From NCBI RefSeq assembly GCF_003853705.1, contig NZ_QTQI01000026.1, positions 47,532-111,531 of the forward strand: 64,000 nucleotides of DNA. The letters are read 5' to 3'. Made by a program: the position numbers and the translations under genes. Each line of letters opens with the position of its first letter. Position 1 is the stretch's first letter. Positions 1 to 64,000 of this stretch are shown here, piece by piece. Under the pieces are notes generated by a model. The model was not told the DNA's origin and did no database searches. It saw only the letters and a list, made by a program, of their open reading frames with translations. This DNA is from Burkholderia sp. Bp8992. Lineage in GTDB: Bacteria > Pseudomonadota > Gammaproteobacteria > Burkholderiales > Burkholderiaceae.

Positions 1-1040
1 GCAAGGAAGTGGTGCCTGCGGCCAAGCAGGTGCTGGCAGCGCTGGCCCGCGGCAGCGACCGCTTTGCCTTCGAGTTCGAGGATTTCGACTGGGGGGCCGA
101 TTACTACCGCCAGCACGGCGCGATGATGCCGGCCGACGGCCTGGACGCACTGCGCGGCAAGGACGCGATCCTGTTCGGCTCGGCGGGCGACCCCGGCGTG
201 CCCGACCACGTGACGCTGTGGGGGCTGCGCCTGAAGATCTGCCAGGGCTTCGACCAGTACGCGAACGTGCGCCCGACGCGCATCCTGCCGGGCATCGATG
301 CGCCGCTGAAGCGCTGCGGGCCGAATGACCTGAACTGGGTGATCGTCCGCGAGAACTCCGAAGGCGAATACGCGGGTGTCGGCGGCCGCGTGCACCAGGG
401 CCATCCGATCGAGGCCGCGACCGACGTGTCGATCCTCACGCGCGCCGGCGTCGAACGCATCATGCGCTTCGCGTTCCGCCTCGCGCAGTCGCGTCCGCGC
501 AAGCTGCTGACGGTGATCACGAAGAGCAACGCGCAGCGGCACGCGATGGTGATGTGGGACGAGATCGCGAAGCAGATCGCGCAGGAATTCCCGGACGTGA
601 CGTGGGACAAGGAGCTCGTCGATGCGGCGACCGCGCGCATGGTCAACCGCCCGGCGTCGCTCGACACGATCGTCGCGACCAACCTGCATGCGGACATCCT
701 CAGCGATCTCGCCGCCGCGCTCGCCGGCAGCCTCGGCATTGCGCCGACCGGCAACATCGATCCCGAGCGCCGCTATCCGTCGATGTTCGAGCCGATCCAC
801 GGCTCCGCGTTCGACATCATGGGCAAGGGGCTCGCGAATCCGGTCGGCACGTTCTGGTCGGTCGTGATGCTGCTCGAGCATCTCGGCGAAACGGATGCAG
901 CCGCGCGCGTGATGCAGGCGATCGAGGCCGTGACGGCAGACCCGTCGCTGCATACGCGCGACCTCGGCGGCAACGCGACGACCGCGCAGGTGACGGCGGC
1001 CGTGTGCGAGCGCGTCGCACACGCGGCGGTCGCGGCCTGA
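1..1040 (+). CDS. ttuC: Tartrate dehydrogenase / D-malate dehydrogenase (5' end outside window)
   Basis: Member of the isocitrate/isopropylmalate dehydrogenase superfamily, TtuC/DmlA branch: NAD-dependent, metal-dependent oxidation (and decarboxylation) of tartrate or D-malate in the cytoplasm. About 345 residues are present. The family is near 360, so only some 15-20 N-terminal residues (the PGDGIG motif) are cut off by the window edge; the frame is open at base 3 and reads KEVVPAAKQ. Visible family marks are WGLRLKICQGFDQYANVRP (substrate-side arginines), VRENSEGEYAG, TKSNAQRHAMVMWDE (catalytic Lys), NLHADILSDLAAALAGSLG (metal-binding Asp) and FEPIHGSAFDI. The next gene, an MFS transporter 179 bp downstream, is of the tartrate-transporter type, so the pair probably imports and oxidises a hydroxy-diacid. 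I cannot separate tartrate from D-malate specificity from sequence. Confidence 0.9.
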   Translation, partial: KEVVPAAKQVLAALARGSDRFAFEFEDFDWGADYYRQHGAMMPADGLDALRGKDAILFGSAGDPGVPDHVTLWGLRLKICQGFDQYANVRPTRILPGIDAPLKRCGPNDLNWVIVRENSEGEYAGVGGRVHQGHPIEAATDVSILTRAGVERIMRFAFRLAQSRPRKLLTVITKSNAQRHAMVMWDEIAKQIAQEFPDVTWDKELVDAATARMVNRPASLDTIVATNLHADILSDLAAALAGSLGIAPTGNIDPERRYPSMFEPIHGSAFDIMGKGLANPVGTFWSVVMLLEHLGETDAAARVMQAIEAVTADPSLHTRDLGGNATTAQVTAAVCERVAHAAVAA

Positions 1041-1219
1041 CGACCGGACGGCAAGCGTCGAACGGCAATCGGCGCCCGCCCGTTCATCGCCCCGGATTTT
1101 TCTGCCCGAGACTCGCGCATCCGACGCGAGCCGGGCTCCCGTCGCTCGTCGCCCGTTTCAGCGCGGTGCTGCCGAGCATTCACGGACAGAGCACGGCTCG
1201 ACCTCGAAGGAGGAGACAC

Positions 1220-2530
1220 ATGCAAGCGGATCTGGAAACGCGCGTCGCGCGGAAACTGATGTGGCGCATCATTCCGTTCGTGATGCTGCTTTACTTCGTC
1301 AGCTTTCTCGATCGCGTCAACGTCGGCTTCGCCGCGATGACGATGAACAAGGCGATCGGCCTGTCGCCGACTGCGTTCGGGTTCGGCGGCGGCCTGTTCT
1401 TCATCGGCTACTTTCTGTTCGAAGTACCGAGCAACCTGATCCTCCATCGCGTCGGCGCGCGCATCTGGATCGCGCGCGTGATGATCACGTGGGGGATCGT
1501 GTCGGCCGTGTCCGCATTCGCGGCGGGGCCGACGAGCTTCTACGTGCTGCGCTTCCTGCTCGGCATGGCCGAAGCCGGATTCTTCCCCGGCATCATCCTG
1601 TACCTGAGCCTGTGGTTCCCCGCGAAGCAGCGCGCGGTGGCCGCCGCGTGGTTCATGGCGGCCGCGCCGATCTCGACCGCGATCGGTTCGCCGCTGTCGG
1701 GCGCGATCATGCAGATGCCGCCGATGTTCGGGCTCGCGGACTGGCAGATGCTGTATATCGTCGAAGCGCTGCCGGCCGTCGTACTCGGCTTCGTCGTACT
1801 GAAGTGCCTGACCGATTCGCCGTCGAAGGCCGCGTGGCTGCGTGCCGACGAGCGCGACTGGCTGATCGCGAAGCTGAAGGCCGAGGCCGACGCGCGCCAC
1901 ACGCAAGCGCGGCACACGGCCGGTGCGTGGCAGGCACTGCGCGATCCGCGCGTGCTGGCGCTCGCGCTGATCTACTTCGGCACGTCGGCGGGGCTCTATA
2001 CGCTCGGACTGTGGGCGCCGCTGATGGTCAAGCAGTTCGGCTTCACCGCGCTGCAGACGGGCTTGCTGACCGGCATCCCGAGCATCGCCGCCGTCGTCGC
2101 GATGATCGGGTGGGCGCGGCATTCGGATCGCACCGGCGAGCGCACGTGGCACGTCGTGATCCCGTGCGTGCTCGCATGCATCGGCTTCGTGTTCGCGGGG
2201 CAGGCGAGCACCGCGCTGCTGACCGTGCTCGCGCTGGTCGTCGTCAACATCGGGATCAGCGCCGCGAAAGCGCCGTTGTGGGCGATGCCGAGCGCGTTCC
2301 TGTCGGGGGCCGGCGCGGCGGCGGGCATCGCGATGATCAACTCGATCGGCAATCTCGGCGGATTCGTCGGGCCGTTCGCGATCGGCTGGCTGAAGCACGC
2401 GACAGGCGGGTATGCGGCGGGGCTGTATGTGGTGGCCGGCACGCTCGCGGTGTCGGCGGTTGTCACGCTGATGCTGAGCCGCAAGAGCGCACGGGAAGCA
2501 GTCGTGCCGGGGGTGCGGCATCCCTCGTAA
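1220..2530 (+). CDS. MFS transporter, anion:cation symporter family (TtuB-like)
   Basis: 436-residue inner-membrane transporter of the major facilitator superfamily, ACS family, which includes TtuB tartrate and phthalate/galactonate permeases. Twelve hydrophobic segments are recognisable in two six-helix halves. The N-terminal half has VSFLDRVNVGFA (the D-R-x-N motif of ACS proteins) and RFLLGMAEAGFFPG, and a soluble central loop lies near residues 205-240. The ATG at 1220 is preceded by a strong AAGGAGGAG ribosome site (1207-1215). An upstream in-frame extension was rejected because it overlaps the preceding gene and has no membrane or signal character. Linkage to the tartrate/D-malate dehydrogenase suggests a C4 hydroxy-diacid substrate; that is inference from context. 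Confidence 0.9.
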   Translation: MQADLETRVARKLMWRIIPFVMLLYFVSFLDRVNVGFAAMTMNKAIGLSPTAFGFGGGLFFIGYFLFEVPSNLILHRVGARIWIARVMITWGIVSAVSAFAAGPTSFYVLRFLLGMAEAGFFPGIILYLSLWFPAKQRAVAAAWFMAAAPISTAIGSPLSGAIMQMPPMFGLADWQMLYIVEALPAVVLGFVVLKCLTDSPSKAAWLRADERDWLIAKLKAEADARHTQARHTAGAWQALRDPRVLALALIYFGTSAGLYTLGLWAPLMVKQFGFTALQTGLLTGIPSIAAVVAMIGWARHSDRTGERTWHVVIPCVLACIGFVFAGQASTALLTVLALVVVNIGISAAKAPLWAMPSAFLSGAGAAAGIAMINSIGNLGGFVGPFAIGWLKHATGGYAAGLYVVAGTLAVSAVVTLMLSRKSAREAVVPGVRHPS

Positions 2531-2555
2531 GCGCGGCACGTGCGCGGTGCAGGGC

Positions 2556-2588
2556 AGCCGGACGGACGCGTGGCGCATCCGTCCGGCT
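2556..2588. terminator. Bidirectional hairpin between convergent genes
   Basis: A 10-bp perfect inverted repeat (AGCCGGACGG at 2556-2565, CCGTCCGGCT at 2579-2588) with a 13-nt loop lies between the end of the MFS gene (+) and the end of the PL7 lyase gene (-). There is no T-run, so factor-independent termination is only probable. Confidence 0.55.
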
Positions 2589-2614
2589 TCATGCATCGTG
2601 ACGCGCGCTCAACT

Positions 2615-3409
2615 TCAGCTGTGCGTGAGCGTCAGCGCATAGAACTTCACGACGGTGCCGGGCGTCGTCAGCGGCGTGCCGGACACGGCCGTCTGGTCGT
2701 AGTCGCCTGCCTTGAAGTAGAAACTCTCGCCGTCGAAGCTCGAATCCATCGTGAAAGTCTTGGTCGTGCCGTTCGCGGTGACGGTGATCGTCGTGCCGCT
2801 CAGGCTCATTGCGTAGCTGAACTTCTTGCCGACGCCGACCGTCGTGATCGGCGTGGTCGTCGACTTGCCGCCCTGGTTGGTGCTTTCGAGCAGCAACTGT
2901 ACGACGCCACCGGACGTGAATTGCAATTCGCACAGCGGCTTGCTCGGGCCGGTGCCCTGGAAGATCTGGCCGATCGTCGTGTGATCGGGCACCTGCGTGA
3001 CGGCCACCGTCGCATTCAGGCGATTGGTGCCGGACGTCGACCAGATCGCGTTCTCGCGCAGCTCCGTGCGCGGATGCAGCGAGCCGGACGTCGTCCAGCC
3101 CTGCGTCGGGTCCATCATCACCATCGCGCCGTCGCTGCCGTCCGTGTAGAAATACGTCGGGTTCACGTAGCCGCCCGCGAGCGACGAACCGCTCACGGTG
3201 TCGACCTTGCCGGACGAGCCGGTCGGCAACTGCAGCGTGAACGGCGCAAGGTTGAAGTTCGAGCCGGGCGGGTTAGACGGACTGAGCGCCATCGCAGTGG
3301 CCTGCTGGCGTGCGGCCGCGGCCGGGCTGGCCGGGTCGTCACCGCCGCAGGCGGAAAGGAACGCAACGGACAGTACGGCGACGACGCTCGGGATGATCCG
3401 GTTCTTCAT
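2615..3409 (-). CDS. PL7-family polysaccharide (alginate-type) lyase lipoprotein
   Basis: 264-residue exported enzyme of polysaccharide lyase family 7, a jelly-roll fold that cleaves alginate or related uronates by beta-elimination. The start MKNRIIPS gives a lipoprotein signal peptide with lipobox FLSAC followed by GGDD. A 40-residue Ala/Ser/Pro linker precedes the catalytic domain. The diagnostic strands are present: RTELRE (catalytic Arg/Glu) near residue 113, QIF at about 150 where QIH is usual, and YFKAGDYDQ near the C-terminus (catalytic Tyr). Replacement of the usual QIH/QVH histidine by Phe is a departure from classical alginate lyases and may alter substrate. It has its own upstream region with two LacI-type operator-like boxes. 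Probably outer-membrane or surface anchored. Confidence 0.85.
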   Translation of the reverse strand: MKNRIIPSVVAVLSVAFLSACGGDDPASPAAAARQQATAMALSPSNPPGSNFNLAPFTLQLPTGSSGKVDTVSGSSLAGGYVNPTYFYTDGSDGAMVMMDPTQGWTTSGSLHPRTELRENAIWSTSGTNRLNATVAVTQVPDHTTIGQIFQGTGPSKPLCELQFTSGGVVQLLLESTNQGGKSTTTPITTVGVGKKFSYAMSLSGTTITVTANGTTKTFTMDSSFDGESFYFKAGDYDQTAVSGTPLTTPGTVVKFYALTLTHS

Positions 3410-3450
3410 GATGTCTCTCTCTGATGGTCCGTGGCGGGGCGCCACGTCGT

Positions 3451-3464
3451 GGATAACGTTTTCC
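3451..3464. promoter_or_regulatory. LacI-type operator-like box 1 upstream of PL7 lyase
   Basis: GGATAACGTTTTCC is a near-perfect palindrome centred on ACGT, 42 bp upstream of the PL7 lyase start. AACGTTTTCCTT recurs exactly at 3671-3682. Sites of the form GGAAAACGTTTTCC are typical of LacI-family repressors. No cognate regulator adjoins. Confidence 0.35.
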
Positions 3465-3667
3465 TTTTTAGGCATTCGATCGCCATGCGGGTGATCGGTT
3501 GCCTGTAGAAAGCACTCCAAAATACAGAAAGCAGGTATGGCTCGAAGACGGCTGGGAAAATGGGAACGAAAAGCAGGAAATGCTGAAAAATCGTAATGCT
3601 TTCGATCGGCTTTCCGCGTGGCCTGGGCAGTCGATCGGAGACGATGCTAGCAAGAAGCCTTGAAAGA

Positions 3668-3682
3668 GTAAACGTTTTCCTT
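3668..3682. promoter_or_regulatory. LacI-type operator-like box 2 upstream of PL7 lyase
   Basis: GTAAACGTTTTCCTT repeats the 12-bp core of the box at 3451-3464, 216 bp further upstream. The two boxes could act together by looping. The rest of 3410-3921 shows no gene. Confidence 0.3.
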
Positions 3683-3877
3683 CCGGGCGTGAAAGCACGG
3701 CTGGCTGCAAGGTCGCGGCACGGCAGCGCGTTCGCAACTTGCCATGACTGGCGCGACGGTACAGTGCCGTTGGTGCGTGACGCGGCGTGATGCGAATGCG
3801 GAGGGAAAGCGGAAAGGCGGGGAGAGGGGAAGCGGCAGGCCGTGTGCATGATGATGCGCCACACACGACCTGCCCGA

Positions 3878-3905
3878 CCGTGCCGCATCGAGCGATGCGG
3901 CACGG
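3878..3905 (-). terminator. Hairpin downstream of argG
   Basis: An 11-bp perfect stem (CCGTGCCGCAT / ATGCGGCACGG) with loop CGAGCG lies 17 bp beyond the argG stop codon. No T-run follows on the minus strand. Confidence 0.5.
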
Positions 3906-3921
3906 CGTCGAGCGAAGCGAC

Positions 3922-5586
<1,665 letters not shown>

Positions 5587-6657
5587 TCAGATATTCCACG
5601 ACTGCGCGGTATCCAGCAGCTTCTCGCGCAACTGATCGACTTCACCGGCCAGCTTGGCCGTGATCGACACATAGCCGGACAGCTGCGGCGGCGGCGCGTC
5701 GTGCAGCGGGTCGACCGGCCGGCGGCGCGGCGCGAGCCGGCTCGGCGTGCCGAACTTGAGCGCGCGGCTCGCGCCGACCAGCGTGTCGCGGATGCGCCGG
5801 TTCAAGGTCTTCATCTCGACGCGCATGTATTCGCGGGCCACCACGTCGTCGCGGGCCGGCAGCGCGCTCGACAGGATCTCCAGATAGCCGATGCACAGGC
5901 GCAGGCTGCGCTGGATCGCCTCGAGCTGCATCATCGACGTCTCGCATTCCTTCGACACCGACGGCATCAGCGAGCGCAGCTGCACGAGCAGCGCGCTCAG
6001 CGCGGCCATTTCCTTCAGGTGCGCGTCGTCGCCGACCTGGCGGTCGCCCGCGAGCCGCGCATGCACGGCCGCGCACGCGCGCAGCGCGTCGGCGAGCTTG
6101 TAGCGCCACGAATAGGTCGCATAGAGCGGCAGCGCGAACGAGAACGCCAGCGCGATCGCGATGCCGGCCAGCACGTTCACCGCGCGCCACAGGCCGTCGA
6201 CGATCTCGTTGTCGCCGTGCCCGGCGACGATCACCATCGTGATCGCCGACAGCAGCGCGATGTAGCCGGCCTTGCCGATCGCGTGATACGCGCAGACGCC
6301 GCACCAGACGGCCATCAGCAGGTAGATCGCGAACGGCGCGTGCAGGAACGAGTAGAGGAGGATCAGTCCGAGCCCGGCCAGTGCGCCGATCGACGTGCCG
6401 AGCGCGCGCTCGGCCGCCTTCTTGCGGATGTTGCCGTGGTGCTGCAGCCCGCCGACGACGATCAGCACGGTGATCGTCGACCACTCGCCGTGCGGGACGT
6501 GCAGGCCGGTGGACAGGGCGATCGACACGAGGACGGCGAGCGCGACGCGCGCCGCGTGGATCAGCTTCGCGTGCCGGTAGCGGCGGTACGGGTCGAGCAG
6601 CGGGCGGAGCGCGTTGCGCAGCAGGGGCGGCAGCCGGGTAGGGAGCGGGGTGGTCAT
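5587..6657 (-). CDS. FUSC-family inner-membrane protein (aromatic-acid exporter-like)
   Basis: 356-residue protein with the fusaric-acid-resistance/YccS-like fold. After a basic N-terminus it has six closely spaced hydrophobic segments between residues about 35 and 185, including VALAVLVSIALSTGLHVPHG and WSTITVLIVVGGLQHHGNIR, the FUSC signature with conserved W..T..VV. A long cytoplasmic helical tail with the motif LRLCIGYLEIL follows. Family members export aromatic or phenolic acids, but the substrate here is unknown. A 154-bp gap separates it from the diguanylate cyclase on the same strand. No adjacent membrane-fusion (HlyD) gene is present, unlike complete AaeAB-type systems. Confidence 0.8.
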   Translation of the reverse strand: MTTPLPTRLPPLLRNALRPLLDPYRRYRHAKLIHAARVALAVLVSIALSTGLHVPHGEWSTITVLIVVGGLQHHGNIRKKAAERALGTSIGALAGLGLILLYSFLHAPFAIYLLMAVWCGVCAYHAIGKAGYIALLSAITMVIVAGHGDNEIVDGLWRAVNVLAGIAIALAFSFALPLYATYSWRYKLADALRACAAVHARLAGDRQVGDDAHLKEMAALSALLVQLRSLMPSVSKECETSMMQLEAIQRSLRLCIGYLEILSSALPARDDVVAREYMRVEMKTLNRRIRDTLVGASRALKFGTPSRLAPRRRPVDPLHDAPPPQLSGYVSITAKLAGEVDQLREKLLDTAQSWNI

Positions 6658-6811
6658 GACGGAGCGGGGGTGGCGGGAACGCGCACGGCGGCGTGCGCGG
6701 GCAGGCGCCGCGCCGCTTGCGCAGCAGACGTCACGCTAACCGAACACGCGCGGGCTGTCCACGGCGCGGGCGCGCACGGCGCGGGCGCGCGCCCGGCCGC
6801 GACGCGGGACA

Positions 6812-8344
6812 TCACGCGTCGGCCGTGGCCGGCGGCGCGTCCAGCACGCGGTTGCGGCCGCCGGACTTCGCGCGGTACAGCGCTTCGTCGGCGCGCCGGA
6901 GCAGCGTCGCGGCGTTCAACCGGCCGTCGGCGGCGGTCGCCGTGCCGATGCTGGCCGTGACGCGCCCGTACGGGCTCTTCACGTGCTCGATGCCGAGCCC
7001 CGCGATCGCGCGCCGGATGCCTTCGGCAACGGTGACCGCGCCTTGCGCGTCGGTGTCGGGCAGCGTGACGACGAATTCCTCGCCGCCGTAGCGCGCGACG
7101 TGGTCGCCGTCGCGGCGCAGGCAGCCCGACGCGGATTGCGCGACGCGGCGCAGCACGTCGTCGCCGGCCGGGTGGCCGTAGTAGTCGTTGAACGCCTTGA
7201 AGTGATCGACATCGACGAACAGCACGGACAACGGCCGGCCGCTGCGCGCCGCGCGCTGCGCCTCCTTCGCGAGCACCGTGTCGAACGTGCCGCGGTTGTC
7301 GAGGCCCGTCAGCGCATCGGTGCGCGCGAGCCGGTACAGCTTCGATTCGGCGACCTGCCGCCGCTTCAGTTCGCGCGACAGCGCGAGCGAGCCCCACGCG
7401 ATGAACCCGGTGAACAGGCACATCAGCACGACGGTCCAGACCGTGCGGTGGTGCCACGACGCGTAGATGTCGATCTCGGCCGGCGCGACGTCGACGACCA
7501 GCGGCAGGCCGGCGAGATGCTTGTAGACGTAGATGCGCCGGACGCCGTCGATCGCGCCGGTACCGGTCAGCTCGCCGGTGCGGCTGCGCTGCGACTCGAT
7601 GAACAGCGGCGAGTCGTGCAGGTCGAGGCCGACCACGCGCGTGTCGTACGGCAGCCGCGACACGAGCGTGCCGTTGTCCTCGACGATCGCCGCGCTGCCG
7701 TGCCGGCCGACCGCGAGGCCGTCGAGCAGCGCACGGAAGTAGTCGATGCTGAGCGTGCCGACGACGATGCCGCCGAAACTGCCGTCGGACCGCGTGATCC
7801 GGCGGCTGAGCGCGATCGTCAGCGCGCCGCCGCGCAGCCGGGAAGCGTACGGCCGGCTGATGTAGAGGCCCTGCGCGAGCCGGTCGCGATGCACGGCGAA
7901 ATAGTCGCGGTCGGCGAAATTGCCTTGCCGGGCCGGCGACGCAGTCGAATCGATCACGATATTGCCGTGCGGATCCATCACGAAAATCGAGCCGAGATAC
8001 TCGCCGGTCGCCGCGCGGTCGAACAGCAGCCGGTGGCGCTGGCGCGGCGGCAATGTCATCAGTTCGGGATCGGTAACGCCGTCGACGACGTTTTGCAGCG
8101 ACAAATCGTAGAGTTCGATATTGCGCGCGATATCGCGTTCGATCAGCAGCATCAGGTTGCGCGCATTTTCGACCGCATGGTCATACGCATCGCGCCGTGC
8201 CTCGATTAATAGCGACGCGGAAAGTCCCCAACTGAACATCAGCAGCACGATGCCCGCAACGAGCACGCCGCGGGGCGAAAGAATGCGTGCCACGATCGAC
8301 GCGGTATGGCGGCGCAGCGTGGCGGGCAGCGGGAGTGACTTCAT
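6812..8344 (-). CDS. Membrane diguanylate cyclase (dCache-like sensor + GGDEF)
   Basis: 510-residue enzyme predicted to make cyclic di-GMP from two GTP. One transmembrane helix (about 28-48) is followed by a periplasmic double-Cache-type sensor (about 55-300), a second transmembrane helix (about 306-326) and a GGDEF domain (about 345-500). The active site is YGGEEF. An RDGD motif sits five residues before GGEEF, which is an intact RxxD inhibitory I-site, so product feedback inhibition is expected. The DALTGLDNR and ASIGTAT segments are typical of active cyclases. No EAL domain is present. It is a single gene. The upstream region to lysP is AT-rich and presumably carries divergent promoters. 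Confidence 0.92.
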   Translation of the reverse strand: MKSLPLPATLRRHTASIVARILSPRGVLVAGIVLLMFSWGLSASLLIEARRDAYDHAVENARNLMLLIERDIARNIELYDLSLQNVVDGVTDPELMTLPPRQRHRLLFDRAATGEYLGSIFVMDPHGNIVIDSTASPARQGNFADRDYFAVHRDRLAQGLYISRPYASRLRGGALTIALSRRITRSDGSFGGIVVGTLSIDYFRALLDGLAVGRHGSAAIVEDNGTLVSRLPYDTRVVGLDLHDSPLFIESQRSRTGELTGTGAIDGVRRIYVYKHLAGLPLVVDVAPAEIDIYASWHHRTVWTVVLMCLFTGFIAWGSLALSRELKRRQVAESKLYRLARTDALTGLDNRGTFDTVLAKEAQRAARSGRPLSVLFVDVDHFKAFNDYYGHPAGDDVLRRVAQSASGCLRRDGDHVARYGGEEFVVTLPDTDAQGAVTVAEGIRRAIAGLGIEHVKSPYGRVTASIGTATAADGRLNAATLLRRADEALYRAKSGGRNRVLDAPPATADA

Positions 8345-8931
8345 CCTCGGGCGTGGCGGGGGGCGGATATTCGCGGGGGCTGGCGGTTCCGCGCGGATTA
8401 TTTCGAATTAATCGGCATTATCTCGCGAATTCGTGATTTTCGCGTACGCATGCAAAACATGCATGCGGAAAGGTCGATTCTAAACGGTTACGCATCATTA
8501 CCGCATCCAGCGCGGGGGATTTGATTTGAATCGATTATCAGTTTCGGTCTTTTTGTCTGATTAATGGCGTGAAGGCCGGTCGATATTACGCATCGGTGCG
8601 GTAATTGGCGGATTGAGACAGGCTTCGCCCGCGCATCGGCCGAAATGAAAAACCGCATGACCTCGAATAATGCACGGTTCTTGTCCCGGCACGCAGTGGC
8701 GGCCGCGCCGACGCAGCCAACTCCTTGATTCTGCGAATTCTCTGCACGATGGCGGGCGTGCCGACCTGAGCTGCCCCGTTGGCGAATCAGGTAGAATCCG
8801 CGCTTCGCCGCAGGCGCCCGCCGCGCAATGCGTATCGGGGCCGCATCGAATGCATCGCTGGACGCGCACCGCGCTCCGATACCGCATGCGCCGGCTACGG
8901 ATGCCGGCCCGCTCAACGTTCGTCTGGTTTT
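8345..8931. other. 587-bp intergenic region between divergent dgc and lysP
   Basis: No gene is supported here. The part nearest the cyclase (about 8390-8600) is clearly A+T-richer than its surroundings and looks like promoter DNA. The remainder reads through in the lysP frame but lacks a credible earlier start. No riboswitch or tRNA was recognised. Confidence 0.5.
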
Positions 8932-10467
8932 ATGTCCGCAATTCCGAATTCCGACCAACCCGGTTCGTCCGCGAACCCACCCAAGCTTCATCGCGCGCTG
9001 AAGGCGCGCCACCTGACGATGATCGCCATCGGCGGTTCGATCGGCACGGGCCTGTTCGTCGCGTCCGGCGCGTCGATCTCGCAGGCCGGCCCTTGCGGCG
9101 CGATGGTCGCGTACATGCTGATCGGCCTGATGGTGTACTTCCTGATGACGAGCCTCGGCGAGATGGCTGCGTTCATGCCGGTGTCGGGTTCGTTCGCGAC
9201 CTACGGCGCGAAATACGTGGACGAAGGCTTCGGCTTCGCGCTCGGCTGGAACTACTGGTACAACTGGGCCGTGACGATCGCGGTGGAACTCGTCGCCGCG
9301 CAGCTCGTGATGCACTACTGGTTTCCGGACGTCCCGGGCGTGTGGTGGAGCGCGGCCTTCCTCGGCGTGATGTTCCTGCTCAACGCGCTCACCGTGCGCG
9401 GGTTTGGCGAAGCCGAATACTGGTTCGCGCTGATCAAGGTCGTGACGGTGGTCGCCTTCATCGGCGTCGGCCTGCTGATGATCTTCGGCATTCTGAAGGG
9501 CGCGCCGAGCAACGGCTGGGGCAACCTGACGATCGGCGACGCGCCGTTCGCGGGCGGCCTGCCGGCGCTGATGGGCGTGGCGATGATCGCGGGCTTCTCG
9601 TTCCAGGGCACCGAGCTGATCGGCGTCGCGGCCGGTGAGTCGGAGAACCCGCGCACGACGATTCCGCGCGCGGTGCGCCAGGTGTTCTGGCGGATCCTGC
9701 TGTTCTACGTGTTCGCGATCTTCGTGATCGGCGTGCTGATTCCGTACACCGACCCGAACCTGCTGAAGACGGACGTGACGGACATCGGCGTGAGCCCGTT
9801 CACGCTCGTGTTCCGCCACGCGGGCCTCGCGTTCGCGGCCGGCGTGATGAACGCGGTGATCCTGACGGCCGTGCTGTCGGCCGGCAACTCGGGCATGTAC
9901 GCGTCGACGCGGATGCTCTATACCCTCGCGACCGAGGGTCGCGCACCGAAGATCTTCGCGAAGCTGTCGTCAGGCGGCGTGCCGCGCAACGCGCTGTATG
10001 CGACCACCGCCGTCGGCGCGCTGTGCTTCTTCACGTCGCTGTACGGCGACAAGACCGTGTACCTGTGGCTGCTGAACACGTCGGGCATGACGGGCTTCAT
10101 CGCGTGGCTCGGCATCGCGGTCAGCCATTACCGCTTCCGCAAGGGCTACGTGAAGCAGGGCTACTCGCTCGACCAGCTGCCGTACCAGTCGAAGTGGTTC
10201 CCGTTCGGCCCGCTGTTCGCGTTCGTGCTGTGCCTCGTGATCGCGCTCGGCCAGGATTACCAGGCGTTCCTCGCGAACCGGATCGACTGGGCCGGCGTCG
10301 CCGCGACCTACGTCGGCATTCCGCTGTTCCTCGTCGTGTGGCTCGGCTTCCGGTTCCTGAAGAAGAGCCGCTTCGTGCGCTACGAAGACATGGAGATCGC
10401 GCCGTGGATCGCCGCGAGCCGCGGCGCGCAGCGGCAGCCGGTGGCGAACCGCGAAACCGCGGGCTGA
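8932..10467 (+). CDS. lysP: Lysine-specific permease (APC family)
   Basis: 511-residue inner-membrane amino-acid transporter with twelve helices. It is strikingly close to E. coli LysP along its whole length: LKARHLTMIAIGGSIGTGL, FALGWNYWYNWAVTIAVEL, GFSFQGTELIGVAAGESENP, SAGNSGMYASTRMLYTLA and LLNTSGMTGFIAWLGIAVSH. It therefore most probably imports L-lysine with protons. The ATG at 8932 (MSAIPNSDQ) gives a cytoplasmic tail of the expected length; the longer in-frame extension to 8779 is Arg-rich and unlike the family. A strong intrinsic terminator follows 38 bp after the stop. In enterobacteria LysP also signals to CadC, but no cad genes are here. Confidence 0.93.
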   Translation: MSAIPNSDQPGSSANPPKLHRALKARHLTMIAIGGSIGTGLFVASGASISQAGPCGAMVAYMLIGLMVYFLMTSLGEMAAFMPVSGSFATYGAKYVDEGFGFALGWNYWYNWAVTIAVELVAAQLVMHYWFPDVPGVWWSAAFLGVMFLLNALTVRGFGEAEYWFALIKVVTVVAFIGVGLLMIFGILKGAPSNGWGNLTIGDAPFAGGLPALMGVAMIAGFSFQGTELIGVAAGESENPRTTIPRAVRQVFWRILLFYVFAIFVIGVLIPYTDPNLLKTDVTDIGVSPFTLVFRHAGLAFAAGVMNAVILTAVLSAGNSGMYASTRMLYTLATEGRAPKIFAKLSSGGVPRNALYATTAVGALCFFTSLYGDKTVYLWLLNTSGMTGFIAWLGIAVSHYRFRKGYVKQGYSLDQLPYQSKWFPFGPLFAFVLCLVIALGQDYQAFLANRIDWAGVAATYVGIPLFLVVWLGFRFLKKSRFVRYEDMEIAPWIAASRGAQRQPVANRETAG

Positions 10468-10505
10468 CGCGGGCGCGGCAGGCAGCCGCGCGGCGGACGA
10501 CGAAA

Positions 10506-10534
10506 CGGGAAGCCGCGTGCTTCCCGTTTTTTTT
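10506..10534 (+). terminator. Intrinsic terminator after lysP
   Basis: Stem CGGGAAGC / GCTTCCCG (10506-10513, 10519-10526) with loop CGCGT, followed by eight T residues. This is a textbook Rho-independent terminator. Confidence 0.92.
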
Positions 10535-10731
10535 GCCCGGCTTTTGCCTGCACGGGGTCAAAGCCGGTTATATTGCCCGACCCTACCGGGCCACGGCCCG
10601 GCCGGCGCGACAGGCGCAGCGCGGATCGGCATCCGGCGTGCGCGGCGCGCGGCGGCCGGCGGAATGCCCGGCGTTTTCATCGTTCCGTCCGGGCCGGCAC
10701 GGCCCGCGGAGCGCGCAATCCAGAGGAATCC

Positions 10732-10977
10732 ATGAGCGCATCACCCGCCGAGCGGAAGGCCGGACCCGTTTCCATCGTGCGAATCGAAGCCGCGATCAAC
10801 GCGTGGCGCGAAGTGTACCCGCCGGCGCCGGACGGCGAGGACGGCTACGCGCTGGACGCCGGCAGCAACTGCCTCGCCGAACTGTACGGCACGATGATCT
10901 GCTACCAGTTGCCGGACGTGCCGCTCGACTCGCTGAGCCCCGAGCAGCGCGATGCGCTCTACGCGACCGAGGTGTGA
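10732..10977 (+). CDS. DUF3717-family small protein
   Basis: 81-residue soluble protein of unknown function found widely in Burkholderia and relatives. The recognisable core is IEAAINAWREVYPPA, AGSNCLAELYGTMIC and LSPEQRDAL. There is no signal peptide or membrane segment. The ATG at 10732 is preceded by AGAGGA; longer in-frame versions are low-complexity and were not used. It lies alone between two terminators, so it is probably transcribed by itself. Confidence 0.75.
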   Translation: MSASPAERKAGPVSIVRIEAAINAWREVYPPAPDGEDGYALDAGSNCLAELYGTMICYQLPDVPLDSLSPEQRDALYATEV

Positions 10978-11013
10978 CGCGCGGTCGTGACGTCATCGTC
11001 ACACGGCGTCGAT

Positions 11014-11051
11014 GAAGCAACGGGAAGCTCGCGGGCTTCCCGTTTTGCTTC
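11014..11051 (+). terminator. Intrinsic terminator after DUF3717 gene
   Basis: Stem CGGGAAGC / GCTTCCCG (11021-11028, 11035-11042) is followed by TTTT. Outer bases GAAGCAA and TTGCTTC extend the pairing. The stem is identical to that of the lysP terminator. Confidence 0.8.
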
Positions 11052-11143
11052 GGGCCGCGCGTGGCGGCGGGCGCCGCCTGCGGTATCGTGACGACATCAT
11101 CCGGCCGCGGTTGGCGCCGGAGCGCTGTCCGGGAGACATCAAA

Positions 11144-12061
11144 ATGGAGTTGAGACACCTCCGCTACTTCGTCGCGGTGGCCGAAGAGCGGAATTTCACG
11201 CGGGCGGCGGAGCGGCTGCATATCGCGCAGCCGCCGCTGAGCCGGCAGATCCAGCAGCTCGAGGAGGCGCTCGGCGTGCCGCTGTTCGAGCGCAACGCGC
11301 GGCCGCTGAAGCTGACCGACGCGGGCCGCTTCTTCTATTCGCACGCGGTGCAGCTGCTCGCGCAGACGACCGAGCTCGAATCGATGACGAAGCGCGTCGG
11401 CAAGATCGAGCGCAGCATGTCGGTCGGCTTCGTCGGCTCGACGCTGTACGGGATGCTGCCGAAGATCATCCGGCGCTTTCGCAGCGAGTATCCGGCCGTC
11501 GAGCTGAGCCTGCACGAGATGTCGACGATGGACCAGATCAAGGCGCTGAAGGAAGGGCGCATCGACGTCGGGTTCGGGCGCATTCGCCACGAGGATCCGA
11601 GCGTGCGGCGCGTCGTGCTGCGCGAGGAGCGGATGATCGTCGCGCTGCCGGTCGGCCACGTGCTCGACGCCGCGAAGCCCGTGCTGTCGCTGCACGATCT
11701 CGTGAACGACACGCTGATCATCTTCCCGAAGGCGCCGCGCCCGAGCTATGCGGACCAGGTGCTCGCGGCCTTTCACGATCGCGCGTTGCAGCCGCGCAGG
11801 ATCTACGAGACGCGCGAGTTGCAGATCGCGCTCGGCCTCGTCGCGATGGGCGAGGGCGTGTCGGTCGTGCCGCACAGCGTGTACGGGCTGAAGCGCGACG
11901 ACATCAGCTACAAGCCGCTCGACGATCCGAATCTCGTGTCGCCGATCATCATGAGCATGCGGATGCTCGACGAATCGGAGGACATCCGCGCGATGCAGGC
12001 GCTGATCTACCGGCTGTACGACGAAGCGCAGATGGAGTACCTGCCGCCGCAGCCCGAATGA
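11144..12061 (+). CDS. LysR-family transcriptional regulator (CatR/BenM-like)
   Basis: 305 residues. The N-terminal winged helix-turn-helix (MELRHLRYFVAVAEERNF, AAERLHIAQPPLSRQIQQLE) is the form seen in CatR, CatM, BenM and ClcR, regulators of aromatic-acid catabolism that sense muconate-type effectors. The effector domain occupies about 90-295, with VGFVGSTLYGMLP at its start. The ATG at 11144 was chosen because it begins exactly at the conserved family N-terminus; the upstream in-frame extension overlaps a terminator. No catabolic operon adjoins, only an alpha/beta hydrolase 109 bp downstream on the same strand, so the target is unknown. Confidence 0.88.
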   Translation: MELRHLRYFVAVAEERNFTRAAERLHIAQPPLSRQIQQLEEALGVPLFERNARPLKLTDAGRFFYSHAVQLLAQTTELESMTKRVGKIERSMSVGFVGSTLYGMLPKIIRRFRSEYPAVELSLHEMSTMDQIKALKEGRIDVGFGRIRHEDPSVRRVVLREERMIVALPVGHVLDAAKPVLSLHDLVNDTLIIFPKAPRPSYADQVLAAFHDRALQPRRIYETRELQIALGLVAMGEGVSVVPHSVYGLKRDDISYKPLDDPNLVSPIIMSMRMLDESEDIRAMQALIYRLYDEAQMEYLPPQPE

Positions 12062-12170
12062 ACGCGCGGGCCGTAGGGGCTTGCTTGACACCGTGTGCGC
12101 CGGCCGGTCACCCTGTCCCGATTCGATGCGGCCGCCGGTGTGCGGCCGCTTTCACGCCGCAGGCAGACAC

Positions 12171-12968
12171 ATGACCGATATCCTGACCGAGGAGACCGCC
12201 GTCGAGACGCCGCAAGGGCGCCTCCATACGAAACGCTGGCGTGCGCGTCCCGCGCGCGACGCGGCAGCGCCCATCGTGCTGCTGCACGATTCGCTCGGCT
12301 GCGTCGACCTCTGGCGTGACTTTCCCGAGCAACTCGCGCGGGCCGCGCAGCGCGACGTGATCGCCTACGATCGCCTCGGTTTCGGCCGCTCGGATCGTCA
12401 TCCGGGAACGCTCGGCACGACGTTCGTGCGCGACGAGGCCGATCATGCGTTCGCTGCGGTGCTCGAGCAACTGGGTGTCGATGCGTTCGTCGCGTTCGGA
12501 CACAGCGTCGGCGGCGGGATGGCGGTGGGCTGTGCCGCCGCGTATCCCGAGCGCTGCCGCGCGCTCGTGACGGTCGCCGCACAGGCGTTCGTCGAGGATC
12601 GCACGCTGGACGGCATTCGCGAGGCGGGGCAGCAGTTCGACGAACCGGGGCAACTCGACCGGCTCGCGCGCTATCACGGCGACAAGGCCGAATGGGTGCT
12701 GCGCGCATGGGTCGACACGTGGCTGTCGCCGGCATTCCGCGACTGGAATCTCGACGACGACCTGCCGCGCGTGCAGTGCGCGACGCTCGCGATTCACGGC
12801 GAAGACGACGAGTACGGGTCCGACGTGCATCCGAAGCGGATCGCCGCACGCGTCGCGGGGCCGTCGTCGTTCCTGCTGCTCGCACGATGCGGACACATGC
12901 CGCACCGCGAGCGGACCGGCGACGTGCTGGCCGCCGTCGAGACGTTGCTGCGCGACGCGGGCGCCTGA
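12171..12968 (+). CDS. Alpha/beta-fold hydrolase
   Basis: 265-residue soluble hydrolase. The nucleophile elbow is GHSVGG (Ser about residue 110), the oxyanion-hole region is LLHDSLGCVDLWRDF, the acid is in HGEDDEYG and the catalytic histidine in CGHMPHRE near the end, so the triad is complete. The substrate cannot be told; ester or C-C bond hydrolases of this shape (HSL/MhpC-like) are common in aromatic catabolism. The ATG at 12171 follows GCAGACAC with a poor ribosome site. It is possibly co-transcribed with the LysR gene. Confidence 0.8.
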   Translation: MTDILTEETAVETPQGRLHTKRWRARPARDAAAPIVLLHDSLGCVDLWRDFPEQLARAAQRDVIAYDRLGFGRSDRHPGTLGTTFVRDEADHAFAAVLEQLGVDAFVAFGHSVGGGMAVGCAAAYPERCRALVTVAAQAFVEDRTLDGIREAGQQFDEPGQLDRLARYHGDKAEWVLRAWVDTWLSPAFRDWNLDDDLPRVQCATLAIHGEDDEYGSDVHPKRIAARVAGPSSFLLLARCGHMPHRERTGDVLAAVETLLRDAGA

Positions 12969-12979
12969 GCGCCGGACAA

Positions 12980-13000
12980 CCGGCGGGCCGGGCCCGCCGG
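12980..13000. terminator. Bidirectional hairpin between convergent genes
   Basis: CCGGCGGGC and GCCCGCCGG form a 9-bp stem with a 3-nt loop, exactly between the convergent hydrolase and small membrane protein genes. Confidence 0.5.
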
Positions 13001-13003
13001 CCG

Positions 13004-13357
13004 TCAGAACGACAGCTGGATCGCGAGATCGATCGCAAGCAGTGCGATCGAGCAGCCGATGCCGAGGATCACGTTCGGCAGCCGGTGCTCGAAGTCGCGA
13101 TTGTCGCGGCGCATCGCGGCGCCGAGCAGGAAGATCGCCTCGACGACGATCTGCAGCCCGACGAACAGCAGCATCAGCAGATACTCGTAACCCATCTGCT
13201 TGAACGCGGCGAATTGCATCCCGTGATCGCGGATCCATTGGCCGACGCGCAGCAGTTCGTAGACGAACAGCAGGGCGGGGAACAGGTAACTGATGAAGTA
13301 GGTCGGCGCGGTGGCGTGCCGTAGTTCGAGGTGGAAGTGCTGATGCGTGGTGGCCAT
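13004..13357 (-). CDS. Small integral membrane protein, unknown function
   Basis: 117 residues with a His-containing N-terminus (HQHFHLELRH) and three hydrophobic segments at about 19-38, 55-79 and 96-115. I do not recognise the family. The start was set at the ATG at 13357 rather than the GTG at 13360, because AGGAGG (13364-13369) is then six bases away. It is convergent with the hydrolase gene and upstream of a 193-bp gap before the TetR gene, so nothing in context gives a function. Confidence 0.65.
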   Translation of the reverse strand: MATTHQHFHLELRHATAPTYFISYLFPALLFVYELLRVGQWIRDHGMQFAAFKQMGYEYLLMLLFVGLQIVVEAIFLLGAAMRRDNRDFEHRLPNVILGIGCSIALLAIDLAIQLSF

Positions 13358-13550
13358 CACAACCCTCCTTGCAACGCGTGATTGCGGTCGCGACGGCGGC
13401 GCGATCGCGTGCGAACGAAGGGATTACCCGATGCACAATGCGCAGCCGTACGACGCCAGCATACTGCTGCGCGGGAAATTTGGCATGCGGTGCGTGCGAT
13501 CGCCTTAAAAATGTGTGTGTGCCGTGCGACGCCGCGCAGGCGTGCACGCG

Positions 13551-14171
13551 TCAGCGTTTCGCTTCCGCGCCTTCGACAAACAGCTTCGCAACCGACTGGA
13601 ACTCCCGTTTCAGCGACAACCCCGGCACGGTCAGCCAGCGCAGCATCGCCGCGAGATACAGGTGATGGAACCAGGTCGCGAGCTGATCGGCCTGCAGCGT
13701 GCCGTTCAGTTCGCCGGCCTGCTGCCCGGCGACGATCAGTTGCTGCCACACCAGCGCGATATCGCTGCCGTTCTCTCCGCCGCTTTCCGGTTCGACCGCA
13801 CCGATGCTCAGGAGCCGGTGCCGCAGGTACGCGAGCAGGTACGCGGGATGCGCCTCGCACCACGCGGCCGACGCGTCGAGCACGCAGCCGATGCGCGATG
13901 CGAAGGTCTTGCGCCGTGCGACGTCGCGCTGCAGATGCGCGAGATCGCGCGCGAGCTCGCCTTCGAGCCAGTGCGCGAGCACGGCTTCCTTCGTCGGAAA
14001 GTGGTTGTACAGCGTGCGCTTCGCGACATCGGCCTCTGCCGCGATCTGCTCCATCGTGACGGCATCGTAGCCGTGTGCATCGAACAGGCGCGCGCCGGTG
14101 GCGGCGAGATGCGCGAGCATCTGGATGCGTTTGCGCGCGCGGCGGCCCGGATCGTCGGTCGGAATCGGCAT
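13551..14171 (-). CDS. TetR-family transcriptional repressor
   Basis: 206 residues. The N-terminal helix-turn-helix is standard TetR (GARLFDAHGYDAVTMEQIAAEADVAKRTLYNHFPTKEAVL read across residues 27-66). The C-terminal ligand domain has a Trp/Leu-rich region and resembles regulators of exporters or modifying enzymes. It is divergent from the glycosyltransferase at 14263 with a 91-bp shared promoter region containing an inverted repeat, so it most likely represses that gene and itself. Confidence 0.9.
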   Translation of the reverse strand: MPIPTDDPGRRARKRIQMLAHLAATGARLFDAHGYDAVTMEQIAAEADVAKRTLYNHFPTKEAVLAHWLEGELARDLAHLQRDVARRKTFASRIGCVLDASAAWCEAHPAYLLAYLRHRLLSIGAVEPESGGENGSDIALVWQQLIVAGQQAGELNGTLQADQLATWFHHLYLAAMLRWLTVPGLSLKREFQSVAKLFVEGAEAKR

Positions 14172-14185
14172 GGCGGGGATTGACT

Positions 14186-14225
14186 AAAAATGTACGAATG
14201 GCATTAGTATACGACGTGCATTTTT
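14186..14225. promoter_or_regulatory. Inverted repeat in tetR-glycosyltransferase promoter (candidate operator)
   Basis: AAAAATGTACG (14186-14196) faces CGTGCATTTTT (14215-14225), 10 of 11 positions complementary, spanning the short gap between divergent genes. TAGTAT between the arms could be a -10 element for the + strand gene. Confidence 0.5.
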
Positions 14226-14262
14226 TTGAATCCACCCGTTTCCATCGTGCGAGGAGTCGTGC

Positions 14263-15504
14263 ATGAAGCTTGTCATCGCCACCTACGGCACCGAAGGCGA
14301 TACGCGTCCGCTCGCGGCGCTCGGCCGCGCGCTGCTGGACGCCGGCCATGAGGTCCGCCTGCTCGCCGACGCGGCCACGCTCGGAGCGGCAGCCGCGCTC
14401 GGCGTGCCGTCGGCGCCGTTGTCTGGCGACATCCGCCGCGCGATTGCGCCGGACGGTGCGCTGGCCGATGCGGTGCGCGGGCGCGGCGGCTTCAACGACA
14501 CGTCGAAGGCGCTCGCGGCGATCGCGAATGCGAACACGGCGGCGTGGATGCGTGAAGTGGCGGACGCGTCGGATGGCTGCGATGCGCTCCTCGTGTCGGG
14601 GCTTGCGTCGTTCGTCGGGCTGTCGGTCGCCGAGTATCGCGGTGTGCCGGCGATCGGCACCGGCATGATCCCGATCACGCCGACCGCCGAATTCGCTTCG
14701 CCGTTCCTGCCGCCGGGAAAGTTGCCGCGCTGGCTGAATCGTGCGAGCCACCGGTTCGTGAATGCGCTGTTGTGGCAGGCGTTCAGGCAGTCGACGAACG
14801 CCGCGCGCGCCGGCGTGTGCGGATTGCCGCCGCGCAAGCACGTGTGGTCCGATCATCCGATGCTGTACGGTGTGTCGCCGGCGCTGCTGTCCGGCCCGGC
14901 CGACTGGCCGTCGAATGTGCAGGCATGCGGCCAGTGGCGGATCGATGCGCGTGCGTGGGCGCCGCCGCCCGAATTGTCGGCGTTTCTCGAAGCGGGCGAT
15001 CCGCCCGTGTACATCGGATTCGGCAGCATGGCCGGCTTCGACCGCGCCGCGATGGTCGACGCGCTGACCCATGCGCTCGCCGGCCGGCGCGCGCTGTTCT
15101 ATCCGGGCTGGAGCGGTATCGACGCGTCGATGCTGTCCGCGCACGTCCGCATGATCGGCGACACGCCGCACGACTGGCTGTTCCCGCGCGTGGCGATGGC
15201 GATTCATCACGGCGGATCGGGCACCACGCATTCGGCTGCACGGGCCGGCATTCCGTCGGTCGTCGTGCCGTTCGCGGGCGATCAGTTCTTCTGGGCGAAC
15301 CGGTTGCAGCGGCTCGGTGTGGCCGATGCGCCGGTGGTCGGCCGGCGCGTGGAGGCGGCCGCGCTGGCGCGGGCCATCGCGTTTGCCGAGCGGGGCGAGA
15401 CGAAGGCGCGTGCGACCGAACTCGGCACGCGCATCGCGCAAGAGGACGGTTTGACGCCGGCTGTGCGTGCGATCGAGCGATGGGGGCGAGGCGCGGCACG
15501 GTGA
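14263..15504 (+). CDS. GT1/UGT-type glycosyltransferase
   Basis: 413-residue soluble enzyme with two Rossmann domains (GT-B fold). The N-terminus MKLVIATYGTEGDTRPL is the sterol/macrolide glucosyltransferase signature. The C-terminal donor site MAIHHGGSGTTHSAARAG and VVPFAGDQFFWANR matches the UGT motif (His-Gly-Gly then Asp-Gln). Relatives glycosylate sterols, rhamnolipid precursors, macrolides and other small hydrophobic acceptors using UDP- or dTDP-sugars; the acceptor here is unknown. Divergence from a TetR gene suggests induction by a small hydrophobic compound, for example detoxification by glycosylation. Confidence 0.88.
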   Translation: MKLVIATYGTEGDTRPLAALGRALLDAGHEVRLLADAATLGAAAALGVPSAPLSGDIRRAIAPDGALADAVRGRGGFNDTSKALAAIANANTAAWMREVADASDGCDALLVSGLASFVGLSVAEYRGVPAIGTGMIPITPTAEFASPFLPPGKLPRWLNRASHRFVNALLWQAFRQSTNAARAGVCGLPPRKHVWSDHPMLYGVSPALLSGPADWPSNVQACGQWRIDARAWAPPPELSAFLEAGDPPVYIGFGSMAGFDRAAMVDALTHALAGRRALFYPGWSGIDASMLSAHVRMIGDTPHDWLFPRVAMAIHHGGSGTTHSAARAGIPSVVVPFAGDQFFWANRLQRLGVADAPVVGRRVEAAALARAIAFAERGETKARATELGTRIAQEDGLTPAVRAIERWGRGAAR

Positions 15505-15519
15505 ACCCGCGCCGCGGCA

Positions 15520-16215
15520 TCAGAAATGCCCGGTGAACCGGTAGCGGCTGCCCGGGTGCCACAGATTGGCGACCGACGCGACCATCGCCTGCGACCACGT
15601 GCGCCGATGCAGCAGCAGGCACGGCTCGCGGTCGTCCATCGTCAGGTGGCGGCGCGTTTCGGCGTCGGGCATCGCGGCCTCGATCCGGTATTCGACGCGC
15701 TGCAGCGGCGCGACGCGCGTCAGGTACTGGTTCGGCGTCGTCGTCGTGAAGTCCTGCAGCGCATATTCGGGTGCGCAGGCCGGATTGACCCAGCGTTCCT
15801 CGAGCTGCACGGGCGTATCGTTCTCGAAATGCAGCACGCGCGAATGAAAGATCGGGCTGCCCGTATCGAGCTGCAGCTCGTCGGCGAGCTTCGCGTCGGC
15901 GACGGCCGCGCCGACCTGGAGCACCTGCGCGCGGTAGCCGTGGCCGCGCGCGGCGACTTCGTCCGAGATGCTGCGGATCGCGACCAGCGTCGATTCGTAT
16001 TTCGGCGAGGCGACATACGTGCCGGAGCCGCGCGTGCGCGTGAGCACCTGTTCGGCCGTCAGTTCGCGCAGCGCGCGGTTGACGGTCATCCGTGCGACGT
16101 TGAATTCGCGCGCGAGTTCGTTCTCCGACGGCACCTGGTCGCCTTCCGCCCACTCGCCGGCATGAATGCGGGCGAGGATGAAGTCCTTGATTTCCTGATA
16201 GATCGGTGTGGTCAT
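15520..16215 (-). CDS. hutC: GntR-family regulator, HutC subfamily
   Basis: 231 residues. The N-terminal GntR wHTH is at 1-70 (VPSENELAREFNVARMTVN, LRELTAEQVLTR). The UTRA effector domain at 90-228 includes RVLHFENDTPVQLEERWVNP and the C-terminal HPGSRYRFTGHF, both typical of HutC, the urocanate-sensing repressor of histidine utilisation. No hut catabolic genes adjoin; the neighbour is a porin on the same strand. A HutC-like operator does occur in this window at 25705, in front of the hisJ-type ABC operon, which gives it a plausible target. The symbol reflects the subfamily, not proven function; a paralogue elsewhere may be the main HutC. Confidence 0.78.
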   Translation of the reverse strand: MTTPIYQEIKDFILARIHAGEWAEGDQVPSENELAREFNVARMTVNRALRELTAEQVLTRTRGSGTYVASPKYESTLVAIRSISDEVAARGHGYRAQVLQVGAAVADAKLADELQLDTGSPIFHSRVLHFENDTPVQLEERWVNPACAPEYALQDFTTTTPNQYLTRVAPLQRVEYRIEAAMPDAETRRHLTMDDREPCLLLHRRTWSQAMVASVANLWHPGSRYRFTGHF

Positions 16216-16371
16216 GGGATCGCGATTCGAGAGTCGGCGGCGGCCCGCTGCCGAATGCCGATCCGGCGCGCGCCCGGCGCCGAGTGTACCGGTTTCGCGG
16301 GCGAGCGGGCCCGGATTCCCCGCATGATCCCTGTTCGGCCGGCGCGCGTCCATGCGGGATTGCACAGAGCG

Positions 16372-16391
16372 GCCGGCCTTGGACGGCCGGC
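16372..16391 (-). terminator. Hairpin after porin gene
   Basis: GCCGGCC / GGCCGGC stem (16372-16378, 16385-16391) with a 6-nt loop directly follows the porin stop codon (minus strand). No T-run. Confidence 0.4.
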
Positions 16392-16397
16392 GTGCGG

Positions 16398-17525
16398 TCA
16401 GAACCGATGCCGGATGCCGACCGTCGCGACGACCTGCGTGCGGGTCGACGAAGCCGCGAGCCCCGTCACGTTCGCGAACCCGAGCGTCGCGCCCGACGGT
16501 ACGCCGAACTGGTGCTGGTACACGGTTTCCGCATAGACGTCGGTGCGCTTGCTCAGCGCGTAGCCGGCCATCAGCGTCACCTGGTGCCATTTCGGCCGGT
16601 GGCTGCCGGCGGCATCGTCGTAGCGGCCGTCGGTGAACGTGTAGGCGCCCGCGAGCGAGACGGCCGGCGTCAGCGCGTAGCGCGCATTGACCTCGTAGTT
16701 GTCGAAGCGCAGCGCATTCAGCGCGCCGGGCAGCGACGACGCGGCCGTGTCGTCGAACATCGAATGCGTCCACAGCGCGCCGACCGTCAGCCGGTCGAAC
16801 GCATAGCTGCCGCCGGCGCCCATCACGCGCTGGCGCACGGCCGGGAAGTTCGCGCCGTCGTTGGTCGACAGCGCCCCGCCGGCCGTCAGCCCGCCGCGGT
16901 TGAGCTGCAGGTACGCGGCGCCGAGGCTGACCGGCCCGTTCGCATACGACACGCCCGCGCTGTACGCGCGGTTGTTCGCGAAGCCGCCGGCCGCGTTGCT
17001 GAACCCGTACAGGCCGCCGAACTGCCAGCCGGCGAGCGTCGGGCTCGTGTATTTCACCGCGTTGTCGATGTAGAACGAATCGTCGATGTTGTCGTTGTCG
17101 AACGGATGCGCCGCGAGGTTGTTGCCGTCGCCGTTGTTCGCCATCGCGAGCGGGCCGAGGGTGTCGACCACCGAGTCGTACTGGCGGCCGAGCGTCAGTG
17201 CGCCGTACTGGTCGCTCTGCAAGCCGACGTACGCGCGGCGGCCGAACATCGTGTTTTTGTAGGACTGCGTGCCGTTGTTCAGGTTGAAGCCGTTCTCGAG
17301 GCGGAACAGTGCATGCAGGCCGCCGCCGAGATCCTCGTTGCCGCTCAGGCCGAAGACCGTGTTCGACAGCAGGCCGCTGCCTTGCTGCCATGCGCTTTTG
17401 CCCGACTGGTTGTTCGTATAGGCGATACCGGCATCCAGCATCCCGTAGAGCGTGACGCTGCTTTGCGCATGCGCGGCGGCGCCGAAGAAGGCGAGGGAGA
17501 GGGTACCGACGACTGCTTTTTTCAT
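16398..17525 (-). CDS. Outer-membrane general porin (Burkholderia OmpC/Omp38 type)
   Basis: 375 residues. The signal peptide ends AAAHAQ after residue 21, and the mature protein begins SSVTLYGMLDAGI, as in Gram-negative porins of the DcaP/OpcP (porin_4) group. Alternating beta-strand pattern throughout, GLSGNEDLGGGLHALFRLE and FGRRAYVGLQSDQYGALTLGRQYD mark the early strands and the constriction region. The last residue is Phe (GIRHRF), the usual outer-membrane insertion signal. It would form a trimeric 16-stranded channel. It lies upstream of the HutC-family gene on the same strand, with 182 bp between. Confidence 0.93.
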   Translation of the reverse strand: MKKAVVGTLSLAFFGAAAHAQSSVTLYGMLDAGIAYTNNQSGKSAWQQGSGLLSNTVFGLSGNEDLGGGLHALFRLENGFNLNNGTQSYKNTMFGRRAYVGLQSDQYGALTLGRQYDSVVDTLGPLAMANNGDGNNLAAHPFDNDNIDDSFYIDNAVKYTSPTLAGWQFGGLYGFSNAAGGFANNRAYSAGVSYANGPVSLGAAYLQLNRGGLTAGGALSTNDGANFPAVRQRVMGAGGSYAFDRLTVGALWTHSMFDDTAASSLPGALNALRFDNYEVNARYALTPAVSLAGAYTFTDGRYDDAAGSHRPKWHQVTLMAGYALSKRTDVYAETVYQHQFGVPSGATLGFANVTGLAASSTRTQVVATVGIRHRF

Positions 17526-17660
17526 TGCGTGTGCTTCCTGGAAAGGCCCGTTGCGACGGGAACGACGATTCGTCGCGCGTCTCCGTGCGGATCCGCGCGT
17601 TCAAATCGATGAAAGGGGGAGCGCGCGACGCGTGTCACGCGCGGCGGCGGCGAACGCCGG

Positions 17661-17975
17661 CTAGTGCTGCAACAGGCGGATCGCGCCGAATTCGGCGGCC
17701 GGCAGCACGCGGAGGATCGACAGGATCGCGGGCGACGCCTGCGACCGCGCGACTTCGAGCTCGATGCACGCGCGCCCGGTGCGGCTGTCGATCGCGGCCG
17801 TGTAGAAATTGAGTGCGGTACCGACGGCCTGATGCAGCCGGCGGCGCACGGCCGCGAGGTTGTCCGATTCGACGCGGATCGACAGCAGCACGAGCTCGTC
17901 CGCGGGGAGCCTGCGCCGCGAGCGCACGGGCGGCAGATCGTGTGAAGCAGCGGATTCGGTTCTGGTCGGTTTCAT
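17661..17975 (-). CDS. Conserved hypothetical protein with ACT-like pattern
   Basis: 104 residues with a basic N-terminal 35 residues, then a compact beta-alpha-beta-type region, LVLLSIRVESDNLAAVRRRL ... ALNFYTAAIDSRTGRACIELEV ... ILRVLPAAEFGAIRLLQ, that looks like an ACT-like fold. I do not recognise a named family. The ATG at 17975 is preceded by GGGGAAGAAAGC. It is divergent from the kdp operon across 336 bp and so may share its promoter region; a role in K+ homeostasis is possible but unsupported. Confidence 0.55.
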   Translation of the reverse strand: MKPTRTESAASHDLPPVRSRRRLPADELVLLSIRVESDNLAAVRRRLHQAVGTALNFYTAAIDSRTGRACIELEVARSQASPAILSILRVLPAAEFGAIRLLQH

Positions 17976-18311
17976 GCTTTCTTCCCCTGGTCGCATCGTG
18001 CTTCGCACCGCGGCAAGCTCGTCCTGGACATGGCACCCATTTTAAGAATCGCGGTGGCGATACGGTGTATAGACTCGCACGGGCACTGAAAAGAACGCAT
18101 AAAAACGCAGCGCTCGTCGCCTTTCGTCTTTACAGCTTTTTTATTCCCCGTAAAGAAATTGAACACCGCTTTGATACGCGGATTTCTACACTGTCGCATC
18201 CCATTCGCCAGATGAGCATGGGGGCGTCATCCGGGCTTGCGCCGACACGGCAAGGCCCGCTATGCCGACAGTCGCGCGGCGATGCCGCGCATACGAACAA
18301 AGGGGAAAGCC
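17976..18311 (+). promoter_or_regulatory. kdp upstream region with KdpE-site-like element
   Basis: This is a 336-bp gene-free region. At 18129-18150 the strand reads TTTACAGCTTTTTTATTCCC, two T-rich half-sites followed by CCCCG. It resembles the KdpE binding site of E. coli kdpFABC as I remember it (T-rich direct repeat ahead of CCCCG). The region 18100-18190 is A+T-rich against a G+C-rich background, which suits a kdp promoter. Confidence 0.45.
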
Positions 18312-18392
18312 ATGTTGTGGATCACCGGCGCGCTATCGCTCGCGCTCTTCATCTATCTGTTTCATGCGTTGATCAAGCCCGAGCGGTATTGA
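18312..18392 (+). CDS. kdpF: KdpF, small K+-ATPase subunit
   Basis: 26 residues: a single membrane helix beginning MLWITGALSLALFIYLF and ending HALIKPERY. Length, single helix and the Y-L-x-x-A-L-I-x-P-E-R tail match KdpF, the lipid-like peptide that stabilises the KdpFABC complex. A good ribosome site (AAAGGGGAAAGCC) precedes the ATG. Confidence 0.85.
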   Translation: MLWITGALSLALFIYLFHALIKPERY

Positions 18393-18434
18393 TCGGCGCG
18401 ATTCAACAGGAATTCGAAAATATCGGTGAATGTC

Positions 18435-18518
18435 ATGAGCGATCTGCTTTTCATTTTTTTCACGCTCGCGTTCTTTGCATTGACGGCCGGTTTCATCACC
18501 GGCCTCGACCGGATCTGA
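18435..18518 (+). CDS. Second tiny membrane ORF between kdpF and kdpA
   Basis: 27 codons with a proper ATG, stop and preceding GGTGA: MSDLLFIFFTLAFFALTAG then FITGLDRI. One transmembrane helix ending in an Asp-Arg pair, positioned 13 bp before kdpA. The pattern (helix, then F-x-x-x-x-D-R) resembles tiny unnamed ORFs I associate with kdp operons of other proteobacteria. It may be a second small subunit or a translation-coupling leader; no function is established. Confidence 0.6.
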   Translation: MSDLLFIFFTLAFFALTAGFITGLDRI

Positions 18519-18530
18519 GCGAGCGTCGAC

Positions 18531-20234
18531 ATGTTCAACAATCTCATTCAATTCGCGATCGTGCTCGCGATCATGCTGGCGCTGGTGCCCGTCGTCGGGA
18601 AATGGCTCGCGCACGCCTTCACGAGCCCGCGCCACGCGTGGGTCGAGCGCCGCACCTACGCGCTGCTCGGCGTGAACCCCGACGAAGCGATGTCGTGGCA
18701 ACGCTACGGGATGGTGCTGCTGCTCAGCAACGCCGGGATGATGCTGCTCGGCTACCTGCTGCTGCGCATCCAGGACGTGCTGCCGTTCGATGCGCTGCAG
18801 CGCGCGTCGCAAAGCCCCGACCTCGCGTTCAACACGGCCGCGTCGTTCATCACGAACACGAACTGGCAGGCCTATGCGGGCGAAAGCAGCCTGTCGAACT
18901 TCTCGCAGATGGCCGTCATCACGTTCCTGATGGTGGCGAGTGCAGCGACCGGCGTCGCGGCCGCGGGCGGCTTCATCCGCGGGCTGAGCCGCAAGAGCGC
19001 GGCCGACATCGGCAACTACTGGGTCGACTTCACGCGCGTGACCTATCGCGTGCTGCTGCCGCTCAGTTTTGTCATGGCGCTGGTTTACGTGTGGCAGGGC
19101 ATGCCGCAGACGCTTGCGTCCGACGCCTGGGCAACCACGCTCGAAGGCGCACGCCAGCAGATTGTGATGGGGCCCGTCGCGAGCCTCGAATCGATCAAGC
19201 ACATCGGCACGAACGGCGGCGGCTTCTTCAGCATGAACGCCGCGCACCCGTTCGAGAACCCGACGCCGCTCACCAACACGCTGCACATGCTGTCGATGCT
19301 GCTGATCCCGTCCGCGCTGACCTATGCGCTCGGCACGATGATCGGCCGGCGCCGCCAGGGCTGGGTGCTGCTGGGCGCATTCGTCGTGATGTTCGTCGGC
19401 TTCCTCGCCGTGATCTATTCGGCCGAGCAGCACGGCAACCCGCTCCTGACGGGCATCGGCGTCGACCAGCAGATGAGTGCGACGCAGCCGGGCGGCAACA
19501 TGGAAGGCAAGGAGATGCGCTTCGGCATCGCGCAGACGAGCCTGTTCGCGACCGTCACGACGGCCGCGACCACCGGTTCGGTCGACGCGATGCACGATTC
19601 GCTGACGCCGCTGGGTGGGCTCGTGCCGATCGCGCAGATGATGCTGAACAACGTGTTCGGCGGCGACGGCGTCGGGCTGATCAACCTGTTCACGTTCGCG
19701 ATCCTCACGGTGTTCCTCGTCGGGATGATGATCGGCCGCACGCCGGAATTCCTCGGCAAGAAGATCGAGGCGCGCGAGATGAAGTTCGTGATGCTCGCGG
19801 TGCTCGCGCATCCGTTCAGCATCCTCGGCTTCACCGCGCTGGCCGCGCTGCTGCACTCGACGATGGCGAGCCTCGCGAACCTCGGCCCGCACGGCTTCAG
19901 CGAAGTGCTGTACGCGTACACGTCGGGCACGGCCAACAACGGGTCCGCGTTCGCGGGGCTGAACGCGAACACGCCGTTCTTCAACACGACGATCGGCTTC
20001 GCGATGCTGATCGGCCGTTACCTGACGCTGCTGCCGATGCTCGCGGTCGCGGGCAGCCTCGCCGCGAAGAAGGCCGTGCCGGAAAGCGCGGGCACGCTGT
20101 CGACGTCGACGGGCCTGTTCGCCGGCCTGCTGGTGTTCGTGATCCTGGTGGTCGGCGGTCTCACGTTCCTGCCGGCGCTCGCGCTCGGCCCGGTCGTCGA
20201 GCACCTGCTGATGTCGGGCGGCCAACTGTTCTGA
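18531..20234 (+). CDS. kdpA: K+-transporting ATPase, channel-like subunit KdpA
   Basis: 567-residue polytopic inner-membrane protein that provides the K+ selectivity filter of the KdpFABC pump. Four filter-like loops are visible: [53 protein letters not shown] and [17 protein letters not shown]. The first tetrad line GTNGGGFF is the KdpA hallmark. Length is nearly the same as E. coli (557). An 8-bp gap leads into kdpC, so the subunits are co-transcribed. Confidence 0.97.
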
Positions 20235-20244
20235 GGGAAACATC

Positions 20245-20946
20245 ATGATTCAAGGCAATCGCCAGGCAGCGGCCGCCGCCGCGCCGGCATCCGATACTTC
20301 GTTCGGCGCGGCGACGCGCGGCCTCGTGCGGCCGGTGATCGCATCGTCGGTGCTGTTCATGCTCGTCACGGGCCTCGCGTATCCGCTGCTCACCACGGGC
20401 GTCGCGAACGTGCTGTTCCCGGCGCAGGCGCGCGGCAGCCTCGTGCAGCGCAACGGCACGACGATCGGCTCGGCAGTCATCGGGCAGCACTTCACGCGCG
20501 CCGGCTACTTCCACGCGCGGCCGAGCGCGACGGTCGGCACCGATCCGGCCGATCCGTCGAAGACGGTCGACCAGCCGTACAACGCGGCCGGCAGCGGCGC
20601 CAGCAACCAGGGTGCGACCAGCAAGAAGCTGCTCGCCGACGTCGCGCAGCGCGTGGGCGCATACCGGCAGGAGAACGCGCTCGCCGACGGCACGCCGGTG
20701 CCGGCGGACGCCGTCACCGCGTCCGCGTCGGGGCTCGATCCCGAGATCTCGGTCGCGAACGCGCGGCTGCAGGCGGCGCGCGTCGCGCATGCACGCGGCA
20801 TCGATGCCGCGCAGGTGGCGGCGCTCGTCGATCGCACCGCGTTGCCGCGCCAGCTCGGCGTGCTCGGCGAACCGCGCGTACGCGTGCTCGACCTGAACCT
20901 CGCGCTCGACCGCACGTTCGGCCAGGCGGCCGGCGCGAAGCAATAG
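20245..20946 (+). CDS. kdpC: K+-transporting ATPase subunit KdpC
   Basis: 233 residues: one N-terminal membrane helix ([19 protein letters not shown]) and a periplasmic domain with [20 protein letters not shown] and [22 protein letters not shown], the signature of KdpC. It is longer than E. coli KdpC (190) because of an Ala-rich cytoplasmic N-terminus of about 25 residues and a C-terminal extension. Its position between kdpA and kdpB differs from the textbook A-B-C order. KdpC is thought to raise the ATP affinity of KdpB and stabilise the complex. Confidence 0.95.
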
Positions 20947-20966
20947 CAGGAACCACGGAGTCATTC

Positions 20967-23051
20967 ATGTCCCATATCGAAACCCCGATCAACCCGGCGG
21001 CGTTGCCGGTCGGCGGCGTGCCGCCGATGCGCTGGACGGCCGTGCTGCGCGAGGCGTTCCGCAAGCTCGCGCCGCAGGTGCAGTTGAAGAACCCGGTGAT
21101 GTTCGTCGTCTATCTCGGCAGCATCGTCACGACCGCGCTGTGGCTGCAGGCGCTGACCGGCACGGCCGATGCGCCGGCCGGCTTCATCTTCGCGGTCGCG
21201 TGCTGGCTGTGGTTCACCGTGCTGTTCGCGAACGCGGCCGAGGCGCTGGCCGAAGGGCGCGGCAAGGCGCAGGCCGACGCGCTGCGCGCGGCGCGCAAGC
21301 GCGTGTATGCGAAGGTGCTCGACGAGCCGAAGCAGGCCGGCAGCACGAGCCATCGCGTGCCGAGCGACGAACTCGCGGCCGGCAGCATCGTGCTCGTCGA
21401 GGCCGGCGACACGATTCCGGCCGACGGCGAAGTGATCGACGGCGTTGCGTCGGTCGACGAATCGGCGATCACCGGCGAATCGGCGCCGGTGATCCGCGAG
21501 TCGGGCGGCGATTTCTCGTCGGTGACGGGCGGCACGCGCGTGCTGTCCGACTGGATCATCGTGAAGATCACCGCGCAACCGGGCGAGGCGTTCCTCGACC
21601 GGATGATCGCGATGGTCGAAGGCGCGAAGCGCGGCAAGACGCCGAACGAGGTCGCGCTGACGATCCTGCTCGTCGCGCTGACGATCATCTTCCTGCTCGT
21701 GTGCGTGACGCTGCTGCCGTTCTCGCAGTTCAGCGTGCTGCTGAACGCGTCGGGCTCGGCCGTGAGCCTGACCGTGCTGATCGCGCTGCTCGTCTGCCTG
21801 ATCCCGACGACGATCGGTGCGCTGCTGTCGGCGATCGGCATCGCGGGGATGAGCCGCATGATGCGCGCGAACGTGCTCGCGACGTCGGGCCGCGCGATCG
21901 AGGCGGCCGGCGACGTCGACGTGCTGCTGCTCGACAAGACCGGCACGATCACGCTCGGCAACCGGGAGGCCGTGCAGTTCCGGCCGGCGCCCGGGGTGGA
22001 CGAGCGCGCGCTGGCCGAGGCCGCGCAACTGTCGTCGCTCGCCGACGAGACGCCCGAAGGGCGCTCGATCGTCGCGCTCGCGAAGCAGCGCTTCTCGCTG
22101 GACGTGGTGGGTGCCGCCGGCAGCATCGCGGTGCCGTTCAGCGCGCGTACGCGGATGAGCGGCCTCGACATCGGCGCACGCCAGGTGCGCAAGGGTGCGG
22201 CGTCGGCGATCCGCGCGCACGTCGATGCGCTCGGCGGCGTGTTTCCGCAAGCGGTCGAGACGGCCGTCAACGACATCGCGCGGCGCGGCGGCACACCGCT
22301 CGTCGTCGCCGACGGCTCGACGGTGCTCGGCGCGATCGAGCTGAAGGACATCGTCAAGCACGGGATCGGCGCGCGTTTCGCCGAGCTGCGCAAGGTCGGC
22401 GTGAAGACGGTGATGATCACCGGCGACAACCGGCTCACCGCGGCCGCGATCGCGGCGGAAGCCGGCGTCGACGACTACCTGGCCGAAGCGACGCCCGAAG
22501 ACAAGCTGCGCCTGATCCGCGAGCACCAGGCGAAGGGCCATCTCGTCGCGATGACGGGCGACGGCACCAACGACGCGCCGGCGCTCGCGCAGGCCGACGT
22601 GGCCGTCGCGATGCACAGCGGCACGCAGGCGGCGAAGGAGGCGGCCAACATGGTCGACCTCGACAGCAACCCGACGAAGCTGATGCAGGTGGTCGAGGTC
22701 GGCAAGCAGATGATCATGACGCGCGGCGCGCTGACCACCTTCAGTGTTGCGAACGATCTCGCGAAGTACTTCGCGATCATCCCGGCGGCGTTCGTCGCGA
22801 CGTATCCGGCGCTCGGCGCGCTGAACGTGATGGGGCTGAACAGCCCGACGTCGGCGATCCTGTCGGCGGTGATCTTCAACGCGCTGATCATCGTCGCGCT
22901 GATTCCCCTCGCGCTGAAAGGCGTGAAGTATCGCGCGGAGCCGGCCGCGAAGCTGCTGGGGCGCAACCTGCTGATCTACGGCGTGGGCGGCATCGTCGCG
23001 CCGTTCATCGGCATCAAGCTGATCGACATGCTGTTGACGCCGTTTATCTGA
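20967..23051 (+). CDS. kdpB: K+-transporting P-type ATPase catalytic subunit KdpB
   Basis: 694 residues, P1A-type ATPase. Motifs in order are TGES (actuator domain, [16 protein letters not shown]), phosphorylation site [14 protein letters not shown] (Asp about residue 325), KGAAS in the nucleotide domain, [15 protein letters not shown] and [21 protein letters not shown]. Seven membrane segments are expected. All catalytic residues are intact. A strong hairpin at 23067-23103 lies between this gene and kdpD. Confidence 0.98.
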
Positions 23052-23066
23052 CCGAACGCGCCGTCG

Positions 23067-23103
23067 CGGCCCCGCTCACGCCTTCGCGGCGTGTGCGGGG
23101 CCG
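23067..23103 (+). terminator. Strong hairpin between kdpB and kdpD (attenuator candidate)
   Basis: Arms 23067-23082 and 23088-23103 pair over 16 positions with one mismatch around a TTCGC loop. There is no T-run. It probably trims transcription so that kdpDE is expressed below the pump subunits, or protects the upstream mRNA. Confidence 0.6.
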
Positions 23104-23131
23104 TTCGGCGTTTCAATTGCCGGAAGCGATC

Positions 23132-24817
23132 ATGGATGTGAATGTGAACGTGAACGAAGTGAATCGCCGGGCGAGGGTGCCGCAGGCGCCCGTGGCGGGC
23201 CGCGACAACTGGCGCCGCGTGCTGCGCGCATGCGCGTCGATGGCCGACCGCATCGCCGGTGCCGGGCCCGACACGCAGCCCGCGCTGGCCGTGCGCGAAG
23301 CGCATCCGCGCACGCAAGTCTGGATGTCGCGGTACGCGGTGCCGCTGCTGCTGGCCACGCTCGTCTGCGCGCTCGCGACGCTCGCGGCGAGCGCGCTGCT
23401 GCGCGTGTTCGACCTGTCGAACGTCGTGATGCTGTTCCTGATGACGGTCGTGCTGATCGCGCTGCGGCTCGGCAGGCTGGCCGGCGCGTGGGCCGCGTTC
23501 GTCTGCGTCGGCTGCTTCGACTTCTTCTTCGTCGAGCCGAGGCTGTCGTTCGCGGTGTCCGATACGCAGTACGTGTTCACATTCGCGCTGATGCTTGCCG
23601 TCGCGCTCGCGATCGGCCAGCTCGCGGCACGCCTGCGCGCGGAGGCGCGCGCCGCGCGGGCGAACGAGAAGCGCTCGGCGGCGCTCGCGCGTGTCGCGCA
23701 CGATCTGTCGGCCGCAATCGAGACCGAACAGATCGCGTCGATCTGCACCGGCACGATCGCGCCGCTGCTCGGCGTGCGCGTCGCGCTCGTGCTGCCCGAT
23801 GCGGATGACCGGCTGACGCCCGCGCGGCATGCGCGGTTCGTCGACGTACCGACGGCACGCTGGGTCTACGAAAATGCCCGCACGGCCGGTTGCGGATTGC
23901 CGCCGTTCGAGCGCGCGGCCGCGCAGTACCTGCCGCTGAAGGCGCCGATGCGCGTACGCGGCGTGCTCGTGCTGTTCGGCGATGCGCAGCCGGTGCCGAC
24001 CGATCCGGACGACCGCCGGCTGATCGACGCATTGTGCTCGTCGATCGCGATGGCGCTCGAGCGCGTGCACTACGTCGGCGTCGCGCAGCACACGCTGGTC
24101 CGGATCGAAGGCGAGCGCTTGCGCAATGCGCTGCTCGCCGCCGTGTCGCACGACCTGAAGACGCCGCTCACCGCGATCCGCGGGCTCGCCGAGACGCTGG
24201 AGCGGCCCGAGCGGCTCGCGCACGGGCAACCGGCCGCGCTCGCGCACGGCATCCGCAACCAGGCCGAGGCGCTGCACGGGCTCGTCGTAAACCTGCTCGA
24301 CCTCGCGCGGATGCAGAGCGAAGGCGTGCGGCTCAATCGCGAGTGGCACATGCTCGACGAGATCGTCGGCAGCGCGCTCGCGCACTCGGCCGGCGTGCTG
24401 GCCGGCCGCGACGTGAGCGTCGACCTGCCGGCCGACCTGCCGCTGATCGACGTCGACGCGCTGCTGATCGAGCGCGTGCTGATGAACCTGCTCGACAACG
24501 CCGCGAAATACGCGGGTGCGGAGGCGGCCGTGGCGGTGCGCGCACGCGTGTTCGGCGAAACGCTGTACGTATTCGTCGAGGACGACGGGCCCGGCTTCAT
24601 CGCGCGCAACACCGAGCCGCTGTTCGAGCCGTTCGAGCGCGAACGCAAGGAACCGTCGATCAGCGGCGTGGGGCTCGGGCTCGCACTGTGCCGCAGCATC
24701 GTCAACGCGCACGGCGGCTCGATCCGCGCGGTGCCGCTCGATCCGCACGGCGCGCGGTTCGAGATTCGCCTGCCACTGGGCGCGCCGCCCGATATCGAAC
24801 ACGAGAGCCGGACATGA
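23132..24817 (+). CDS. kdpD: Short-form KdpD sensor histidine kinase lacking the N-terminal KdpD/USP region
   Basis: 561 residues. After a 65-residue non-conserved N-terminus come four closely packed membrane helices (about 67-165, DUF4118), a GAF-like region (about 190-315), then HisKA with VSHDLKTPLTAIRG (phospho-acceptor His340) and HATPase (N box MNLLDNAAKYA, G boxes DDGPGF and GVGLGLA). E. coli KdpD is about 894 residues; the whole N-terminal cytoplasmic part with the Walker-bearing KdpD domain and the Usp domain is absent. The upstream DNA is kdpB, so this is not a frameshift. The last 4 bp overlap kdpE (ATGA). It should phosphorylate KdpE, but its sensing must differ from E. coli. Confidence 0.92.
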   Translation: MDVNVNVNEVNRRARVPQAPVAGRDNWRRVLRACASMADRIAGAGPDTQPALAVREAHPRTQVWMSRYAVPLLLATLVCALATLAASALLRVFDLSNVVMLFLMTVVLIALRLGRLAGAWAAFVCVGCFDFFFVEPRLSFAVSDTQYVFTFALMLAVALAIGQLAARLRAEARAARANEKRSAALARVAHDLSAAIETEQIASICTGTIAPLLGVRVALVLPDADDRLTPARHARFVDVPTARWVYENARTAGCGLPPFERAAAQYLPLKAPMRVRGVLVLFGDAQPVPTDPDDRRLIDALCSSIAMALERVHYVGVAQHTLVRIEGERLRNALLAAVSHDLKTPLTAIRGLAETLERPERLAHGQPAALAHGIRNQAEALHGLVVNLLDLARMQSEGVRLNREWHMLDEIVGSALAHSAGVLAGRDVSVDLPADLPLIDVDALLIERVLMNLLDNAAKYAGAEAAVAVRARVFGETLYVFVEDDGPGFIARNTEPLFEPFERERKEPSISGVGLGLALCRSIVNAHGGSIRAVPLDPHGARFEIRLPLGAPPDIEHESRT

Positions 24818-25536
24818 TCAGATCGCGCGTATTGATCGTCGAGGACGAAGCGGACATTCGCCGCTTCGTGCGGATGGCGCTGGAACAGGAAGGGCTCGAC
24901 ACCTGCGAGGCGTCGACGGCCCGCGAGGCGCGGATGTATGCGTCGAGCAGCAAGCCCGATCTCGTGATCGTCGATCTCGGGCTGCCGGACGACGACGGCA
25001 AGGCCTTCATCCGCGAGTTGCGCCAATGGTCGACGGTGCCGGTGATCGTGCTGTCGGCGCGGCAGCAGGAGGTGGAGAAGGTCGCGGCGCTCGATGCGGG
25101 CGCCGACGATTACCTGCCCAAGCCGTTCGGCGTGCCCGAACTGCTCGCGCGGGCGCGCGCGCAGTTGCGGCGCGCGGCGTTCGTGTCGGCCGACGGGCAA
25201 GCGTCGTCGATCGTGCGGTTCGGCGACGTGACCGTCGATCTCGGCCGGCACGAAGTCGCGCGTGGCGGCGAGGCCGTGCATCTGACGCGCCTCGAATTCC
25301 GGCTGCTCGCCGCGCTGATCCGCGCGCGCGGCGGCGTGGTTGCCGCGCGGCAGCTGCTGGCCGAGGTCTGGGGCATTCACGACGCCGAGCGCGCGCACTA
25401 CGTGCGCGTGTACATGACGAACCTGCGCCAGAAGCTCGAGCCGGTGCCGGCGCGGCCGCGGCACCTGCTGACGGAGCTGCAGTTCGGCTACCGGCTGGTC
25501 GGTCTGGAAACGGTCGGCGTGCCGCGCGAGGTCTAG
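24814..25536 (+). CDS. kdpE: KdpE response regulator (OmpR family)
   Basis: 240 residues. The receiver domain (1-118) has acidic pocket EDE (about 10-12), phospho-acceptor Asp in VDLGLPDDDG and Lys in YLPKPFG. A winged-helix DNA-binding domain (about 135-230) with LTRLEFRLLAALIRARGG and YMTNLRQKLE follows. It overlaps kdpD by 4 bp, so the two are translationally coupled. The presumed target is the T-rich element upstream of kdpF. Confidence 0.96.
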   Translation: MIRSRVLIVEDEADIRRFVRMALEQEGLDTCEASTAREARMYASSSKPDLVIVDLGLPDDDGKAFIRELRQWSTVPVIVLSARQQEVEKVAALDAGADDYLPKPFGVPELLARARAQLRRAAFVSADGQASSIVRFGDVTVDLGRHEVARGGEAVHLTRLEFRLLAALIRARGGVVAARQLLAEVWGIHDAERAHYVRVYMTNLRQKLEPVPARPRHLLTELQFGYRLVGLETVGVPREV

Positions 25537-25704
25537 ACAGCCTTTGCGAGGTATCCGGTTGCCACCTTACGCCGCGAGAAAGCCGGAATTCAGCCTCGTG
25601 TAATCGATAATGAATTGAAAATTAAGGAGAATCGCGGCCCACGGCCATAATCCGCCGACAATTAGAGATAAACACGGATTGCTGGCGCCATCCCGGAAAA
25701 GGCA

Positions 25705-25722
25705 AAGTTGTATGTACAACTT
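25705..25722. promoter_or_regulatory. HutC-type operator upstream of hisJ operon
   Basis: AAGTTGTATGTACAACTT is a perfect 18-bp palindrome containing TGTAtgTACA, the core recognised by HutC-subfamily GntR repressors. It sits 96 bp before the binding-protein start. This suggests that the ABC transporter is induced with histidine/urocanate catabolism. Confidence 0.72.
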
Positions 25723-25817
25723 GGCGCATCGCCGGAAGGGGCGATTGCCGGGTTGGAAGGGTTCCCGGCGGGCAGTCCGGCCGGAACCCGGCCCAGTTCG
25801 CCTCTGACAGGAACGCC

Positions 25818-26591
25818 ATGAAGAAACTCGCGCTCAGTATTGCCCTTGCCTGCATCGCGGTCGGTGCCCACGCCAAGGATTGGTCGACGATCCGCTTCGG
25901 CGTCGACGCCAGCTACCCGCCGTTCGAATCGAAGGACGCAAGCGGCAAGGTCGTCGGCTTCGACGTCGATCTCGGCAACGAGATCTGCGCCCGCCTGAAG
26001 GCGAAATGCGTGTGGATCGAGAACGACTTCGACGGGATGATCCCCGCGCTGAAGGCGAAGAAGTTCGACGGCGTGCTGTCGTCGATGTCGATGACGCCGG
26101 CGCGCGCCGAGCAGATCGCGTTCTCCGACAAGCTGTTCAACACGCCGACGCGCCTCGTCGCGAAGAAGGGCACGAACCTGCAGCCGACGGCCGAATCGCT
26201 GAAGGGCAAGTCGGTCGGCGTCGAGCAGGGCACCATCCAGGAAACCTACGCGAAGGCCTACTGGGCGCCGAAGGGCGTGCAGGTCGTGCCTTACCAGAAC
26301 CAGGACGGCGTGTACCAGGACCTGATGTCCGGCCGCCTCGACGCGGCGCTGCAGGACGCGGTGCAGGCCGACATCGGCTTCCTGAAGACGCCGCGCGGCG
26401 CGAACTTCGAATTCGCCGGCAAGGACCTCGACGATCCGAAGACGCTCGGCAACGGCGCCGGCATCGGCCTGCGCAAGGACGATGCCGACCTGAAGGCGAA
26501 GATCGACCATGCGATCGCCGACATCATCAAGGACGGCACGTACAAGAAGCTCGAGAAGAAGTACTTCGCGTTCGACGTCTACGGCGGCTGA
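25818..26591 (+). CDS. hisJ: Periplasmic basic amino-acid (histidine-type) binding protein
   Basis: 257 residues: a signal peptide ending in AVGAHAK, then a type II periplasmic binding fold (HisJ/ArgT family). Ligand-loop features are FGVDASYPPFESKDASGKVVGFDVDLG near the N-terminus, GVLSSMSMTPARAEQI, GVEQGTIQETYAK and LQDAVQADIGFL. Family members bind histidine, lysine, arginine or ornithine. The HutC-type operator upstream argues for histidine here. A hairpin at 26600-26629 separates it from the permease genes. Confidence 0.88.
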   Translation: MKKLALSIALACIAVGAHAKDWSTIRFGVDASYPPFESKDASGKVVGFDVDLGNEICARLKAKCVWIENDFDGMIPALKAKKFDGVLSSMSMTPARAEQIAFSDKLFNTPTRLVAKKGTNLQPTAESLKGKSVGVEQGTIQETYAKAYWAPKGVQVVPYQNQDGVYQDLMSGRLDAALQDAVQADIGFLKTPRGANFEFAGKDLDDPKTLGNGAGIGLRKDDADLKAKIDHAIADIIKDGTYKKLEKKYFAFDVYGG

Positions 26592-26599
26592 CCCTCCAT

Positions 26600-26629
26600 G
26601 CGGCGCGCACCGATTGTGGCGCGCGCCGC
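26600..26629 (+). terminator. Intercistronic hairpin hisJ-hisQ
   Basis: GCGGCGCGC / GCGCGCCGC, a 9-bp stem with a 12-nt loop in the 132-bp gap between the binding-protein and permease genes. Such hairpins usually keep binding-protein mRNA in excess. Confidence 0.5.
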
Positions 26630-26723
26630 GTGTGTTGCGGGTGCAACCCGCTTCGCGTGATGCGTCCGACTTGATGAGCAGGGTGCATCAGGTAGTGCGT
26701 AGATATCGTTTGATGCGCGGGTA

Positions 26724-27455
26724 ATGGCTATTGACAATCCAGCCACCTCGCTCTGGACTCCTCATATGATCTTCCAAGGATTTGGCCCGCTGCTGTGGGC
26801 CGGCACGGTCGAGACCGTGAAGCTCGCGGTGCTGTCGCTCGCCGCATCGCTCGTGCTGGGGCTCGCCGGCGCGGCGGCGAAACTGTCGGCGAACCGCGTG
26901 CTCAAGTCGATCGGCACGTTCTATACGACGCTGATCCGCGCGGTGCCGGACCTCGTGCTGATGCTGCTGCTGTTCTACGGGATCCAGATCCTGCTGAACA
27001 ACGTGACCGACCTGATCGGCTGGGACCAGATCGACATCGACCCGTTCGTGGCCGGGGTCGTGACGCTCGGCTTCATCTACGGCGCGTACTTCACCGAGAC
27101 GTTCCGCGGCGCGTTCCTCGCGGTGCCGCGCGGCCAGCTCGAAGCCGGCTTCGCGTACGGGATGAGCGGCTGGCGCGTGTTCCACCGCATCCTGTTCCCG
27201 CAGATGATGCGCTTCGCGCTGCCCGGCATCGGCAACAACTGGCAGGTGCTCGTGAAGGCCACCGCGCTCGTGTCGATCATCGGTCTTGCCGACGTCGTGA
27301 AAGCGTCGCAGGACGCCGGCAAGAGCACGCTCGATTTCTTCTTCTTCACGCTGGCTGCGGGCGCGATCTACCTCGCGATCACGACGGTGTCCAACGTCGT
27401 GCTGCATCACCTCGAGAAGCGTTATTCCGTCGGTGTCCGGAGGCTCGCACTGTGA
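26724..27455 (+). CDS. hisQ: Amino-acid ABC transporter permease HisQ
   Basis: 243-residue inner-membrane permease with five hydrophobic segments. The EAA cytoplasmic loop GQLEAGFAYGMSGWRVFHRI contacts the ATPase, and ETFRGAFLAVPRG precedes it. It belongs to the HisM/ArtQ family. The stop overlaps the hisM GTG start (GTGA), so translation is coupled. Confidence 0.88.
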   Translation: MAIDNPATSLWTPHMIFQGFGPLLWAGTVETVKLAVLSLAASLVLGLAGAAAKLSANRVLKSIGTFYTTLIRAVPDLVLMLLLFYGIQILLNNVTDLIGWDQIDIDPFVAGVVTLGFIYGAYFTETFRGAFLAVPRGQLEAGFAYGMSGWRVFHRILFPQMMRFALPGIGNNWQVLVKATALVSIIGLADVVKASQDAGKSTLDFFFFTLAAGAIYLAITTVSNVVLHHLEKRYSVGVRRLAL

Positions 27456-28165
27456 TCGAACTCGTCAGCCAGTACTGGCAAAGCTATCTCTATACCGACG
27501 GCTACCGTTTCAGCGGCCTCGCGATCACGCTGTGGCTGCTGGTCGTGTCGATCGCGCTCGGTTTCGCGCTCGCCGTGCCGCTCGCGATCGCGCGCGCGTC
27601 GTCGAACCGCTGGATCTCGGGCCCCGTCTGGCTCTACACGTACGTGTTCCGCGGCACGCCGCTCTACGTGCAGCTGCTGATGTGCTACACGGGCATCTAC
27701 AGCCTGCAGGTCGTGCACAACCACGTGCTGCTCGACACGTTCTTCCGCAACGCGATGAACTGCACGCTGCTCGCGTTCGTGCTGAACGAATGCGCTTACG
27801 CGACGGAGATCTTCGCCGGTGCGATCAAGGCGACGCCGGCCGGCGAGATCGAAGCCGGGATGGCCTACGGGATGTCGCGCTTCAAGCTCTATACGCGCAT
27901 CATCCTGCCGTCCGCGCTGCGCCGCTCGCTGCCGAGCTACAGCAACGAAGTGATCCTGATGCTGCACGCGACGACGCTCGCGTTCACCGCGACCGTGCCC
28001 GACATCCTGAAGGTCACGCGCGACGTCAATTCGGCAACCTACATGTCGTTCCAGGCCTACGGCATTGCCGCCGTGCTGTACGCCGTCGTCGTGTTCGCGC
28101 TCATCTGGGCGTTCCGCAAGCTGGAGACGCGCTGGCTCGCGTACCTCTCGCCGCGCAGCCACTAA
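27452..28165 (+). CDS. hisM: Amino-acid ABC transporter permease HisM
   Basis: 237 residues, GTG start overlapping the hisQ stop by 4 bp. The family N-terminus VIELVSQYWQSYLY fixes this start. Hydrophobic segments are interleaved with YVFRGTPLYVQLLM and the EAA loop GEIEAGMAYGMSRFKLYTRI. It forms the heterodimeric membrane channel with HisQ. Confidence 0.88.
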   Translation: MIELVSQYWQSYLYTDGYRFSGLAITLWLLVVSIALGFALAVPLAIARASSNRWISGPVWLYTYVFRGTPLYVQLLMCYTGIYSLQVVHNHVLLDTFFRNAMNCTLLAFVLNECAYATEIFAGAIKATPAGEIEAGMAYGMSRFKLYTRIILPSALRRSLPSYSNEVILMLHATTLAFTATVPDILKVTRDVNSATYMSFQAYGIAAVLYAVVVFALIWAFRKLETRWLAYLSPRSH

Positions 28166-28198
28166 CGCATCCGCAAGATTCGCAAGGAAGGACCCAGC

Positions 28199-28966
28199 AT
28201 GTACAAGCTTACCGTTGACAACCTGCACAAGAAATTCGGCGACAACGAGGTGTTGAAGGGCGTGTCGATGAAGGCGAAGGCCGGCGACGTCATCAGCATC
28301 ATCGGCTCGAGCGGCTCCGGCAAGAGCACGTTCCTGCGCTGCATCAACTTCCTCGAGCAGCCGTGCTCGGGGCAGATCACGATCGGCAGCGAGCCGATCC
28401 AGACCACGCGCGACCGCAACGGCTCGTTGCGCGTGGCCGACCAGAAGCAGCTGCAGCGGATGCGCACGAAGCTGTCGATGGTGTTCCAGCACTTCAACCT
28501 GTGGGCGCACATGACGGTGCTCGAGAACGTGATCGAGGCGCCGATGGCCGTGCTCGGGATCGGCAAGGATGAAGCGATCGAACGGGCGCGCAAGTACCTG
28601 GAGAAGGTCGGCCTCGCGCCGCGCGTCGAGGGCATGTATCCGTCGCACCTGTCGGGCGGCCAGCAGCAGCGAGTCGCGATCGCGCGTGCGCTCGCGATGG
28701 AGCCCGAAGTGATGCTGTTCGACGAGCCGACGTCGGCGCTCGATCCGGAACTGGTGGGCGAAGTGCTGAAGGTGATGCAGAAGCTGGCCGAGGAAGGCCG
28801 CACGATGATCGTCGTCACGCACGAGATGGGCTTCGCGCGCAACGTGTCGAATCACGTGATCTTCCTGCATCAGGGGAAGATCGAGGAAGAGGGCGATCCG
28901 CAGCAGATTCTCGTGAATCCGAAGAGCGAGCGGCTCGGGCAGTTCCTGTCGGGGCGGTTGAAGTAA
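28199..28966 (+). CDS. hisP: Amino-acid ABC transporter ATP-binding protein HisP
   Basis: 255 residues. Walker [10 protein letters not shown] (about 37-45), Q-loop FQHFNLW, signature LSGGQQQR, Walker [13 protein letters not shown] and switch histidine VVTHEMG are all present. It is very similar to enterobacterial HisP across its length, including GKIEEEGDP near the end. The ATG is preceded by AAGGAAGGACCC. Last gene of the operon, followed by a hairpin. Confidence 0.92.
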
Positions 28967-28990
28967 GACCGCGTGCGGGTTTTGCATCAA

Positions 28991-29021
28991 CGCCCGTGAA
29001 GTCGTCGCGGCTTCACGGGCG
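28991..29021. terminator. Bidirectional hairpin after hisP
   Basis: CGCCCGTGAAG / CTTCACGGGCG, an 11-bp perfect stem with a 9-nt loop between the convergent hisP (+) and glycoside hydrolase (-) genes. Confidence 0.65.
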
Positions 29022-29037
29022 TCGATGCGAACCACGC

Positions 29038-31359
29038 CTACTGTTGCGCGAGCGCGTCCGTCAACGGCCGCTGCGCGACACGCACGAGATTGTCGCGGCC
29101 CGCACTCGGGCTCGACCATTGCAGGTGCATGCTGGCCGGTCCGTTCGCATGCACGTACTCCACGCGGATCGGCACGTTCCGCTTCTGCGCGAGGTGGATG
29201 CGGCCCTTCGCGGTCGCGAGCCCCGGCTGTTCCTTGTCGATCACCTTGCGCCCGTCGATCCACACGCGCGCGACGTTGTCGCTCGTCACGCTGAACGTGT
29301 AGTCGTCGCCCTTCGGAATATCGAGCGCGCCGGTCCAGCGGATCGCATAGTTCGTCGCATTCATCCCCTTCGACGCATCGGGCGAATCGGTGCCGCGCTC
29401 GGTGTTCAGGTCGAAATCGACCAGCGGCGTGATCGACGAGAACACCGGCGTCGTGAACGTCGTGTCGTTGTAGTACGTCGCGTTCAGCACGCGCAGCCGC
29501 GAGCTGAATGCACTCGCGAGCGCCTGCACCTCGGCCGTGCTCCACGGGTGGCCGTCGGGGTAGAGCGTGCCCTGGAACGGCGTGGCCGGCTCGACGGTGG
29601 CCGGCGCGGATGCCGTTTGCCCCCAGTGGAAGCGCGTATTCGTGCGGCCGATCATCAGTTCCCACACGAGGAAGCCCGTCTTGCCGCCGTACGTCGACGC
29701 GATGCCGGCCATCGTCTGGCCGGCCTGGCCGCCCGGCCAGCCGCGCTGCAGCGTTTCCGAATTCAGGCTGTCGAGCAGGCTCGGCGGCAGCGAGTAGTCG
29801 GGCGTCGTCGCGTTGAGCGCATACGGGTGGAATGCATGGAAGTCGGAGAAGTAGTCGCCTTCCGCCTCCTGCACGTTCGGCGAATTGATCGGCTGCGTCG
29901 CGCCCGCGTTCAGGATCGCGATGCGCGCGTCGTTCATCATCAGCGCGCGCGTCGGCTGCAGCGCGCCGTTGCCGCTGCAGCCGGGCTCGTTCATCGGTTC
30001 CCAGTACAGGATGCGCGGATCGTTGCGGTGCGCGGACACGAAATCGGCGATGTAGTGCTGCAGGTCCTGCTTGTACGTGGTCGACGCGCCCGCCGCGACC
30101 GGCTGCAGGTACTGCTGCTCGACCGACTGCCCGGGCGACTGCACCCAGCGGCTGTTGTGCACGCCGAAGATCGGCGCGGGCTGCGGGCCGTATGCGGGAT
30201 CGACGTGCCAGCAGTCGTCGTAGAAGATCGGCGCGACCTTCAGGCCGTGGCGCGCGGCGATCTCGAGCAGGCTGTCGAACTTCGCGAGGAACGCATCGCG
30301 GTCGTTGACCCAGTTCAGGTAGTGCAGGTAGACGGTGATCGTGTTCATCCCGTACGTCTGCGCGTAGTCGAGCTCGCGGTCGACGATCGCCGGATCGTAG
30401 TTCTGCCAGAAGTCGATCGCGTTGACGGCATTCCACGGGTTGTACACGGCGCCGACCACGCGCGAGAAGTCGTACGTTGCCGGCGCGACGTCCGGATAGC
30501 GGCTGACGGTCACGTTGCTGAACGCGACGCTCGCGCCGAAGCGGCGCAGCCCGAACGCACCCGCGCGCAGCGCGGTCGTCAGGCCGCTCGTCGCGTCGTT
30601 GATGCTGATCACCTGCGTGCCGTCGACATAGACGTCGATCGCGTTGTTGCGCGTGACAACCTTCAGGTGATGCGTGCTGCCCGGCACGATCGCGGGCGCC
30701 GGGTAGTCGACGAAGTCGGTCCAGTTGTTCTGCTCGCGGCCGACCTGCACGACGTGGCGCACCGCATCGAGCCCGATGTAGTAGCCCGTCAGTGCGTCGG
30801 TGCCGACCGTCGGGTTCGTCACGTGCACGATGAAGCCCGCGTTCGCGGTATTGGCGCCGGGTGCCGGTGCGCCGATCGTGACGTCCGCTTCGTACGACGC
30901 GTGACCGTACGCCGGATGCTGCGCGTTCGTGACGAGCTTCGCGCCGTCCGTGCTCGTGCCGTCGATCCGGATCGTGTTCGCCCCGCCGCTCGTCCAGGCC
31001 GGGCCGTACGTATCGAAGTCGGCGAGCGTCAGCGTTTGCGTGTCGGTCGCGACAGGCGGCGCCGGCGGTGCATAGGGCGGCACGCCGCGCGACGACACGC
31101 GCAACGCGGGCGTCGGCCCCGGCAGGCCGAGCGTGACGAGCTGGTTCGGGAAGTGCGACGGGCCGCCGTACCCGGCATTCATGAAATCGCCGGATGCCGC
31201 GGGATTCGCGGCGGCGGCACTGTCGCTCGCCGCGGCGTCGATGGCGGCACGCGCGGCGAGTGCCGATGCGGACGGGGCGGACGAATCATCGCCGCCGCAT
31301 GACGCGAGCAGCACGACGACCGCCAGTGCGGCGGGGTTGAGACGAGACGTGATAGTCAT
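29038..31359 (-). CDS. Secreted glycoside hydrolase lipoprotein with PA14 domain
   Basis: 773 residues. Signal peptide with lipobox LLASC followed by GGDD, then an Ala/Ser-rich linker. Residues about 100-290 form a concanavalin-like/laminin-G-type domain. A TIM-barrel clan GH-A hydrolase follows at about 300-600, with WEPMNEPG (acid/base Glu) and FLVWELMIG (nucleophile Glu). The C-terminal PA14 domain at about 640-760 includes YTFSVTSDNVARVWIDG and VEYVHANG. It probably cleaves a plant or microbial beta-glycan at the cell surface; I cannot assign the GH family. The start MTITSRL at 31359 is preceded by GGAGT. It is transcribed in the same direction as the LacI gene and near a sugar importer. 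Confidence 0.8.
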   Translation of the reverse strand: MTITSRLNPAALAVVVLLASCGGDDSSAPSASALAARAAIDAAASDSAAAANPAASGDFMNAGYGGPSHFPNQLVTLGLPGPTPALRVSSRGVPPYAPPAPPVATDTQTLTLADFDTYGPAWTSGGANTIRIDGTSTDGAKLVTNAQHPAYGHASYEADVTIGAPAPGANTANAGFIVHVTNPTVGTDALTGYYIGLDAVRHVVQVGREQNNWTDFVDYPAPAIVPGSTHHLKVVTRNNAIDVYVDGTQVISINDATSGLTTALRAGAFGLRRFGASVAFSNVTVSRYPDVAPATYDFSRVVGAVYNPWNAVNAIDFWQNYDPAIVDRELDYAQTYGMNTITVYLHYLNWVNDRDAFLAKFDSLLEIAARHGLKVAPIFYDDCWHVDPAYGPQPAPIFGVHNSRWVQSPGQSVEQQYLQPVAAGASTTYKQDLQHYIADFVSAHRNDPRILYWEPMNEPGCSGNGALQPTRALMMNDARIAILNAGATQPINSPNVQEAEGDYFSDFHAFHPYALNATTPDYSLPPSLLDSLNSETLQRGWPGGQAGQTMAGIASTYGGKTGFLVWELMIGRTNTRFHWGQTASAPATVEPATPFQGTLYPDGHPWSTAEVQALASAFSSRLRVLNATYYNDTTFTTPVFSSITPLVDFDLNTERGTDSPDASKGMNATNYAIRWTGALDIPKGDDYTFSVTSDNVARVWIDGRKVIDKEQPGLATAKGRIHLAQKRNVPIRVEYVHANGPASMHLQWSSPSAGRDNLVRVAQRPLTDALAQQ

Positions 31360-31586
31360 TCTGGACTCCCGGATGAATGAGGAGAAGCGGACGACTGGTG
31401 ACTCGATGCGGATGCAGCGGTATCCGGACAGGACGCGTCGCGGAACGGTAGGCGTGTGATGTGCGGACGGGCGGAGCGGGCAGCGCGGCGGGTTCGCGCG
31501 CATTCGCTTCCGGTCGCCGTCTCGTCGTGTTGCCTTGTGGTGGCTCGGGGTTCTGCCCGATGCCGACGCAAGTATAGAAATGCTTT

Positions 31587-31607
31587 TAAATTATTACTAA
31601 TAATTTA
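31587..31607. promoter_or_regulatory. Perfect 21-bp AT palindrome upstream of glycoside hydrolase
   Basis: TAAATTATTA, C, then TAATAATTTA: two perfect 10-bp arms around one base, 228 bp upstream of the hydrolase start in an otherwise G+C-rich gap. Candidate operator or promoter core. The rest of 31360-31745 shows no gene. Confidence 0.45.
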
Positions 31608-31745
31608 GCGATGGTGTTTACCCTGAAGCAGGCGACGGCCGAGGGTAAGGCGGACGGGAAGGGACGCGCGGCAAGGCGGCGGGCGGCGAATGCGCCGCGC
31701 CGTCGGGTGTTCGGCGGGAAGGCTAAGGCGAAGGCGGGCGCGTAC

Positions 31746-32816
31746 TTACGCGCTGGCCGATTGCGCGGCCGTTTCGACGGTCCGCACCGAGCCGCGCTCG
31801 ACCAGCGGCCCGTCGAGCTTGATCGCGCGGCGGCGCACGGGCATCCCGACCGCGCGGTTCTGCTCCTCCTGCAGCAGGATCTCGACGGCCCAGCGGCCGA
31901 GCTCGTAGTTCGGCAGCACGATCGTCGACAGCGGCGGGTGCGTGTGCCGCGCGATTTCCTGGTCGTCGTAGCCGAGCACCGACACGTCGTCGGGCACGCG
32001 CATCCCGAGATGCTTGACTGCCTCGATCGCGCCGATCGCCATCAGGTCGTTCGCGCAGAAGATCGCGGTGGGCGGGTTCGGCTCGCGCAGCAGCGACAGC
32101 GTCTGCTCGAAGCCGGTATCCGAACCCCAGTCGCCGTCGCGCACGAGCTCCGGCGCGAACGGAATGTCGGCCGTCGCGAGCGCGGTGCGATAGCCCTTCA
32201 GGCGATCCTTCGCGGCGTCCTGCCACGGCTCGCCGTTGACGTAGCCGATGCGCCGGTGGCCCGCACGCAGCAGGTATTCGGTCGCCGCATGCCCGCCCGC
32301 GACTTCGGCCGGCACGATCGACGACAGCCCGCTTTCGGCCGTATAGCAGTTGAGCAGCACGGCCGGCACGCGCAGCAGCTCGGGCGGCAGCGTGACCTTG
32401 CGCGTATAGACGGTCGCATAGACGACGCCGAGCAGGTTCGGCATCGCGAGCACCGAATCGAGCACCTGGCGCTCGATGTCGACGTTGCCGTGCGTCGAGT
32501 ACACGGCGAGCAGCTTGCCGTTCGCATAGGCCGCGTCGCGTGCGCCGTCGATGTTGACGACCGGATGCGGGCTCGTCGAGATCTCGTCGGCGAGATAGAC
32601 GATCAGGTCGCGCTCGCCGTCGTGCGTCATCGCCACTTCGCGCGGCAGGAAGCGATAGCCGAGCTCGTGCGCGATCTTCAGCACCTTCTCGCGCGTGGTG
32701 TCCGAGAACTTGGTGCCCGCCGCGTTGTTCAGCACGAGGGAGACGGTGGATTGCGACACGCCGGCAAGCTTGGCGATGTCGGTCATCGTGGGGCGACGTT
32801 GAGTAGAGCGTTTCAC
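31746..32816 (-). CDS. LacI-family sugar-responsive repressor
   Basis: 356 residues. The LacI wHTH and hinge helix are at the N-terminus (MTDIAKLAGVSQSTVSLVLN, then TREKVLKIAHELGYR), and a periplasmic-binding-protein-like effector domain follows (AIFCANDLMAIGAIEAVK, VPDDVSVLGYDDQEIA). I chose the GTG at 32816 (VKRSTQRRPT) because LacI relatives carry such a short basic lead-in; the ATG at 32786 is also possible, and neither has a good ribosome site. It is divergent from the epimerase/ABC operon and probably represses it through the AT-rich elements at 32964 and 34069. Confidence 0.88.
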   Translation of the reverse strand: MKRSTQRRPTMTDIAKLAGVSQSTVSLVLNNAAGTKFSDTTREKVLKIAHELGYRFLPREVAMTHDGERDLIVYLADEISTSPHPVVNIDGARDAAYANGKLLAVYSTHGNVDIERQVLDSVLAMPNLLGVVYATVYTRKVTLPPELLRVPAVLLNCYTAESGLSSIVPAEVAGGHAATEYLLRAGHRRIGYVNGEPWQDAAKDRLKGYRTALATADIPFAPELVRDGDWGSDTGFEQTLSLLREPNPPTAIFCANDLMAIGAIEAVKHLGMRVPDDVSVLGYDDQEIARHTHPPLSTIVLPNYELGRWAVEILLQEEQNRAVGMPVRRRAIKLDGPLVERGSVRTVETAAQSASA

Positions 32817-32962
32817 GGTAGGAGCGCGGTCCGGCCTCGGCAGGATGGGCAAATGAATCGGTAATGAGCGGGTCGGATCAATCTGACTCGACGGTAACAT
32901 CGGCAAATCTGGCCGGCAATCAAGCTTTACGCGTGCTTTGCCGGATGCGTCGACGTCGAGAT

Positions 32963-32984
32963 AATAATATCAACAAATATTATT
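32963..32984. promoter_or_regulatory. AT-rich inverted repeat in lacI-galM promoter (candidate LacI operator)
   Basis: AATAATAT and ATATTATT form perfect 8-bp arms around CAACAA. The 21-bp segment 32964-32984 matches 34069-34089, upstream of the ABC operon, at 17 of 21 positions. Confidence 0.6.
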
Positions 32985-33085
32985 GACCACGCGTGCCGCG
33001 CCGTGCCATCCTTTGCCGCACCTGCCCGCGGCCGGCGCCGTATGCCGTCCGGCGGGGTCGTCAGTCTCGCGTCCGGGGATGATCG

Positions 33086-34024
33086 ATGATGCCGATGGAA
33101 CTACCGCGCAGCGCCAACCTGATCGAATTGACCAGCGCCACGGCCCGCGTGTGCGTCGCGCCGAAGGTCGGCGGCTCGATCGCCGCCTACTACGAGGTCG
33201 AGCGCGACCGCCAGCGGCACTGGTTCCGGCCTGCCACCGCCGAGGCGGTCGCGAGCGGCGACCCGCTCGGCATGGCGAGTTTCCCGCTGTTCCCCTACTG
33301 CAATCGCATCCGCGACGCGAAGTTCGCATTCGACGGCCGCACGATCGACCTGTCCGGCCCGCACGATGCATTCCGGCATGCGCTGCACGGCCACGGCTGG
33401 AGCCGGCCGTGGCAGGTCGGGCGACAGGACGCCGCCTCGGTCGAGCTGCACTTCGAGCACCGCCCCGAGCGCGGCCGGCAGGGCGACTGGCCGTTCCGCT
33501 ACGAGGCGCGCCAGACGATCCGGCTGGACGGCGGCAGCCTGTCGATCACGCTGTTCGCGCGCAATCTCGACGCGCTGCCGATGCCGTTCGGCATGGGCCA
33601 TCATCCGTATTACGTCCGGACCTCGCGCACGCTCGTCAGGGCGCAGGTGGACGCCATGTGGCACATCGACGACGACGTTTTGCCGACCCGCGTCGGCGCG
33701 CATCCGGCCGTCGATGCGCTGCGCGACGGGCTGCGGGTCGATGCGTTCGATCTCGACAACAATTTCGTGGGCTGGGCACGCGAGGCCGCGGTGATCTGGC
33801 CCGAGCGCGGCTGCCAGGTCGTGTTGTCGGCGCAGCGGCCGTTCGACCAGCTCGTCGTGTTCGCACCCGCCGGCGCCGATGCGCTGTGCGTCGAGCCTGT
33901 GACGAACACGACGGACTGCTTCAACGTGGGCGCGCGCGACCGCGCCGCGCCCGTCGGCGGCTGCGTGCTGGCGCCCGGCGAGTCGCTGGAAGCCACGCTG
34001 CGCTGGACGCCTGGCCCGATCTGA
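33086..34024 (+). CDS. Aldose 1-epimerase (mutarotase) family protein
   Basis: 312-residue GalM-type protein that would interconvert alpha and beta anomers of a hexose or pentose. Visible elements are FPLFPYCNRIRDAKFAFDGR (substrate-binding Asn-Arg), HALHGHGWSRPWQV (catalytic His), GMGHHPYY (second His) and VEPVTNTTDCFN (acid/base Glu). It is first in the LacI-divergent transcription unit, 137 bp ahead of the sugar ABC operon, which makes sugar uptake/processing its likely setting. Confidence 0.85.
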   Translation: MMPMELPRSANLIELTSATARVCVAPKVGGSIAAYYEVERDRQRHWFRPATAEAVASGDPLGMASFPLFPYCNRIRDAKFAFDGRTIDLSGPHDAFRHALHGHGWSRPWQVGRQDAASVELHFEHRPERGRQGDWPFRYEARQTIRLDGGSLSITLFARNLDALPMPFGMGHHPYYVRTSRTLVRAQVDAMWHIDDDVLPTRVGAHPAVDALRDGLRVDAFDLDNNFVGWAREAAVIWPERGCQVVLSAQRPFDQLVVFAPAGADALCVEPVTNTTDCFNVGARDRAAPVGGCVLAPGESLEATLRWTPGPI

Positions 34025-34068
34025 GCGGGCGCCCCGGCGGTACGGGATTATCCCGAGTCGGGCAGGCG

Positions 34069-34089
34069 ATAATATCGAGTAATAATATT
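34069..34089. promoter_or_regulatory. Second copy of the AT-rich element, upstream of sugar ABC operon
   Basis: Begins ATAATATC and ends AATAATATT; 17 of 21 bases match the element at 32964-32984 in the lacI promoter. It lies 72 bp upstream of the binding-protein start. Candidate operator for the same LacI regulator. Confidence 0.55.
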
Positions 34090-34160
34090 AATTCGTGACG
34101 CCGGAGCCGACCGTGTGTGCCACGGCGTGCGGGTCGATCACAACACAACACTTGGAGACG

Positions 34161-35189
34161 ATGATGCCGAGCCGTGCAAAGCTGCAACGTATCGTGGTGA
34201 CGATGGGTGTGACGCTCGGATGCGTCGCGATCGCGCAGGCGCAGGACAATGCGCAGAAGGTCGGGTCGAGTTCCGCGCAGACCTGCACGAATCCGAAGCC
34301 GGGCAGCGTGAAGCTGACCGATCTGGTGGTCGGCTTCTCGCAGTCGGAGAACGAACAGAATCCGTTCCGCGCGACCGAAACCGCCTCGGTGCGCGCCGCT
34401 GCGAAGGCGGCTGGCGTCAAGCGGCTGCTGTATACGAATGCGAACGCGAACCAGGCGAAGCAGGTCGCCGACATCGAAAGCATGATCAACCAGGGCGCGC
34501 AGGCTCTGATCGTCGCGCCGAACGATTCGACCGGCCTGCAGCCCGCACTCGCGCAGGCACGCGCGAAGGGCATCCCCGTCGTGACGATCGACCGGCAGAC
34601 GGCCGGCACGCCGTGCCAGGATTTCATCACGTTCCTCGGCTCCGACTTCTTCCGGCAAGGGCAGCGTGCCGCGCAGGCGCTCGCCGATGCGACCGGCGGC
34701 AAGGCGACGATCGCCGAGATCCAGGGCGGCTACGGCAATACCGTCGAGAGCCAGCGAACCGACGGTTTCGCCGACGGCCTGAAGAAATTCCCGAACATGA
34801 AGATCGTCGCGTCGCAGACCGCGAACTGGTCGGCCACCGAAGCGCAGAAGGTGATGGAGCAGGTGCTGCTCGCGCATCCCGACGTGACCGCCGTCTACGC
34901 GCAGGCCGACACGATGGCGCTCGGCGCGATGACCGCGCTGCGGCAGGCCGGCAAGCAGCGCGGCGTGACGGTCGTGTCGATCGACGGCACGAAGGATTTC
35001 GTCACCGCGATCGCGAACGGTTCGGCCGCGGCGAGCGTCGAGACGAACCCGCGCTTCGGCCCGCTCGCGTTCAAGTCGCTCGAAGCGTGGTTCGCCGGCA
35101 AGCCAGTCGCGCAGAAGCAGATCATGGACGATGCGCTGTACGACAAGGCGAACGCGAAGCATTCGCTCGAAGCGAACCTCGTCTACTGA
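34161..35189 (+). CDS. Sugar ABC transporter periplasmic binding protein (YtfQ-like)
   Basis: 342 residues. Signal peptide ends AIAQAQ; the mature protein is a type I periplasmic binding fold (peripla_BP_4): LVVGFSQSENEQNPFRATE, ALIVAPNDSTGLQPAL, VVTIDRQTAG, EIQGGYGNTVESQRTDGF and VVSIDGTKDF. It resembles YtfQ, the galactofuranose-binding protein, and the downstream gene order (ATPase, two permeases) is that of ytfQRT-yjfF. The ATG at 34161 was chosen for the signal peptide and TTGGAGACG ribosome site. Sugar specificity is inferred only at the level of a furanose or hexose. Confidence 0.85.
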   Translation: MMPSRAKLQRIVVTMGVTLGCVAIAQAQDNAQKVGSSSAQTCTNPKPGSVKLTDLVVGFSQSENEQNPFRATETASVRAAAKAAGVKRLLYTNANANQAKQVADIESMINQGAQALIVAPNDSTGLQPALAQARAKGIPVVTIDRQTAGTPCQDFITFLGSDFFRQGQRAAQALADATGGKATIAEIQGGYGNTVESQRTDGFADGLKKFPNMKIVASQTANWSATEAQKVMEQVLLAHPDVTAVYAQADTMALGAMTALRQAGKQRGVTVVSIDGTKDFVTAIANGSAAASVETNPRFGPLAFKSLEAWFAGKPVAQKQIMDDALYDKANAKHSLEANLVY

Positions 35190-35241
35190 TCCGCGGGCAA
35201 CCGGTCCACAAAACCGCTCACACGCGAACGCGAGGCGCACG

Positions 35242-36798
35242 ATGGATGCAACGCTTCCCGCCGGACCCGGCGCCGACGATGGCACCGGCGGCAGACCGGT
35301 CGTGCTCGAGACGCGCGGCGTCGGCAAGACGTTCGGGGTCGTGCGTGCGCTCGACGGCGTGTCGCTGACCTTGCGCGCAGGCGAGGTGCACGGGCTGATG
35401 GGCGAGAACGGCGCCGGCAAGTCGACGCTGATCAAGATCCTCACCGGCTTTCACCAGCCCGATGCGGGCGAGATCCGTGTCGACGGCGCGCCCGTGTCGT
35501 TCGACAGCCCGCGTGCCGCGCAGCGCGCGGGCATCTGCGCGGTCTACCAGGAAATCAACCTGATCCCGGAACGCAGCGTGGCCGAGAACATCTTCCTCGG
35601 CCACGAGCCGCGCCGGTTCGGCCCGTGGATCGATCGCCGCGCGATGCTGGCGCGTACGCGCGAGATCGTCGAGCGCTTCGGGCTCGACGTCGATCCGGCC
35701 GACAAGGTCGGTTCGCTCGGGCTCGGGCAGCAGCAGATGGTGTCGATCGCGCGCGGCGTGTCGCTCGGCGCGCGCGTGCTGATTCTCGACGAACCGACGT
35801 CCGCGTTGAGCGGTGCGGAAGTGGAGGTGCTGTTCGGCGCCGTCGACCAGTTGCGCGCGACCGGCATCGCGATCGTGCTCGTGAGCCATCGGCTGTCCGA
35901 GTGCTACCGGATGTGCGACCGGCTCACGGTGCTGCGTGACGGCGCGGTGGTGCGCAGCGATACGCCCGACCGGCTGCCGCGCATGGCGCTGATTTCGGCG
36001 ATGCTCGGCCGCGAGGTCGGCACGCATGGCCCGCGCGAACAGGCGGAAGCCGCCGCTGCCGATACGGCGCAGGAGCCGGCACTCACCGTCGACGGGTTGC
36101 GCTGGGGCACGCGTTTGCGCGACGTGTCGTTCCGCGTCGCGCCGAAGGAAATCGTCGGGCTCGCGGGCCTGCTCGGCGCGGGGCGTACCGAAACGTTCAA
36201 GGCCGTGTTCGGCGCGCAGCCGCCGGATGGCGGCGCGGTGCGCGTCGGCGGCCACGCGCTCGATGGTGCGGATCCCTCGCGCGCGATTCGCGCGGGGCTC
36301 GCGTTCCTGTCCGAGGATCGCCGCTCGGAAGGCATTTTCTCGAAGCTGTCGGTGCGCGAGAACATCGTCGTCTGCGTGCTGCCGCGCATCGCGCGCTTCG
36401 GCTTCATCTCCGTGCGCAAGCAGGAAGCGCTCGTCGAGCGCTACATCCGCGAGCTGGGCATCAAGACGTCGCATGCGGGCGCGCCGATCTCGACGCTGTC
36501 CGGCGGCAACCAGCAGAAGGCGCTGATCGCGCGCTGCCTGTCGACCGAGCCGTCGGTGCTGCTGCTCGACGATCCGACGCGCGGCATCGACGTCGGCGCG
36601 AAGGCGGAAGTGCACGATCTCGTCAAGCGGCTCGCCGATGCAGGGCTCGCCGTCGTCGCGACGTCGTCGGAGATGGAAGAGTTGCTCGAGCTGGCCGACC
36701 GGCTCGTGATCCTGCATGAAGGCGCGACGAGCGGCGAGCTGTCGACGCGCGGCGCGAGCCCCGACGACGTGACCGCGTTGCTCGCGAACCAGGCGTAG
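35242..36798 (+). CDS. Sugar ABC transporter ATP-binding protein (YtfR/RbsA-like)
   Basis: 518 residues with two tandem ABC domains. The first has Walker A GENGAGKST, signature LGLGQQQM and Walker B ILDEPTSAL. The second has a degenerate Walker A (GLLGAGRTE) with signature LSGGNQQKA and Walker B LLLDDPTRGID, typical of RbsA/XylG/YtfR-type proteins, where the second site is partly inactive. A 23-residue N-terminal extension precedes the first domain. It energises the two permeases encoded next. Confidence 0.92.
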   Translation: MDATLPAGPGADDGTGGRPVVLETRGVGKTFGVVRALDGVSLTLRAGEVHGLMGENGAGKSTLIKILTGFHQPDAGEIRVDGAPVSFDSPRAAQRAGICAVYQEINLIPERSVAENIFLGHEPRRFGPWIDRRAMLARTREIVERFGLDVDPADKVGSLGLGQQQMVSIARGVSLGARVLILDEPTSALSGAEVEVLFGAVDQLRATGIAIVLVSHRLSECYRMCDRLTVLRDGAVVRSDTPDRLPRMALISAMLGREVGTHGPREQAEAAAADTAQEPALTVDGLRWGTRLRDVSFRVAPKEIVGLAGLLGAGRTETFKAVFGAQPPDGGAVRVGGHALDGADPSRAIRAGLAFLSEDRRSEGIFSKLSVRENIVVCVLPRIARFGFISVRKQEALVERYIRELGIKTSHAGAPISTLSGGNQQKALIARCLSTEPSVLLLDDPTRGIDVGAKAEVHDLVKRLADAGLAVVATSSEMEELLELADRLVILHEGATSGELSTRGASPDDVTALLANQA

Positions 36799-36831
36799 CG
36801 CGCCGGATATCGATTTGAGGATGAGGAAAGC

Positions 36832-37809
36832 GTGAACCTTGCCAACCTGATGAGCGAACCGGATGAAGCACGCCGCACGTCGCGCCGCTCGCTGTTCGCG
36901 CAGGCGCGCGACCACAGCGTGTATCTCGCGTTCGTCGCGCTCGCCGTCTTCAACCTGGTCGTCACGCCCGGTTTCTCGAATCCGCTCGCCGCGCGCAGCC
37001 TGCTGTTCCAGGCCGCGCCGATCGTGCTGATCGCGCTCGGGCAGAACCTCGCGATCGCGACGCGCGGGATCGACCTGTCGGTCGGTTCGGTGATGGCGCT
37101 GTCGAGTGCGATCATCGCCGTGTGCTTGCCGTATGGAACGGGCGCGGCATTCGCGGCGGCCATTGCGATCGGGCTCGCGGTCGGCCTCTTCAACGGCGGG
37201 CTCGTCGCGCGGCTCGGCATCGATCCGCTGATTTCCGGGCTTGCGTTGCTGGTTGCCGCGCGCGGGCTGGCGCAAGCATTGCTCGGCGGCTCGCGCGTGA
37301 GCCTGCCGCCTTCCGATGCGTTCGATTTCATCGGCGTCGGCACGTTCGCCGGGCTGCCGGTCGTGATGCTGATCGCGCTCGTGTGCGCGGCCGTCGTGTT
37401 CTTCGTCGTGCGCAACACGACGTTCGGGCGCTACACGATCCTCGTCGGCGCGAGCCGCGATGCCGCGCATCTCGCCGGTGTTCCGGTGCGCCGTACGTTG
37501 CTCGCGGTTTACGCGGCGAGCGGCGCGCTGGCCGGGCTCGCCGGCCTGTTCGCCACCGCGCGTCTCGGCGCGGGCGATCCGAACTACGTCGGCGTGAACT
37601 TCGAACTCGATGCGATCGCCGCGTCGGTGATCGGCGGCACGCCGTTGTCGGGCGGGCGCGTATCGATCGTCGGCACCGTGTTCGGCGTGCTGCTGCTGCA
37701 ACTGCTCGACGCCAGCTTCATCATGAACAACATCAGCTACACGTATGCGCAGATCCTGAAGGCCGCGTTCATCCTCGGTGCGCTGTACCTGCAGCGCTCG
37801 GGAGCCTGA
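36832..37809 (+). CDS. Sugar ABC transporter permease (YtfT-like)
   Basis: 325 residues, GTG start with AGGAAAG just upstream. Eight to ten hydrophobic helices of the BPD_transp_2 family; signature segments are GIDLSVGSVMALSS, GLVARLGIDPLISGLALLV and VIGGTPLSGGRVSIVGTVFG. It is followed at 1 bp distance by the second permease. It would form half of the heterodimeric channel. Confidence 0.88.
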   Translation: MNLANLMSEPDEARRTSRRSLFAQARDHSVYLAFVALAVFNLVVTPGFSNPLAARSLLFQAAPIVLIALGQNLAIATRGIDLSVGSVMALSSAIIAVCLPYGTGAAFAAAIAIGLAVGLFNGGLVARLGIDPLISGLALLVAARGLAQALLGGSRVSLPPSDAFDFIGVGTFAGLPVVMLIALVCAAVVFFVVRNTTFGRYTILVGASRDAAHLAGVPVRRTLLAVYAASGALAGLAGLFATARLGAGDPNYVGVNFELDAIAASVIGGTPLSGGRVSIVGTVFGVLLLQLLDASFIMNNISYTYAQILKAAFILGALYLQRSGA

Positions 37810-37810
37810 C

Positions 37811-38806
37811 ATGTCGACCGCGCCGATTTCCACGCCTACCGCGCAGGACGCGAGCCGCGCCCGCCGCGCGCAATTCGTCCGTCTCGTGCAGGCGCGCGGC
37901 GCGATCGCGATCCTCGTGCTCGTGTGCCTGATCGCCGGCCGCGTGTTTCCGCATTTCCTGAGCGCGCCGAACCTGCTCGACATCGTCGCGGCCGCCGCGT
38001 TCGTCGCGCTGATCACGATCGGGCAGAGCTTCGTCATCATCCTCGGCGGGTTCGACCTGTCGGTCGGCTCGCTCGTCGGGCTCGGCACCGTGATTGCCGC
38101 GTATGCGGCGCCGTATGGCTGGGGCGCGGCGCTCGCCGCACCCGTCTGCGCCGGGCTGATCGTCGGGCTCATGAACGGCTGGCTGATCGCACGGGCGCGG
38201 ATGGCGCCGTTCATCGTCACGCTCGCCGCGCTGCTCGGGTTGAAAGGGCTGGCGCTCGTGCTCGCGAGCCAGGACATGCTGATCGCGAATCCCGGGTTCT
38301 TCGCGACGATCGCGAACGGTACGCTGTTCGGGATCGGCAATCTCGTCTGGATCGTGCTCGTCGCGTACCTCGTCGCCGCGTTCGTGCTGAATCACACGCG
38401 CTACGGCGCGGGCGTGTTCGCGATCGGCGGCAACGAGGAAGCCGCGCGGATGCTCGGCGTGAACGTCGAAGGGCTCAAGATCGTCACGTACGGGCTGAGC
38501 GGGGCGCTCGCGGGGCTCGCCGGCGCGCTGCTCGCGTCGCGGCTCGATTCGGGCCTGCCGGGCGCGGGCAACAGCTACGAACTGCAGTCGATCGCCGCGG
38601 CGGTGATCGGCGGCGTGCTGCTGACGGGCGGCGTCGGCACGCTGTTCGGGCCGCTCGCGGGCGTGCTGCTGCTCGGCGTGATCGAGAACGTGATCAACCA
38701 GGTCGGCACGTTGAGCCCGTACTACCAGAACCTCGCGAGCGGCGCGTTCCTGCTGCTCGCGGTGATCGCGCAGACGCTGCTGACGGGCAAGCGGCGCAAG
38801 CGGTGA
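37811..38806 (+). CDS. Sugar ABC transporter permease (YjfF-like)
   Basis: 331 residues, same family as the preceding gene: GGFDLSVGSLVGLGTVIAAY, MNGWLIARARMAPFIVTLAA, AIGGNEEAARMLGVNVE and AAAVIGGVLLTGGVGTLFGP. The ATG sits one base after the upstream stop codon, implying translational coupling. It completes a YtfQRT-YjfF-type importer. No sugar kinase or dehydrogenase follows, so catabolism must be encoded elsewhere. Confidence 0.88.
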   Translation: MSTAPISTPTAQDASRARRAQFVRLVQARGAIAILVLVCLIAGRVFPHFLSAPNLLDIVAAAAFVALITIGQSFVIILGGFDLSVGSLVGLGTVIAAYAAPYGWGAALAAPVCAGLIVGLMNGWLIARARMAPFIVTLAALLGLKGLALVLASQDMLIANPGFFATIANGTLFGIGNLVWIVLVAYLVAAFVLNHTRYGAGVFAIGGNEEAARMLGVNVEGLKIVTYGLSGALAGLAGALLASRLDSGLPGAGNSYELQSIAAAVIGGVLLTGGVGTLFGPLAGVLLLGVIENVINQVGTLSPYYQNLASGAFLLLAVIAQTLLTGKRRKR

Positions 38807-38885
38807 TGCGCACGGTTGCGTGCAGCTGCAAACTGGAACGCTAAATGCTTGTCACGCGTGATCCTTTCGATGAAGGAGCACGACG

Positions 38886-39320
38886 ATGAGCACACCGACC
38901 ACCACCGCCTTTTCCCACGTCAGGCCGCAGGACACCGTATTTCGCGGCGAAGGCCTGCGCGACTTCTTCCTGTATCGCGATCTTGGCATCGCGGCCGCGA
39001 CGAACGGCAAGGTCGTCGCGCAACTCGTCAGGGCAAATCATGCACCGGAGGCGGGCACCGGCTGGCACCGTCACGAGGCCGAGTTCCATATCGTGATCAT
39101 GCTGAAGGGCTGGGCGCGCTTCATGTACGGCGAACAGGAAACGCTGGTGGCCGCCGGCGACTGCGTGCACCAGGCGCCGGGGATCGTCCACTACCTGTTC
39201 GACTACTCGCCAGATATGGAGTACCTGGAGATCGTCGGGCCCGCCGATTTCAAGTCGATCGACGTCGACGGGCCGTGCGCGGTACCGACGCCGACGCCCT
39301 GGAGCGAGGCCGGCGCGTAG
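38886..39320 (+). CDS. Cupin-domain protein
   Basis: 144 residues, a single small beta-barrel. Cupin motif 1 is WHRHEAEFHIVIMLKGWARF (metal ligands H-x-H...E) and motif 2 has APGIVHYLFDYS with the last His. Metal-binding is therefore likely intact. Function is unknown; stand-alone cupins serve as isomerases, dioxygenases or binding proteins. It has its own ribosome site (AAGGAG) and an intrinsic terminator, so it is probably monocistronic. Confidence 0.8.
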   Translation: MSTPTTTAFSHVRPQDTVFRGEGLRDFFLYRDLGIAAATNGKVVAQLVRANHAPEAGTGWHRHEAEFHIVIMLKGWARFMYGEQETLVAAGDCVHQAPGIVHYLFDYSPDMEYLEIVGPADFKSIDVDGPCAVPTPTPWSEAGA

Positions 39321-39351
39321 CTTTCACGCGTTGCTGCACACGCTGTCGACG

Positions 39352-39374
39352 AACCGCCTTCGGGCGGTTTTTTA
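39352..39374 (+). terminator. Intrinsic terminator after cupin gene
   Basis: AACCGCC-TTCG-GGCGGTT followed by TTTTA: a tetraloop hairpin with a T-run. Confidence 0.9.
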
Positions 39375-39615
39375 TTTCGCCATCGGCACCCGCGACGGGC
39401 TTCCTTCGCTTCGACGCGTTGCTTCGAATTCCCAAGCGTTCCCGAGCTGAAGATCCGGAAAGAAAGGAAAGGCATTCGTCAGCTTCGACGGCCGATTGGC
39501 GATGCGATGTCAAAGATCGTCAATTGCACGCACGCGCGGTGCACGGCCTGTCGACGACCGGCGTTAAGGAGGTACCAGCCGGATCACCGGCTGACCTATC
39601 CGGGAGAGTTTCACC

Positions 39616-39753
39616 ATGAACCGCATCGCGAAGATCCTGACGGCAACCGCACTGGCTTGCGCCGTGCTCGTGCCGGCACTGGCCGAAGCGCATTCGCACC
39701 GCGTGTGCCACTTCGATCATCACCACCATCGCGTGTGCCGCTGGGTGCGGTAA
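39616..39753 (+). CDS. HHHH-motif small secreted protein
   Basis: 45 codons: a signal peptide (MNRIAKILTATALACAVLV to ALAEA) and a tiny mature part of about 20 residues, HSHRVCHFDHHHHRVCRWVR, with two Cys and six His. It matches the Burkholderia HHHH-motif protein type. The mature peptide could bind Zn, Cu or Ni in the periplasm, but no function is known. The 295 bp before it contain no other gene, only the cupin terminator and a small CAGCCGG/CCGGCTG hairpin just upstream. Confidence 0.75.
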   Translation: MNRIAKILTATALACAVLVPALAEAHSHRVCHFDHHHHRVCRWVR

Positions 39754-39814
39754 ACGTGGTCTTTCCCGGGGATGTCCCGGACGTTTCATCTTTCAGGCAA
39801 ATCAGGAGAGGATC

Positions 39815-40279
39815 ATGAAAAAGACGATGTTGATCGCCGCGCTGGTCGCCGGCATGGGTATGTCGATCGGTGCGTTCGCGCAGGTTCCGGCCAGCGCGCC
39901 GGCCGGCACGACCGGTCTGTGCAAGGACGGCTCGTTCTACTCGGGCGCGTCGAAGAAGGGCGCATGTGCCGGCCACAAGGGCGTGAAGGCGTGGTACGGC
40001 GCATCGGCCGCTGCCGCGGCGAGCGCGCCGGCAGCAGCACCGGCCACGGCGGCTTCCGCTGCGCCGGCATCGGGCGCCGCACCCGCGAAGAGCGCCGCCG
40101 CAACGACCGCAGCAGCGCCGGGCGGCGGTGCGGGCAAGGTGTGGGCGAACGACAGCACGAAGGTCTATCACTGCTCGACCGACAAGTACTACGGCAAGAC
40201 GAAGCACGGCAGCTACATGTCGGAAGCCGACGCGAAGGCGAAGGGCTACCACGCGTCGCACGGCAAGGCCTGCTCGTAA
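39815..40279 (+). CDS. Secreted DUF3761 protein with two DUF3761-like segments
   Basis: 154 residues. The signal peptide ends GAFAQ; a first segment (GLCKDGSFYSGASKKGACAGHKGVKAWYG) is the DUF3761 core, then a 55-residue Ala/Pro/Ser-rich linker and a second module, VYHCSTDKYYGKTKHGSYM to ASHGKACS. Both modules pair cysteines. It is the gene after the HHHH-motif peptide, 61 bp away, and both are exported. Unknown function; likely periplasmic or surface. Confidence 0.75.
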   Translation: MKKTMLIAALVAGMGMSIGAFAQVPASAPAGTTGLCKDGSFYSGASKKGACAGHKGVKAWYGASAAAAASAPAAAPATAASAAPASGAAPAKSAAATTAAAPGGGAGKVWANDSTKVYHCSTDKYYGKTKHGSYMSEADAKAKGYHASHGKACS

Positions 40280-40338
40280 CGCAGAGCCGGCGCGCGCGTG
40301 CAGTCGAGCGCGCGTCGTCCGAACGCGGCAGCACACGT

Positions 40339-40361
40339 CGCCCCGCCTCTCCGGCGGGGCG
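40339..40361. terminator. Bidirectional hairpin between DUF3761 and phaZ
   Basis: CGCCCCGCC-TCTCC-GGCGGGGCG, a 9-bp perfect stem between convergent genes. Confidence 0.7.
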
Positions 40362-40385
40362 ATTCATTTGCAGCGCCGTGCACGC

Positions 40386-41741
40386 TCAGTGCGCGAGATG
40401 CGATCGCGTTTCGGTCGCCGCGTCATCCCCGGTTGCGCGCGCATCGAGCAGCGCGCGCAGCGTGACGTAGTGGGTGCCGCTTGCGTCGCCTTCCGCGGTC
40501 GCGGTGCGATCGTACGGCTCGTTGTCGTGGATCGTCGCCCGCACGATCGGATAGATCTGCGTTTCCCACCGGCTGCCGTTGAACACGCCGTAGTGCCCCA
40601 CACCCGTCTGTACGTGGTGCGTCTTCAGATACGGCGGTAAACCCGAACACAGTTCCTGCGCGGCCACCGTCTGGCCTACTGCGCAGATATCGTCTTTCTC
40701 GCCTTCGATCGTCAACAGCGCGGTGCGATGAATCGCAGCCGGTTCGACGAGCCTGTCGCCGACGACCAACTCGCCGCGCGCGAGCGCGTATTGCTGGAAC
40801 ACCTTCTCGACCGTTTCCAGATAGAACTCCGCGGTGAGATCGGCCGTCGCGAAGTATTCGTCGTAGAAGTGCCGCAGCGTGTCGGCTTTCGCTGGGTCGC
40901 CTTTTGCGCGTTCGTAGTACAGATCGGCGAACGACGCCGCATGCCGGTCCGGGTTCATCGACATGAACGCGCCCACTTGCACGAAGCCCGGATACACGCA
41001 CCGCTGCGCGCCGACGAAACCCGTCGGCACCACGCTGATCAGGTTGCGCGCGAACCATTCGATCGGCTGGCTCGTCGCGAGTTCGTTGACCTTCGTCGGA
41101 TTCACGCGGCAGTCGATCGGGCCGGCCATCAGCGTGAGGCTCGCCGGTTGTGCCGGATCGCCGCCGGCCGCCATCAGCGCAACTGCCGCCAGCGACGCGA
41201 CGGTCGGTTGGCAGATCGCCAGCACGTGCGCGTCCGGGCCAATGTGGCGGATGAAGTCGACCACGTGCGTGACGTATTCGTCGAAACCGAAGCGGCCGGC
41301 TGCCAGCGGGATGTCGCGCGGGTTGTGCCAGTCGGTGATGTACACGTCGTGATCGGCCAGCATCGTGCGTACCGTGCCGCGCAGCAGTGTCGCGAAGTGC
41401 CCGGACATCGGCGCGACGATCAGCACGCGCGGTTGGCGCGTGACCGCCCGCGCCTTGCGGAAATGCAGCAGCGTCCCGAACGGTGTCGTTGTCGCCGCTT
41501 CCTCGACGATCGGCACCGTTTCGCCGTCGACGACGATCGACTCGATCCCGAACGGCGGGCGCCGGTGCGAGAACGCGCAGCATTCGAGCAGTTCGCACAG
41601 CGCGTCGACCATGCGGCCCGTCGGTGTCGACGTCGCCGGCGGCCACAGCGACATCGTCGCGCGCGTGGCGGCTGCCCATGCGCGCGCCGGGCGCAGGCAT
41701 TCAGCAGACCATTGATAAAACGGATAGGCAAGCAGGTTCAT
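40386..41741 (-). CDS. phaZ: Intracellular poly(3-hydroxybutyrate) depolymerase
   Basis: 451 residues, alpha/beta hydrolase of the PhaZ1 (PHB_depo_C) family that mobilises intracellular PHB granules. Instead of a serine lipase box it has AICQPTV with Cys177 as nucleophile, as in Ralstonia PhaZ1. The other triad members are expected in GEKDDICAVGQT (Asp) and GVGHYGVFNGSRW (His). There is no signal peptide, consistent with a cytosolic granule enzyme. The start MNLLAYPFYQW is the family N-terminus; a 91-residue Arg-rich upstream extension was discarded. Confidence 0.93.
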   Translation of the reverse strand: MNLLAYPFYQWSAECLRPARAWAAATRATMSLWPPATSTPTGRMVDALCELLECCAFSHRRPPFGIESIVVDGETVPIVEEAATTTPFGTLLHFRKARAVTRQPRVLIVAPMSGHFATLLRGTVRTMLADHDVYITDWHNPRDIPLAAGRFGFDEYVTHVVDFIRHIGPDAHVLAICQPTVASLAAVALMAAGGDPAQPASLTLMAGPIDCRVNPTKVNELATSQPIEWFARNLISVVPTGFVGAQRCVYPGFVQVGAFMSMNPDRHAASFADLYYERAKGDPAKADTLRHFYDEYFATADLTAEFYLETVEKVFQQYALARGELVVGDRLVEPAAIHRTALLTIEGEKDDICAVGQTVAAQELCSGLPPYLKTHHVQTGVGHYGVFNGSRWETQIYPIVRATIHDNEPYDRTATAEGDASGTHYVTLRALLDARATGDDAATETRSHLAH

Positions 41742-42030
41742 GGCCGTCGTTCGTTGCGCCGCAGAACAGGGAACGAGGCAAGCCGTGTGCCAGCATGCGG
41801 CTGGCACGCGCGTTGCACGCGGTTCGAGAGCGCGGCAGCGCAAGCGGCACGTGACGACGGATGGACGAAGGCGACGCGCCGCTGCGCCGTCCCGGCGCGC
41901 GATACGTGCCGCGATGCCGTGCGACGTTGCGCCAGTTCGGCGAACGGAGCGCACAGGTGTGGTGCGGGCGGTCGCACGGCGCGTCCGTTTGCGGTGCAGG
42001 GGCACGAACGACATTCAGCAGGGGAGTCAC

Positions 42031-42693
42031 ATGGAATCCAACGCACGGACGACGCTGACCATCAGCAGCCGCAATTACTCGTCATGGTCGATGCGCGGCT
42101 GGTTGCTCGCGAAGCTGAGCGGGCTCGCGTTCGAGACGATCAGCGTGCCGATCGATGCGACGTCGCGCGCGGAGTTGCTGCTGCTGTCGCCATCGATCCT
42201 CGTGCCGTGCCTGACGCACGACGGCAACGCGGTGTGGGACACGCTCGCGATCGCCGAATACCTGAACGAGATCCGCCCGCAGGCGCGGCTGCTGCCCGAC
42301 GACCGCCATGCACGCGCGCACTGCCGGTCGATTTGCGGCGAAATGCACTCCGGCTTCAGCGCATTGCGATCCGCGCTGCCGATGAACCTGCGCGGGCATT
42401 TCCCCGGCTTCCGGATCTGGTCGCGCGCGCAGCACGACATCGAGCGGATCGTGACGATCTGGCGCGAATGCCTCGCCGAGTACGGCGGCCCCTGGCTGTT
42501 CGGTGCGGAGATCGGCATTGCCGATGCGATGTACGCGCCGGTCGTCACGCGCTTCCTGACCTACGACTTGAAGCTCGAACCGGATGTCGCCGAATACTGC
42601 CTGCGCGTGCTCGCGCATCCGTTCGTCGCCGAGTGGATCGAAGCGGCGAAGGCCGAGCACGAAGACATCGACGAACTCGACATGGAGTTCTGA
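42031..42693 (+). CDS. Glutathione S-transferase family protein
   Basis: 220 residues. A thioredoxin-like N-terminal domain with the SSRNYSSWSMRGWLLAKLSG start, seen in a GST subgroup (catalytic Ser/Tyr region), VPCLTHDGNAVWDTLAIAEY (the glutathione gamma-glutamyl site, here Asp-Thr rather than Glu-Ser) and a helical C-terminal domain from about 90. The ATG at 42031 follows AGGGGAG. Divergent from phaZ. Substrate unknown. Confidence 0.85.
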   Translation: MESNARTTLTISSRNYSSWSMRGWLLAKLSGLAFETISVPIDATSRAELLLLSPSILVPCLTHDGNAVWDTLAIAEYLNEIRPQARLLPDDRHARAHCRSICGEMHSGFSALRSALPMNLRGHFPGFRIWSRAQHDIERIVTIWRECLAEYGGPWLFGAEIGIADAMYAPVVTRFLTYDLKLEPDVAEYCLRVLAHPFVAEWIEAAKAEHEDIDELDMEF

Positions 42694-42931
42694 CGCACGC
42701 ACTCGCCGCACACTTCCAATTTCGCGACATGCGCAAGAGGCGAAACGAACATTCGATGCGCTCGCGCAACTCGCAAACGTTTTACCTTGATTTCGGTTCG
42801 AAACGAGGACGAATTCCCTAAAGGATGTTGAGCCCGATGACGTAAACGAGTCACGGGGATGACTCGCGATCGCACGCTTCAGACGTGCGACGCGCAGTCC
42901 GCAACAACCAGCGCAGCAGGGGGATCGACTT

Positions 42932-44182
42932 GTGAATCGTCAGCAATCGTGGACGCGTACGGCGGCGCCCGGGGAAATCATCTATTCCGAGGGCTTCGCC
43001 GGCGAGCCCGTCATCTTTCTGATTACCGACGGCAAGGTCGAGCTGTCCACGCGATGCGACGACAAGCGCGTCATCGTCGCGACGCTCGGCCGTGGCGAGT
43101 TCTTCGGCGAATCGGCGTTGCTCGCGGCCGAACCGCGAGCGCATACCGCGAAGGCGCTGTCGTTCTGTCAGCTCACCGTCGTGCCGGCCAGCATGCTCGA
43201 TGACGAAATCGAGCGTGTGTCCGCGCTGCTGCGCCACATCGTGCGGACGATGATTCGCCGCGTGAAGCGCAAGGACGACCAGCTCGCTACCTACACGCAT
43301 GGCGACTTCATGCCGGGCGTGCTGTCGTATGCGCACCTGCTGGCGCTGATGGCGAACGCCGATGGGCGCGAAGCCGCTGACACGTGGGCGCGCCGGCCGA
43401 TGCAGGCCCATGCGGCCGAAACCTCGGTGCCGCTCGCCGAAGTGATCCGCAAATGCCGCGCGATTGCCGGCCACTCGCGCCCGCACGTGCTCGCGATGCT
43501 GCGACGCATGGAGAAGCTCAATCTCGTCACGATCGAAGCCGCGCAGGGTGACGCTGCCGGCAGCGCAACCGACCATGCGGCCTCGTCGGATGCGCGCCAG
43601 GTCGTCACGTTCGACGCCGCGCGCGTGATCGATCGCGCGCAGCAGGTGGCCGATCACGATCTCGACCTGTCGATCAACAGCGAACTCGAACTCATCGAAC
43701 TGGCCGATCTCGAATCGCTGATCGGCGTCGACAGGACGCTGCTGCTCAACAAGCTCTCGAACGGCGAGATCGCCGACGAAGTGTTCGCGTTCCGCAAATC
43801 GAAGGTGCTCAGTTTCGTCGAGCAGAAGGGTGTGGCGTACTTCTCGCGGCGCAACGGCCGTCGCGGCGGCGACGTGCGCGCGCTGGAGGACATCGTGTGG
43901 GTCGACCAGCGCACGCTGTTCGACGTGATCAGCGCGTTCGATACGTACGACCTCGCGAAGCTGATCGCGAACCTCGACGATCGCGCCGTGGCCGACAAGC
44001 TGTTTTCCGTGATGACCGAGGCGCGGCGCAACGAAGTGTCGTGGGTCATGCGCCGCGAGATCAAGCTCGATCCGATCGAGGTCGAGGAGATCGAGCAGCG
44101 CGTGCTGGATGCCGTGCGTGTGGCGAAGGCGCCTGCGGCGGGCGTGGCGCCGGTGGCGTCGACGTCGGCGTCGGATGCGTGA
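42932..44182 (+). CDS. Cyclic-nucleotide-binding / FliG-C-like fusion protein
   Basis: 416 residues, GTG start behind GCAGGGGG. Residues 8-95 are a cNMP-binding (CRP-type) domain whose phosphate cassette, FFGESALLAAEPRAHTA, keeps the Gly-Glu and the Arg that grips the cyclic phosphate. Residues about 165-200 look like a degenerate CRP winged helix. The C-terminal part carries two FliG-like units: a weak one at 258-300 and a clear FliG C-domain match at 317-398 (LEDIVWVDQRTLFDVISAFD, then KLFSVMTEARR and EVEEIEQRVLDAV). The five torque-associated charges of E. coli FliG (K264, R281, D288, D289, R297) align by eye to A, A, W, V and D. It is followed 13 bp later by MotA-like and MotB-like genes. 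Role inferred: a nucleotide-controlled rotor or stator-coupling adaptor. Confidence 0.8.
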   Translation: MNRQQSWTRTAAPGEIIYSEGFAGEPVIFLITDGKVELSTRCDDKRVIVATLGRGEFFGESALLAAEPRAHTAKALSFCQLTVVPASMLDDEIERVSALLRHIVRTMIRRVKRKDDQLATYTHGDFMPGVLSYAHLLALMANADGREAADTWARRPMQAHAAETSVPLAEVIRKCRAIAGHSRPHVLAMLRRMEKLNLVTIEAAQGDAAGSATDHAASSDARQVVTFDAARVIDRAQQVADHDLDLSINSELELIELADLESLIGVDRTLLLNKLSNGEIADEVFAFRKSKVLSFVEQKGVAYFSRRNGRRGGDVRALEDIVWVDQRTLFDVISAFDTYDLAKLIANLDDRAVADKLFSVMTEARRNEVSWVMRREIKLDPIEVEEIEQRVLDAVRVAKAPAAGVAPVASTSASDA

Positions 44183-44195
44183 AACGGAGAAGCGT

Positions 44196-44960
44196 ATGGA
44201 TCTGTTGACCCTGGCCGGTGTGGTGCTCGGCGGCGCGGCGATCGTGTTCGGTTTCGCACTCGAAGGCGGGCATTTCTCGATGCTGTTCCAGTTCGAGGCG
44301 CTCGTGATCGTGCTCGGCGGCACGCTCGGCGCGGTGATGATCCAGAACACGTGGGCGCGCTTCTTCGACGCGGTGAAGCAGCTGCGGCTCGCGTTCGTGC
44401 GCGCGCGCGAGGTCGATCGCAAGAACCTGTCCGACCTGCTCGAATGGGGTGATCGCGCGAAGCTCGACGGGTTGCTCGCATTCGAATCGATGGATGTGAG
44501 CGGCATTCATCCATTCGCGCGCCGCGGGCTCGAACTGCTCGCGAACGGCGTATCGACCGCCGTGCTCGAGGATGCGTTGCAGCGCGAGCTCGATGCGTAC
44601 GAACGCAGCCGCCTCGCCGCCGTGCGCGTGTGGCAGCAGGCCGGCGGTTATGCGCCGACCTTCGGCATTCTCGGCTCGGTGCTCGGGCTTGTGCAGGTGA
44701 CGAGCCATATTCTCGAACCCGCGCAACTCGGGCCGGGCATCGCGATGGCGTTCGTCGCGACGCTGTATGGCCTTGCGTTCGCGAACCTCGTGTTCCTGCC
44801 GCTGTACGGCAAGCTGCGCGCGCAGATCGACAGCGAGATGCGGTTCCGCAAGCTGTATCTCGACGGCTTGCTCGCGATTTCGCGCAAGGAGTCGCCGCAT
44901 ACGATCGAAACGCGCTTGACCGGCGACGTGCGCGGGCGCGCGGCGGAATCGCTGGCGTGA
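44196..44960 (+). CDS. MotA/PomA-like stator subunit
   Basis: 254-residue inner-membrane protein with four helices of the MotA/TolQ/ExbB channel family, closest in style to MotC/PomA (LEGGHFSMLFQFEALVIVLGGTLG near the start). The large cytoplasmic loop includes EWGDRAKLDGLLAFE, the region that in MotA contacts FliG. Prolines expected at the proton path are present in YAPTFGILGSVLGL and NLVFLPLYGKL. The ATG at 44196 has a GGAGA ribosome site 13 bp after the fusion gene, so it is in the same operon. Not accompanied by flagellar genes. Confidence 0.88.
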   Translation: MDLLTLAGVVLGGAAIVFGFALEGGHFSMLFQFEALVIVLGGTLGAVMIQNTWARFFDAVKQLRLAFVRAREVDRKNLSDLLEWGDRAKLDGLLAFESMDVSGIHPFARRGLELLANGVSTAVLEDALQRELDAYERSRLAAVRVWQQAGGYAPTFGILGSVLGLVQVTSHILEPAQLGPGIAMAFVATLYGLAFANLVFLPLYGKLRAQIDSEMRFRKLYLDGLLAISRKESPHTIETRLTGDVRGRAAESLA

Positions 44961-45030
44961 TGTTTGTGCGCTTTGTGCTTGCGCCTGGGCCTGTATCTGT
45001 ACCGCATGACGAACCCGGATTCCCGACAGC

Positions 45031-45702
45031 ATGACTGCTCGAACTGACGGCGCATCCGCTGCCGATCGCGACGATGACGAACTCGAAGGCGCGCAGTCCG
45101 GACGCTGGCTGATTTCGTACGCGGATCTCATCACGACGCTGATGGTGCTGTTTCTCGCGCTGTACGTGCTGCAGCTCGCGAAATACAACGCGCTCGATGC
45201 GCGGTACCAGACGCTCGCGCGGCAGGCCGGTGGTGCTGCGACTGCCGCCGCCGAACCCGTCAAGTCCGACGCTGCGCCGCCGTGGCTCGCGTTGCTCGAT
45301 TCGTTGAAGTCGAACGGCCGGATCTCGCTGGTGAAGGCGCCGCACGGTGTCGAGATCGGCATCGACGCGAAGATCCTGTTCAATGTCGGCGATGCGCGCT
45401 TGCTGCCCGATTCGTCGCCCGTGCTGAACCAGATTGCGCAGGCACTCGGCGATCACGCGACAGGCGACATCCTCGTCGAAGGCCACACGGACAACGTGCC
45501 GATCGCGAACGCGAAATACGAATCGAACTGGGAGCTGTCGTCGGCGCGTGCGGGCAGTGTCGTGCGCTACCTGACCGAGCGCGGTATCGCGCCGCATCAG
45601 CTGGCCGCGATCGGGCGGGCCGATACGCAGCCGCTCGTCGCGGGCGACGATGCTGCATCAAGGGCGCGAAACCGGCGCGTCACGATCTTTGTTGCCTACT
45701 GA
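45031..45702 (+). CDS. MotB-like stator subunit with OmpA peptidoglycan-binding domain
   Basis: 223 residues. A short cytoplasmic tail is followed by one helix bearing the ion-binding aspartate (Asp32 in ISYADLITTLMVLFLALYV) and, after a short linker, an OmpA/MotB domain (about 115-222) with VEGHTDNVPIANAKYESNWE, SARAGSVVRYL and ARNRRVTIF, which bind peptidoglycan. It is much shorter than E. coli MotB (308). Together with the preceding gene it should form a 5:2 ion-driven stator unit. Confidence 0.9.
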   Translation: MTARTDGASAADRDDDELEGAQSGRWLISYADLITTLMVLFLALYVLQLAKYNALDARYQTLARQAGGAATAAAEPVKSDAAPPWLALLDSLKSNGRISLVKAPHGVEIGIDAKILFNVGDARLLPDSSPVLNQIAQALGDHATGDILVEGHTDNVPIANAKYESNWELSSARAGSVVRYLTERGIAPHQLAAIGRADTQPLVAGDDAASRARNRRVTIFVAY

Positions 45703-45825
45703 TTCGCGTGGTACTTGCGTTGTGCCATCCCATATAGGCGGCCGCATATGCCCGCCTGTCATCAACATAACGAATCTCGCATGATTGGTATCTGAAATCA
45801 GCGATGCGGTTCTGCGTGTGCATGC

Positions 45826-45861
45826 CGATAACCCAAACTGGCTCAGACCGAGCGGTTATCG
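45826..45861. promoter_or_regulatory. Inverted repeat just upstream of the MCP gene
   Basis: CGATAACC (45826-45833) and GGTTATCG (45854-45861) are exact inverse copies, ending 10 bp before the MCP start. The left arm overlaps GCCGATAA (45824-45831), a perfect sigma-28 -10 box, but no TAAA element lies at the right distance. Confidence 0.35.
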
Positions 45862-45871
45862 AGGGTTCCCC

Positions 45872-47734
45872 ATGCATTTCTGGCGCAAGCTTTCCATTCA
45901 GAACAAGCTGATTCTCAGCATGACGAGTTGCCTGCTCGTGTTCGTCGCGATTTCGAGCGGGCTCAGCGTTCGTCTGATCGGCAACGCGGTGCGCGATCGC
46001 GTCGTCCGCGAAGAACTGCCGACCGCCGTGAACGGCATTCGCGCCGACGTGCAGCGCCAGATGGCCGGCCCGATCGCCGCGTCGCGCATCCTCGCGCGCG
46101 ATGCGTTCCTGCTGCAATGGGAAGCCGACGGCGAACCCGATGCCGGCACGCGCAACTGGATCCAGTTCGCGAAGAACGTGAAGGACGAGCAGAAGGCCGC
46201 GTCCGTGCAGTGGGTGTCGGTGAAGAGCGGCAACTACTACAACGAAGCCGGCCTGCAGCGGAAAGTGACCGACAAGGATCAGTGGCTGACCAGCTTCCTG
46301 TCGTCCGGCAAGGCGTTCGACGTGAACATGGATCGCGAGGTGACCGTCGGCGGCTACATGATGTTCATCAACAGCCGCGTGGAAATCGACGGTGTGCCGA
46401 TTGGCGCGGCGTGCATGAGCCTGTCCGTCGATGCGCTTGCGAAGGGTATCTCGGCTTACCGGATCGGTGAGAGCGGGTTTGCGTACCTCGTGCGCCCAGA
46501 TGGCGCGATCATGATGCATCGCGATACGTCGCTGATCGACGGCAAGCATTTTCTGAAGGATGAGCCGGGGTTGCCGGGCGATGCGTCGTCGACGTTGCTT
46601 GCCGGTAAGCCTTATGCGTACCTCAGCTATGAGGGTGATGGCGGCGCGCGGTTCATCGCGACGTCGTTCATTCCTGAGTTGAACGCGTATGTGGTCGTCC
46701 AAGTGCCGCAGGCCGAACTGCTCGGGCCGGTGACGCGGGCGATCCATAGTGCGGCGCTGGTTGCGGCGGTAGTGGGGCTTGGGGTTGCGTTGCTCGTGAT
46801 CTGGCTGGTGGGGCGCGCGATTGCTGCACCGATTCGTCGGGCGGCGACGCTGTTGTCGGAGATCGCGAGCGGCCAGGGCGATTTGACGCGCCGGATGACG
46901 GTCGAGAGCGGGGACGAGATCGGGCAGCTGTCGGATGCGTTCAACCGGTTCGTGTCGTCGCTGTCGACGCTGGTTCATCGGATTCGTGCGGCTTCGGCTT
47001 CGATCGCGACCGGGTCGGCGCAGATTGCTTCGGGGAATGCGGATCTCAGCGAGCGCACCGAAGGGCAATCGAGCAACCTGGAGCGGACGGCTTCGTCGAT
47101 GGAAGAGATCACGGCCGTGGTGCGTAACAACACCGAGACGGCGACTACGGCCGCGAAGATGATCAATGGGGCGGCGGATACGGCGGCGCGTGGCGGGCAG
47201 GTGGTGGGGGAAGTCGTGACGACGATGGAGCAGATCAGCAACGCATCGCAACGGATCTCCGAGATCATCGTGATGATCGACAGTATCTCGTTTCAGACGA
47301 ATATTCTGGCGTTGAATGCTGCGGTGGAGGCGGCGCGGGCGGGGGAGCAGGGGCGTGGGTTCGCTGTCGTTGCTTCGGAAGTACGGAATCTGGCGCAGCG
47401 CAGCGCGCAGGCGGCGAAGGAGATCAAATCGCTGATCGAGCACAGCGCGGGGACGGTGGGTGCCGGGTCGCGGCTCGTTAGTGAGGCGGGGAAGGTGATG
47501 AGCGATGTTGTCTCGCAGGTTCAGGGCGTTAGCGCGATGATGAGCGAGATTGCCGAGGCTAGCCTGGAGCAGAGTGCTGGCATTGATCAGATTGGGGATG
47601 CGGTGCAGTCGCTTGATCAGATGACCCAGCAGAATGCGGCTTTGGTCGAGGAAAGCGCTGCGGCTGCGGAGAGTTTGAAGCAGCAGGCTGCGGAACTGAC
47701 GAAGCTGGTTTCGGCTTTTAAGGTGGATGAGTAA
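45872..47734 (+). CDS. Methyl-accepting chemotaxis protein
   Basis: 620 residues. Membrane helix 1 (about 14-36) is followed by a periplasmic dCache-like ligand domain (about 40-285, including [19 protein letters not shown] and [17 protein letters not shown]), helix 2 (about 297-320), a HAMP domain and a long cytoplasmic coiled-coil with the signalling tip [20 protein letters not shown]. There is no C-terminal NWETF-type CheR-docking pentapeptide. The ATG at 45872 starts [13 protein letters not shown]; a longer form lacks sense. It follows the MotB-like gene by 169 bp on the same strand. Third-base G+C preference drops noticeably from about 46480 onward. Confidence 0.93.
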
Positions 47735-47772
47735 GGGCTGGTTTGGGATTTAGAATAGAGCGCTTCTGAGGG

Positions 47773-47804
47773 ACGGCTGCCGTGGGTTCACAGCAGCCGT
47801 TTTT
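47773..47804 (+). terminator. Intrinsic terminator after MCP gene
   Basis: ACGGCTGC / GCAGCCGT, an 8-bp stem with a 12-nt loop followed by TTTT. Confidence 0.85.
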
Positions 47805-47839
47805 GTATGTTGGCGCGGGATTCGGTGGCGGTTATAAAA

Positions 47840-48628
47840 ATGAAACGCATTTCAAGGTGGAAGATTGGAGTGGGGGCGGTGGTTCTCGTCGCGGTGGTGG
47901 CTGCGGTGGGTGCGAAGGTGATTGCGTCGCCTACCGATTCGTATCTTGTCTATCGGAAGAAAGCCGTTGACGCGGTTACCGCGGCGCGGATGGAAGATCA
48001 GGCGGATCTGGACAGGAAATATACGGCCGAGGTGAATGCGCGGCTGGTCAAGCTTGTCGGGACGGTCAGGGCGAAAGGTTTTCCCGCGAAGGCGGGGAGT
48101 ACCGTGGATACCCTCTACATCGATAACGGGATGACACCCGGGCCGGATGGACTGCTCTTGAAGTCGAATGACGGGAAGGTGAATCTCGTTGTGACGACGG
48201 TTCCGCTTTTGAAGGCTTGGGTGGCAACGGCGGATGCGGGGATCAAGTCGGCGGATGATATCGCGGCGATTTTCGATAACGAGACGTTTTACACCGATGT
48301 GCTTGGCGGCGACGCTGCGGAGTTTCGGTTTGCCGAATTGCCGGTGAAGCGAAAGCCGGCTGATGCGGTGGTGAAGGCGTTGCTGGTGGGTGACAGCCAG
48401 GACGGGATGCCGGATGGGCCGAATACGTTGTTGGTGTCGGTCAGGCAGGGCGCGCGGGTTTATATCCTGTGGCGGGATGCGACGTTGCCGACGATTGCCG
48501 CTTGCAGTGCGGAGCACGTTGCCGAGGAACAGCGACCAGCCTGTTTCGCGCAGCAATTACCTAAACAGAGGCGTTATTCGCGGTTTGTGTCCGATGCGCA
48601 GGCGATGGTCGATGCAGTTGTTCAATAG
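47840..48628 (+). CDS. Membrane-anchored protein of unknown function
   Basis: 262 residues. A basic N-terminus and one hydrophobic segment (WKIGVGAVVLVAVVAAVGAKV) anchor a soluble, presumably periplasmic, domain rich in Asp, Lys and Val. Four cysteines are absent from the body except a pair near the end (AACSAEH, RPACFAQQL). I recognise no family. The ATG at 47840 has no obvious ribosome site. Codon usage is less G/C-biased than the core genome. It follows the MCP terminator on the same strand, so it begins the accessory stretch. Confidence 0.6.
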   Translation: MKRISRWKIGVGAVVLVAVVAAVGAKVIASPTDSYLVYRKKAVDAVTAARMEDQADLDRKYTAEVNARLVKLVGTVRAKGFPAKAGSTVDTLYIDNGMTPGPDGLLLKSNDGKVNLVVTTVPLLKAWVATADAGIKSADDIAAIFDNETFYTDVLGGDAAEFRFAELPVKRKPADAVVKALLVGDSQDGMPDGPNTLLVSVRQGARVYILWRDATLPTIAACSAEHVAEEQRPACFAQQLPKQRRYSRFVSDAQAMVDAVVQ

Positions 48629-48644
48629 GATGCAATTGTCTTGA

Positions 48645-49745
48645 TTGTCGTCGAGTCGGGTGGGCGTTATCAACATTGGTCCAAGCTTTGGGAATGCCAT
48701 CTTGAATGAGTCAGCGTTGGAACTTACGAAGCCACGTGTTCCGTTGTTTCGGGCAGGTAACCCGTGCACGCTTGTTACACGTGTCGGAACCATGCTTGCG
48801 ATGACCATGCTTTGGTCAGGTCTTGCAAGCGCAGCACTGCAGTCCAATCTACGCTTTGCATTGCTCGGCGGAGCGGCAGTGCTCTATAGCAATGCGGCGA
48901 ACCCTCAAGATCCATTGCCCCGTCGGGCCTGGAAGAAAGCGGTTTTCTCCTTTCCGAATGGAACGACATTTGGCTTGTTGCCGCGAGCGGGTGAATCGAA
49001 CGCTGGCGGGGGAACGCAGATGGAGCCGCTCAACAAATGGAATATCTCCCCTTCAGGTCGATATGTAATCGTTATGCGAAACGATCAGGGAACAGTGTCC
49101 ACGGGGCAGGGGCAACCGGACACGGTACTGAACCGCGAGTACTGTTCCATGATTGAGATAAAAACAGGCTGTATCACGGCCGAGCAAACCGGAGAGATTT
49201 GCGGGGCAGGATGGCAACCGAGTCAAGGCGCTCAGTGGGGAACAGATTCCCAAACTTCGATGATGCTCACGCGAGATCGTCCCACGGCAAGCAACAAGTT
49301 GGCCTCTATCAATGCGGGACAGCCTGCGCGTTTGCTGATGCGCGACGCTTCGGGGGCCGACAACCTCTTGCGTTGTGACCCGCCTTCCTCGGCCAATCGA
49401 GAGTCTTATCGGAAAATTGCAGCAGCTCTAAAGGCGGACGGGGCGCACTTCGATGCGCAACTGATTGATACGGCGCTTTCGAAAGGCTCTGCCACCTCTG
49501 TAGGCACGCCAGCGGCGCAAGAAGCGGGTGTTGAAGGCCCGACCGCCGCGGTGTCGGTTGCAAAAGCGACTCTGTTCACGGCCCCCGACGAAGCGACTGC
49601 AAGTCGAGCCTATCTCGTCCAGAATGATGTCGTAACGGTACTGAAGCAGTCTCCGACGGGGTGGGCCTACGTGAACTACGTTAAAGCCACCGGTAAACAT
49701 CTATTTGGCTGGGTCAGAGTCGATCAGATCTCGCTTAGGCAATGA
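48645..49745 (+). CDS. Exported SH3-like-domain protein of unknown function
   Basis: Open from a TTG at 48645 (366 codons). The true start is uncertain: a signal-peptide-like core, MLAMTMLWSGLASAA, begins with the ATG at 48792, which would give 317 residues but few basic residues before the core. The central part, including WNISPSGRYVIVMRNDQG and cysteine-rich stretches (CSMIEIKTGC, GEICGAGW), is not recognised. The last 60 residues (ATLFTAPDEATASRAYLVQ, WAYVNYV, GWVRVDQISL) form a bacterial SH3-like fold, common in wall-targeted proteins. G+C is near 55%, below the core. Confidence 0.6.
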   Translation: MSSSRVGVINIGPSFGNAILNESALELTKPRVPLFRAGNPCTLVTRVGTMLAMTMLWSGLASAALQSNLRFALLGGAAVLYSNAANPQDPLPRRAWKKAVFSFPNGTTFGLLPRAGESNAGGGTQMEPLNKWNISPSGRYVIVMRNDQGTVSTGQGQPDTVLNREYCSMIEIKTGCITAEQTGEICGAGWQPSQGAQWGTDSQTSMMLTRDRPTASNKLASINAGQPARLLMRDASGADNLLRCDPPSSANRESYRKIAAALKADGAHFDAQLIDTALSKGSATSVGTPAAQEAGVEGPTAAVSVAKATLFTAPDEATASRAYLVQNDVVTVLKQSPTGWAYVNYVKATGKHLFGWVRVDQISLRQ

Positions 49746-50055
49746 TGTGTAAAAGGTTGGACTAGATCAAACAGGCAGCGTCAGATCGGCTGACTCACTT
49801 CGGCCAGGAAGCGTCGTTCGCCTGCATTTCTCGTCGCCACTTTGACATCGATTCCCTGCCGGTGAGCAGTCGGTCAGTTGGATTGGCCGGTAAAGCCTTA
49901 AGATTTTTAAGTAAATGCCGATAAGCAATAGATGGCATGTGACTCTCATCGAGAGCCACCACCTCTAAGTCAGTTGAAGCTCCGATGTCGTTGTTTTCAA
50001 AACGGCGTATTCGTTGGTTGACGCGGGAAATAATATATTTCAGAAGGAGAATTAA
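49746..50055. other. Gene-free AT-shifted segment before the OLD-like gene
   Basis: 310 bp with no supported gene. G+C falls from about 55% to about 40% across it. The last 20 bases hold the AAGGAG ribosome site of the next gene. A short minus-strand open frame around 49767-49949 looks like a non-coding remnant. Confidence 0.4.
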
Positions 50056-51531
50056 TTGGTTGAGTTGAAACTGGAAAATATTCGTGGGATCAGAAGTATG
50101 TCGCTCTCACTTCCATTGAAAAAAGGACTTTACGCAATTACAGGCGAAAACGGGATCGGGAAGAGTACAATATTTGCCGCACTTTCAAAGCTTGTTTACC
50201 GTGGCGCATTGCAAAATTTCTTTAAAAATGATGGGGAAGCAACTTCTAAGATCTCCTATCGCAGCGGGGGGGATGAAAATGTTTGGGAGAAAAAAATAAG
50301 TTGGCAGAGAACCGATCAATGCCAAAGCGAAATTTGCGTCGATGGGTTTTACGAGGGAAGCCTGATATTTGGAAATAGATTTAGCGACGCACATATATCC
50401 AGGGTTTCCAAGGCAATTAAGATCTCCCCGGCCGACCTTCGTGACTCCGACCCCTTCGTCTCAGAAAATCTAGGCTGGATTCTTCGAAATGATAAAAGCC
50501 ATTTTTCTGGGTTAAAGCGCGTTAAATCAAAACCTGTTGCAGAAGGTCTTGGTTTTCACGGAATTCCGTATCTTATCGAAAGGAACGGGAAGTGGCTTCA
50601 TTATCTTAAAATGAGCTCCGGGGAATTTTTGCTTATTGGGTTGCTTCATCTTATCAATGAGCGCGTAAAGTACAAAGAAAAGAAACAAAACGATCATCTT
50701 AGTGTGATCATTATGGATGAAATTGAGTTGGCATTGCATCCTTCAGCGCAGGATCGGCTTGCAATTTTCCTGAACAAAATATCGGATCAGCATAATTTTT
50801 GCATTTATTTTGCCACGCACAGTGTCCAAATTATTGCAAATGTTCGACCCGAGAAAATTTTTCATCTTGAATCACCTACTGCAGGCGTGATTGAAGTACT
50901 TAACCCATGCTACCCTGCGTATGCTACCAGATGTCTATATACGGCAGATGGATTTGATTACATCCTGCTTGTCGAAGATGATCTCGCAAAATTCTTGGTT
51001 GAAGGGTGTCTTCGAGAAAAATCGATGTATAGCAGTCGATTGATAAAAATACTACCTTGCGGCGGATGGGAGAAAACGTTGGAGCTGCAACACGAAATCT
51101 CTCAATCGAGGCTTGCTGGTAACGCGTGCAAGGTAATATCGATACTCGATGGGGACATAAGGGGCGAGTGCGATAAACTTTACGGAAATGGCACGCAATA
51201 TGGTGCACTCCCCAAGCAATTTTTGCCGATCAAGAGTTTGGAAAAATATCTTCTCAAAAAACTCGCATTGGATCTGGATGTGGCGTTTATGAGAAAATTT
51301 GGCGACGAATTTTTCCAAGTAAGAAGCTTGAGCGATATAATGAATGATTATAAATCAGATAAAAGATCTTCGTCGGATTCAAATGGCAAGGGATTGTTCT
51401 CTGTTCTTAAACGATGCGCCTCGGAACAGGGGATTGCTGACGAAATATTCAAAAGGGATGTGTGTCGGTTTATATACGATTACGAAGATCTTTCGAAACT
51501 GAAAGAAAGTATAAAACGGCTTTGCTCATAG
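50056..51531 (+). CDS. OLD-like AAA ATPase with TOPRIM-type nuclease domain (candidate phage-defence gene)
   Basis: 491 residues, TTG start seven bases after AAGGAG. An SMC/ABC-type ATPase fills the N-terminal 280 residues: Walker A GENGIGKST (30-38), MSSGE signature-like (186-190), Walker B SVIIMDEIELALHPS (216-230) and sensor FATHSVQII. The C-terminal part is TOPRIM-like: ILLVEDDLAKFLVEG (Glu307) and ISILDGDIRG (Asp365, Asp367). This is the layout of class 1 OLD nucleases, which exclude phages in P2 and act in several defence systems. No partner helicase (GajB type) follows. Base composition is near 41% G+C, strongly unlike the chromosome: a recent acquisition. Confidence 0.78.
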   Translation: MVELKLENIRGIRSMSLSLPLKKGLYAITGENGIGKSTIFAALSKLVYRGALQNFFKNDGEATSKISYRSGGDENVWEKKISWQRTDQCQSEICVDGFYEGSLIFGNRFSDAHISRVSKAIKISPADLRDSDPFVSENLGWILRNDKSHFSGLKRVKSKPVAEGLGFHGIPYLIERNGKWLHYLKMSSGEFLLIGLLHLINERVKYKEKKQNDHLSVIIMDEIELALHPSAQDRLAIFLNKISDQHNFCIYFATHSVQIIANVRPEKIFHLESPTAGVIEVLNPCYPAYATRCLYTADGFDYILLVEDDLAKFLVEGCLREKSMYSSRLIKILPCGGWEKTLELQHEISQSRLAGNACKVISILDGDIRGECDKLYGNGTQYGALPKQFLPIKSLEKYLLKKLALDLDVAFMRKFGDEFFQVRSLSDIMNDYKSDKRSSSDSNGKGLFSVLKRCASEQGIADEIFKRDVCRFIYDYEDLSKLKESIKRLCS

Positions 51532-51723
51532 TCGGTTGATTTGATGGGCAACCTTCTGGATAAGTAGATTATCGTCAAAAACGTCTATTGGTGATTGGCT
51601 GCTGGAATCGTATTGGTATTAGTCGCGCACAAGATGTAAAGACTTAGCCTTCCCGCTATTGCGTCGCTGATGAATAGTCGAGAGGTGCTGAAACTGACGG
51701 AGGCGGGCGTTCTGCCACATATT

Positions 51724-51761
51724 CCTCAGCGTAGCGGATGCTCGGAACCGTTGCGCTGAGG
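51724..51761. repeat. Inverted repeat downstream of the OLD-like gene
   Basis: CCTCAGCG and CGCTGAGG flank a 22-nt spacer. It sits in a 250-bp gene-free gap between the OLD-like gene and the IS element. It could be a terminator or the end of an older mobile element. Confidence 0.35.
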
Positions 51762-51773
51762 AAAGCTGCAGCA

Positions 51774-51781
51774 ATTCCTCG
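51774..51781. repeat. Left target-site duplication of the IS256-family element
   Basis: ATTCCTCG, repeated exactly at 53137-53144 immediately outside the other IS end. Confidence 0.88.
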
Positions 51782-53136
51782 GGAGCTATCCGGAATTCCG
51801 TGTGCGAGGCGGGTTGAGATTCAGACTCCAATGTTGAATCGTTCCGGGTAAAGCAGCGCGAACTGAGTCATGGCGCTCTTCCAATCGTGCCGGGAACCGG
51901 TCCACTTGGCCACGATGTTGCGCAGCGCCAGCCAGATCAGTTTGAGCGCGGCCTCGTCCGACGGGAAGTGGCCGCGCGCCTTGATGATCTTTCGAAGCTG
52001 CATGTGCAGCGACTCGATCGCGTTGGTCGTATATACAATTTTCCGGATATCAGGCGCGAAGGCGTAGAACGGAATCACCTGATCCCAGGCTCGGCGCCAG
52101 AGCGCGGCAATCGGAGGGTATTTCGTACCCCATGGGCTCGTATCGAACGTATCCAGCGCCACGGCGGCCGCTTCGGCGCTCGGTGCCCGATAGACCTCCT
52201 TGAGCGCCGCTGCGACCGATTTCCGGTCTTTCCAGCTCGCGAAGTCCAGCGAGTTCCGGATCAGATGCACGATGCAGGTCTGGACCGTCGTTTCCGGGAA
52301 CACCGTGTTGATCGCTTCCGGGAAGCCCTTCAGGCCGTCGACCACGGCGATCAGAATGTCCTGCACGCCGCGCAGCTTCAGGTCGTTCACCACCCGCAGC
52401 CAGAACTTGGCCCCCTCGGTCTGCTCGATCCAAAGGCCCAGCACATCACGTGTGCCGTCACGGCGCACTCCCAGCGCCAGGTAGATCGCCTTGTTGCGCA
52501 CGACGCCTTCGTCGCGGATCTTGACTCGCAAGGCGTCGAAGAACACGACCGGGTACATCGGCTCGAGCGGCCGCTGCTGCCATTCGCGCACTTCGTCGAT
52601 CACCGCGTCGGTCACCGTGCTGACGAAGTCCGGTGACACCTCGATGCCGTACATCTCCAGCAGGAAACCCTGAATCTCCCGCACGCTCATGCCGCGTGCG
52701 TACATCGCGATGATCTTGTCGTCGAAGCCGGTGAAGCGTCGCTCGCCCTTGGCGATCAGTACCGGATCAAAGGTGCCTTCGCGGTCGCGCGGAATCTCGA
52801 CGTCGAGCAGGTCGTCGTCGGTCGTGATGCGCTTGCGGCTGGTGCCGTTGCGGTGGTTCGTGCTACTCGCCGGCTTGGCTTCACCCTTCTCGTAACCGAG
52901 ATGATGGGTCAGTTCGCCGCCCAGCGCACGCTCGAAGATCGCCTTCTTGAGCGCGGCCAGTTGCTCATTGATCGTCGCCCGGTCCAGCGTCCCGGGCACC
53001 AGTTGCTTGATGAGTTCCGGGTCCAGGTTCAAGCCCTTGCCCGGTTCAATCGTCACTTCTTCCTTGCGTTTGCGTGGCATAAAGTGGCTCCTTGGTCGCC
53101 AGTTTATGCCTCACACACAAACATTCGGATAGGCTC
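51782..53136 (-). mobile_element. Complete IS256-family insertion sequence (1355 bp)
   Basis: Imperfect terminal repeats: the left end reads GGAGCTATCCGGAATTCCGTG's first 20 bases, the right end (complement) begins GAGCCTATCCGAATGTTTGT; about 14 of 21 positions agree, with CTATCCG shared. The ends are bounded by an exact 8-bp duplication, ATTCCTCG, in the range (8-9 bp) made by IS256 elements. One intact transposase gene on the minus strand fills the element. Confidence 0.88.
51821..53080 (-). CDS. IS256-family (mutator-type) transposase
   Basis: 419 residues, DDE recombinase. Family segments visible are MYARGMSVREIQGFLLEMYG, YPVVFFDALRVKIRDEGVV (first Asp), LIAVVDGLKGFPEAI (second Asp), VQTCIVHLIRNSL (the C-x2-H motif) and VYTTNAIESLHMQLRK (Glu). 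All expected catalytic residues are present and the frame is intact, so the element may be active. It lies within well-defined IS ends. Confidence 0.95.
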   Translation of the reverse strand: MPRKRKEEVTIEPGKGLNLDPELIKQLVPGTLDRATINEQLAALKKAIFERALGGELTHHLGYEKGEAKPASSTNHRNGTSRKRITTDDDLLDVEIPRDREGTFDPVLIAKGERRFTGFDDKIIAMYARGMSVREIQGFLLEMYGIEVSPDFVSTVTDAVIDEVREWQQRPLEPMYPVVFFDALRVKIRDEGVVRNKAIYLALGVRRDGTRDVLGLWIEQTEGAKFWLRVVNDLKLRGVQDILIAVVDGLKGFPEAINTVFPETTVQTCIVHLIRNSLDFASWKDRKSVAAALKEVYRAPSAEAAAVALDTFDTSPWGTKYPPIAALWRRAWDQVIPFYAFAPDIRKIVYTTNAIESLHMQLRKIIKARGHFPSDEAALKLIWLALRNIVAKWTGSRHDWKSAMTQFALLYPERFNIGV

Positions 53137-53144
53137 ATTCCTCG
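53137..53144. repeat. Right target-site duplication of the IS256-family element
   Basis: ATTCCTCG directly after the right end, the partner of 51774-51781. Confidence 0.88.
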
Positions 53145-53847
53145 ATCATCCTCACGCCTTGCACAGTGCCATAGATTGACGAGATGCATACGTTTGTCGA
53201 CTGCAGATGATCCTCAGTGTTGCGTAAGCAAGCTTGAATGCCAAGCAAGTAACTCGGTGGTGCCTCGCCGTCGCTGATAGGCGAATTTCTGCAGTCGCCG
53301 GAGTGCAGTAATCAACTCCATACGAACGGGCGTCCGCTTGACTATCAAAAGTGGACGGCACTGCCGCTTCGGCCCAAAGGGCGGTTCAGGGGCCATCACC
53401 GCCATTGGTGACGGGGGTCGCATTGTCCGATATCTATCTGACGTTGACCGATCGGTCAGGTCTCGGCCTATACAAATGAAGCAGGTCACCAAGCCTCACT
53501 CGTTAGTTCTGTCGGGACCGGAAAGCTTCCTCTTACAACGACATCTGCTCCAGCACGGTCGAAGGAGCCGCGTGCCGCGCGCACCCCTATGCCTAACGGC
53601 CAATCCCCCTCATTTCCCCTTTTCTGAGATGCCAGCCCGACTACACTGGTCATGAAGCCTTGCTTCTCACCATCGGATGCTGAACGTAGTCCCCTCCACC
53701 CCGATGGTCGATAAAAGTCTTGCCCAACAAGACACAGCGAAGAGGGGAGAAAGAAGGGGAAACCCAAGGCATCAAAGAAGCGCGGGCCGTATGGGCGGCA
53801 ACCCATACGACCCGCTGACCACCACCAACTCACACCAGGAGTCGGAA
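53145..53847. other. Non-coding remnant region between IS and symE-like gene
   Basis: About 700 bp with no gene I can support. Several 70-100-codon open frames on both strands have no recognisable content, ribosome site or family match. G+C is intermediate. The end carries a strong hairpin, listed separately. Probably debris of mobile DNA. Confidence 0.4.
53784..53813. promoter_or_regulatory. Hairpin in the 5' leader of the symE-like gene
   Basis: GGG-C-CGTATGGG pairs with CCCATACG-A-CCC around CGGCAA, ending 35 bp before the ATG. E. coli symE is controlled by an antisense RNA (SymR) over its 5' end; this structure could be part of a leader or antisense RNA here. Confidence 0.4.
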
Positions 53848-54144
53848 ATGGCTGACGCCAATAGTAAGACACGTCGTAGAAAGAACAAACCGGTCAACAT
53901 GCAGGAGACGTTTGAGCTGGTCCTGCGCAACTACCCGGATCTTCCCAAGCGAGGCTGGCCGTACCTGCCGTGGATGAAGGCGATCGATATCAATTTCAAG
54001 ATCTTCGGATTCAAGCCGGGCGACCGCGTGTACCTGAGAGTCAGCGACGTCGACCGGTCGATCACGATCACGCCGGACTACAGCCAGTTGGCGTTGCGAG
54101 AGCAGCCGTACCACGATCCTGATTGGGAACCGGCGCCGGAATAA
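53848..54144 (+). CDS. SymE-like (AbrB-fold) type I toxin family protein
   Basis: 98 residues. A basic N-terminus (NSKTRRRKNKPVNM) is followed by GWPYLPWMKAIDINF and FKIFGFKPGDRVYLRVSD, ending with a short beta-strand ITITPDYSQL. The G-F-x-x-G-D-x-V-x-x-R-V pattern after a P-W-[LM]-+ turn is that of SymE, an SOS-induced AbrB-superfamily toxin. AGGAG precedes the ATG. Burkholderia carry several such genes near mobile DNA. Whether it is toxic here is unknown. Confidence 0.65.
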   Translation: MADANSKTRRRKNKPVNMQETFELVLRNYPDLPKRGWPYLPWMKAIDINFKIFGFKPGDRVYLRVSDVDRSITITPDYSQLALREQPYHDPDWEPAPE

Positions 54145-54212
54145 CACCTGCAAGGGCCGCCTGAAACGGCTCTAGCGAGTGGAATGCATACGTTTCCCGA
54201 ACGCGATTGACC

Positions 54213-54234
54213 GCCGGGGCGACACAGCCCCGGC
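54213..54234. terminator. Hairpin between symE-like gene and amidohydrolase
   Basis: GCCGGGG / CCCCGGC stem with an 8-nt loop in the 200-bp gap between convergent genes. Confidence 0.5.
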
Positions 54235-54344
54235 CATCGCCGCAAACGCCGCGACTCACCCCTAAAGCGACCTTCAACAACTGTCACGACCGAAAGGCCC
54301 GTGAGGCCGCGTCGCGCACGCCGAAATAGCAAAATGGCTTCACA

Positions 54345-55586
54345 TTACCGCCCGCCAGCCCGCCGCTTCACAACCGCTCCCCGCTGCAACACATACTCGA
54401 TCCGCGCACCTTCATCGGCCACAACCCCGATATCCTCGAGCGGATTGCCATCGAGCACGACGAGATCGGCGATCGCCCCCACGGCAACCACCCCAAGCAC
54501 CCCCGGCATATTCACGATCTCCGCCGCCACCGTAGTCGCCGACCTGAGCGCTTCCAGATTCCCAAGCACCTCCGCCCGAATCCGGAACTCGCCCGACTGA
54601 AACGCATGCATCTCGCCGAGCAGGTCCGACCCGAACCCCATCTTCACGCCGGCCTTCGCATAGATCTCAAGCGACTCGCGTCCTTTCTGCTGCACGGAAG
54701 CCACTTTCGCGATGGAGTCCGCCGGCATCCCGAACTCCGCCCCGTGTTTAGCCAGCGCGTCATAAGTCACCAGCGTCGGCACCACGAACGCCCCACGCTC
54801 ATGCATGAGCGTGGCAGCCGCTTCGTCCACGAGATTCCCGTGCTCGATCGTCCGCACGCCGCATCGCACGGCCCGCGCAATTGCCCGCCCCGTATACGCA
54901 TGCGCCATCACATAAGTATTCGCGGCCTCGGCCTCGTCGACGATCGCCCGAATCTCGTCCTCCGAATACTGCGTGTTCGCAATCGGATCGGTCGGCGAAG
55001 CCACGCCGCCTGACGCCATGATCTTGATCTGCGTCGCGCCTTTCTGAATCTCCTCACGCACGGCGAGCCGCACGCCTTCGACGCCATCGACGACCCGCGC
55101 AATCGCGCCCGTCCTGAAACAGCAGGAGCAGGGCTCCAGCACATCGCCGCGAGGCCGGAAATCACCATGCCCGCCGGTCTGCGACAACGCTTTCCCCGAC
55201 GGAAAAATCCGCGGCCCAGGAATCAGCCCCGTCTCGACCGCCTGCATCAGGCTCCAATCCGCGCCCCCCGCATCTCGCACACTGGTAAACCCACGCGACA
55301 ACATCGCATCGAGAATCGGCAGCGACCGAATCGCCGCGAGAATATTCGGCTGCGTCGCATTCGCGCCCAGGTTCGCGTTCGACGCCAGCACATGCACATG
55401 GCAATCGATGAACCCCGGCATCACGGTCTTGCCGCGCACGTCGATCACCTGCGCATTCGGCAAATCCACCGGCCGATCGGTGACTTCGACGATCCGCTCG
55501 CCTTCGATCACGACATGATGATGTTCGAGCAACACGCCTCGTTCGAGGTCGAGTACGTTGCCGCCTTGAAGCACGGTAATGGTCAT
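54345..55586 (-). CDS. Metal-dependent amidohydrolase (Xaa-Pro dipeptidase / imidazolonepropionase-like)
   Basis: 413 residues, TIM-barrel amidohydrolase with a split beta-sandwich. Metal ligands are HxH in GFIDCHVHV, Lys in IKIMASGGV (carbamylated bridging Lys), His in AHAYTGRA, His in IEHGNLVDE and Asp in GFGSDLLG, all present. Members hydrolyse Xaa-Pro dipeptides, organophosphates or cyclic amides. The ATG at 55586 follows AAGGATTTTTCCCCC. It lies 13 bp downstream of an MHS-family transporter on the same strand, so the pair probably imports and hydrolyses the same compound. Confidence 0.85.
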   Translation of the reverse strand: MTITVLQGGNVLDLERGVLLEHHHVVIEGERIVEVTDRPVDLPNAQVIDVRGKTVMPGFIDCHVHVLASNANLGANATQPNILAAIRSLPILDAMLSRGFTSVRDAGGADWSLMQAVETGLIPGPRIFPSGKALSQTGGHGDFRPRGDVLEPCSCCFRTGAIARVVDGVEGVRLAVREEIQKGATQIKIMASGGVASPTDPIANTQYSEDEIRAIVDEAEAANTYVMAHAYTGRAIARAVRCGVRTIEHGNLVDEAAATLMHERGAFVVPTLVTYDALAKHGAEFGMPADSIAKVASVQQKGRESLEIYAKAGVKMGFGSDLLGEMHAFQSGEFRIRAEVLGNLEALRSATTVAAEIVNMPGVLGVVAVGAIADLVVLDGNPLEDIGVVADEGARIEYVLQRGAVVKRRAGGR

Positions 55587-55599
55587 GGGGGAAAAATCC

Positions 55600-56916
55600 T
55601 TATCGAGTCGTTGCGGCCGCACGCTTCGCATCCCTCACGAAGCGCGTGCCGACGAAACTGACGGCCGCCGCGAGCATCACGTAGAACGCAGGCGCCATGT
55701 TGCTGCCGGTGCGGGCGATGAGCCACGTGATCAGGAACGGCGCGAAGCCGCCAAAGATCGTCACCGCGAAGTTGTACGCAACGGATAACCCCGTCGACAG
55801 CACCTTGGTCGGAAACAGCTCCGCGAATGCCGCGAGGATCGGCCCCGTATAGGTCGCGATCAGCACGCCGAACACGGCCTGGAACACGATCAGCGACACG
55901 AACCCGGGCGCATGGTTGATCCAAGAGAACATCGGCCACGCGAGCACGAGGATCGCGAGCGCCGAGCCGGACAGGAATACGCGTCGCCCCCACGCGTCGG
56001 CGAGTCGCCCGACGATCGGCGAGCAGCACATGATCATCAGCCCGCCGACCATGCCGGCCGTGAAGCCGGTCGATTGCGGCAGATGCAGCGTGCGCACGGA
56101 ATAGGTCGGCATGTAGAACAGCAGCACGTAGGTGCAGACGGTCCACAGGATGACCATCGAGAAACTCGCGAACGTCTCGCGCGGATACGTGTGCAGCACT
56201 TCCTTCAGCGGCGAGCTTTCCTTCGCCTGCGATTCGACGGCGCTGAACGCGGGCGTCTCGTCGAGATGGCTGCGAATGAAGTAACCGACCGGCCCGACGA
56301 TGATCCCGAGCAGGAACGGCAGCCGCCAGCCCCAGCTATGCAGCGCCTGCGTGTCGAGCGACGTCGTGACGAACGTGCCGGTCGCCGCACCGAGCAGCAC
56401 GGCGAAGCCGATGCTCGACTGGATCCAACTGGAGTAATACGCGCGCTTCTCCGGCGGCGCGTATTCGGTGAGGAACGCGGTGGCGCCGCCCATCTCGCCG
56501 CCGGCCGAGAAGCCTTGCAGCAGCCGCGCGACGACGATCATGAGCGGCGCGGCGATGCCGGCCTGTTCGTAGGTCGGCGCGATGCCGATCAGCGCGGTGC
56601 CGGCGGCCATCAGCAGGATCGTGAGCGACAGCGCGGCCTTGCGTCCGACCTTGTCGGCATAGACGCCGAGCACGATGCCGCCCACCGGCCGCATGAAGAA
56701 GCCCACGCCGAACGTCGCGACGGTGAGCAGCACGGATGTCAGTTCGTTGCCGGTCGGGAAGAACAGCTTCGCGATGATCACCGCGAAGAAACTGTAGACG
56801 GTGAAGTCGAACCATTCGAGGCCGTTGCCGATCACGGTCGCGACGATGGCGCGGCGGCGCTGTTGCACCGCCGCATCGACGGAAGGCGCGGCGCGCGGGG
56901 AAAGCGTTCCTTGCAT
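55600..56916 (-). CDS. MFS transporter, metabolite:H+ symporter (MHS) family
   Basis: 438 residues, twelve helices. MHS marks are GNGLEWFDFTVYSFFA in helix 1, GFFMRPVGGIVLGVYADKVGRK (the loop 2-3 motif) and LLQGFSAGGEMGGATAFLTE. Relatives transport citrate, proline/betaine, alpha-ketoglutarate and dicarboxylates. First gene of a two-gene unit with the amidohydrolase; a LysR gene lies 132 bp upstream on the same strand. Confidence 0.9.
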   Translation of the reverse strand: MQGTLSPRAAPSVDAAVQQRRRAIVATVIGNGLEWFDFTVYSFFAVIIAKLFFPTGNELTSVLLTVATFGVGFFMRPVGGIVLGVYADKVGRKAALSLTILLMAAGTALIGIAPTYEQAGIAAPLMIVVARLLQGFSAGGEMGGATAFLTEYAPPEKRAYYSSWIQSSIGFAVLLGAATGTFVTTSLDTQALHSWGWRLPFLLGIIVGPVGYFIRSHLDETPAFSAVESQAKESSPLKEVLHTYPRETFASFSMVILWTVCTYVLLFYMPTYSVRTLHLPQSTGFTAGMVGGLMIMCCSPIVGRLADAWGRRVFLSGSALAILVLAWPMFSWINHAPGFVSLIVFQAVFGVLIATYTGPILAAFAELFPTKVLSTGLSVAYNFAVTIFGGFAPFLITWLIARTGSNMAPAFYVMLAAAVSFVGTRFVRDAKRAAATTR

Positions 56917-57048
56917 GGTCTCTTCCTTGGTCAGAAGACGGGACGGCTGCCCCGCGTGAATCCCATGCTAAGGACAGCCGGATTTTTTTCTGAAACGAAA
57001 GATTCGCATGCCTGCATGCGCTGCACGCATGCGTCGCGCTCGGGGCAT

Positions 57049-57960
57049 TCAGGGCGCGGTCTGCTGCTCTGCCTGTTCGAACAGCCAGCGGGTGAACAGG
57101 CGGGCGGCCTGGTTCTGCGCGCGGTCGTTCGGCGAGATCACGTAGTAGCCGCCGCCGTGGCTCGCGGACGCTTCCGTCACGCGCACGAGCAGGCCGGCTT
57201 CGATGCACGCGTCGATCATGTAGCGCCAGCCGAGCGACACGCCCTGGCCGAGAATCGTCATCTGCACGATTTGTGGATAGGAGTTGATCGTGATGTCCTG
57301 CGGCTGCGCTTTCTGCCGGTCGACGTCGTTCATGTCGAACCATTCGGACCACGACATCCATTGGCGCTGGCCGTCTTCGAGGCGCAGCAGCGTTTCGTTC
57401 GCGAGATCGGCCGCGTCGAGCGTGCGGCCGGCCAGATAGCCGGGCGCGCAGACGGGGAACACTTCTTCGTCGAACAGCCGGCGCGCGGTGTATTCGGCCG
57501 GCGCCTGCTGACGCACGTAGTAGACGCCGACGTCGAATTCCGCGGGCGACATCGATGCAAGACCATCGCGCACGATCAGGCGCAGCTTGATGCTTGGATA
57601 CGTGGCGCGAAAGTTCGGTAGCCGCGGCGTGAGCCACAGCAGCGCGACGCCGGACGAGCACGCGATCGTCAGTTCGAGATCGCCGTACGGTTTCATTACG
57701 TCGTGCGTGGCTTGCGCGCATTGCGTGAGCAGATGGTGGACTTGTGCCGCGTATTGCTCGCCGGCGATCGTGAGCCGCAGCGAACGGTGTTCGCGAACGA
57801 ACAGCGAGCGGCCGAGAAATTCCTCGAGCTGCTGGATCTGGCGGCTGATCGCGCTTTGGGTCAGGTGCAGTTCGGTGGCGGCTTTCGTGAAACTCGCGTG
57901 CCGCACGGCGGCTTCGAACGCGATCAGGCACTGAAGAGGCGGCAGAGGCGTGATGCGCAT
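57049..57960 (-). CDS. LysR-family regulator (GcvA-like)
   Basis: 303 residues. N-terminal wHTH PLPPLQCLIAFEAAVRHASF and AATELHLTQSAISRQIQQLE, the GcvA/AmpR type. The effector domain runs from about 92. It is upstream of, and codirectional with, the MHS transporter/amidohydrolase pair and probably controls it, though LysR regulators more often diverge from their targets. The start MRITPLPPLQ matches the family N-terminus. Confidence 0.9.
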   Translation of the reverse strand: MRITPLPPLQCLIAFEAAVRHASFTKAATELHLTQSAISRQIQQLEEFLGRSLFVREHRSLRLTIAGEQYAAQVHHLLTQCAQATHDVMKPYGDLELTIACSSGVALLWLTPRLPNFRATYPSIKLRLIVRDGLASMSPAEFDVGVYYVRQQAPAEYTARRLFDEEVFPVCAPGYLAGRTLDAADLANETLLRLEDGQRQWMSWSEWFDMNDVDRQKAQPQDITINSYPQIVQMTILGQGVSLGWRYMIDACIEAGLLVRVTEASASHGGGYYVISPNDRAQNQAARLFTRWLFEQAEQQTAP

Positions 57961-58334
57961 GGCGGACAGGGAATCGGGGGCGCTATCGACATGATACGGG
58001 CGAATCGAACGGAAATGACCCGGCGGGAAGGGCGTTGCCGATCAGCCTGTTCGTGCGGAGATCGGGTACGACGCGCGAGCGGCCAGGCAACGCGCGCAGC
58101 CAGTTAGGGCCGCATCGCTTCGCCGAAAAGTGGATCGCGAGGTAAAACAGTTACAAGTTAGCGGTTGACGCGCACCTGCCCGGCGGTTAGTGTATGCGTC
58201 GAAGTCCAAGAAGTCCGATTGCTGTTCATCAATTGCTCGCTCCTCCAAGCGGTATTCGTTGTCCTCTCCCTCCTTGACGCTTCACGCGCTCTTCAACAGA
58301 GCAAATCTCTCTATTTTTTTATCAAGGAATCTTC
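57961..58334 (+). promoter_or_regulatory. cspA promoter and long 5' leader
   Basis: No gene in this 374-bp gap. A sigma-70-like promoter is plausible: TTGACG (58165-58170), 17-bp spacer, TAGTGT (58188-58193), giving a leader of about 135 nt. Long leaders are usual for cold-shock genes and control mRNA stability. AAGGAA lies just before the start. Confidence 0.5.
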
Positions 58335-58538
58335 ATGGATACCGGTATCGTCAAGTGGTTCAACGACAGCAAAGGCTTTGGCTTCATCACGCCGGACAAC
58401 GGCGGTGACGACCTCTTCGCTCACTTCTCGGAAATTCGTGCCGACGGCTTCAAGACGCTGGCTGAAAACCAGAAGGTGAGCTTCGAGACGAAGCAAGGCC
58501 CGAAGGGTCTGCAAGCGGCCAACATCAAGCCGCTGTAA
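58335..58538 (+). CDS. cspA: CspA-family cold-shock protein
   Basis: 67-residue single OB-fold RNA chaperone. RNP1 KGFGFIT and RNP2 DLFAHFS are intact, with the conserved start [15 protein letters not shown]. It binds single-stranded nucleic acid and prevents mRNA secondary structure. It is monocistronic, with a long leader and a hairpin 10 bp after the stop. Burkholderia have several paralogues; the symbol is for the family. Confidence 0.95.
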
Positions 58539-58548
58539 AGTTTGAAGG

Positions 58549-58574
58549 GCCCGGCCTCCCATAATGGGCGCCGG
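58549..58574 (+). terminator. Hairpin after cspA
   Basis: CCCGGC ... CCCA-TAA-TGGG ... GCCGGG: nested stems right after the stop codon, no T-run. Confidence 0.6.
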
Positions 58575-58820
58575 GTCGCAGCGACATCCTCACGGAGCCT
58601 GGTCTCCTAAAGTTGGCGCGATTGTTCCTGGCTGCCGCTGTTAAGTCGGCAGCTGGCCAAGCGCCACACGTCTCGTTGCACTTCATTCCCCCCTCCGGCC
58701 GCAACGCCTGATTTTCGCTTTCCGACTGCTTTTCAGATTCAGCTCGCAATGGCTTTGAATCGGCGTATCCGTGCGCATTTCGCACGGCACGCGCGCAGTC
58801 GTTCATTATTAAAATTAAAA

Positions 58821-59045
58821 ATGCAAACCAAACACAATCATCAATACAACGGCTATGCCGTCCAGCCCTCGGCGCATCGTTTGCCCGACGGCAGTTTTTC
58901 CGCCAACCTGCTGCTCGAGCGCGTCGATGGCGCGTCTGCCGAAGGCCGCTACCAGTTCTATTCGCTCGATTACTTCCCGAGCGAAGCGCAAGCGCTGCGG
59001 CACTCGGCACGCTGGGCGCGCCGCTGGGTCGACACGCGCGGTTAA
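58821..59045 (+). CDS. Small conserved hypothetical protein
   Basis: 74 residues from the ATG at 58821 (MQTKHNHQYNGYAVQPSAHR). The compact sequence ANLLLERVDGASAEGRYQFY and AQALRHSARWARRWVDTRG resembles small uncharacterised Burkholderia proteins downstream of cold-shock genes. No signal or membrane segment. A longer reading from 58749 adds an Arg/His-rich tail without support. Function unknown. The 282 bp after cspA contain nothing else recognisable. Confidence 0.6.
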   Translation: MQTKHNHQYNGYAVQPSAHRLPDGSFSANLLLERVDGASAEGRYQFYSLDYFPSEAQALRHSARWARRWVDTRG

Positions 59046-59233
59046 AGGCAACGCGGTAGTGCCGAATACTCAACGCATATAGAGTCCTCCGGGCGCGCAC
59101 GACAACGCGCGCCCGAACCTCGCGTGCGGCCGGTTCTTGCGCGACGACCTGAGCGGCCAGGGCGGACCGAACGGTGCTGCCAACCTCCGCATTTGTGCGA
59201 AGATTGCCGATATCCCAAATATGCGAGACCGCC

Positions 59234-60416
<1,183 letters not shown>

Positions 60417-60547
60417 TTCGCCGAGGCAAGCGGCATGTCGGCGGCGCGGCAAACGACGCAGCCCGACGGCACGCCGTACGCGCCGAAAATCGGCATGCCG
60501 GATTGAGTCGGCTTCCCCCTTTCACAAACGAATCCGCCCGAACCGCC

Positions 60548-61171
60548 ATGAGCTATCTTCCCCAACTCGCCGCAGTCGGCGGCGTGATGTTGCTGGCGTG
60601 CGTCAGCCCCGGCCCCGACCTGATCGCTGTTTCGTCCCATGCGCTCGGCAATCGCCGTGCGGGCCTGCTGGCCGCGTTGGGTATCGCGTCGTCGCATGCG
60701 GTCTGGGCGGCGATGGCGATTTTCGGGCTCGGGCTGATCGTCGCGAAGCTTGCGTGGCTGTACGAGGCGATCCGCATCGCTGGTGCCGCGTACCTGATTT
60801 ACCTCGGTATCAAGACGCTGTCGGGCCTGCGACAGTCGGCGCAACAGGCCGAATCCGCGAGCCAGCCGGTTGTTCGAGGCGGCGTGCATGCGTACCGGAA
60901 AGGGCTGCTGGTCGGGTTGACCAATCCAAAGGGTGCAGCGTTTTTCGGCAGTTTGTTCGTCACGCTGTTGCCCGCACACGCACCGGCGTGGGTGCATGGC
61001 ACGACGCTGGCGGTTGTCGTCGCTGTCTCGCTGACGTGGTTTTGCACGGTCGCCGTGCTGTTCTCGACGAACCGCGTGCAGATCGGCTACGCGAAACTGC
61101 GCAAGCCGATCGACGCGGTGATGGGGACGATCCTGCTGGGGCTCGGCGCGAAGCTGGCGCTGGATCGGTAA
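60548..61171 (+). CDS. LysE/RhtB-family amino-acid exporter
   Basis: 207 residues with six hydrophobic segments. The family signature VMLLACVSPGPDLIAVSSHAL sits in helix 1, then GIASSHAVWAAMAIFGL and KGLLVGLTNPKGAAFFGSLF. Family members export homoserine, threonine, lysine or leucine; the substrate here is undetermined. The start MSYLPQ at 60548 is where the family begins. Confidence 0.88.
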   Translation: MSYLPQLAAVGGVMLLACVSPGPDLIAVSSHALGNRRAGLLAALGIASSHAVWAAMAIFGLGLIVAKLAWLYEAIRIAGAAYLIYLGIKTLSGLRQSAQQAESASQPVVRGGVHAYRKGLLVGLTNPKGAAFFGSLFVTLLPAHAPAWVHGTTLAVVVAVSLTWFCTVAVLFSTNRVQIGYAKLRKPIDAVMGTILLGLGAKLALDR

Positions 61172-61203
61172 CGCAGCGAGAACCTGTCCGCATTTTTGTG
61201 GGC

Positions 61204-61458
61204 GAGGCCGGCCTCGACGACGCGCCGCAGCAGGTCTGCGCGCGCGTCGAACCATTGGTGTTGCTTGGCAACGCGATCGACGATCGCTCGATCCACGCCG
61301 AGTGCCTTGCCCGCTTCGTGCACGGCGCTACGTGGCCGATAAATCATCCGTCCTTCGACAAACGGCAACGTGCGCAACAAGCGGGCCAGATAGAACACGT
61401 TCTGGCCGAGGCCGTTTGCCCAGACGTTCAGGCCGGCATGCGTGAAAACCGAATTCCG
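61204..61458 (-). pseudogene. Chimeric remnant: DUF2827 N-terminal fragment joined to a DnaE2 fragment
   Basis: One open minus-strand frame encodes two unrelated pieces. At 61351-61458: SVFTHAGLNVWANGLGQNVF then YLARLLRTLPFVEG, which matches the start of DUF2827 (glycosyltransferase-like, near adhesin genes in Burkholderia). At 61204-61350: MIYRPRSAVHEAGKALGVDR and AKQHQWFDARADLLRRVVEA, which matches the catalytic region of error-prone polymerase DnaE2/ImuC. Each is a small fraction of its parent gene. The junction is seamless in frame, a deletion or recombination scar. It is downstream of the autotransporter on the same strand. Confidence 0.65.
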
Positions 61459-61495
61459 ATTCGCATGATTGTTCACCCGAGAGCGTATGCGTCGC

Positions 61496-64000
61496 TTACC
61501 ACTGGTAGGCTGCGCCAGCACCGTACGTATTTCCGCCCGCACCGTTGATCGCCACCCCTCCCTTGACCTTCAGGTTGTTCGTGATTCGAGCGGTAAAGCC
61601 AAGGGCCACTGCCTGATATCCCTGGAAGCCGGCGGTACCTATGCCGAACGAGAGTGTCTTCCCGGGATCGACTTCAGGAATCATCGTCAGCGCGGCGGCA
61701 CTGGCAATTCCGGAATAGGCCATCCTTGCCACCTGATTCACGTTCGACTGCACGGCGCCCAATTGCGACATGTTGACTGCGTCCGTCGGGTTCATCCCGG
61801 GCGCCAGATTCGTGATCCTGCGCTCGTTGCCAGGCGAGCCCACCGACACCGTGTTCGATTCGGTCGCGATTGAGCCCGCGCCGAGCGCGACCGAATTCTC
61901 CGCTGTTGCTATCGCTCCCGCGCCGAGCGCAACGGAGTTCGTCCCCGAGGCGAGCGCGTTGGTGCCCGCTGCCGTGGCGGAGCCGTTGACGACCTGTGCT
62001 GCGGCGCCTGTCGCGACCGGATTTGCCGACATGCCCTGATCTGCTTGCGCGGCAACGACTGCCTTCGTGCTGGTCGAGAGCGAGGTCGAGCTGGTAGACA
62101 GCGAAGCCGTCCCCGTCGATGGGGTGCTTTGCGCAGTACTGGCACTTGTCGAGGTCGATGTCGAGAGCGCGGTAGCCGTAGGCGTGCTCGTGGTCTGCAC
62201 CGCGGCTTTGCCGGACCCCTGGGAGTTTATCTGCGTGGACAGGGAGGCCAATCCCGTCGACAGCGATGTCACCGCGGTATTCAACGTCGCCACCTTGCCG
62301 TTTGTCGTGTTCAAGCTGGTCGAGAGAGATGCAACGCCGGTGAAGAGCTGAACCACGCTGGTCGATGTGGAAAGGCTCAACGTCGACAGGCTGTTGTTGA
62401 CCGCGTTCAGTTTGTTGAGCCAGGAGGCAATCGAGCCGGAATACGAGGTCGACAACGACGCCAGATTGCTGTTCGTCGTGTTCAGGCTCGTGGAGAGTGA
62501 GGTCACGCCGTTCGCCGCCGCGCTGATTCCGGTCGATGCCGATGTCGACAGGCTCGATACGTTGTTGTTGGTCGTGTTCAGACTCGTTGATAGTGAGTTG
62601 ACCCTGCCGGTCGTCGTGTTCAAGCTCGTGGAAAGCGAGCCGACCGTGCTGTTCGTCGTGTTCAGGCCAGTCGACAGCGAGCTTACGCCGCTTTGCGCCG
62701 TGCTGATGCCGGCCGCGGTCGAGGTCGACAGGCTTGCCACTTTGCTGTTGGTCGCGATCAGACTTGTCGACAGCGAGGTCACACCGCTTTGTGCCGTGCT
62801 GATGCCGGCCGCGGCCGAAGTCGACAGGCTTGACACGTTGCTGTTGGTGGTGTTCAGGCCGGTCGACAAGGAGGTCACGCCGCTTTGCGCCGTGCTGATG
62901 CCGGCCGCGGCCGACGTCGACAGGCTCGCCACGTTGCTGTTGGTGGTGTTCAGGCCCGTCGACAGGGATGTCACACCGCTTTGCGCCGTGCTGATGCCGG
63001 CTGCGGTCGATGTCGAAAGACTTGCCACGTTGCTGTTCGTCGTATTCACGCTGGTCGACAGAGAGGTCACGCCGCTTTGCGCCGTGCTGATGCCGGCCGC
63101 GGCCGACGTCGACAGGCTCGCCACGTTGCTGTTGGTCGTGTTCAGGCCCGTCGACAGGGAGGTCACACCGCTTTGTGCCGTGCTGATACCGACCGCGGCC
63201 GACGTCGACAGGCTCGCCACGTTGCTGTTGGTAATGTTCAGGCCCGTCGACAGCGAGCTGACGTTGCCGTTGGTCGAATTCAAGCTGGTCGACAGCGATC
63301 CCACGTCGGTCGATTCCTGCGTCGACAGTGCACTGAGGGTGCTGTTGGTCGTGTTCAGGCTCGTCGACAGCGAGGTCACGCCACTTTGCGCCGTGCTGAT
63401 GCCGGCCGCGGCCGAGGTCGACAGGCTCGTCACGTTACTGTTCGTGGTGTTCAGGCCCGTCGACAACGAGCTGACGTTGCCGTTGGTCGCATTCAAGCTG
63501 GTCGACAACGATCCGACGTCGGTCGATTCCTGGGTCGACAGTGCACCGAGGGTGCTGTTGGTCGTAGTCAGGCTCGTCGACAGGGAGGTCACACCGCTTT
63601 GTGTCGCGCTGATGCCAGCCGCAGCCGAAGTCGACAGGCTCGTCACGTTGCTGTTCGTCGCATTCACGCTGGTTGACAACGATCCGACGTCGGTCGACTC
63701 CTGCGTCGACAGTGCACCGAGGGTACTGTTGGTCGTGGTCAGGCTGGTCGACAGGGAGGTCACACCGCTTTGCGCCGTGCTGATACCGGCCGCTGCCGAA
63801 GTCGACAGACTCGCCACGTTGCTGTTCGTCGTATTCACGCTGGTCGACAACGATCCGACGTCGGTCGATTCCTGGGTCGACAGTGCACCGAGGGTGCTGT
63901 TGGTCGTGGTCAGGCTGGTCGACAGCGAGCTCACACCGCTTTGTGCCGCGCTGATGCCGGCCGCGGCCGAGGTCGACAGGCTCGCCACGTTACTGTTGGT
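61496..64000 (-). CDS. Trimeric autotransporter adhesin (C-terminal part; N-terminus beyond window)
   Basis: At least 830 residues, open at the window edge. Residues up to about 600 are a repetitive stalk of SLST-containing units: 14-residue ([14 protein letters not shown]) and 18-residue ([18 protein letters not shown]) modules alternate, with QESTDVG variants. Then come YadA-head-like repeats ([15 protein letters not shown] and [14 protein letters not shown]), a neck ([17 protein letters not shown]) and the trimeric membrane anchor ending GAGAAYQW. It would be secreted by the type Vc route and displayed as a surface trimer for adhesion. Nearly identical DNA repeats should make its length variable. 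Confidence 0.93.
62360..64000 (-). repeat. Tandem DNA repeats of the adhesin stalk
   Basis: Imperfect tandem units of 96 bp (a 42-bp plus a 54-bp module) recur more than a dozen times, many pairs differing by only a few bases. They continue past the window edge. They are coding repeats, not a CRISPR array. Confidence 0.85.

Follow-up and report, generated by a model that had tools for sequence, protein, structure and literature searches.

Gene content and distribution of the locus

The locus lies in a 64,000-nt stretch of Burkholderia sp. Bp8992 (the window), in which three genes span positions 42932-45702: a gene for a fusion protein, then a MotA-type and a MotB-type stator gene, with an MCP gene after them. 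The features on which the analysis is built are as follows.

42772..42782, + strand: conserved element CGCAAACGTTT, upstream of the -35 element by 36 nt
42819..42846, + strand: sigma-28 (FliA)-type promoter, TAAAG-N15-GACGTAAA, 13/13 match, 85 nt before the GTG
42932..44182, + strand: fusion gene, 416 aa, GTG start; CRP/FNR-like regulator with a weakly FliG-C-like tail
42956..43213, + strand: cyclic-nucleotide-binding domain (CNBD) of the fusion, residues 9-94, with phosphate-binding cassette FGESALLAAEPRAHTA; Pfam match
43214..43564, + strand: CRP/FNR-like dimerisation helix and winged-helix region, residues 95-211; profile-profile alignment
43757..44128, + strand: tail resembling the middle and C-terminal parts of FliG, residues 276-399; weak, with shuffled controls close below
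43883-44122, + strand: Pfam FliG_C match, residues 318-397; E = 5.4e-5, 23.8 bits
44196..44960, + strand: motA-type stator gene, 254 aa, MotC/PomA class, 13 nt past the fusion stop
45031..45702, + strand: motB-type stator gene, 223 aa, MotD-like, 70 nt past the motA-type gene; plug, OmpA domain, invariant Asp32
45872..47734, + strand: MCP gene, a neighbour and inconstant companion of the three-gene unit

The CRP/FNR-like stretch at residues 95-211 and the sigma-28-type promoter were absent from the first-pass annotation of this DNA.

The fusion, motA and motB genes are one unit. Both the fusion and the unit MotA were found in 51 of 65 Burkholderia genomes, and neither in the remaining 14. The spacings of 13 and 70 nt reported in the first-pass annotation were borne out, and the stator genes noted there beside the fusion proved to be regular neighbours: motA and motB follow on its 3' side in 80/80 named loci examined, and in 36/36 and 15/20 loci of two further surveys, with some loci repeating a genome. 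Of the five loci without motA and motB after the fusion, four are orphans and one is truncated by the contig end; four divergent fusions without motAB still have the promoter. The unit is kept together in Burkholderia, Paraburkholderia, Trinickia and Caballeronia, and the genes flanking it differ between genera. The three genes are under purifying selection, with dN/dS values of 0.02-0.34 in eight comparisons.

The MCP gene encodes HAMP and MCPsignal domains above the Pfam cut-off and a dCache_1 domain slightly under it. It stands directly 3' of the unit in 29 of 80 loci, on which ground the MCP was rejected as a general partner. The earlier inclusion of this gene in the unit, and the idea of a device fed by the MCP, are left unsupported by the same count.

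Relatives of the fusion occur in more than 100 species-level genomes; one search found 112 (of which the 80 named loci were examined) and another 103 of 398. In an order-level sample of 349 genomes a relative was present in one, a Burkholderia genome, and among the matches listed for a phylum-level sample of 349 genomes the only full-length one came from the same genome, the others listed covering the CNBD part only. No fusion relative was found in phages or viral contigs. The literature searched gave no description of the protein or the operon, and within it the family is undescribed. By word count, neither Burkholderia nor cyclic nucleotides occur in the main text of PMC12505986, which in 2025 surveyed MotAB together with related proteins.

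Domain architecture of the fusion protein

The N-terminal domain of the fusion is a CRP/FNR-type CNBD with a phosphate-binding cassette. The nucleotide pocket recognized in the first-pass annotation was recovered as a Pfam cNMP_binding match on residues 9-94 (E = 1.8e-17, 63.5 bits), and the fusion family profile matches Bd1971 as well as, at E = 1.5e-24, the PKA regulatory subunit in 5kbf. Among the pocket residues, E60 is kept in 136/136 fusions and R69 in 133/136. A search of 11 fusion genomes, restricted to class III cyclases, found none at E <= 1e-5 in six of them. Therefore, cAMP from such a cyclase is not the general ligand, and the earlier suggestion of cAMP is weakened and in general unsupported. 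A candidate ligand is c-di-GMP. No PilZ domain was matched in the fusion by Pfam at E <= 1.

Profile-profile comparison with 28 CRP/FNR proteins gave an alignment of residues 3-211 along the entire CRP/FNR length (probability 97.8, E = 7.9e-13), in the order CNBD, long helix, winged helix. Residues 120-215 alone gave E = 3.6e-4 against CRP/FNR and 0.2-0.36 against FliG, and the winged-helix residues are strongly conserved within the fusion family. The full-length alignment and this conservation would suit a DNA-binding CRP/FNR regulator that is held at the membrane by MotA through the FliG-like tail, with stator state and nucleotide jointly deciding its action on genes. We consider such a tethered transcription factor unlikely, however, given that the DNA-binding winged helix HTH_Crp_2 (PF13545) has no match in the fusion, its likeness there being a remote one seen by profile comparison, and that the window fusion has Pro and Ala where CRP/FNR proteins have Glu and Arg, at positions that we take to serve DNA reading. 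The fusion also differs from CRP/FNR proteins in its extra tail of ~200 residues.

The tail is weakly FliG-like. The FliG_C match proposed earlier for the C-terminus was found at residues 318-397 and is weak but recurrent: the window fusion, at 23.8 bits, barely passes the gathering cut-off of 23.3, matches at E <= 1 occur in 28 of 30 family members (at a similar place in those listed), and the 51 fusions of the genus divide into 41 above the cut-off, 3 below and 7 unreported at E <= 0.01. With purpose-built FliG profiles the top of 57 fusions reached 15.5 bits, shuffled copies reached at most 9.3, and the window fusion, at 5.6 bits, fell within the shuffle range. Profile-profile comparison of the tail with 33 FliG sequences (an earlier version with four was uninformative) gave a probability of 5-8 per cent, E = 0.004-0.008 and a score of 22.7, compared with up to 19.9 for 60 column-shuffled profiles. 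For the part of the fusion beyond the CNBD, a PDB sequence search returned at best E = 1.4. The C-terminal signature LEDI..VDQRT and colinear helices are shared with FliG, whereas the overall similarity is very weak. At E <= 1 Pfam finds neither FliG_N nor FliG_M in the window fusion, and neither is among the families listed for 30 fusion members.

The FliG charges that contact MotA are given as R281 and D288-D289 in PMC12505986. By an uncertain alignment, fusion R365 (135/136) and an acidic residue at 376 (130/136) lie near R281 and D289, E383 (135/136) lies opposite R297, and the second acidic residue of the D288-D289 pair is absent. Only some of the charges by which E. coli FliG meets MotA may have a counterpart in the fusion.

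The low scores could also mean that the fusion is a plain CRP-like protein regulating the motAB operon in which it is encoded, and that its FliG_C match reflects convergent helix chemistry: the FliG_C score is barely above its cut-off, the window protein scores within the range of the shuffles by the purpose-built profiles, and the profile-profile probability is low. We rate this explanation as unlikely, slightly less probable than a tethered factor. It must contend with the recurrence of the match in 28/30 members with an EDL..VDQR signature, with best fusions that outscore every shuffle, and with a promoter of the FliA type.

Upstream region and stator pair

The upstream sequence suggests that FliA, the flagellar sigma factor, drives the operon. 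By a promoter score defined after the conserved block had been noticed, a FliA-type site of at least 12/13 lies upstream of 135 of 137 fusions, compared with 9 of 2740 shuffled sequences and 6 of 437 other genes; the first-pass placement of the locus outside the flagellar regulon is thus contradicted at the sequence level. Among 109 non-identical upstreams, the -35 element reads TAAAG in 88, TCAAG in 20 and TTAAG in one, and the spacing is 15 in 88 and 14 in 21. The fusion promoter matches the E. coli FliA sites given in PMC4183435, where the brake gene ycgR also appears as FliA-driven. The same bipartite element precedes flagellar motA in 11/11 cases, at 12/13, and the flagellin gene of one genome (G013); the fliC promoter of another (G056) reaches just 10/13, and no MCP gene among the 437 other genes showed the promoter at 12/13. 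Across G056 the strict pattern had three matches versus eight for the reversed control, so that without enrichment the pattern alone defines no regulon; of the three matches, one is that of the operon, one lies 35 nt before a response-regulator gene with a CheY-like look, and one falls at a site without a clear gene. Further upstream, the CGCAAACGTTT element is visible in an alignment of 21 Burkholderia upstreams, though not in all of them, and GCAAACG(A/T)T occurs at most 80 nt upstream of the -35 element in 48 of the 109.

The unit MotA fits the flagellar MotC/PomA class. The window protein scores 249 bits with the NCBIfam flagellar motor protein model PRK09109, presumably MotC, and 6/6 unit MotA proteins tested pass its cut-off of 237 (238-255 bits); the top PDB matches are flagellar MotA and PomA, and K89 and E97, a charged pair in the cytoplasmic loop, are invariant in 9/9. 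The unit MotB has a plug (Pfam MotB_plug, E = 1.2e-9), a peptidoglycan-binding domain (OmpA, E = 2.3e-19) and, invariant in 9/9, D32, which we take from its role in E. coli to be the channel aspartate. It also matches ZorB models (best E = 5.3e-22), but a Zorya-like defence function was rejected on the MotA-type protein, which has 0 PADLOC hits and, at 254 aa, no long ZorA tail. The pair looks intact and is not the sole flagellar stator: a canonical MotA is also present in 9/9 fusion genomes tested.

Proposed role of the unit

We favour, with a probability of about one half, the reading that these genes form an accessory flagellar stator operon under FliA control, with a nucleotide-responsive FliG-mimic adaptor as its clutch or engagement factor. 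Once the hook is complete, FliA would switch the operon on, and the unit MotA/B pair would be added to the flagellar motor already present, giving it a second type of stator. The fusion would be a soluble dimer on the CRP/FNR scaffold whose FliG-C-like tail contacts the co-encoded MotA on its cytoplasmic side, at the place where FliG usually engages. A nucleotide second messenger bound to the N-terminal domain may then alter the competition of the tail with the rotor, or the hand-over of the stator to it, and the unit stator would in this way have an engagement factor gated by nucleotide, probably a clutch. Of the options offered in the first-pass annotation, a protein that competes at the flagellar rotor or serves it as a clutch stays the most likely, and the placement outside the flagellar regulon is given up for the FliA-type promoter. 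The flagellar-type FliG in 50/51 fusion genomes of the genus, the extra FliG in the operon of one genome (G042), the purifying selection and the conserved pocket residues also speak for this reading. Counted against it are the near-threshold FliG_C scores and the partial match of the MotA-contacting charges, the promoter score defined after the fact with its lack of enrichment across G056, the four divergent fusions without motAB, and the 14 of 65 genomes that manage without the unit.

Several known systems resemble this arrangement in part. As in Pseudomonas MotC/MotD, a second stator stands beside the normal one and its MotA passes PRK09109, but the unit MotB is below the NCBIfam MotD cut-off in 3/3 tested (166-177 versus 283 bits). 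FlgZ is described in PMC8036289 as a c-di-GMP adaptor serving one stator type, MotCD; the adaptor proposed here would likewise couple a nucleotide messenger to a single stator type, but it is CNBD/CRP-like with a FliG-like tail instead of PilZ, and its gene lies within the operon of the stator. The YcgR brake and the EpsE clutch are accessory proteins proposed in PMC13432727 to act at the MotA-FliG interface, where the fusion too would act, and ycgR is under FliA control in E. coli (PMC4183435), as the operon is predicted to be; in contrast to them, the fusion has no PilZ match and has a dedicated stator of its own.

A CRP/FNR-type dimer seated on its own stator by FliG mimicry might instead read stator engagement or load together with nucleotide, and signal to genes or to the motor. 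This is unlikely, but if true, the sensing of flagellar load would be linked physically and directly to the scaffold of a transcription factor. The fusion as rotor of a separate, non-flagellar device powered by the unit MotA/B pair is improbable. No flagellar cluster was seen adjoining the unit, which is found on megaplasmids as well, and both observations would suit such a device; it was nevertheless dropped as the leading reading because of the FliA-type promoter, the flagellar class of MotA and the lack, among clustered neighbours, of a conserved fourth gene as anchor or output, and it is further opposed by the missing FliG_N for ring binding and by the canonical flagellar FliG in 50/51 fusion genomes of the genus. 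Replacement of some FliG subunits in the flagellar C-ring, with altered rotor behaviour, is very improbable despite the FliG_C likeness and a complete extra FliG within the operon of one genome (G042), since a fusion without FliG_N and FliG_M has no known way of binding FliF or FliM.

For an accessory stator with a nucleotide-gated adaptor, the interest lies in a family that joins a nucleotide-binding domain to what seems to be the rotor part gripped by stators. Second stators are common in bacteria, in connection with load, viscosity and surfaces, and to our knowledge the choice that a cell makes among its stators is an open question in the field. Should the tail prove to bind MotA, the operon would be a small and testable example of stator choice under the control of a second messenger, among bacteria that associate with plants, insects and humans.

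A conserved three-gene unit

The fusion, MotA-type, MotB-type and MCP genes were recovered at the positions and with the intergenic gaps proposed in the first-pass annotation, and records of Burkholderia cenocepacia and B. arboris match the four-gene stretch at ~92% identity.

Genes of the locus in the window
42932-44182, fusion gene (Pfam cNMP_binding and FliG_C)
44196-44960, MotA-type gene (Pfam MotA_ExbB and MotA_N)
45031-45702, MotB-type gene (Pfam MotB_plug and OmpA)
45872-47734, MCP gene

Pfam matches both domains proposed for the fusion, cNMP_binding at an E-value of 1.8e-17 and FliG_C at 5.4e-5 (23.8 bits against a cut-off of 23.3). The suggested four-part locus holds for three of its members. 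A scan of named genomes gave 112 relatives, and among the best 80, titled Burkholderia, Paraburkholderia or Trinickia, motA and motB follow the fusion in all 80, whereas an MCP gene lies inside the 6 kb flanks in 31 and directly downstream in only 29. The conserved unit thus comprises the fusion, motA and motB, and the genes flanking it vary from genus to genus. For each of the three genes, dN/dS is below 0.35 in all eight comparisons.

The full-length fusion was found in 51 of 65 Burkholderia genomes, the MotA of the unit in the identical 51 (66-99% identity), and neither of them in the remaining 14. Both stator genes lie 3' of the fusion at 36/36 of the first loci (L002-L037), a count that takes in some genomes more than once, and at 15/20 of the further loci (L068-L087). 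The five loci where they are not visible belong to one genus (g3): they are absent beside four divergent fusions (L068-L071), and at L072 the contig stops at the fusion. The fusion matched 103 of 398 genomes and 5 of 25 genera in the family-level sample, part of these matches being partial. A full-length match occurred in 1/349 genomes of the order-level sample and, among the matches listed, in 1/349 of the phylum-level sample, one and the same genome both times.

The four orphan fusions are 32-45% identical to the window copy and retain a FliA-type promoter upstream, though without motAB. Because such copies exist, we suggest that where the stator pair is missing the fusion protein is able either to act or to decay. 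By eye, the L068 orphan adjoins a gene resembling a sigma-54-type activator. At another locus, L085, a 322-aa ORF (6250-7215) with a signal-peptide-like start by eye interrupts the stator pair, the motA-motB gap being 1021 nt.

The FliA-type promoter

The upstream alignment of 21 Burkholderia copies contains a single deeply conserved block, the bipartite TAAAG-N14/15-(G/T)NCG(T/A)(A/T)A(A/T). At least 12 of 13 positions of this element are present in 135 of 137 fusion upstreams, some of them from one genome twice; L014 (9) and L169 (10) fall short. The element ends 70-99 nt before the start codon in 129 of the 135. A score of 12 was reached in 9/2740 shuffled upstreams and in 6/437 other genes of the identical loci, five of these representing one lipoprotein family. 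Since the scoring scheme was fixed after the block had been seen, these contrasts demonstrate conservation and position; the likeness to FliA sites rests on flagellar motA, flagellin genes and an E. coli list. Canonical flagellar motA carries the element in 11/11 genomes (GAAAG or CAAAG, N14, GCCGTAAA), the flagellin gene of genome G013 scores 12 (TAAAGTTTT...GCCGTCAA) and the fliC promoter of genome G056 just 10. The motA, flagellin and fusion elements resemble E. coli FliA sites excerpted from PMC4183435, such as those before tar (TAAAG...GCCGATAAC) and ycgR (TTAAG...ACCGATAAA). Counting against a FliA assignment, the strict pattern is not enriched across genome G056, with 3 matches versus 8 for the reversed pattern. 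Judged by sequence, the unit would belong to the flagellar regulon; its initial placement outside that regulon conflicts with the element shared by the fusions and flagellar motA.

Further upstream, ~36 nt ahead of the -35 element, many Burkholderia copies keep the sequence CGCAAACGTTT (42772-42782 in the window). Elements of this type occur in 48 of 109 non-identical upstreams, and we take the sequence to resemble a LacI/PurR-type operator. At loci L018, L019, L022, L024 and L033, a small gene close to the unit that looks lipoprotein-like (cluster 8) shows a perfect GCCGATAA, preceded at 14 nt by TAAAT/TAAAC; the site lies 29 nt upstream of the start. An AAA_15/AAA_21 ATPase gene in the window (50056-51531) has a FliA-like site (12/13) at 49898, probably by chance, and beyond it lies a transposase-like gene, IS256 type by eye (51821-53080).

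Stator pair and flagellar genes of the host genomes

The MotA-type protein exceeds the NCBIfam PRK09109 cut-off in 6/6 tested, and among solved structures it matches flagellar MotA and PomA best. Its K89 and E97 are invariant (9/9). Spacing and alignment to solved MotA place them at E. coli R90 and E98, to which we infer they are equivalent; the E. coli residues meet FliG D288-D289 and R281, as described in an excerpt of PMC12505986. D32 of the MotB-type protein is retained in 9/9.

Flagellar-type FliG (at least 131 bits) was detected in 64/65 Burkholderia genomes and 50/51 fusion carriers, the exception among the latter being G058, a draft 82% complete. Canonical MotA (111-118 bits) was found in 14/14 Burkholderia genomes tested, including 9/9 fusion genomes, where it accompanies the MotA of the unit (40-49 bits); the pair is therefore not the sole stator of these nine. 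The G042 operon consists, in order, of fusion, motA, motB, small ORF, full FliG and MCP.

Additional gene in the G042 operon
L016 5135-6160, same strand as the operon, second full-length FliG of G042, followed by MCP

This FliG has N, M and C domains and is 66% identical to the flagellar FliG of genome G001; tblastn with FliG detected none in the 80 named loci (best 80 of 112 relatives). Genomes G014, G021 and G041 have a second FliG (95-96 bits) and a second MotA (89-95 bits), suggestive of a separate lateral flagellar system. At G790:C23:68379-68672 and G794:C12:269134-269424, FliG_C matches that are weak (49-54 bits) and stand alone lie in frames of 362-384 aa; neither genome has a further match at E <= 1e-10, and the proteins are possibly non-flagellar FliG-like ones.

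Fusion protein and proposed mechanism

The family profile (residues 3-211) aligns through the winged helix with 28 CRP/FNR proteins drawn from six fusion-bearing genomes (E 7.9e-13); Pfam HTH_Crp_2 has no match in the fusion. E60 is conserved in 136/136 fusions and R69 in 133/136, these being the ribose- and phosphate-binding positions of CNBDs, and this conservation makes nucleotide binding likely. Of 11 fusion genomes searched for class III cyclases, the one class covered, 6 gave no hit at E <= 1e-5. Profile-profile comparison of residues 276-399 with FliG gave E-values of 0.004-0.008 at 5-8% probability, with a score of 22.7 against up to 19.9 for 60 column-shuffled profiles. Among single sequences compared with FliG profiles, the best fusions scored above every shuffle; the window fusion, at 5.6 bits, did not. 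Homology of the tail to FliG-C is probable from these comparisons, not proven.

Literature searches, largely confined to open-access papers, retrieved none joining FliG, cyclic nucleotide-binding and Burkholderia, and none on FliG-like proteins with a stator or on the combination of Pfam names. With FliG left out, a single paper came up, on B. pseudomallei biofilm. In B. terrae BS001, according to an excerpt of PMC5462819, no proteins homologous to MotCD were found. We propose that FliA would switch on a second stator with a nucleotide sensor attached. In the simplest mechanism the fusion would act on the MotA face as a clutch, with a function like that of FlgZ with MotCD (PMC8036289) or of YcgR (PMC13432727) but built from other parts.
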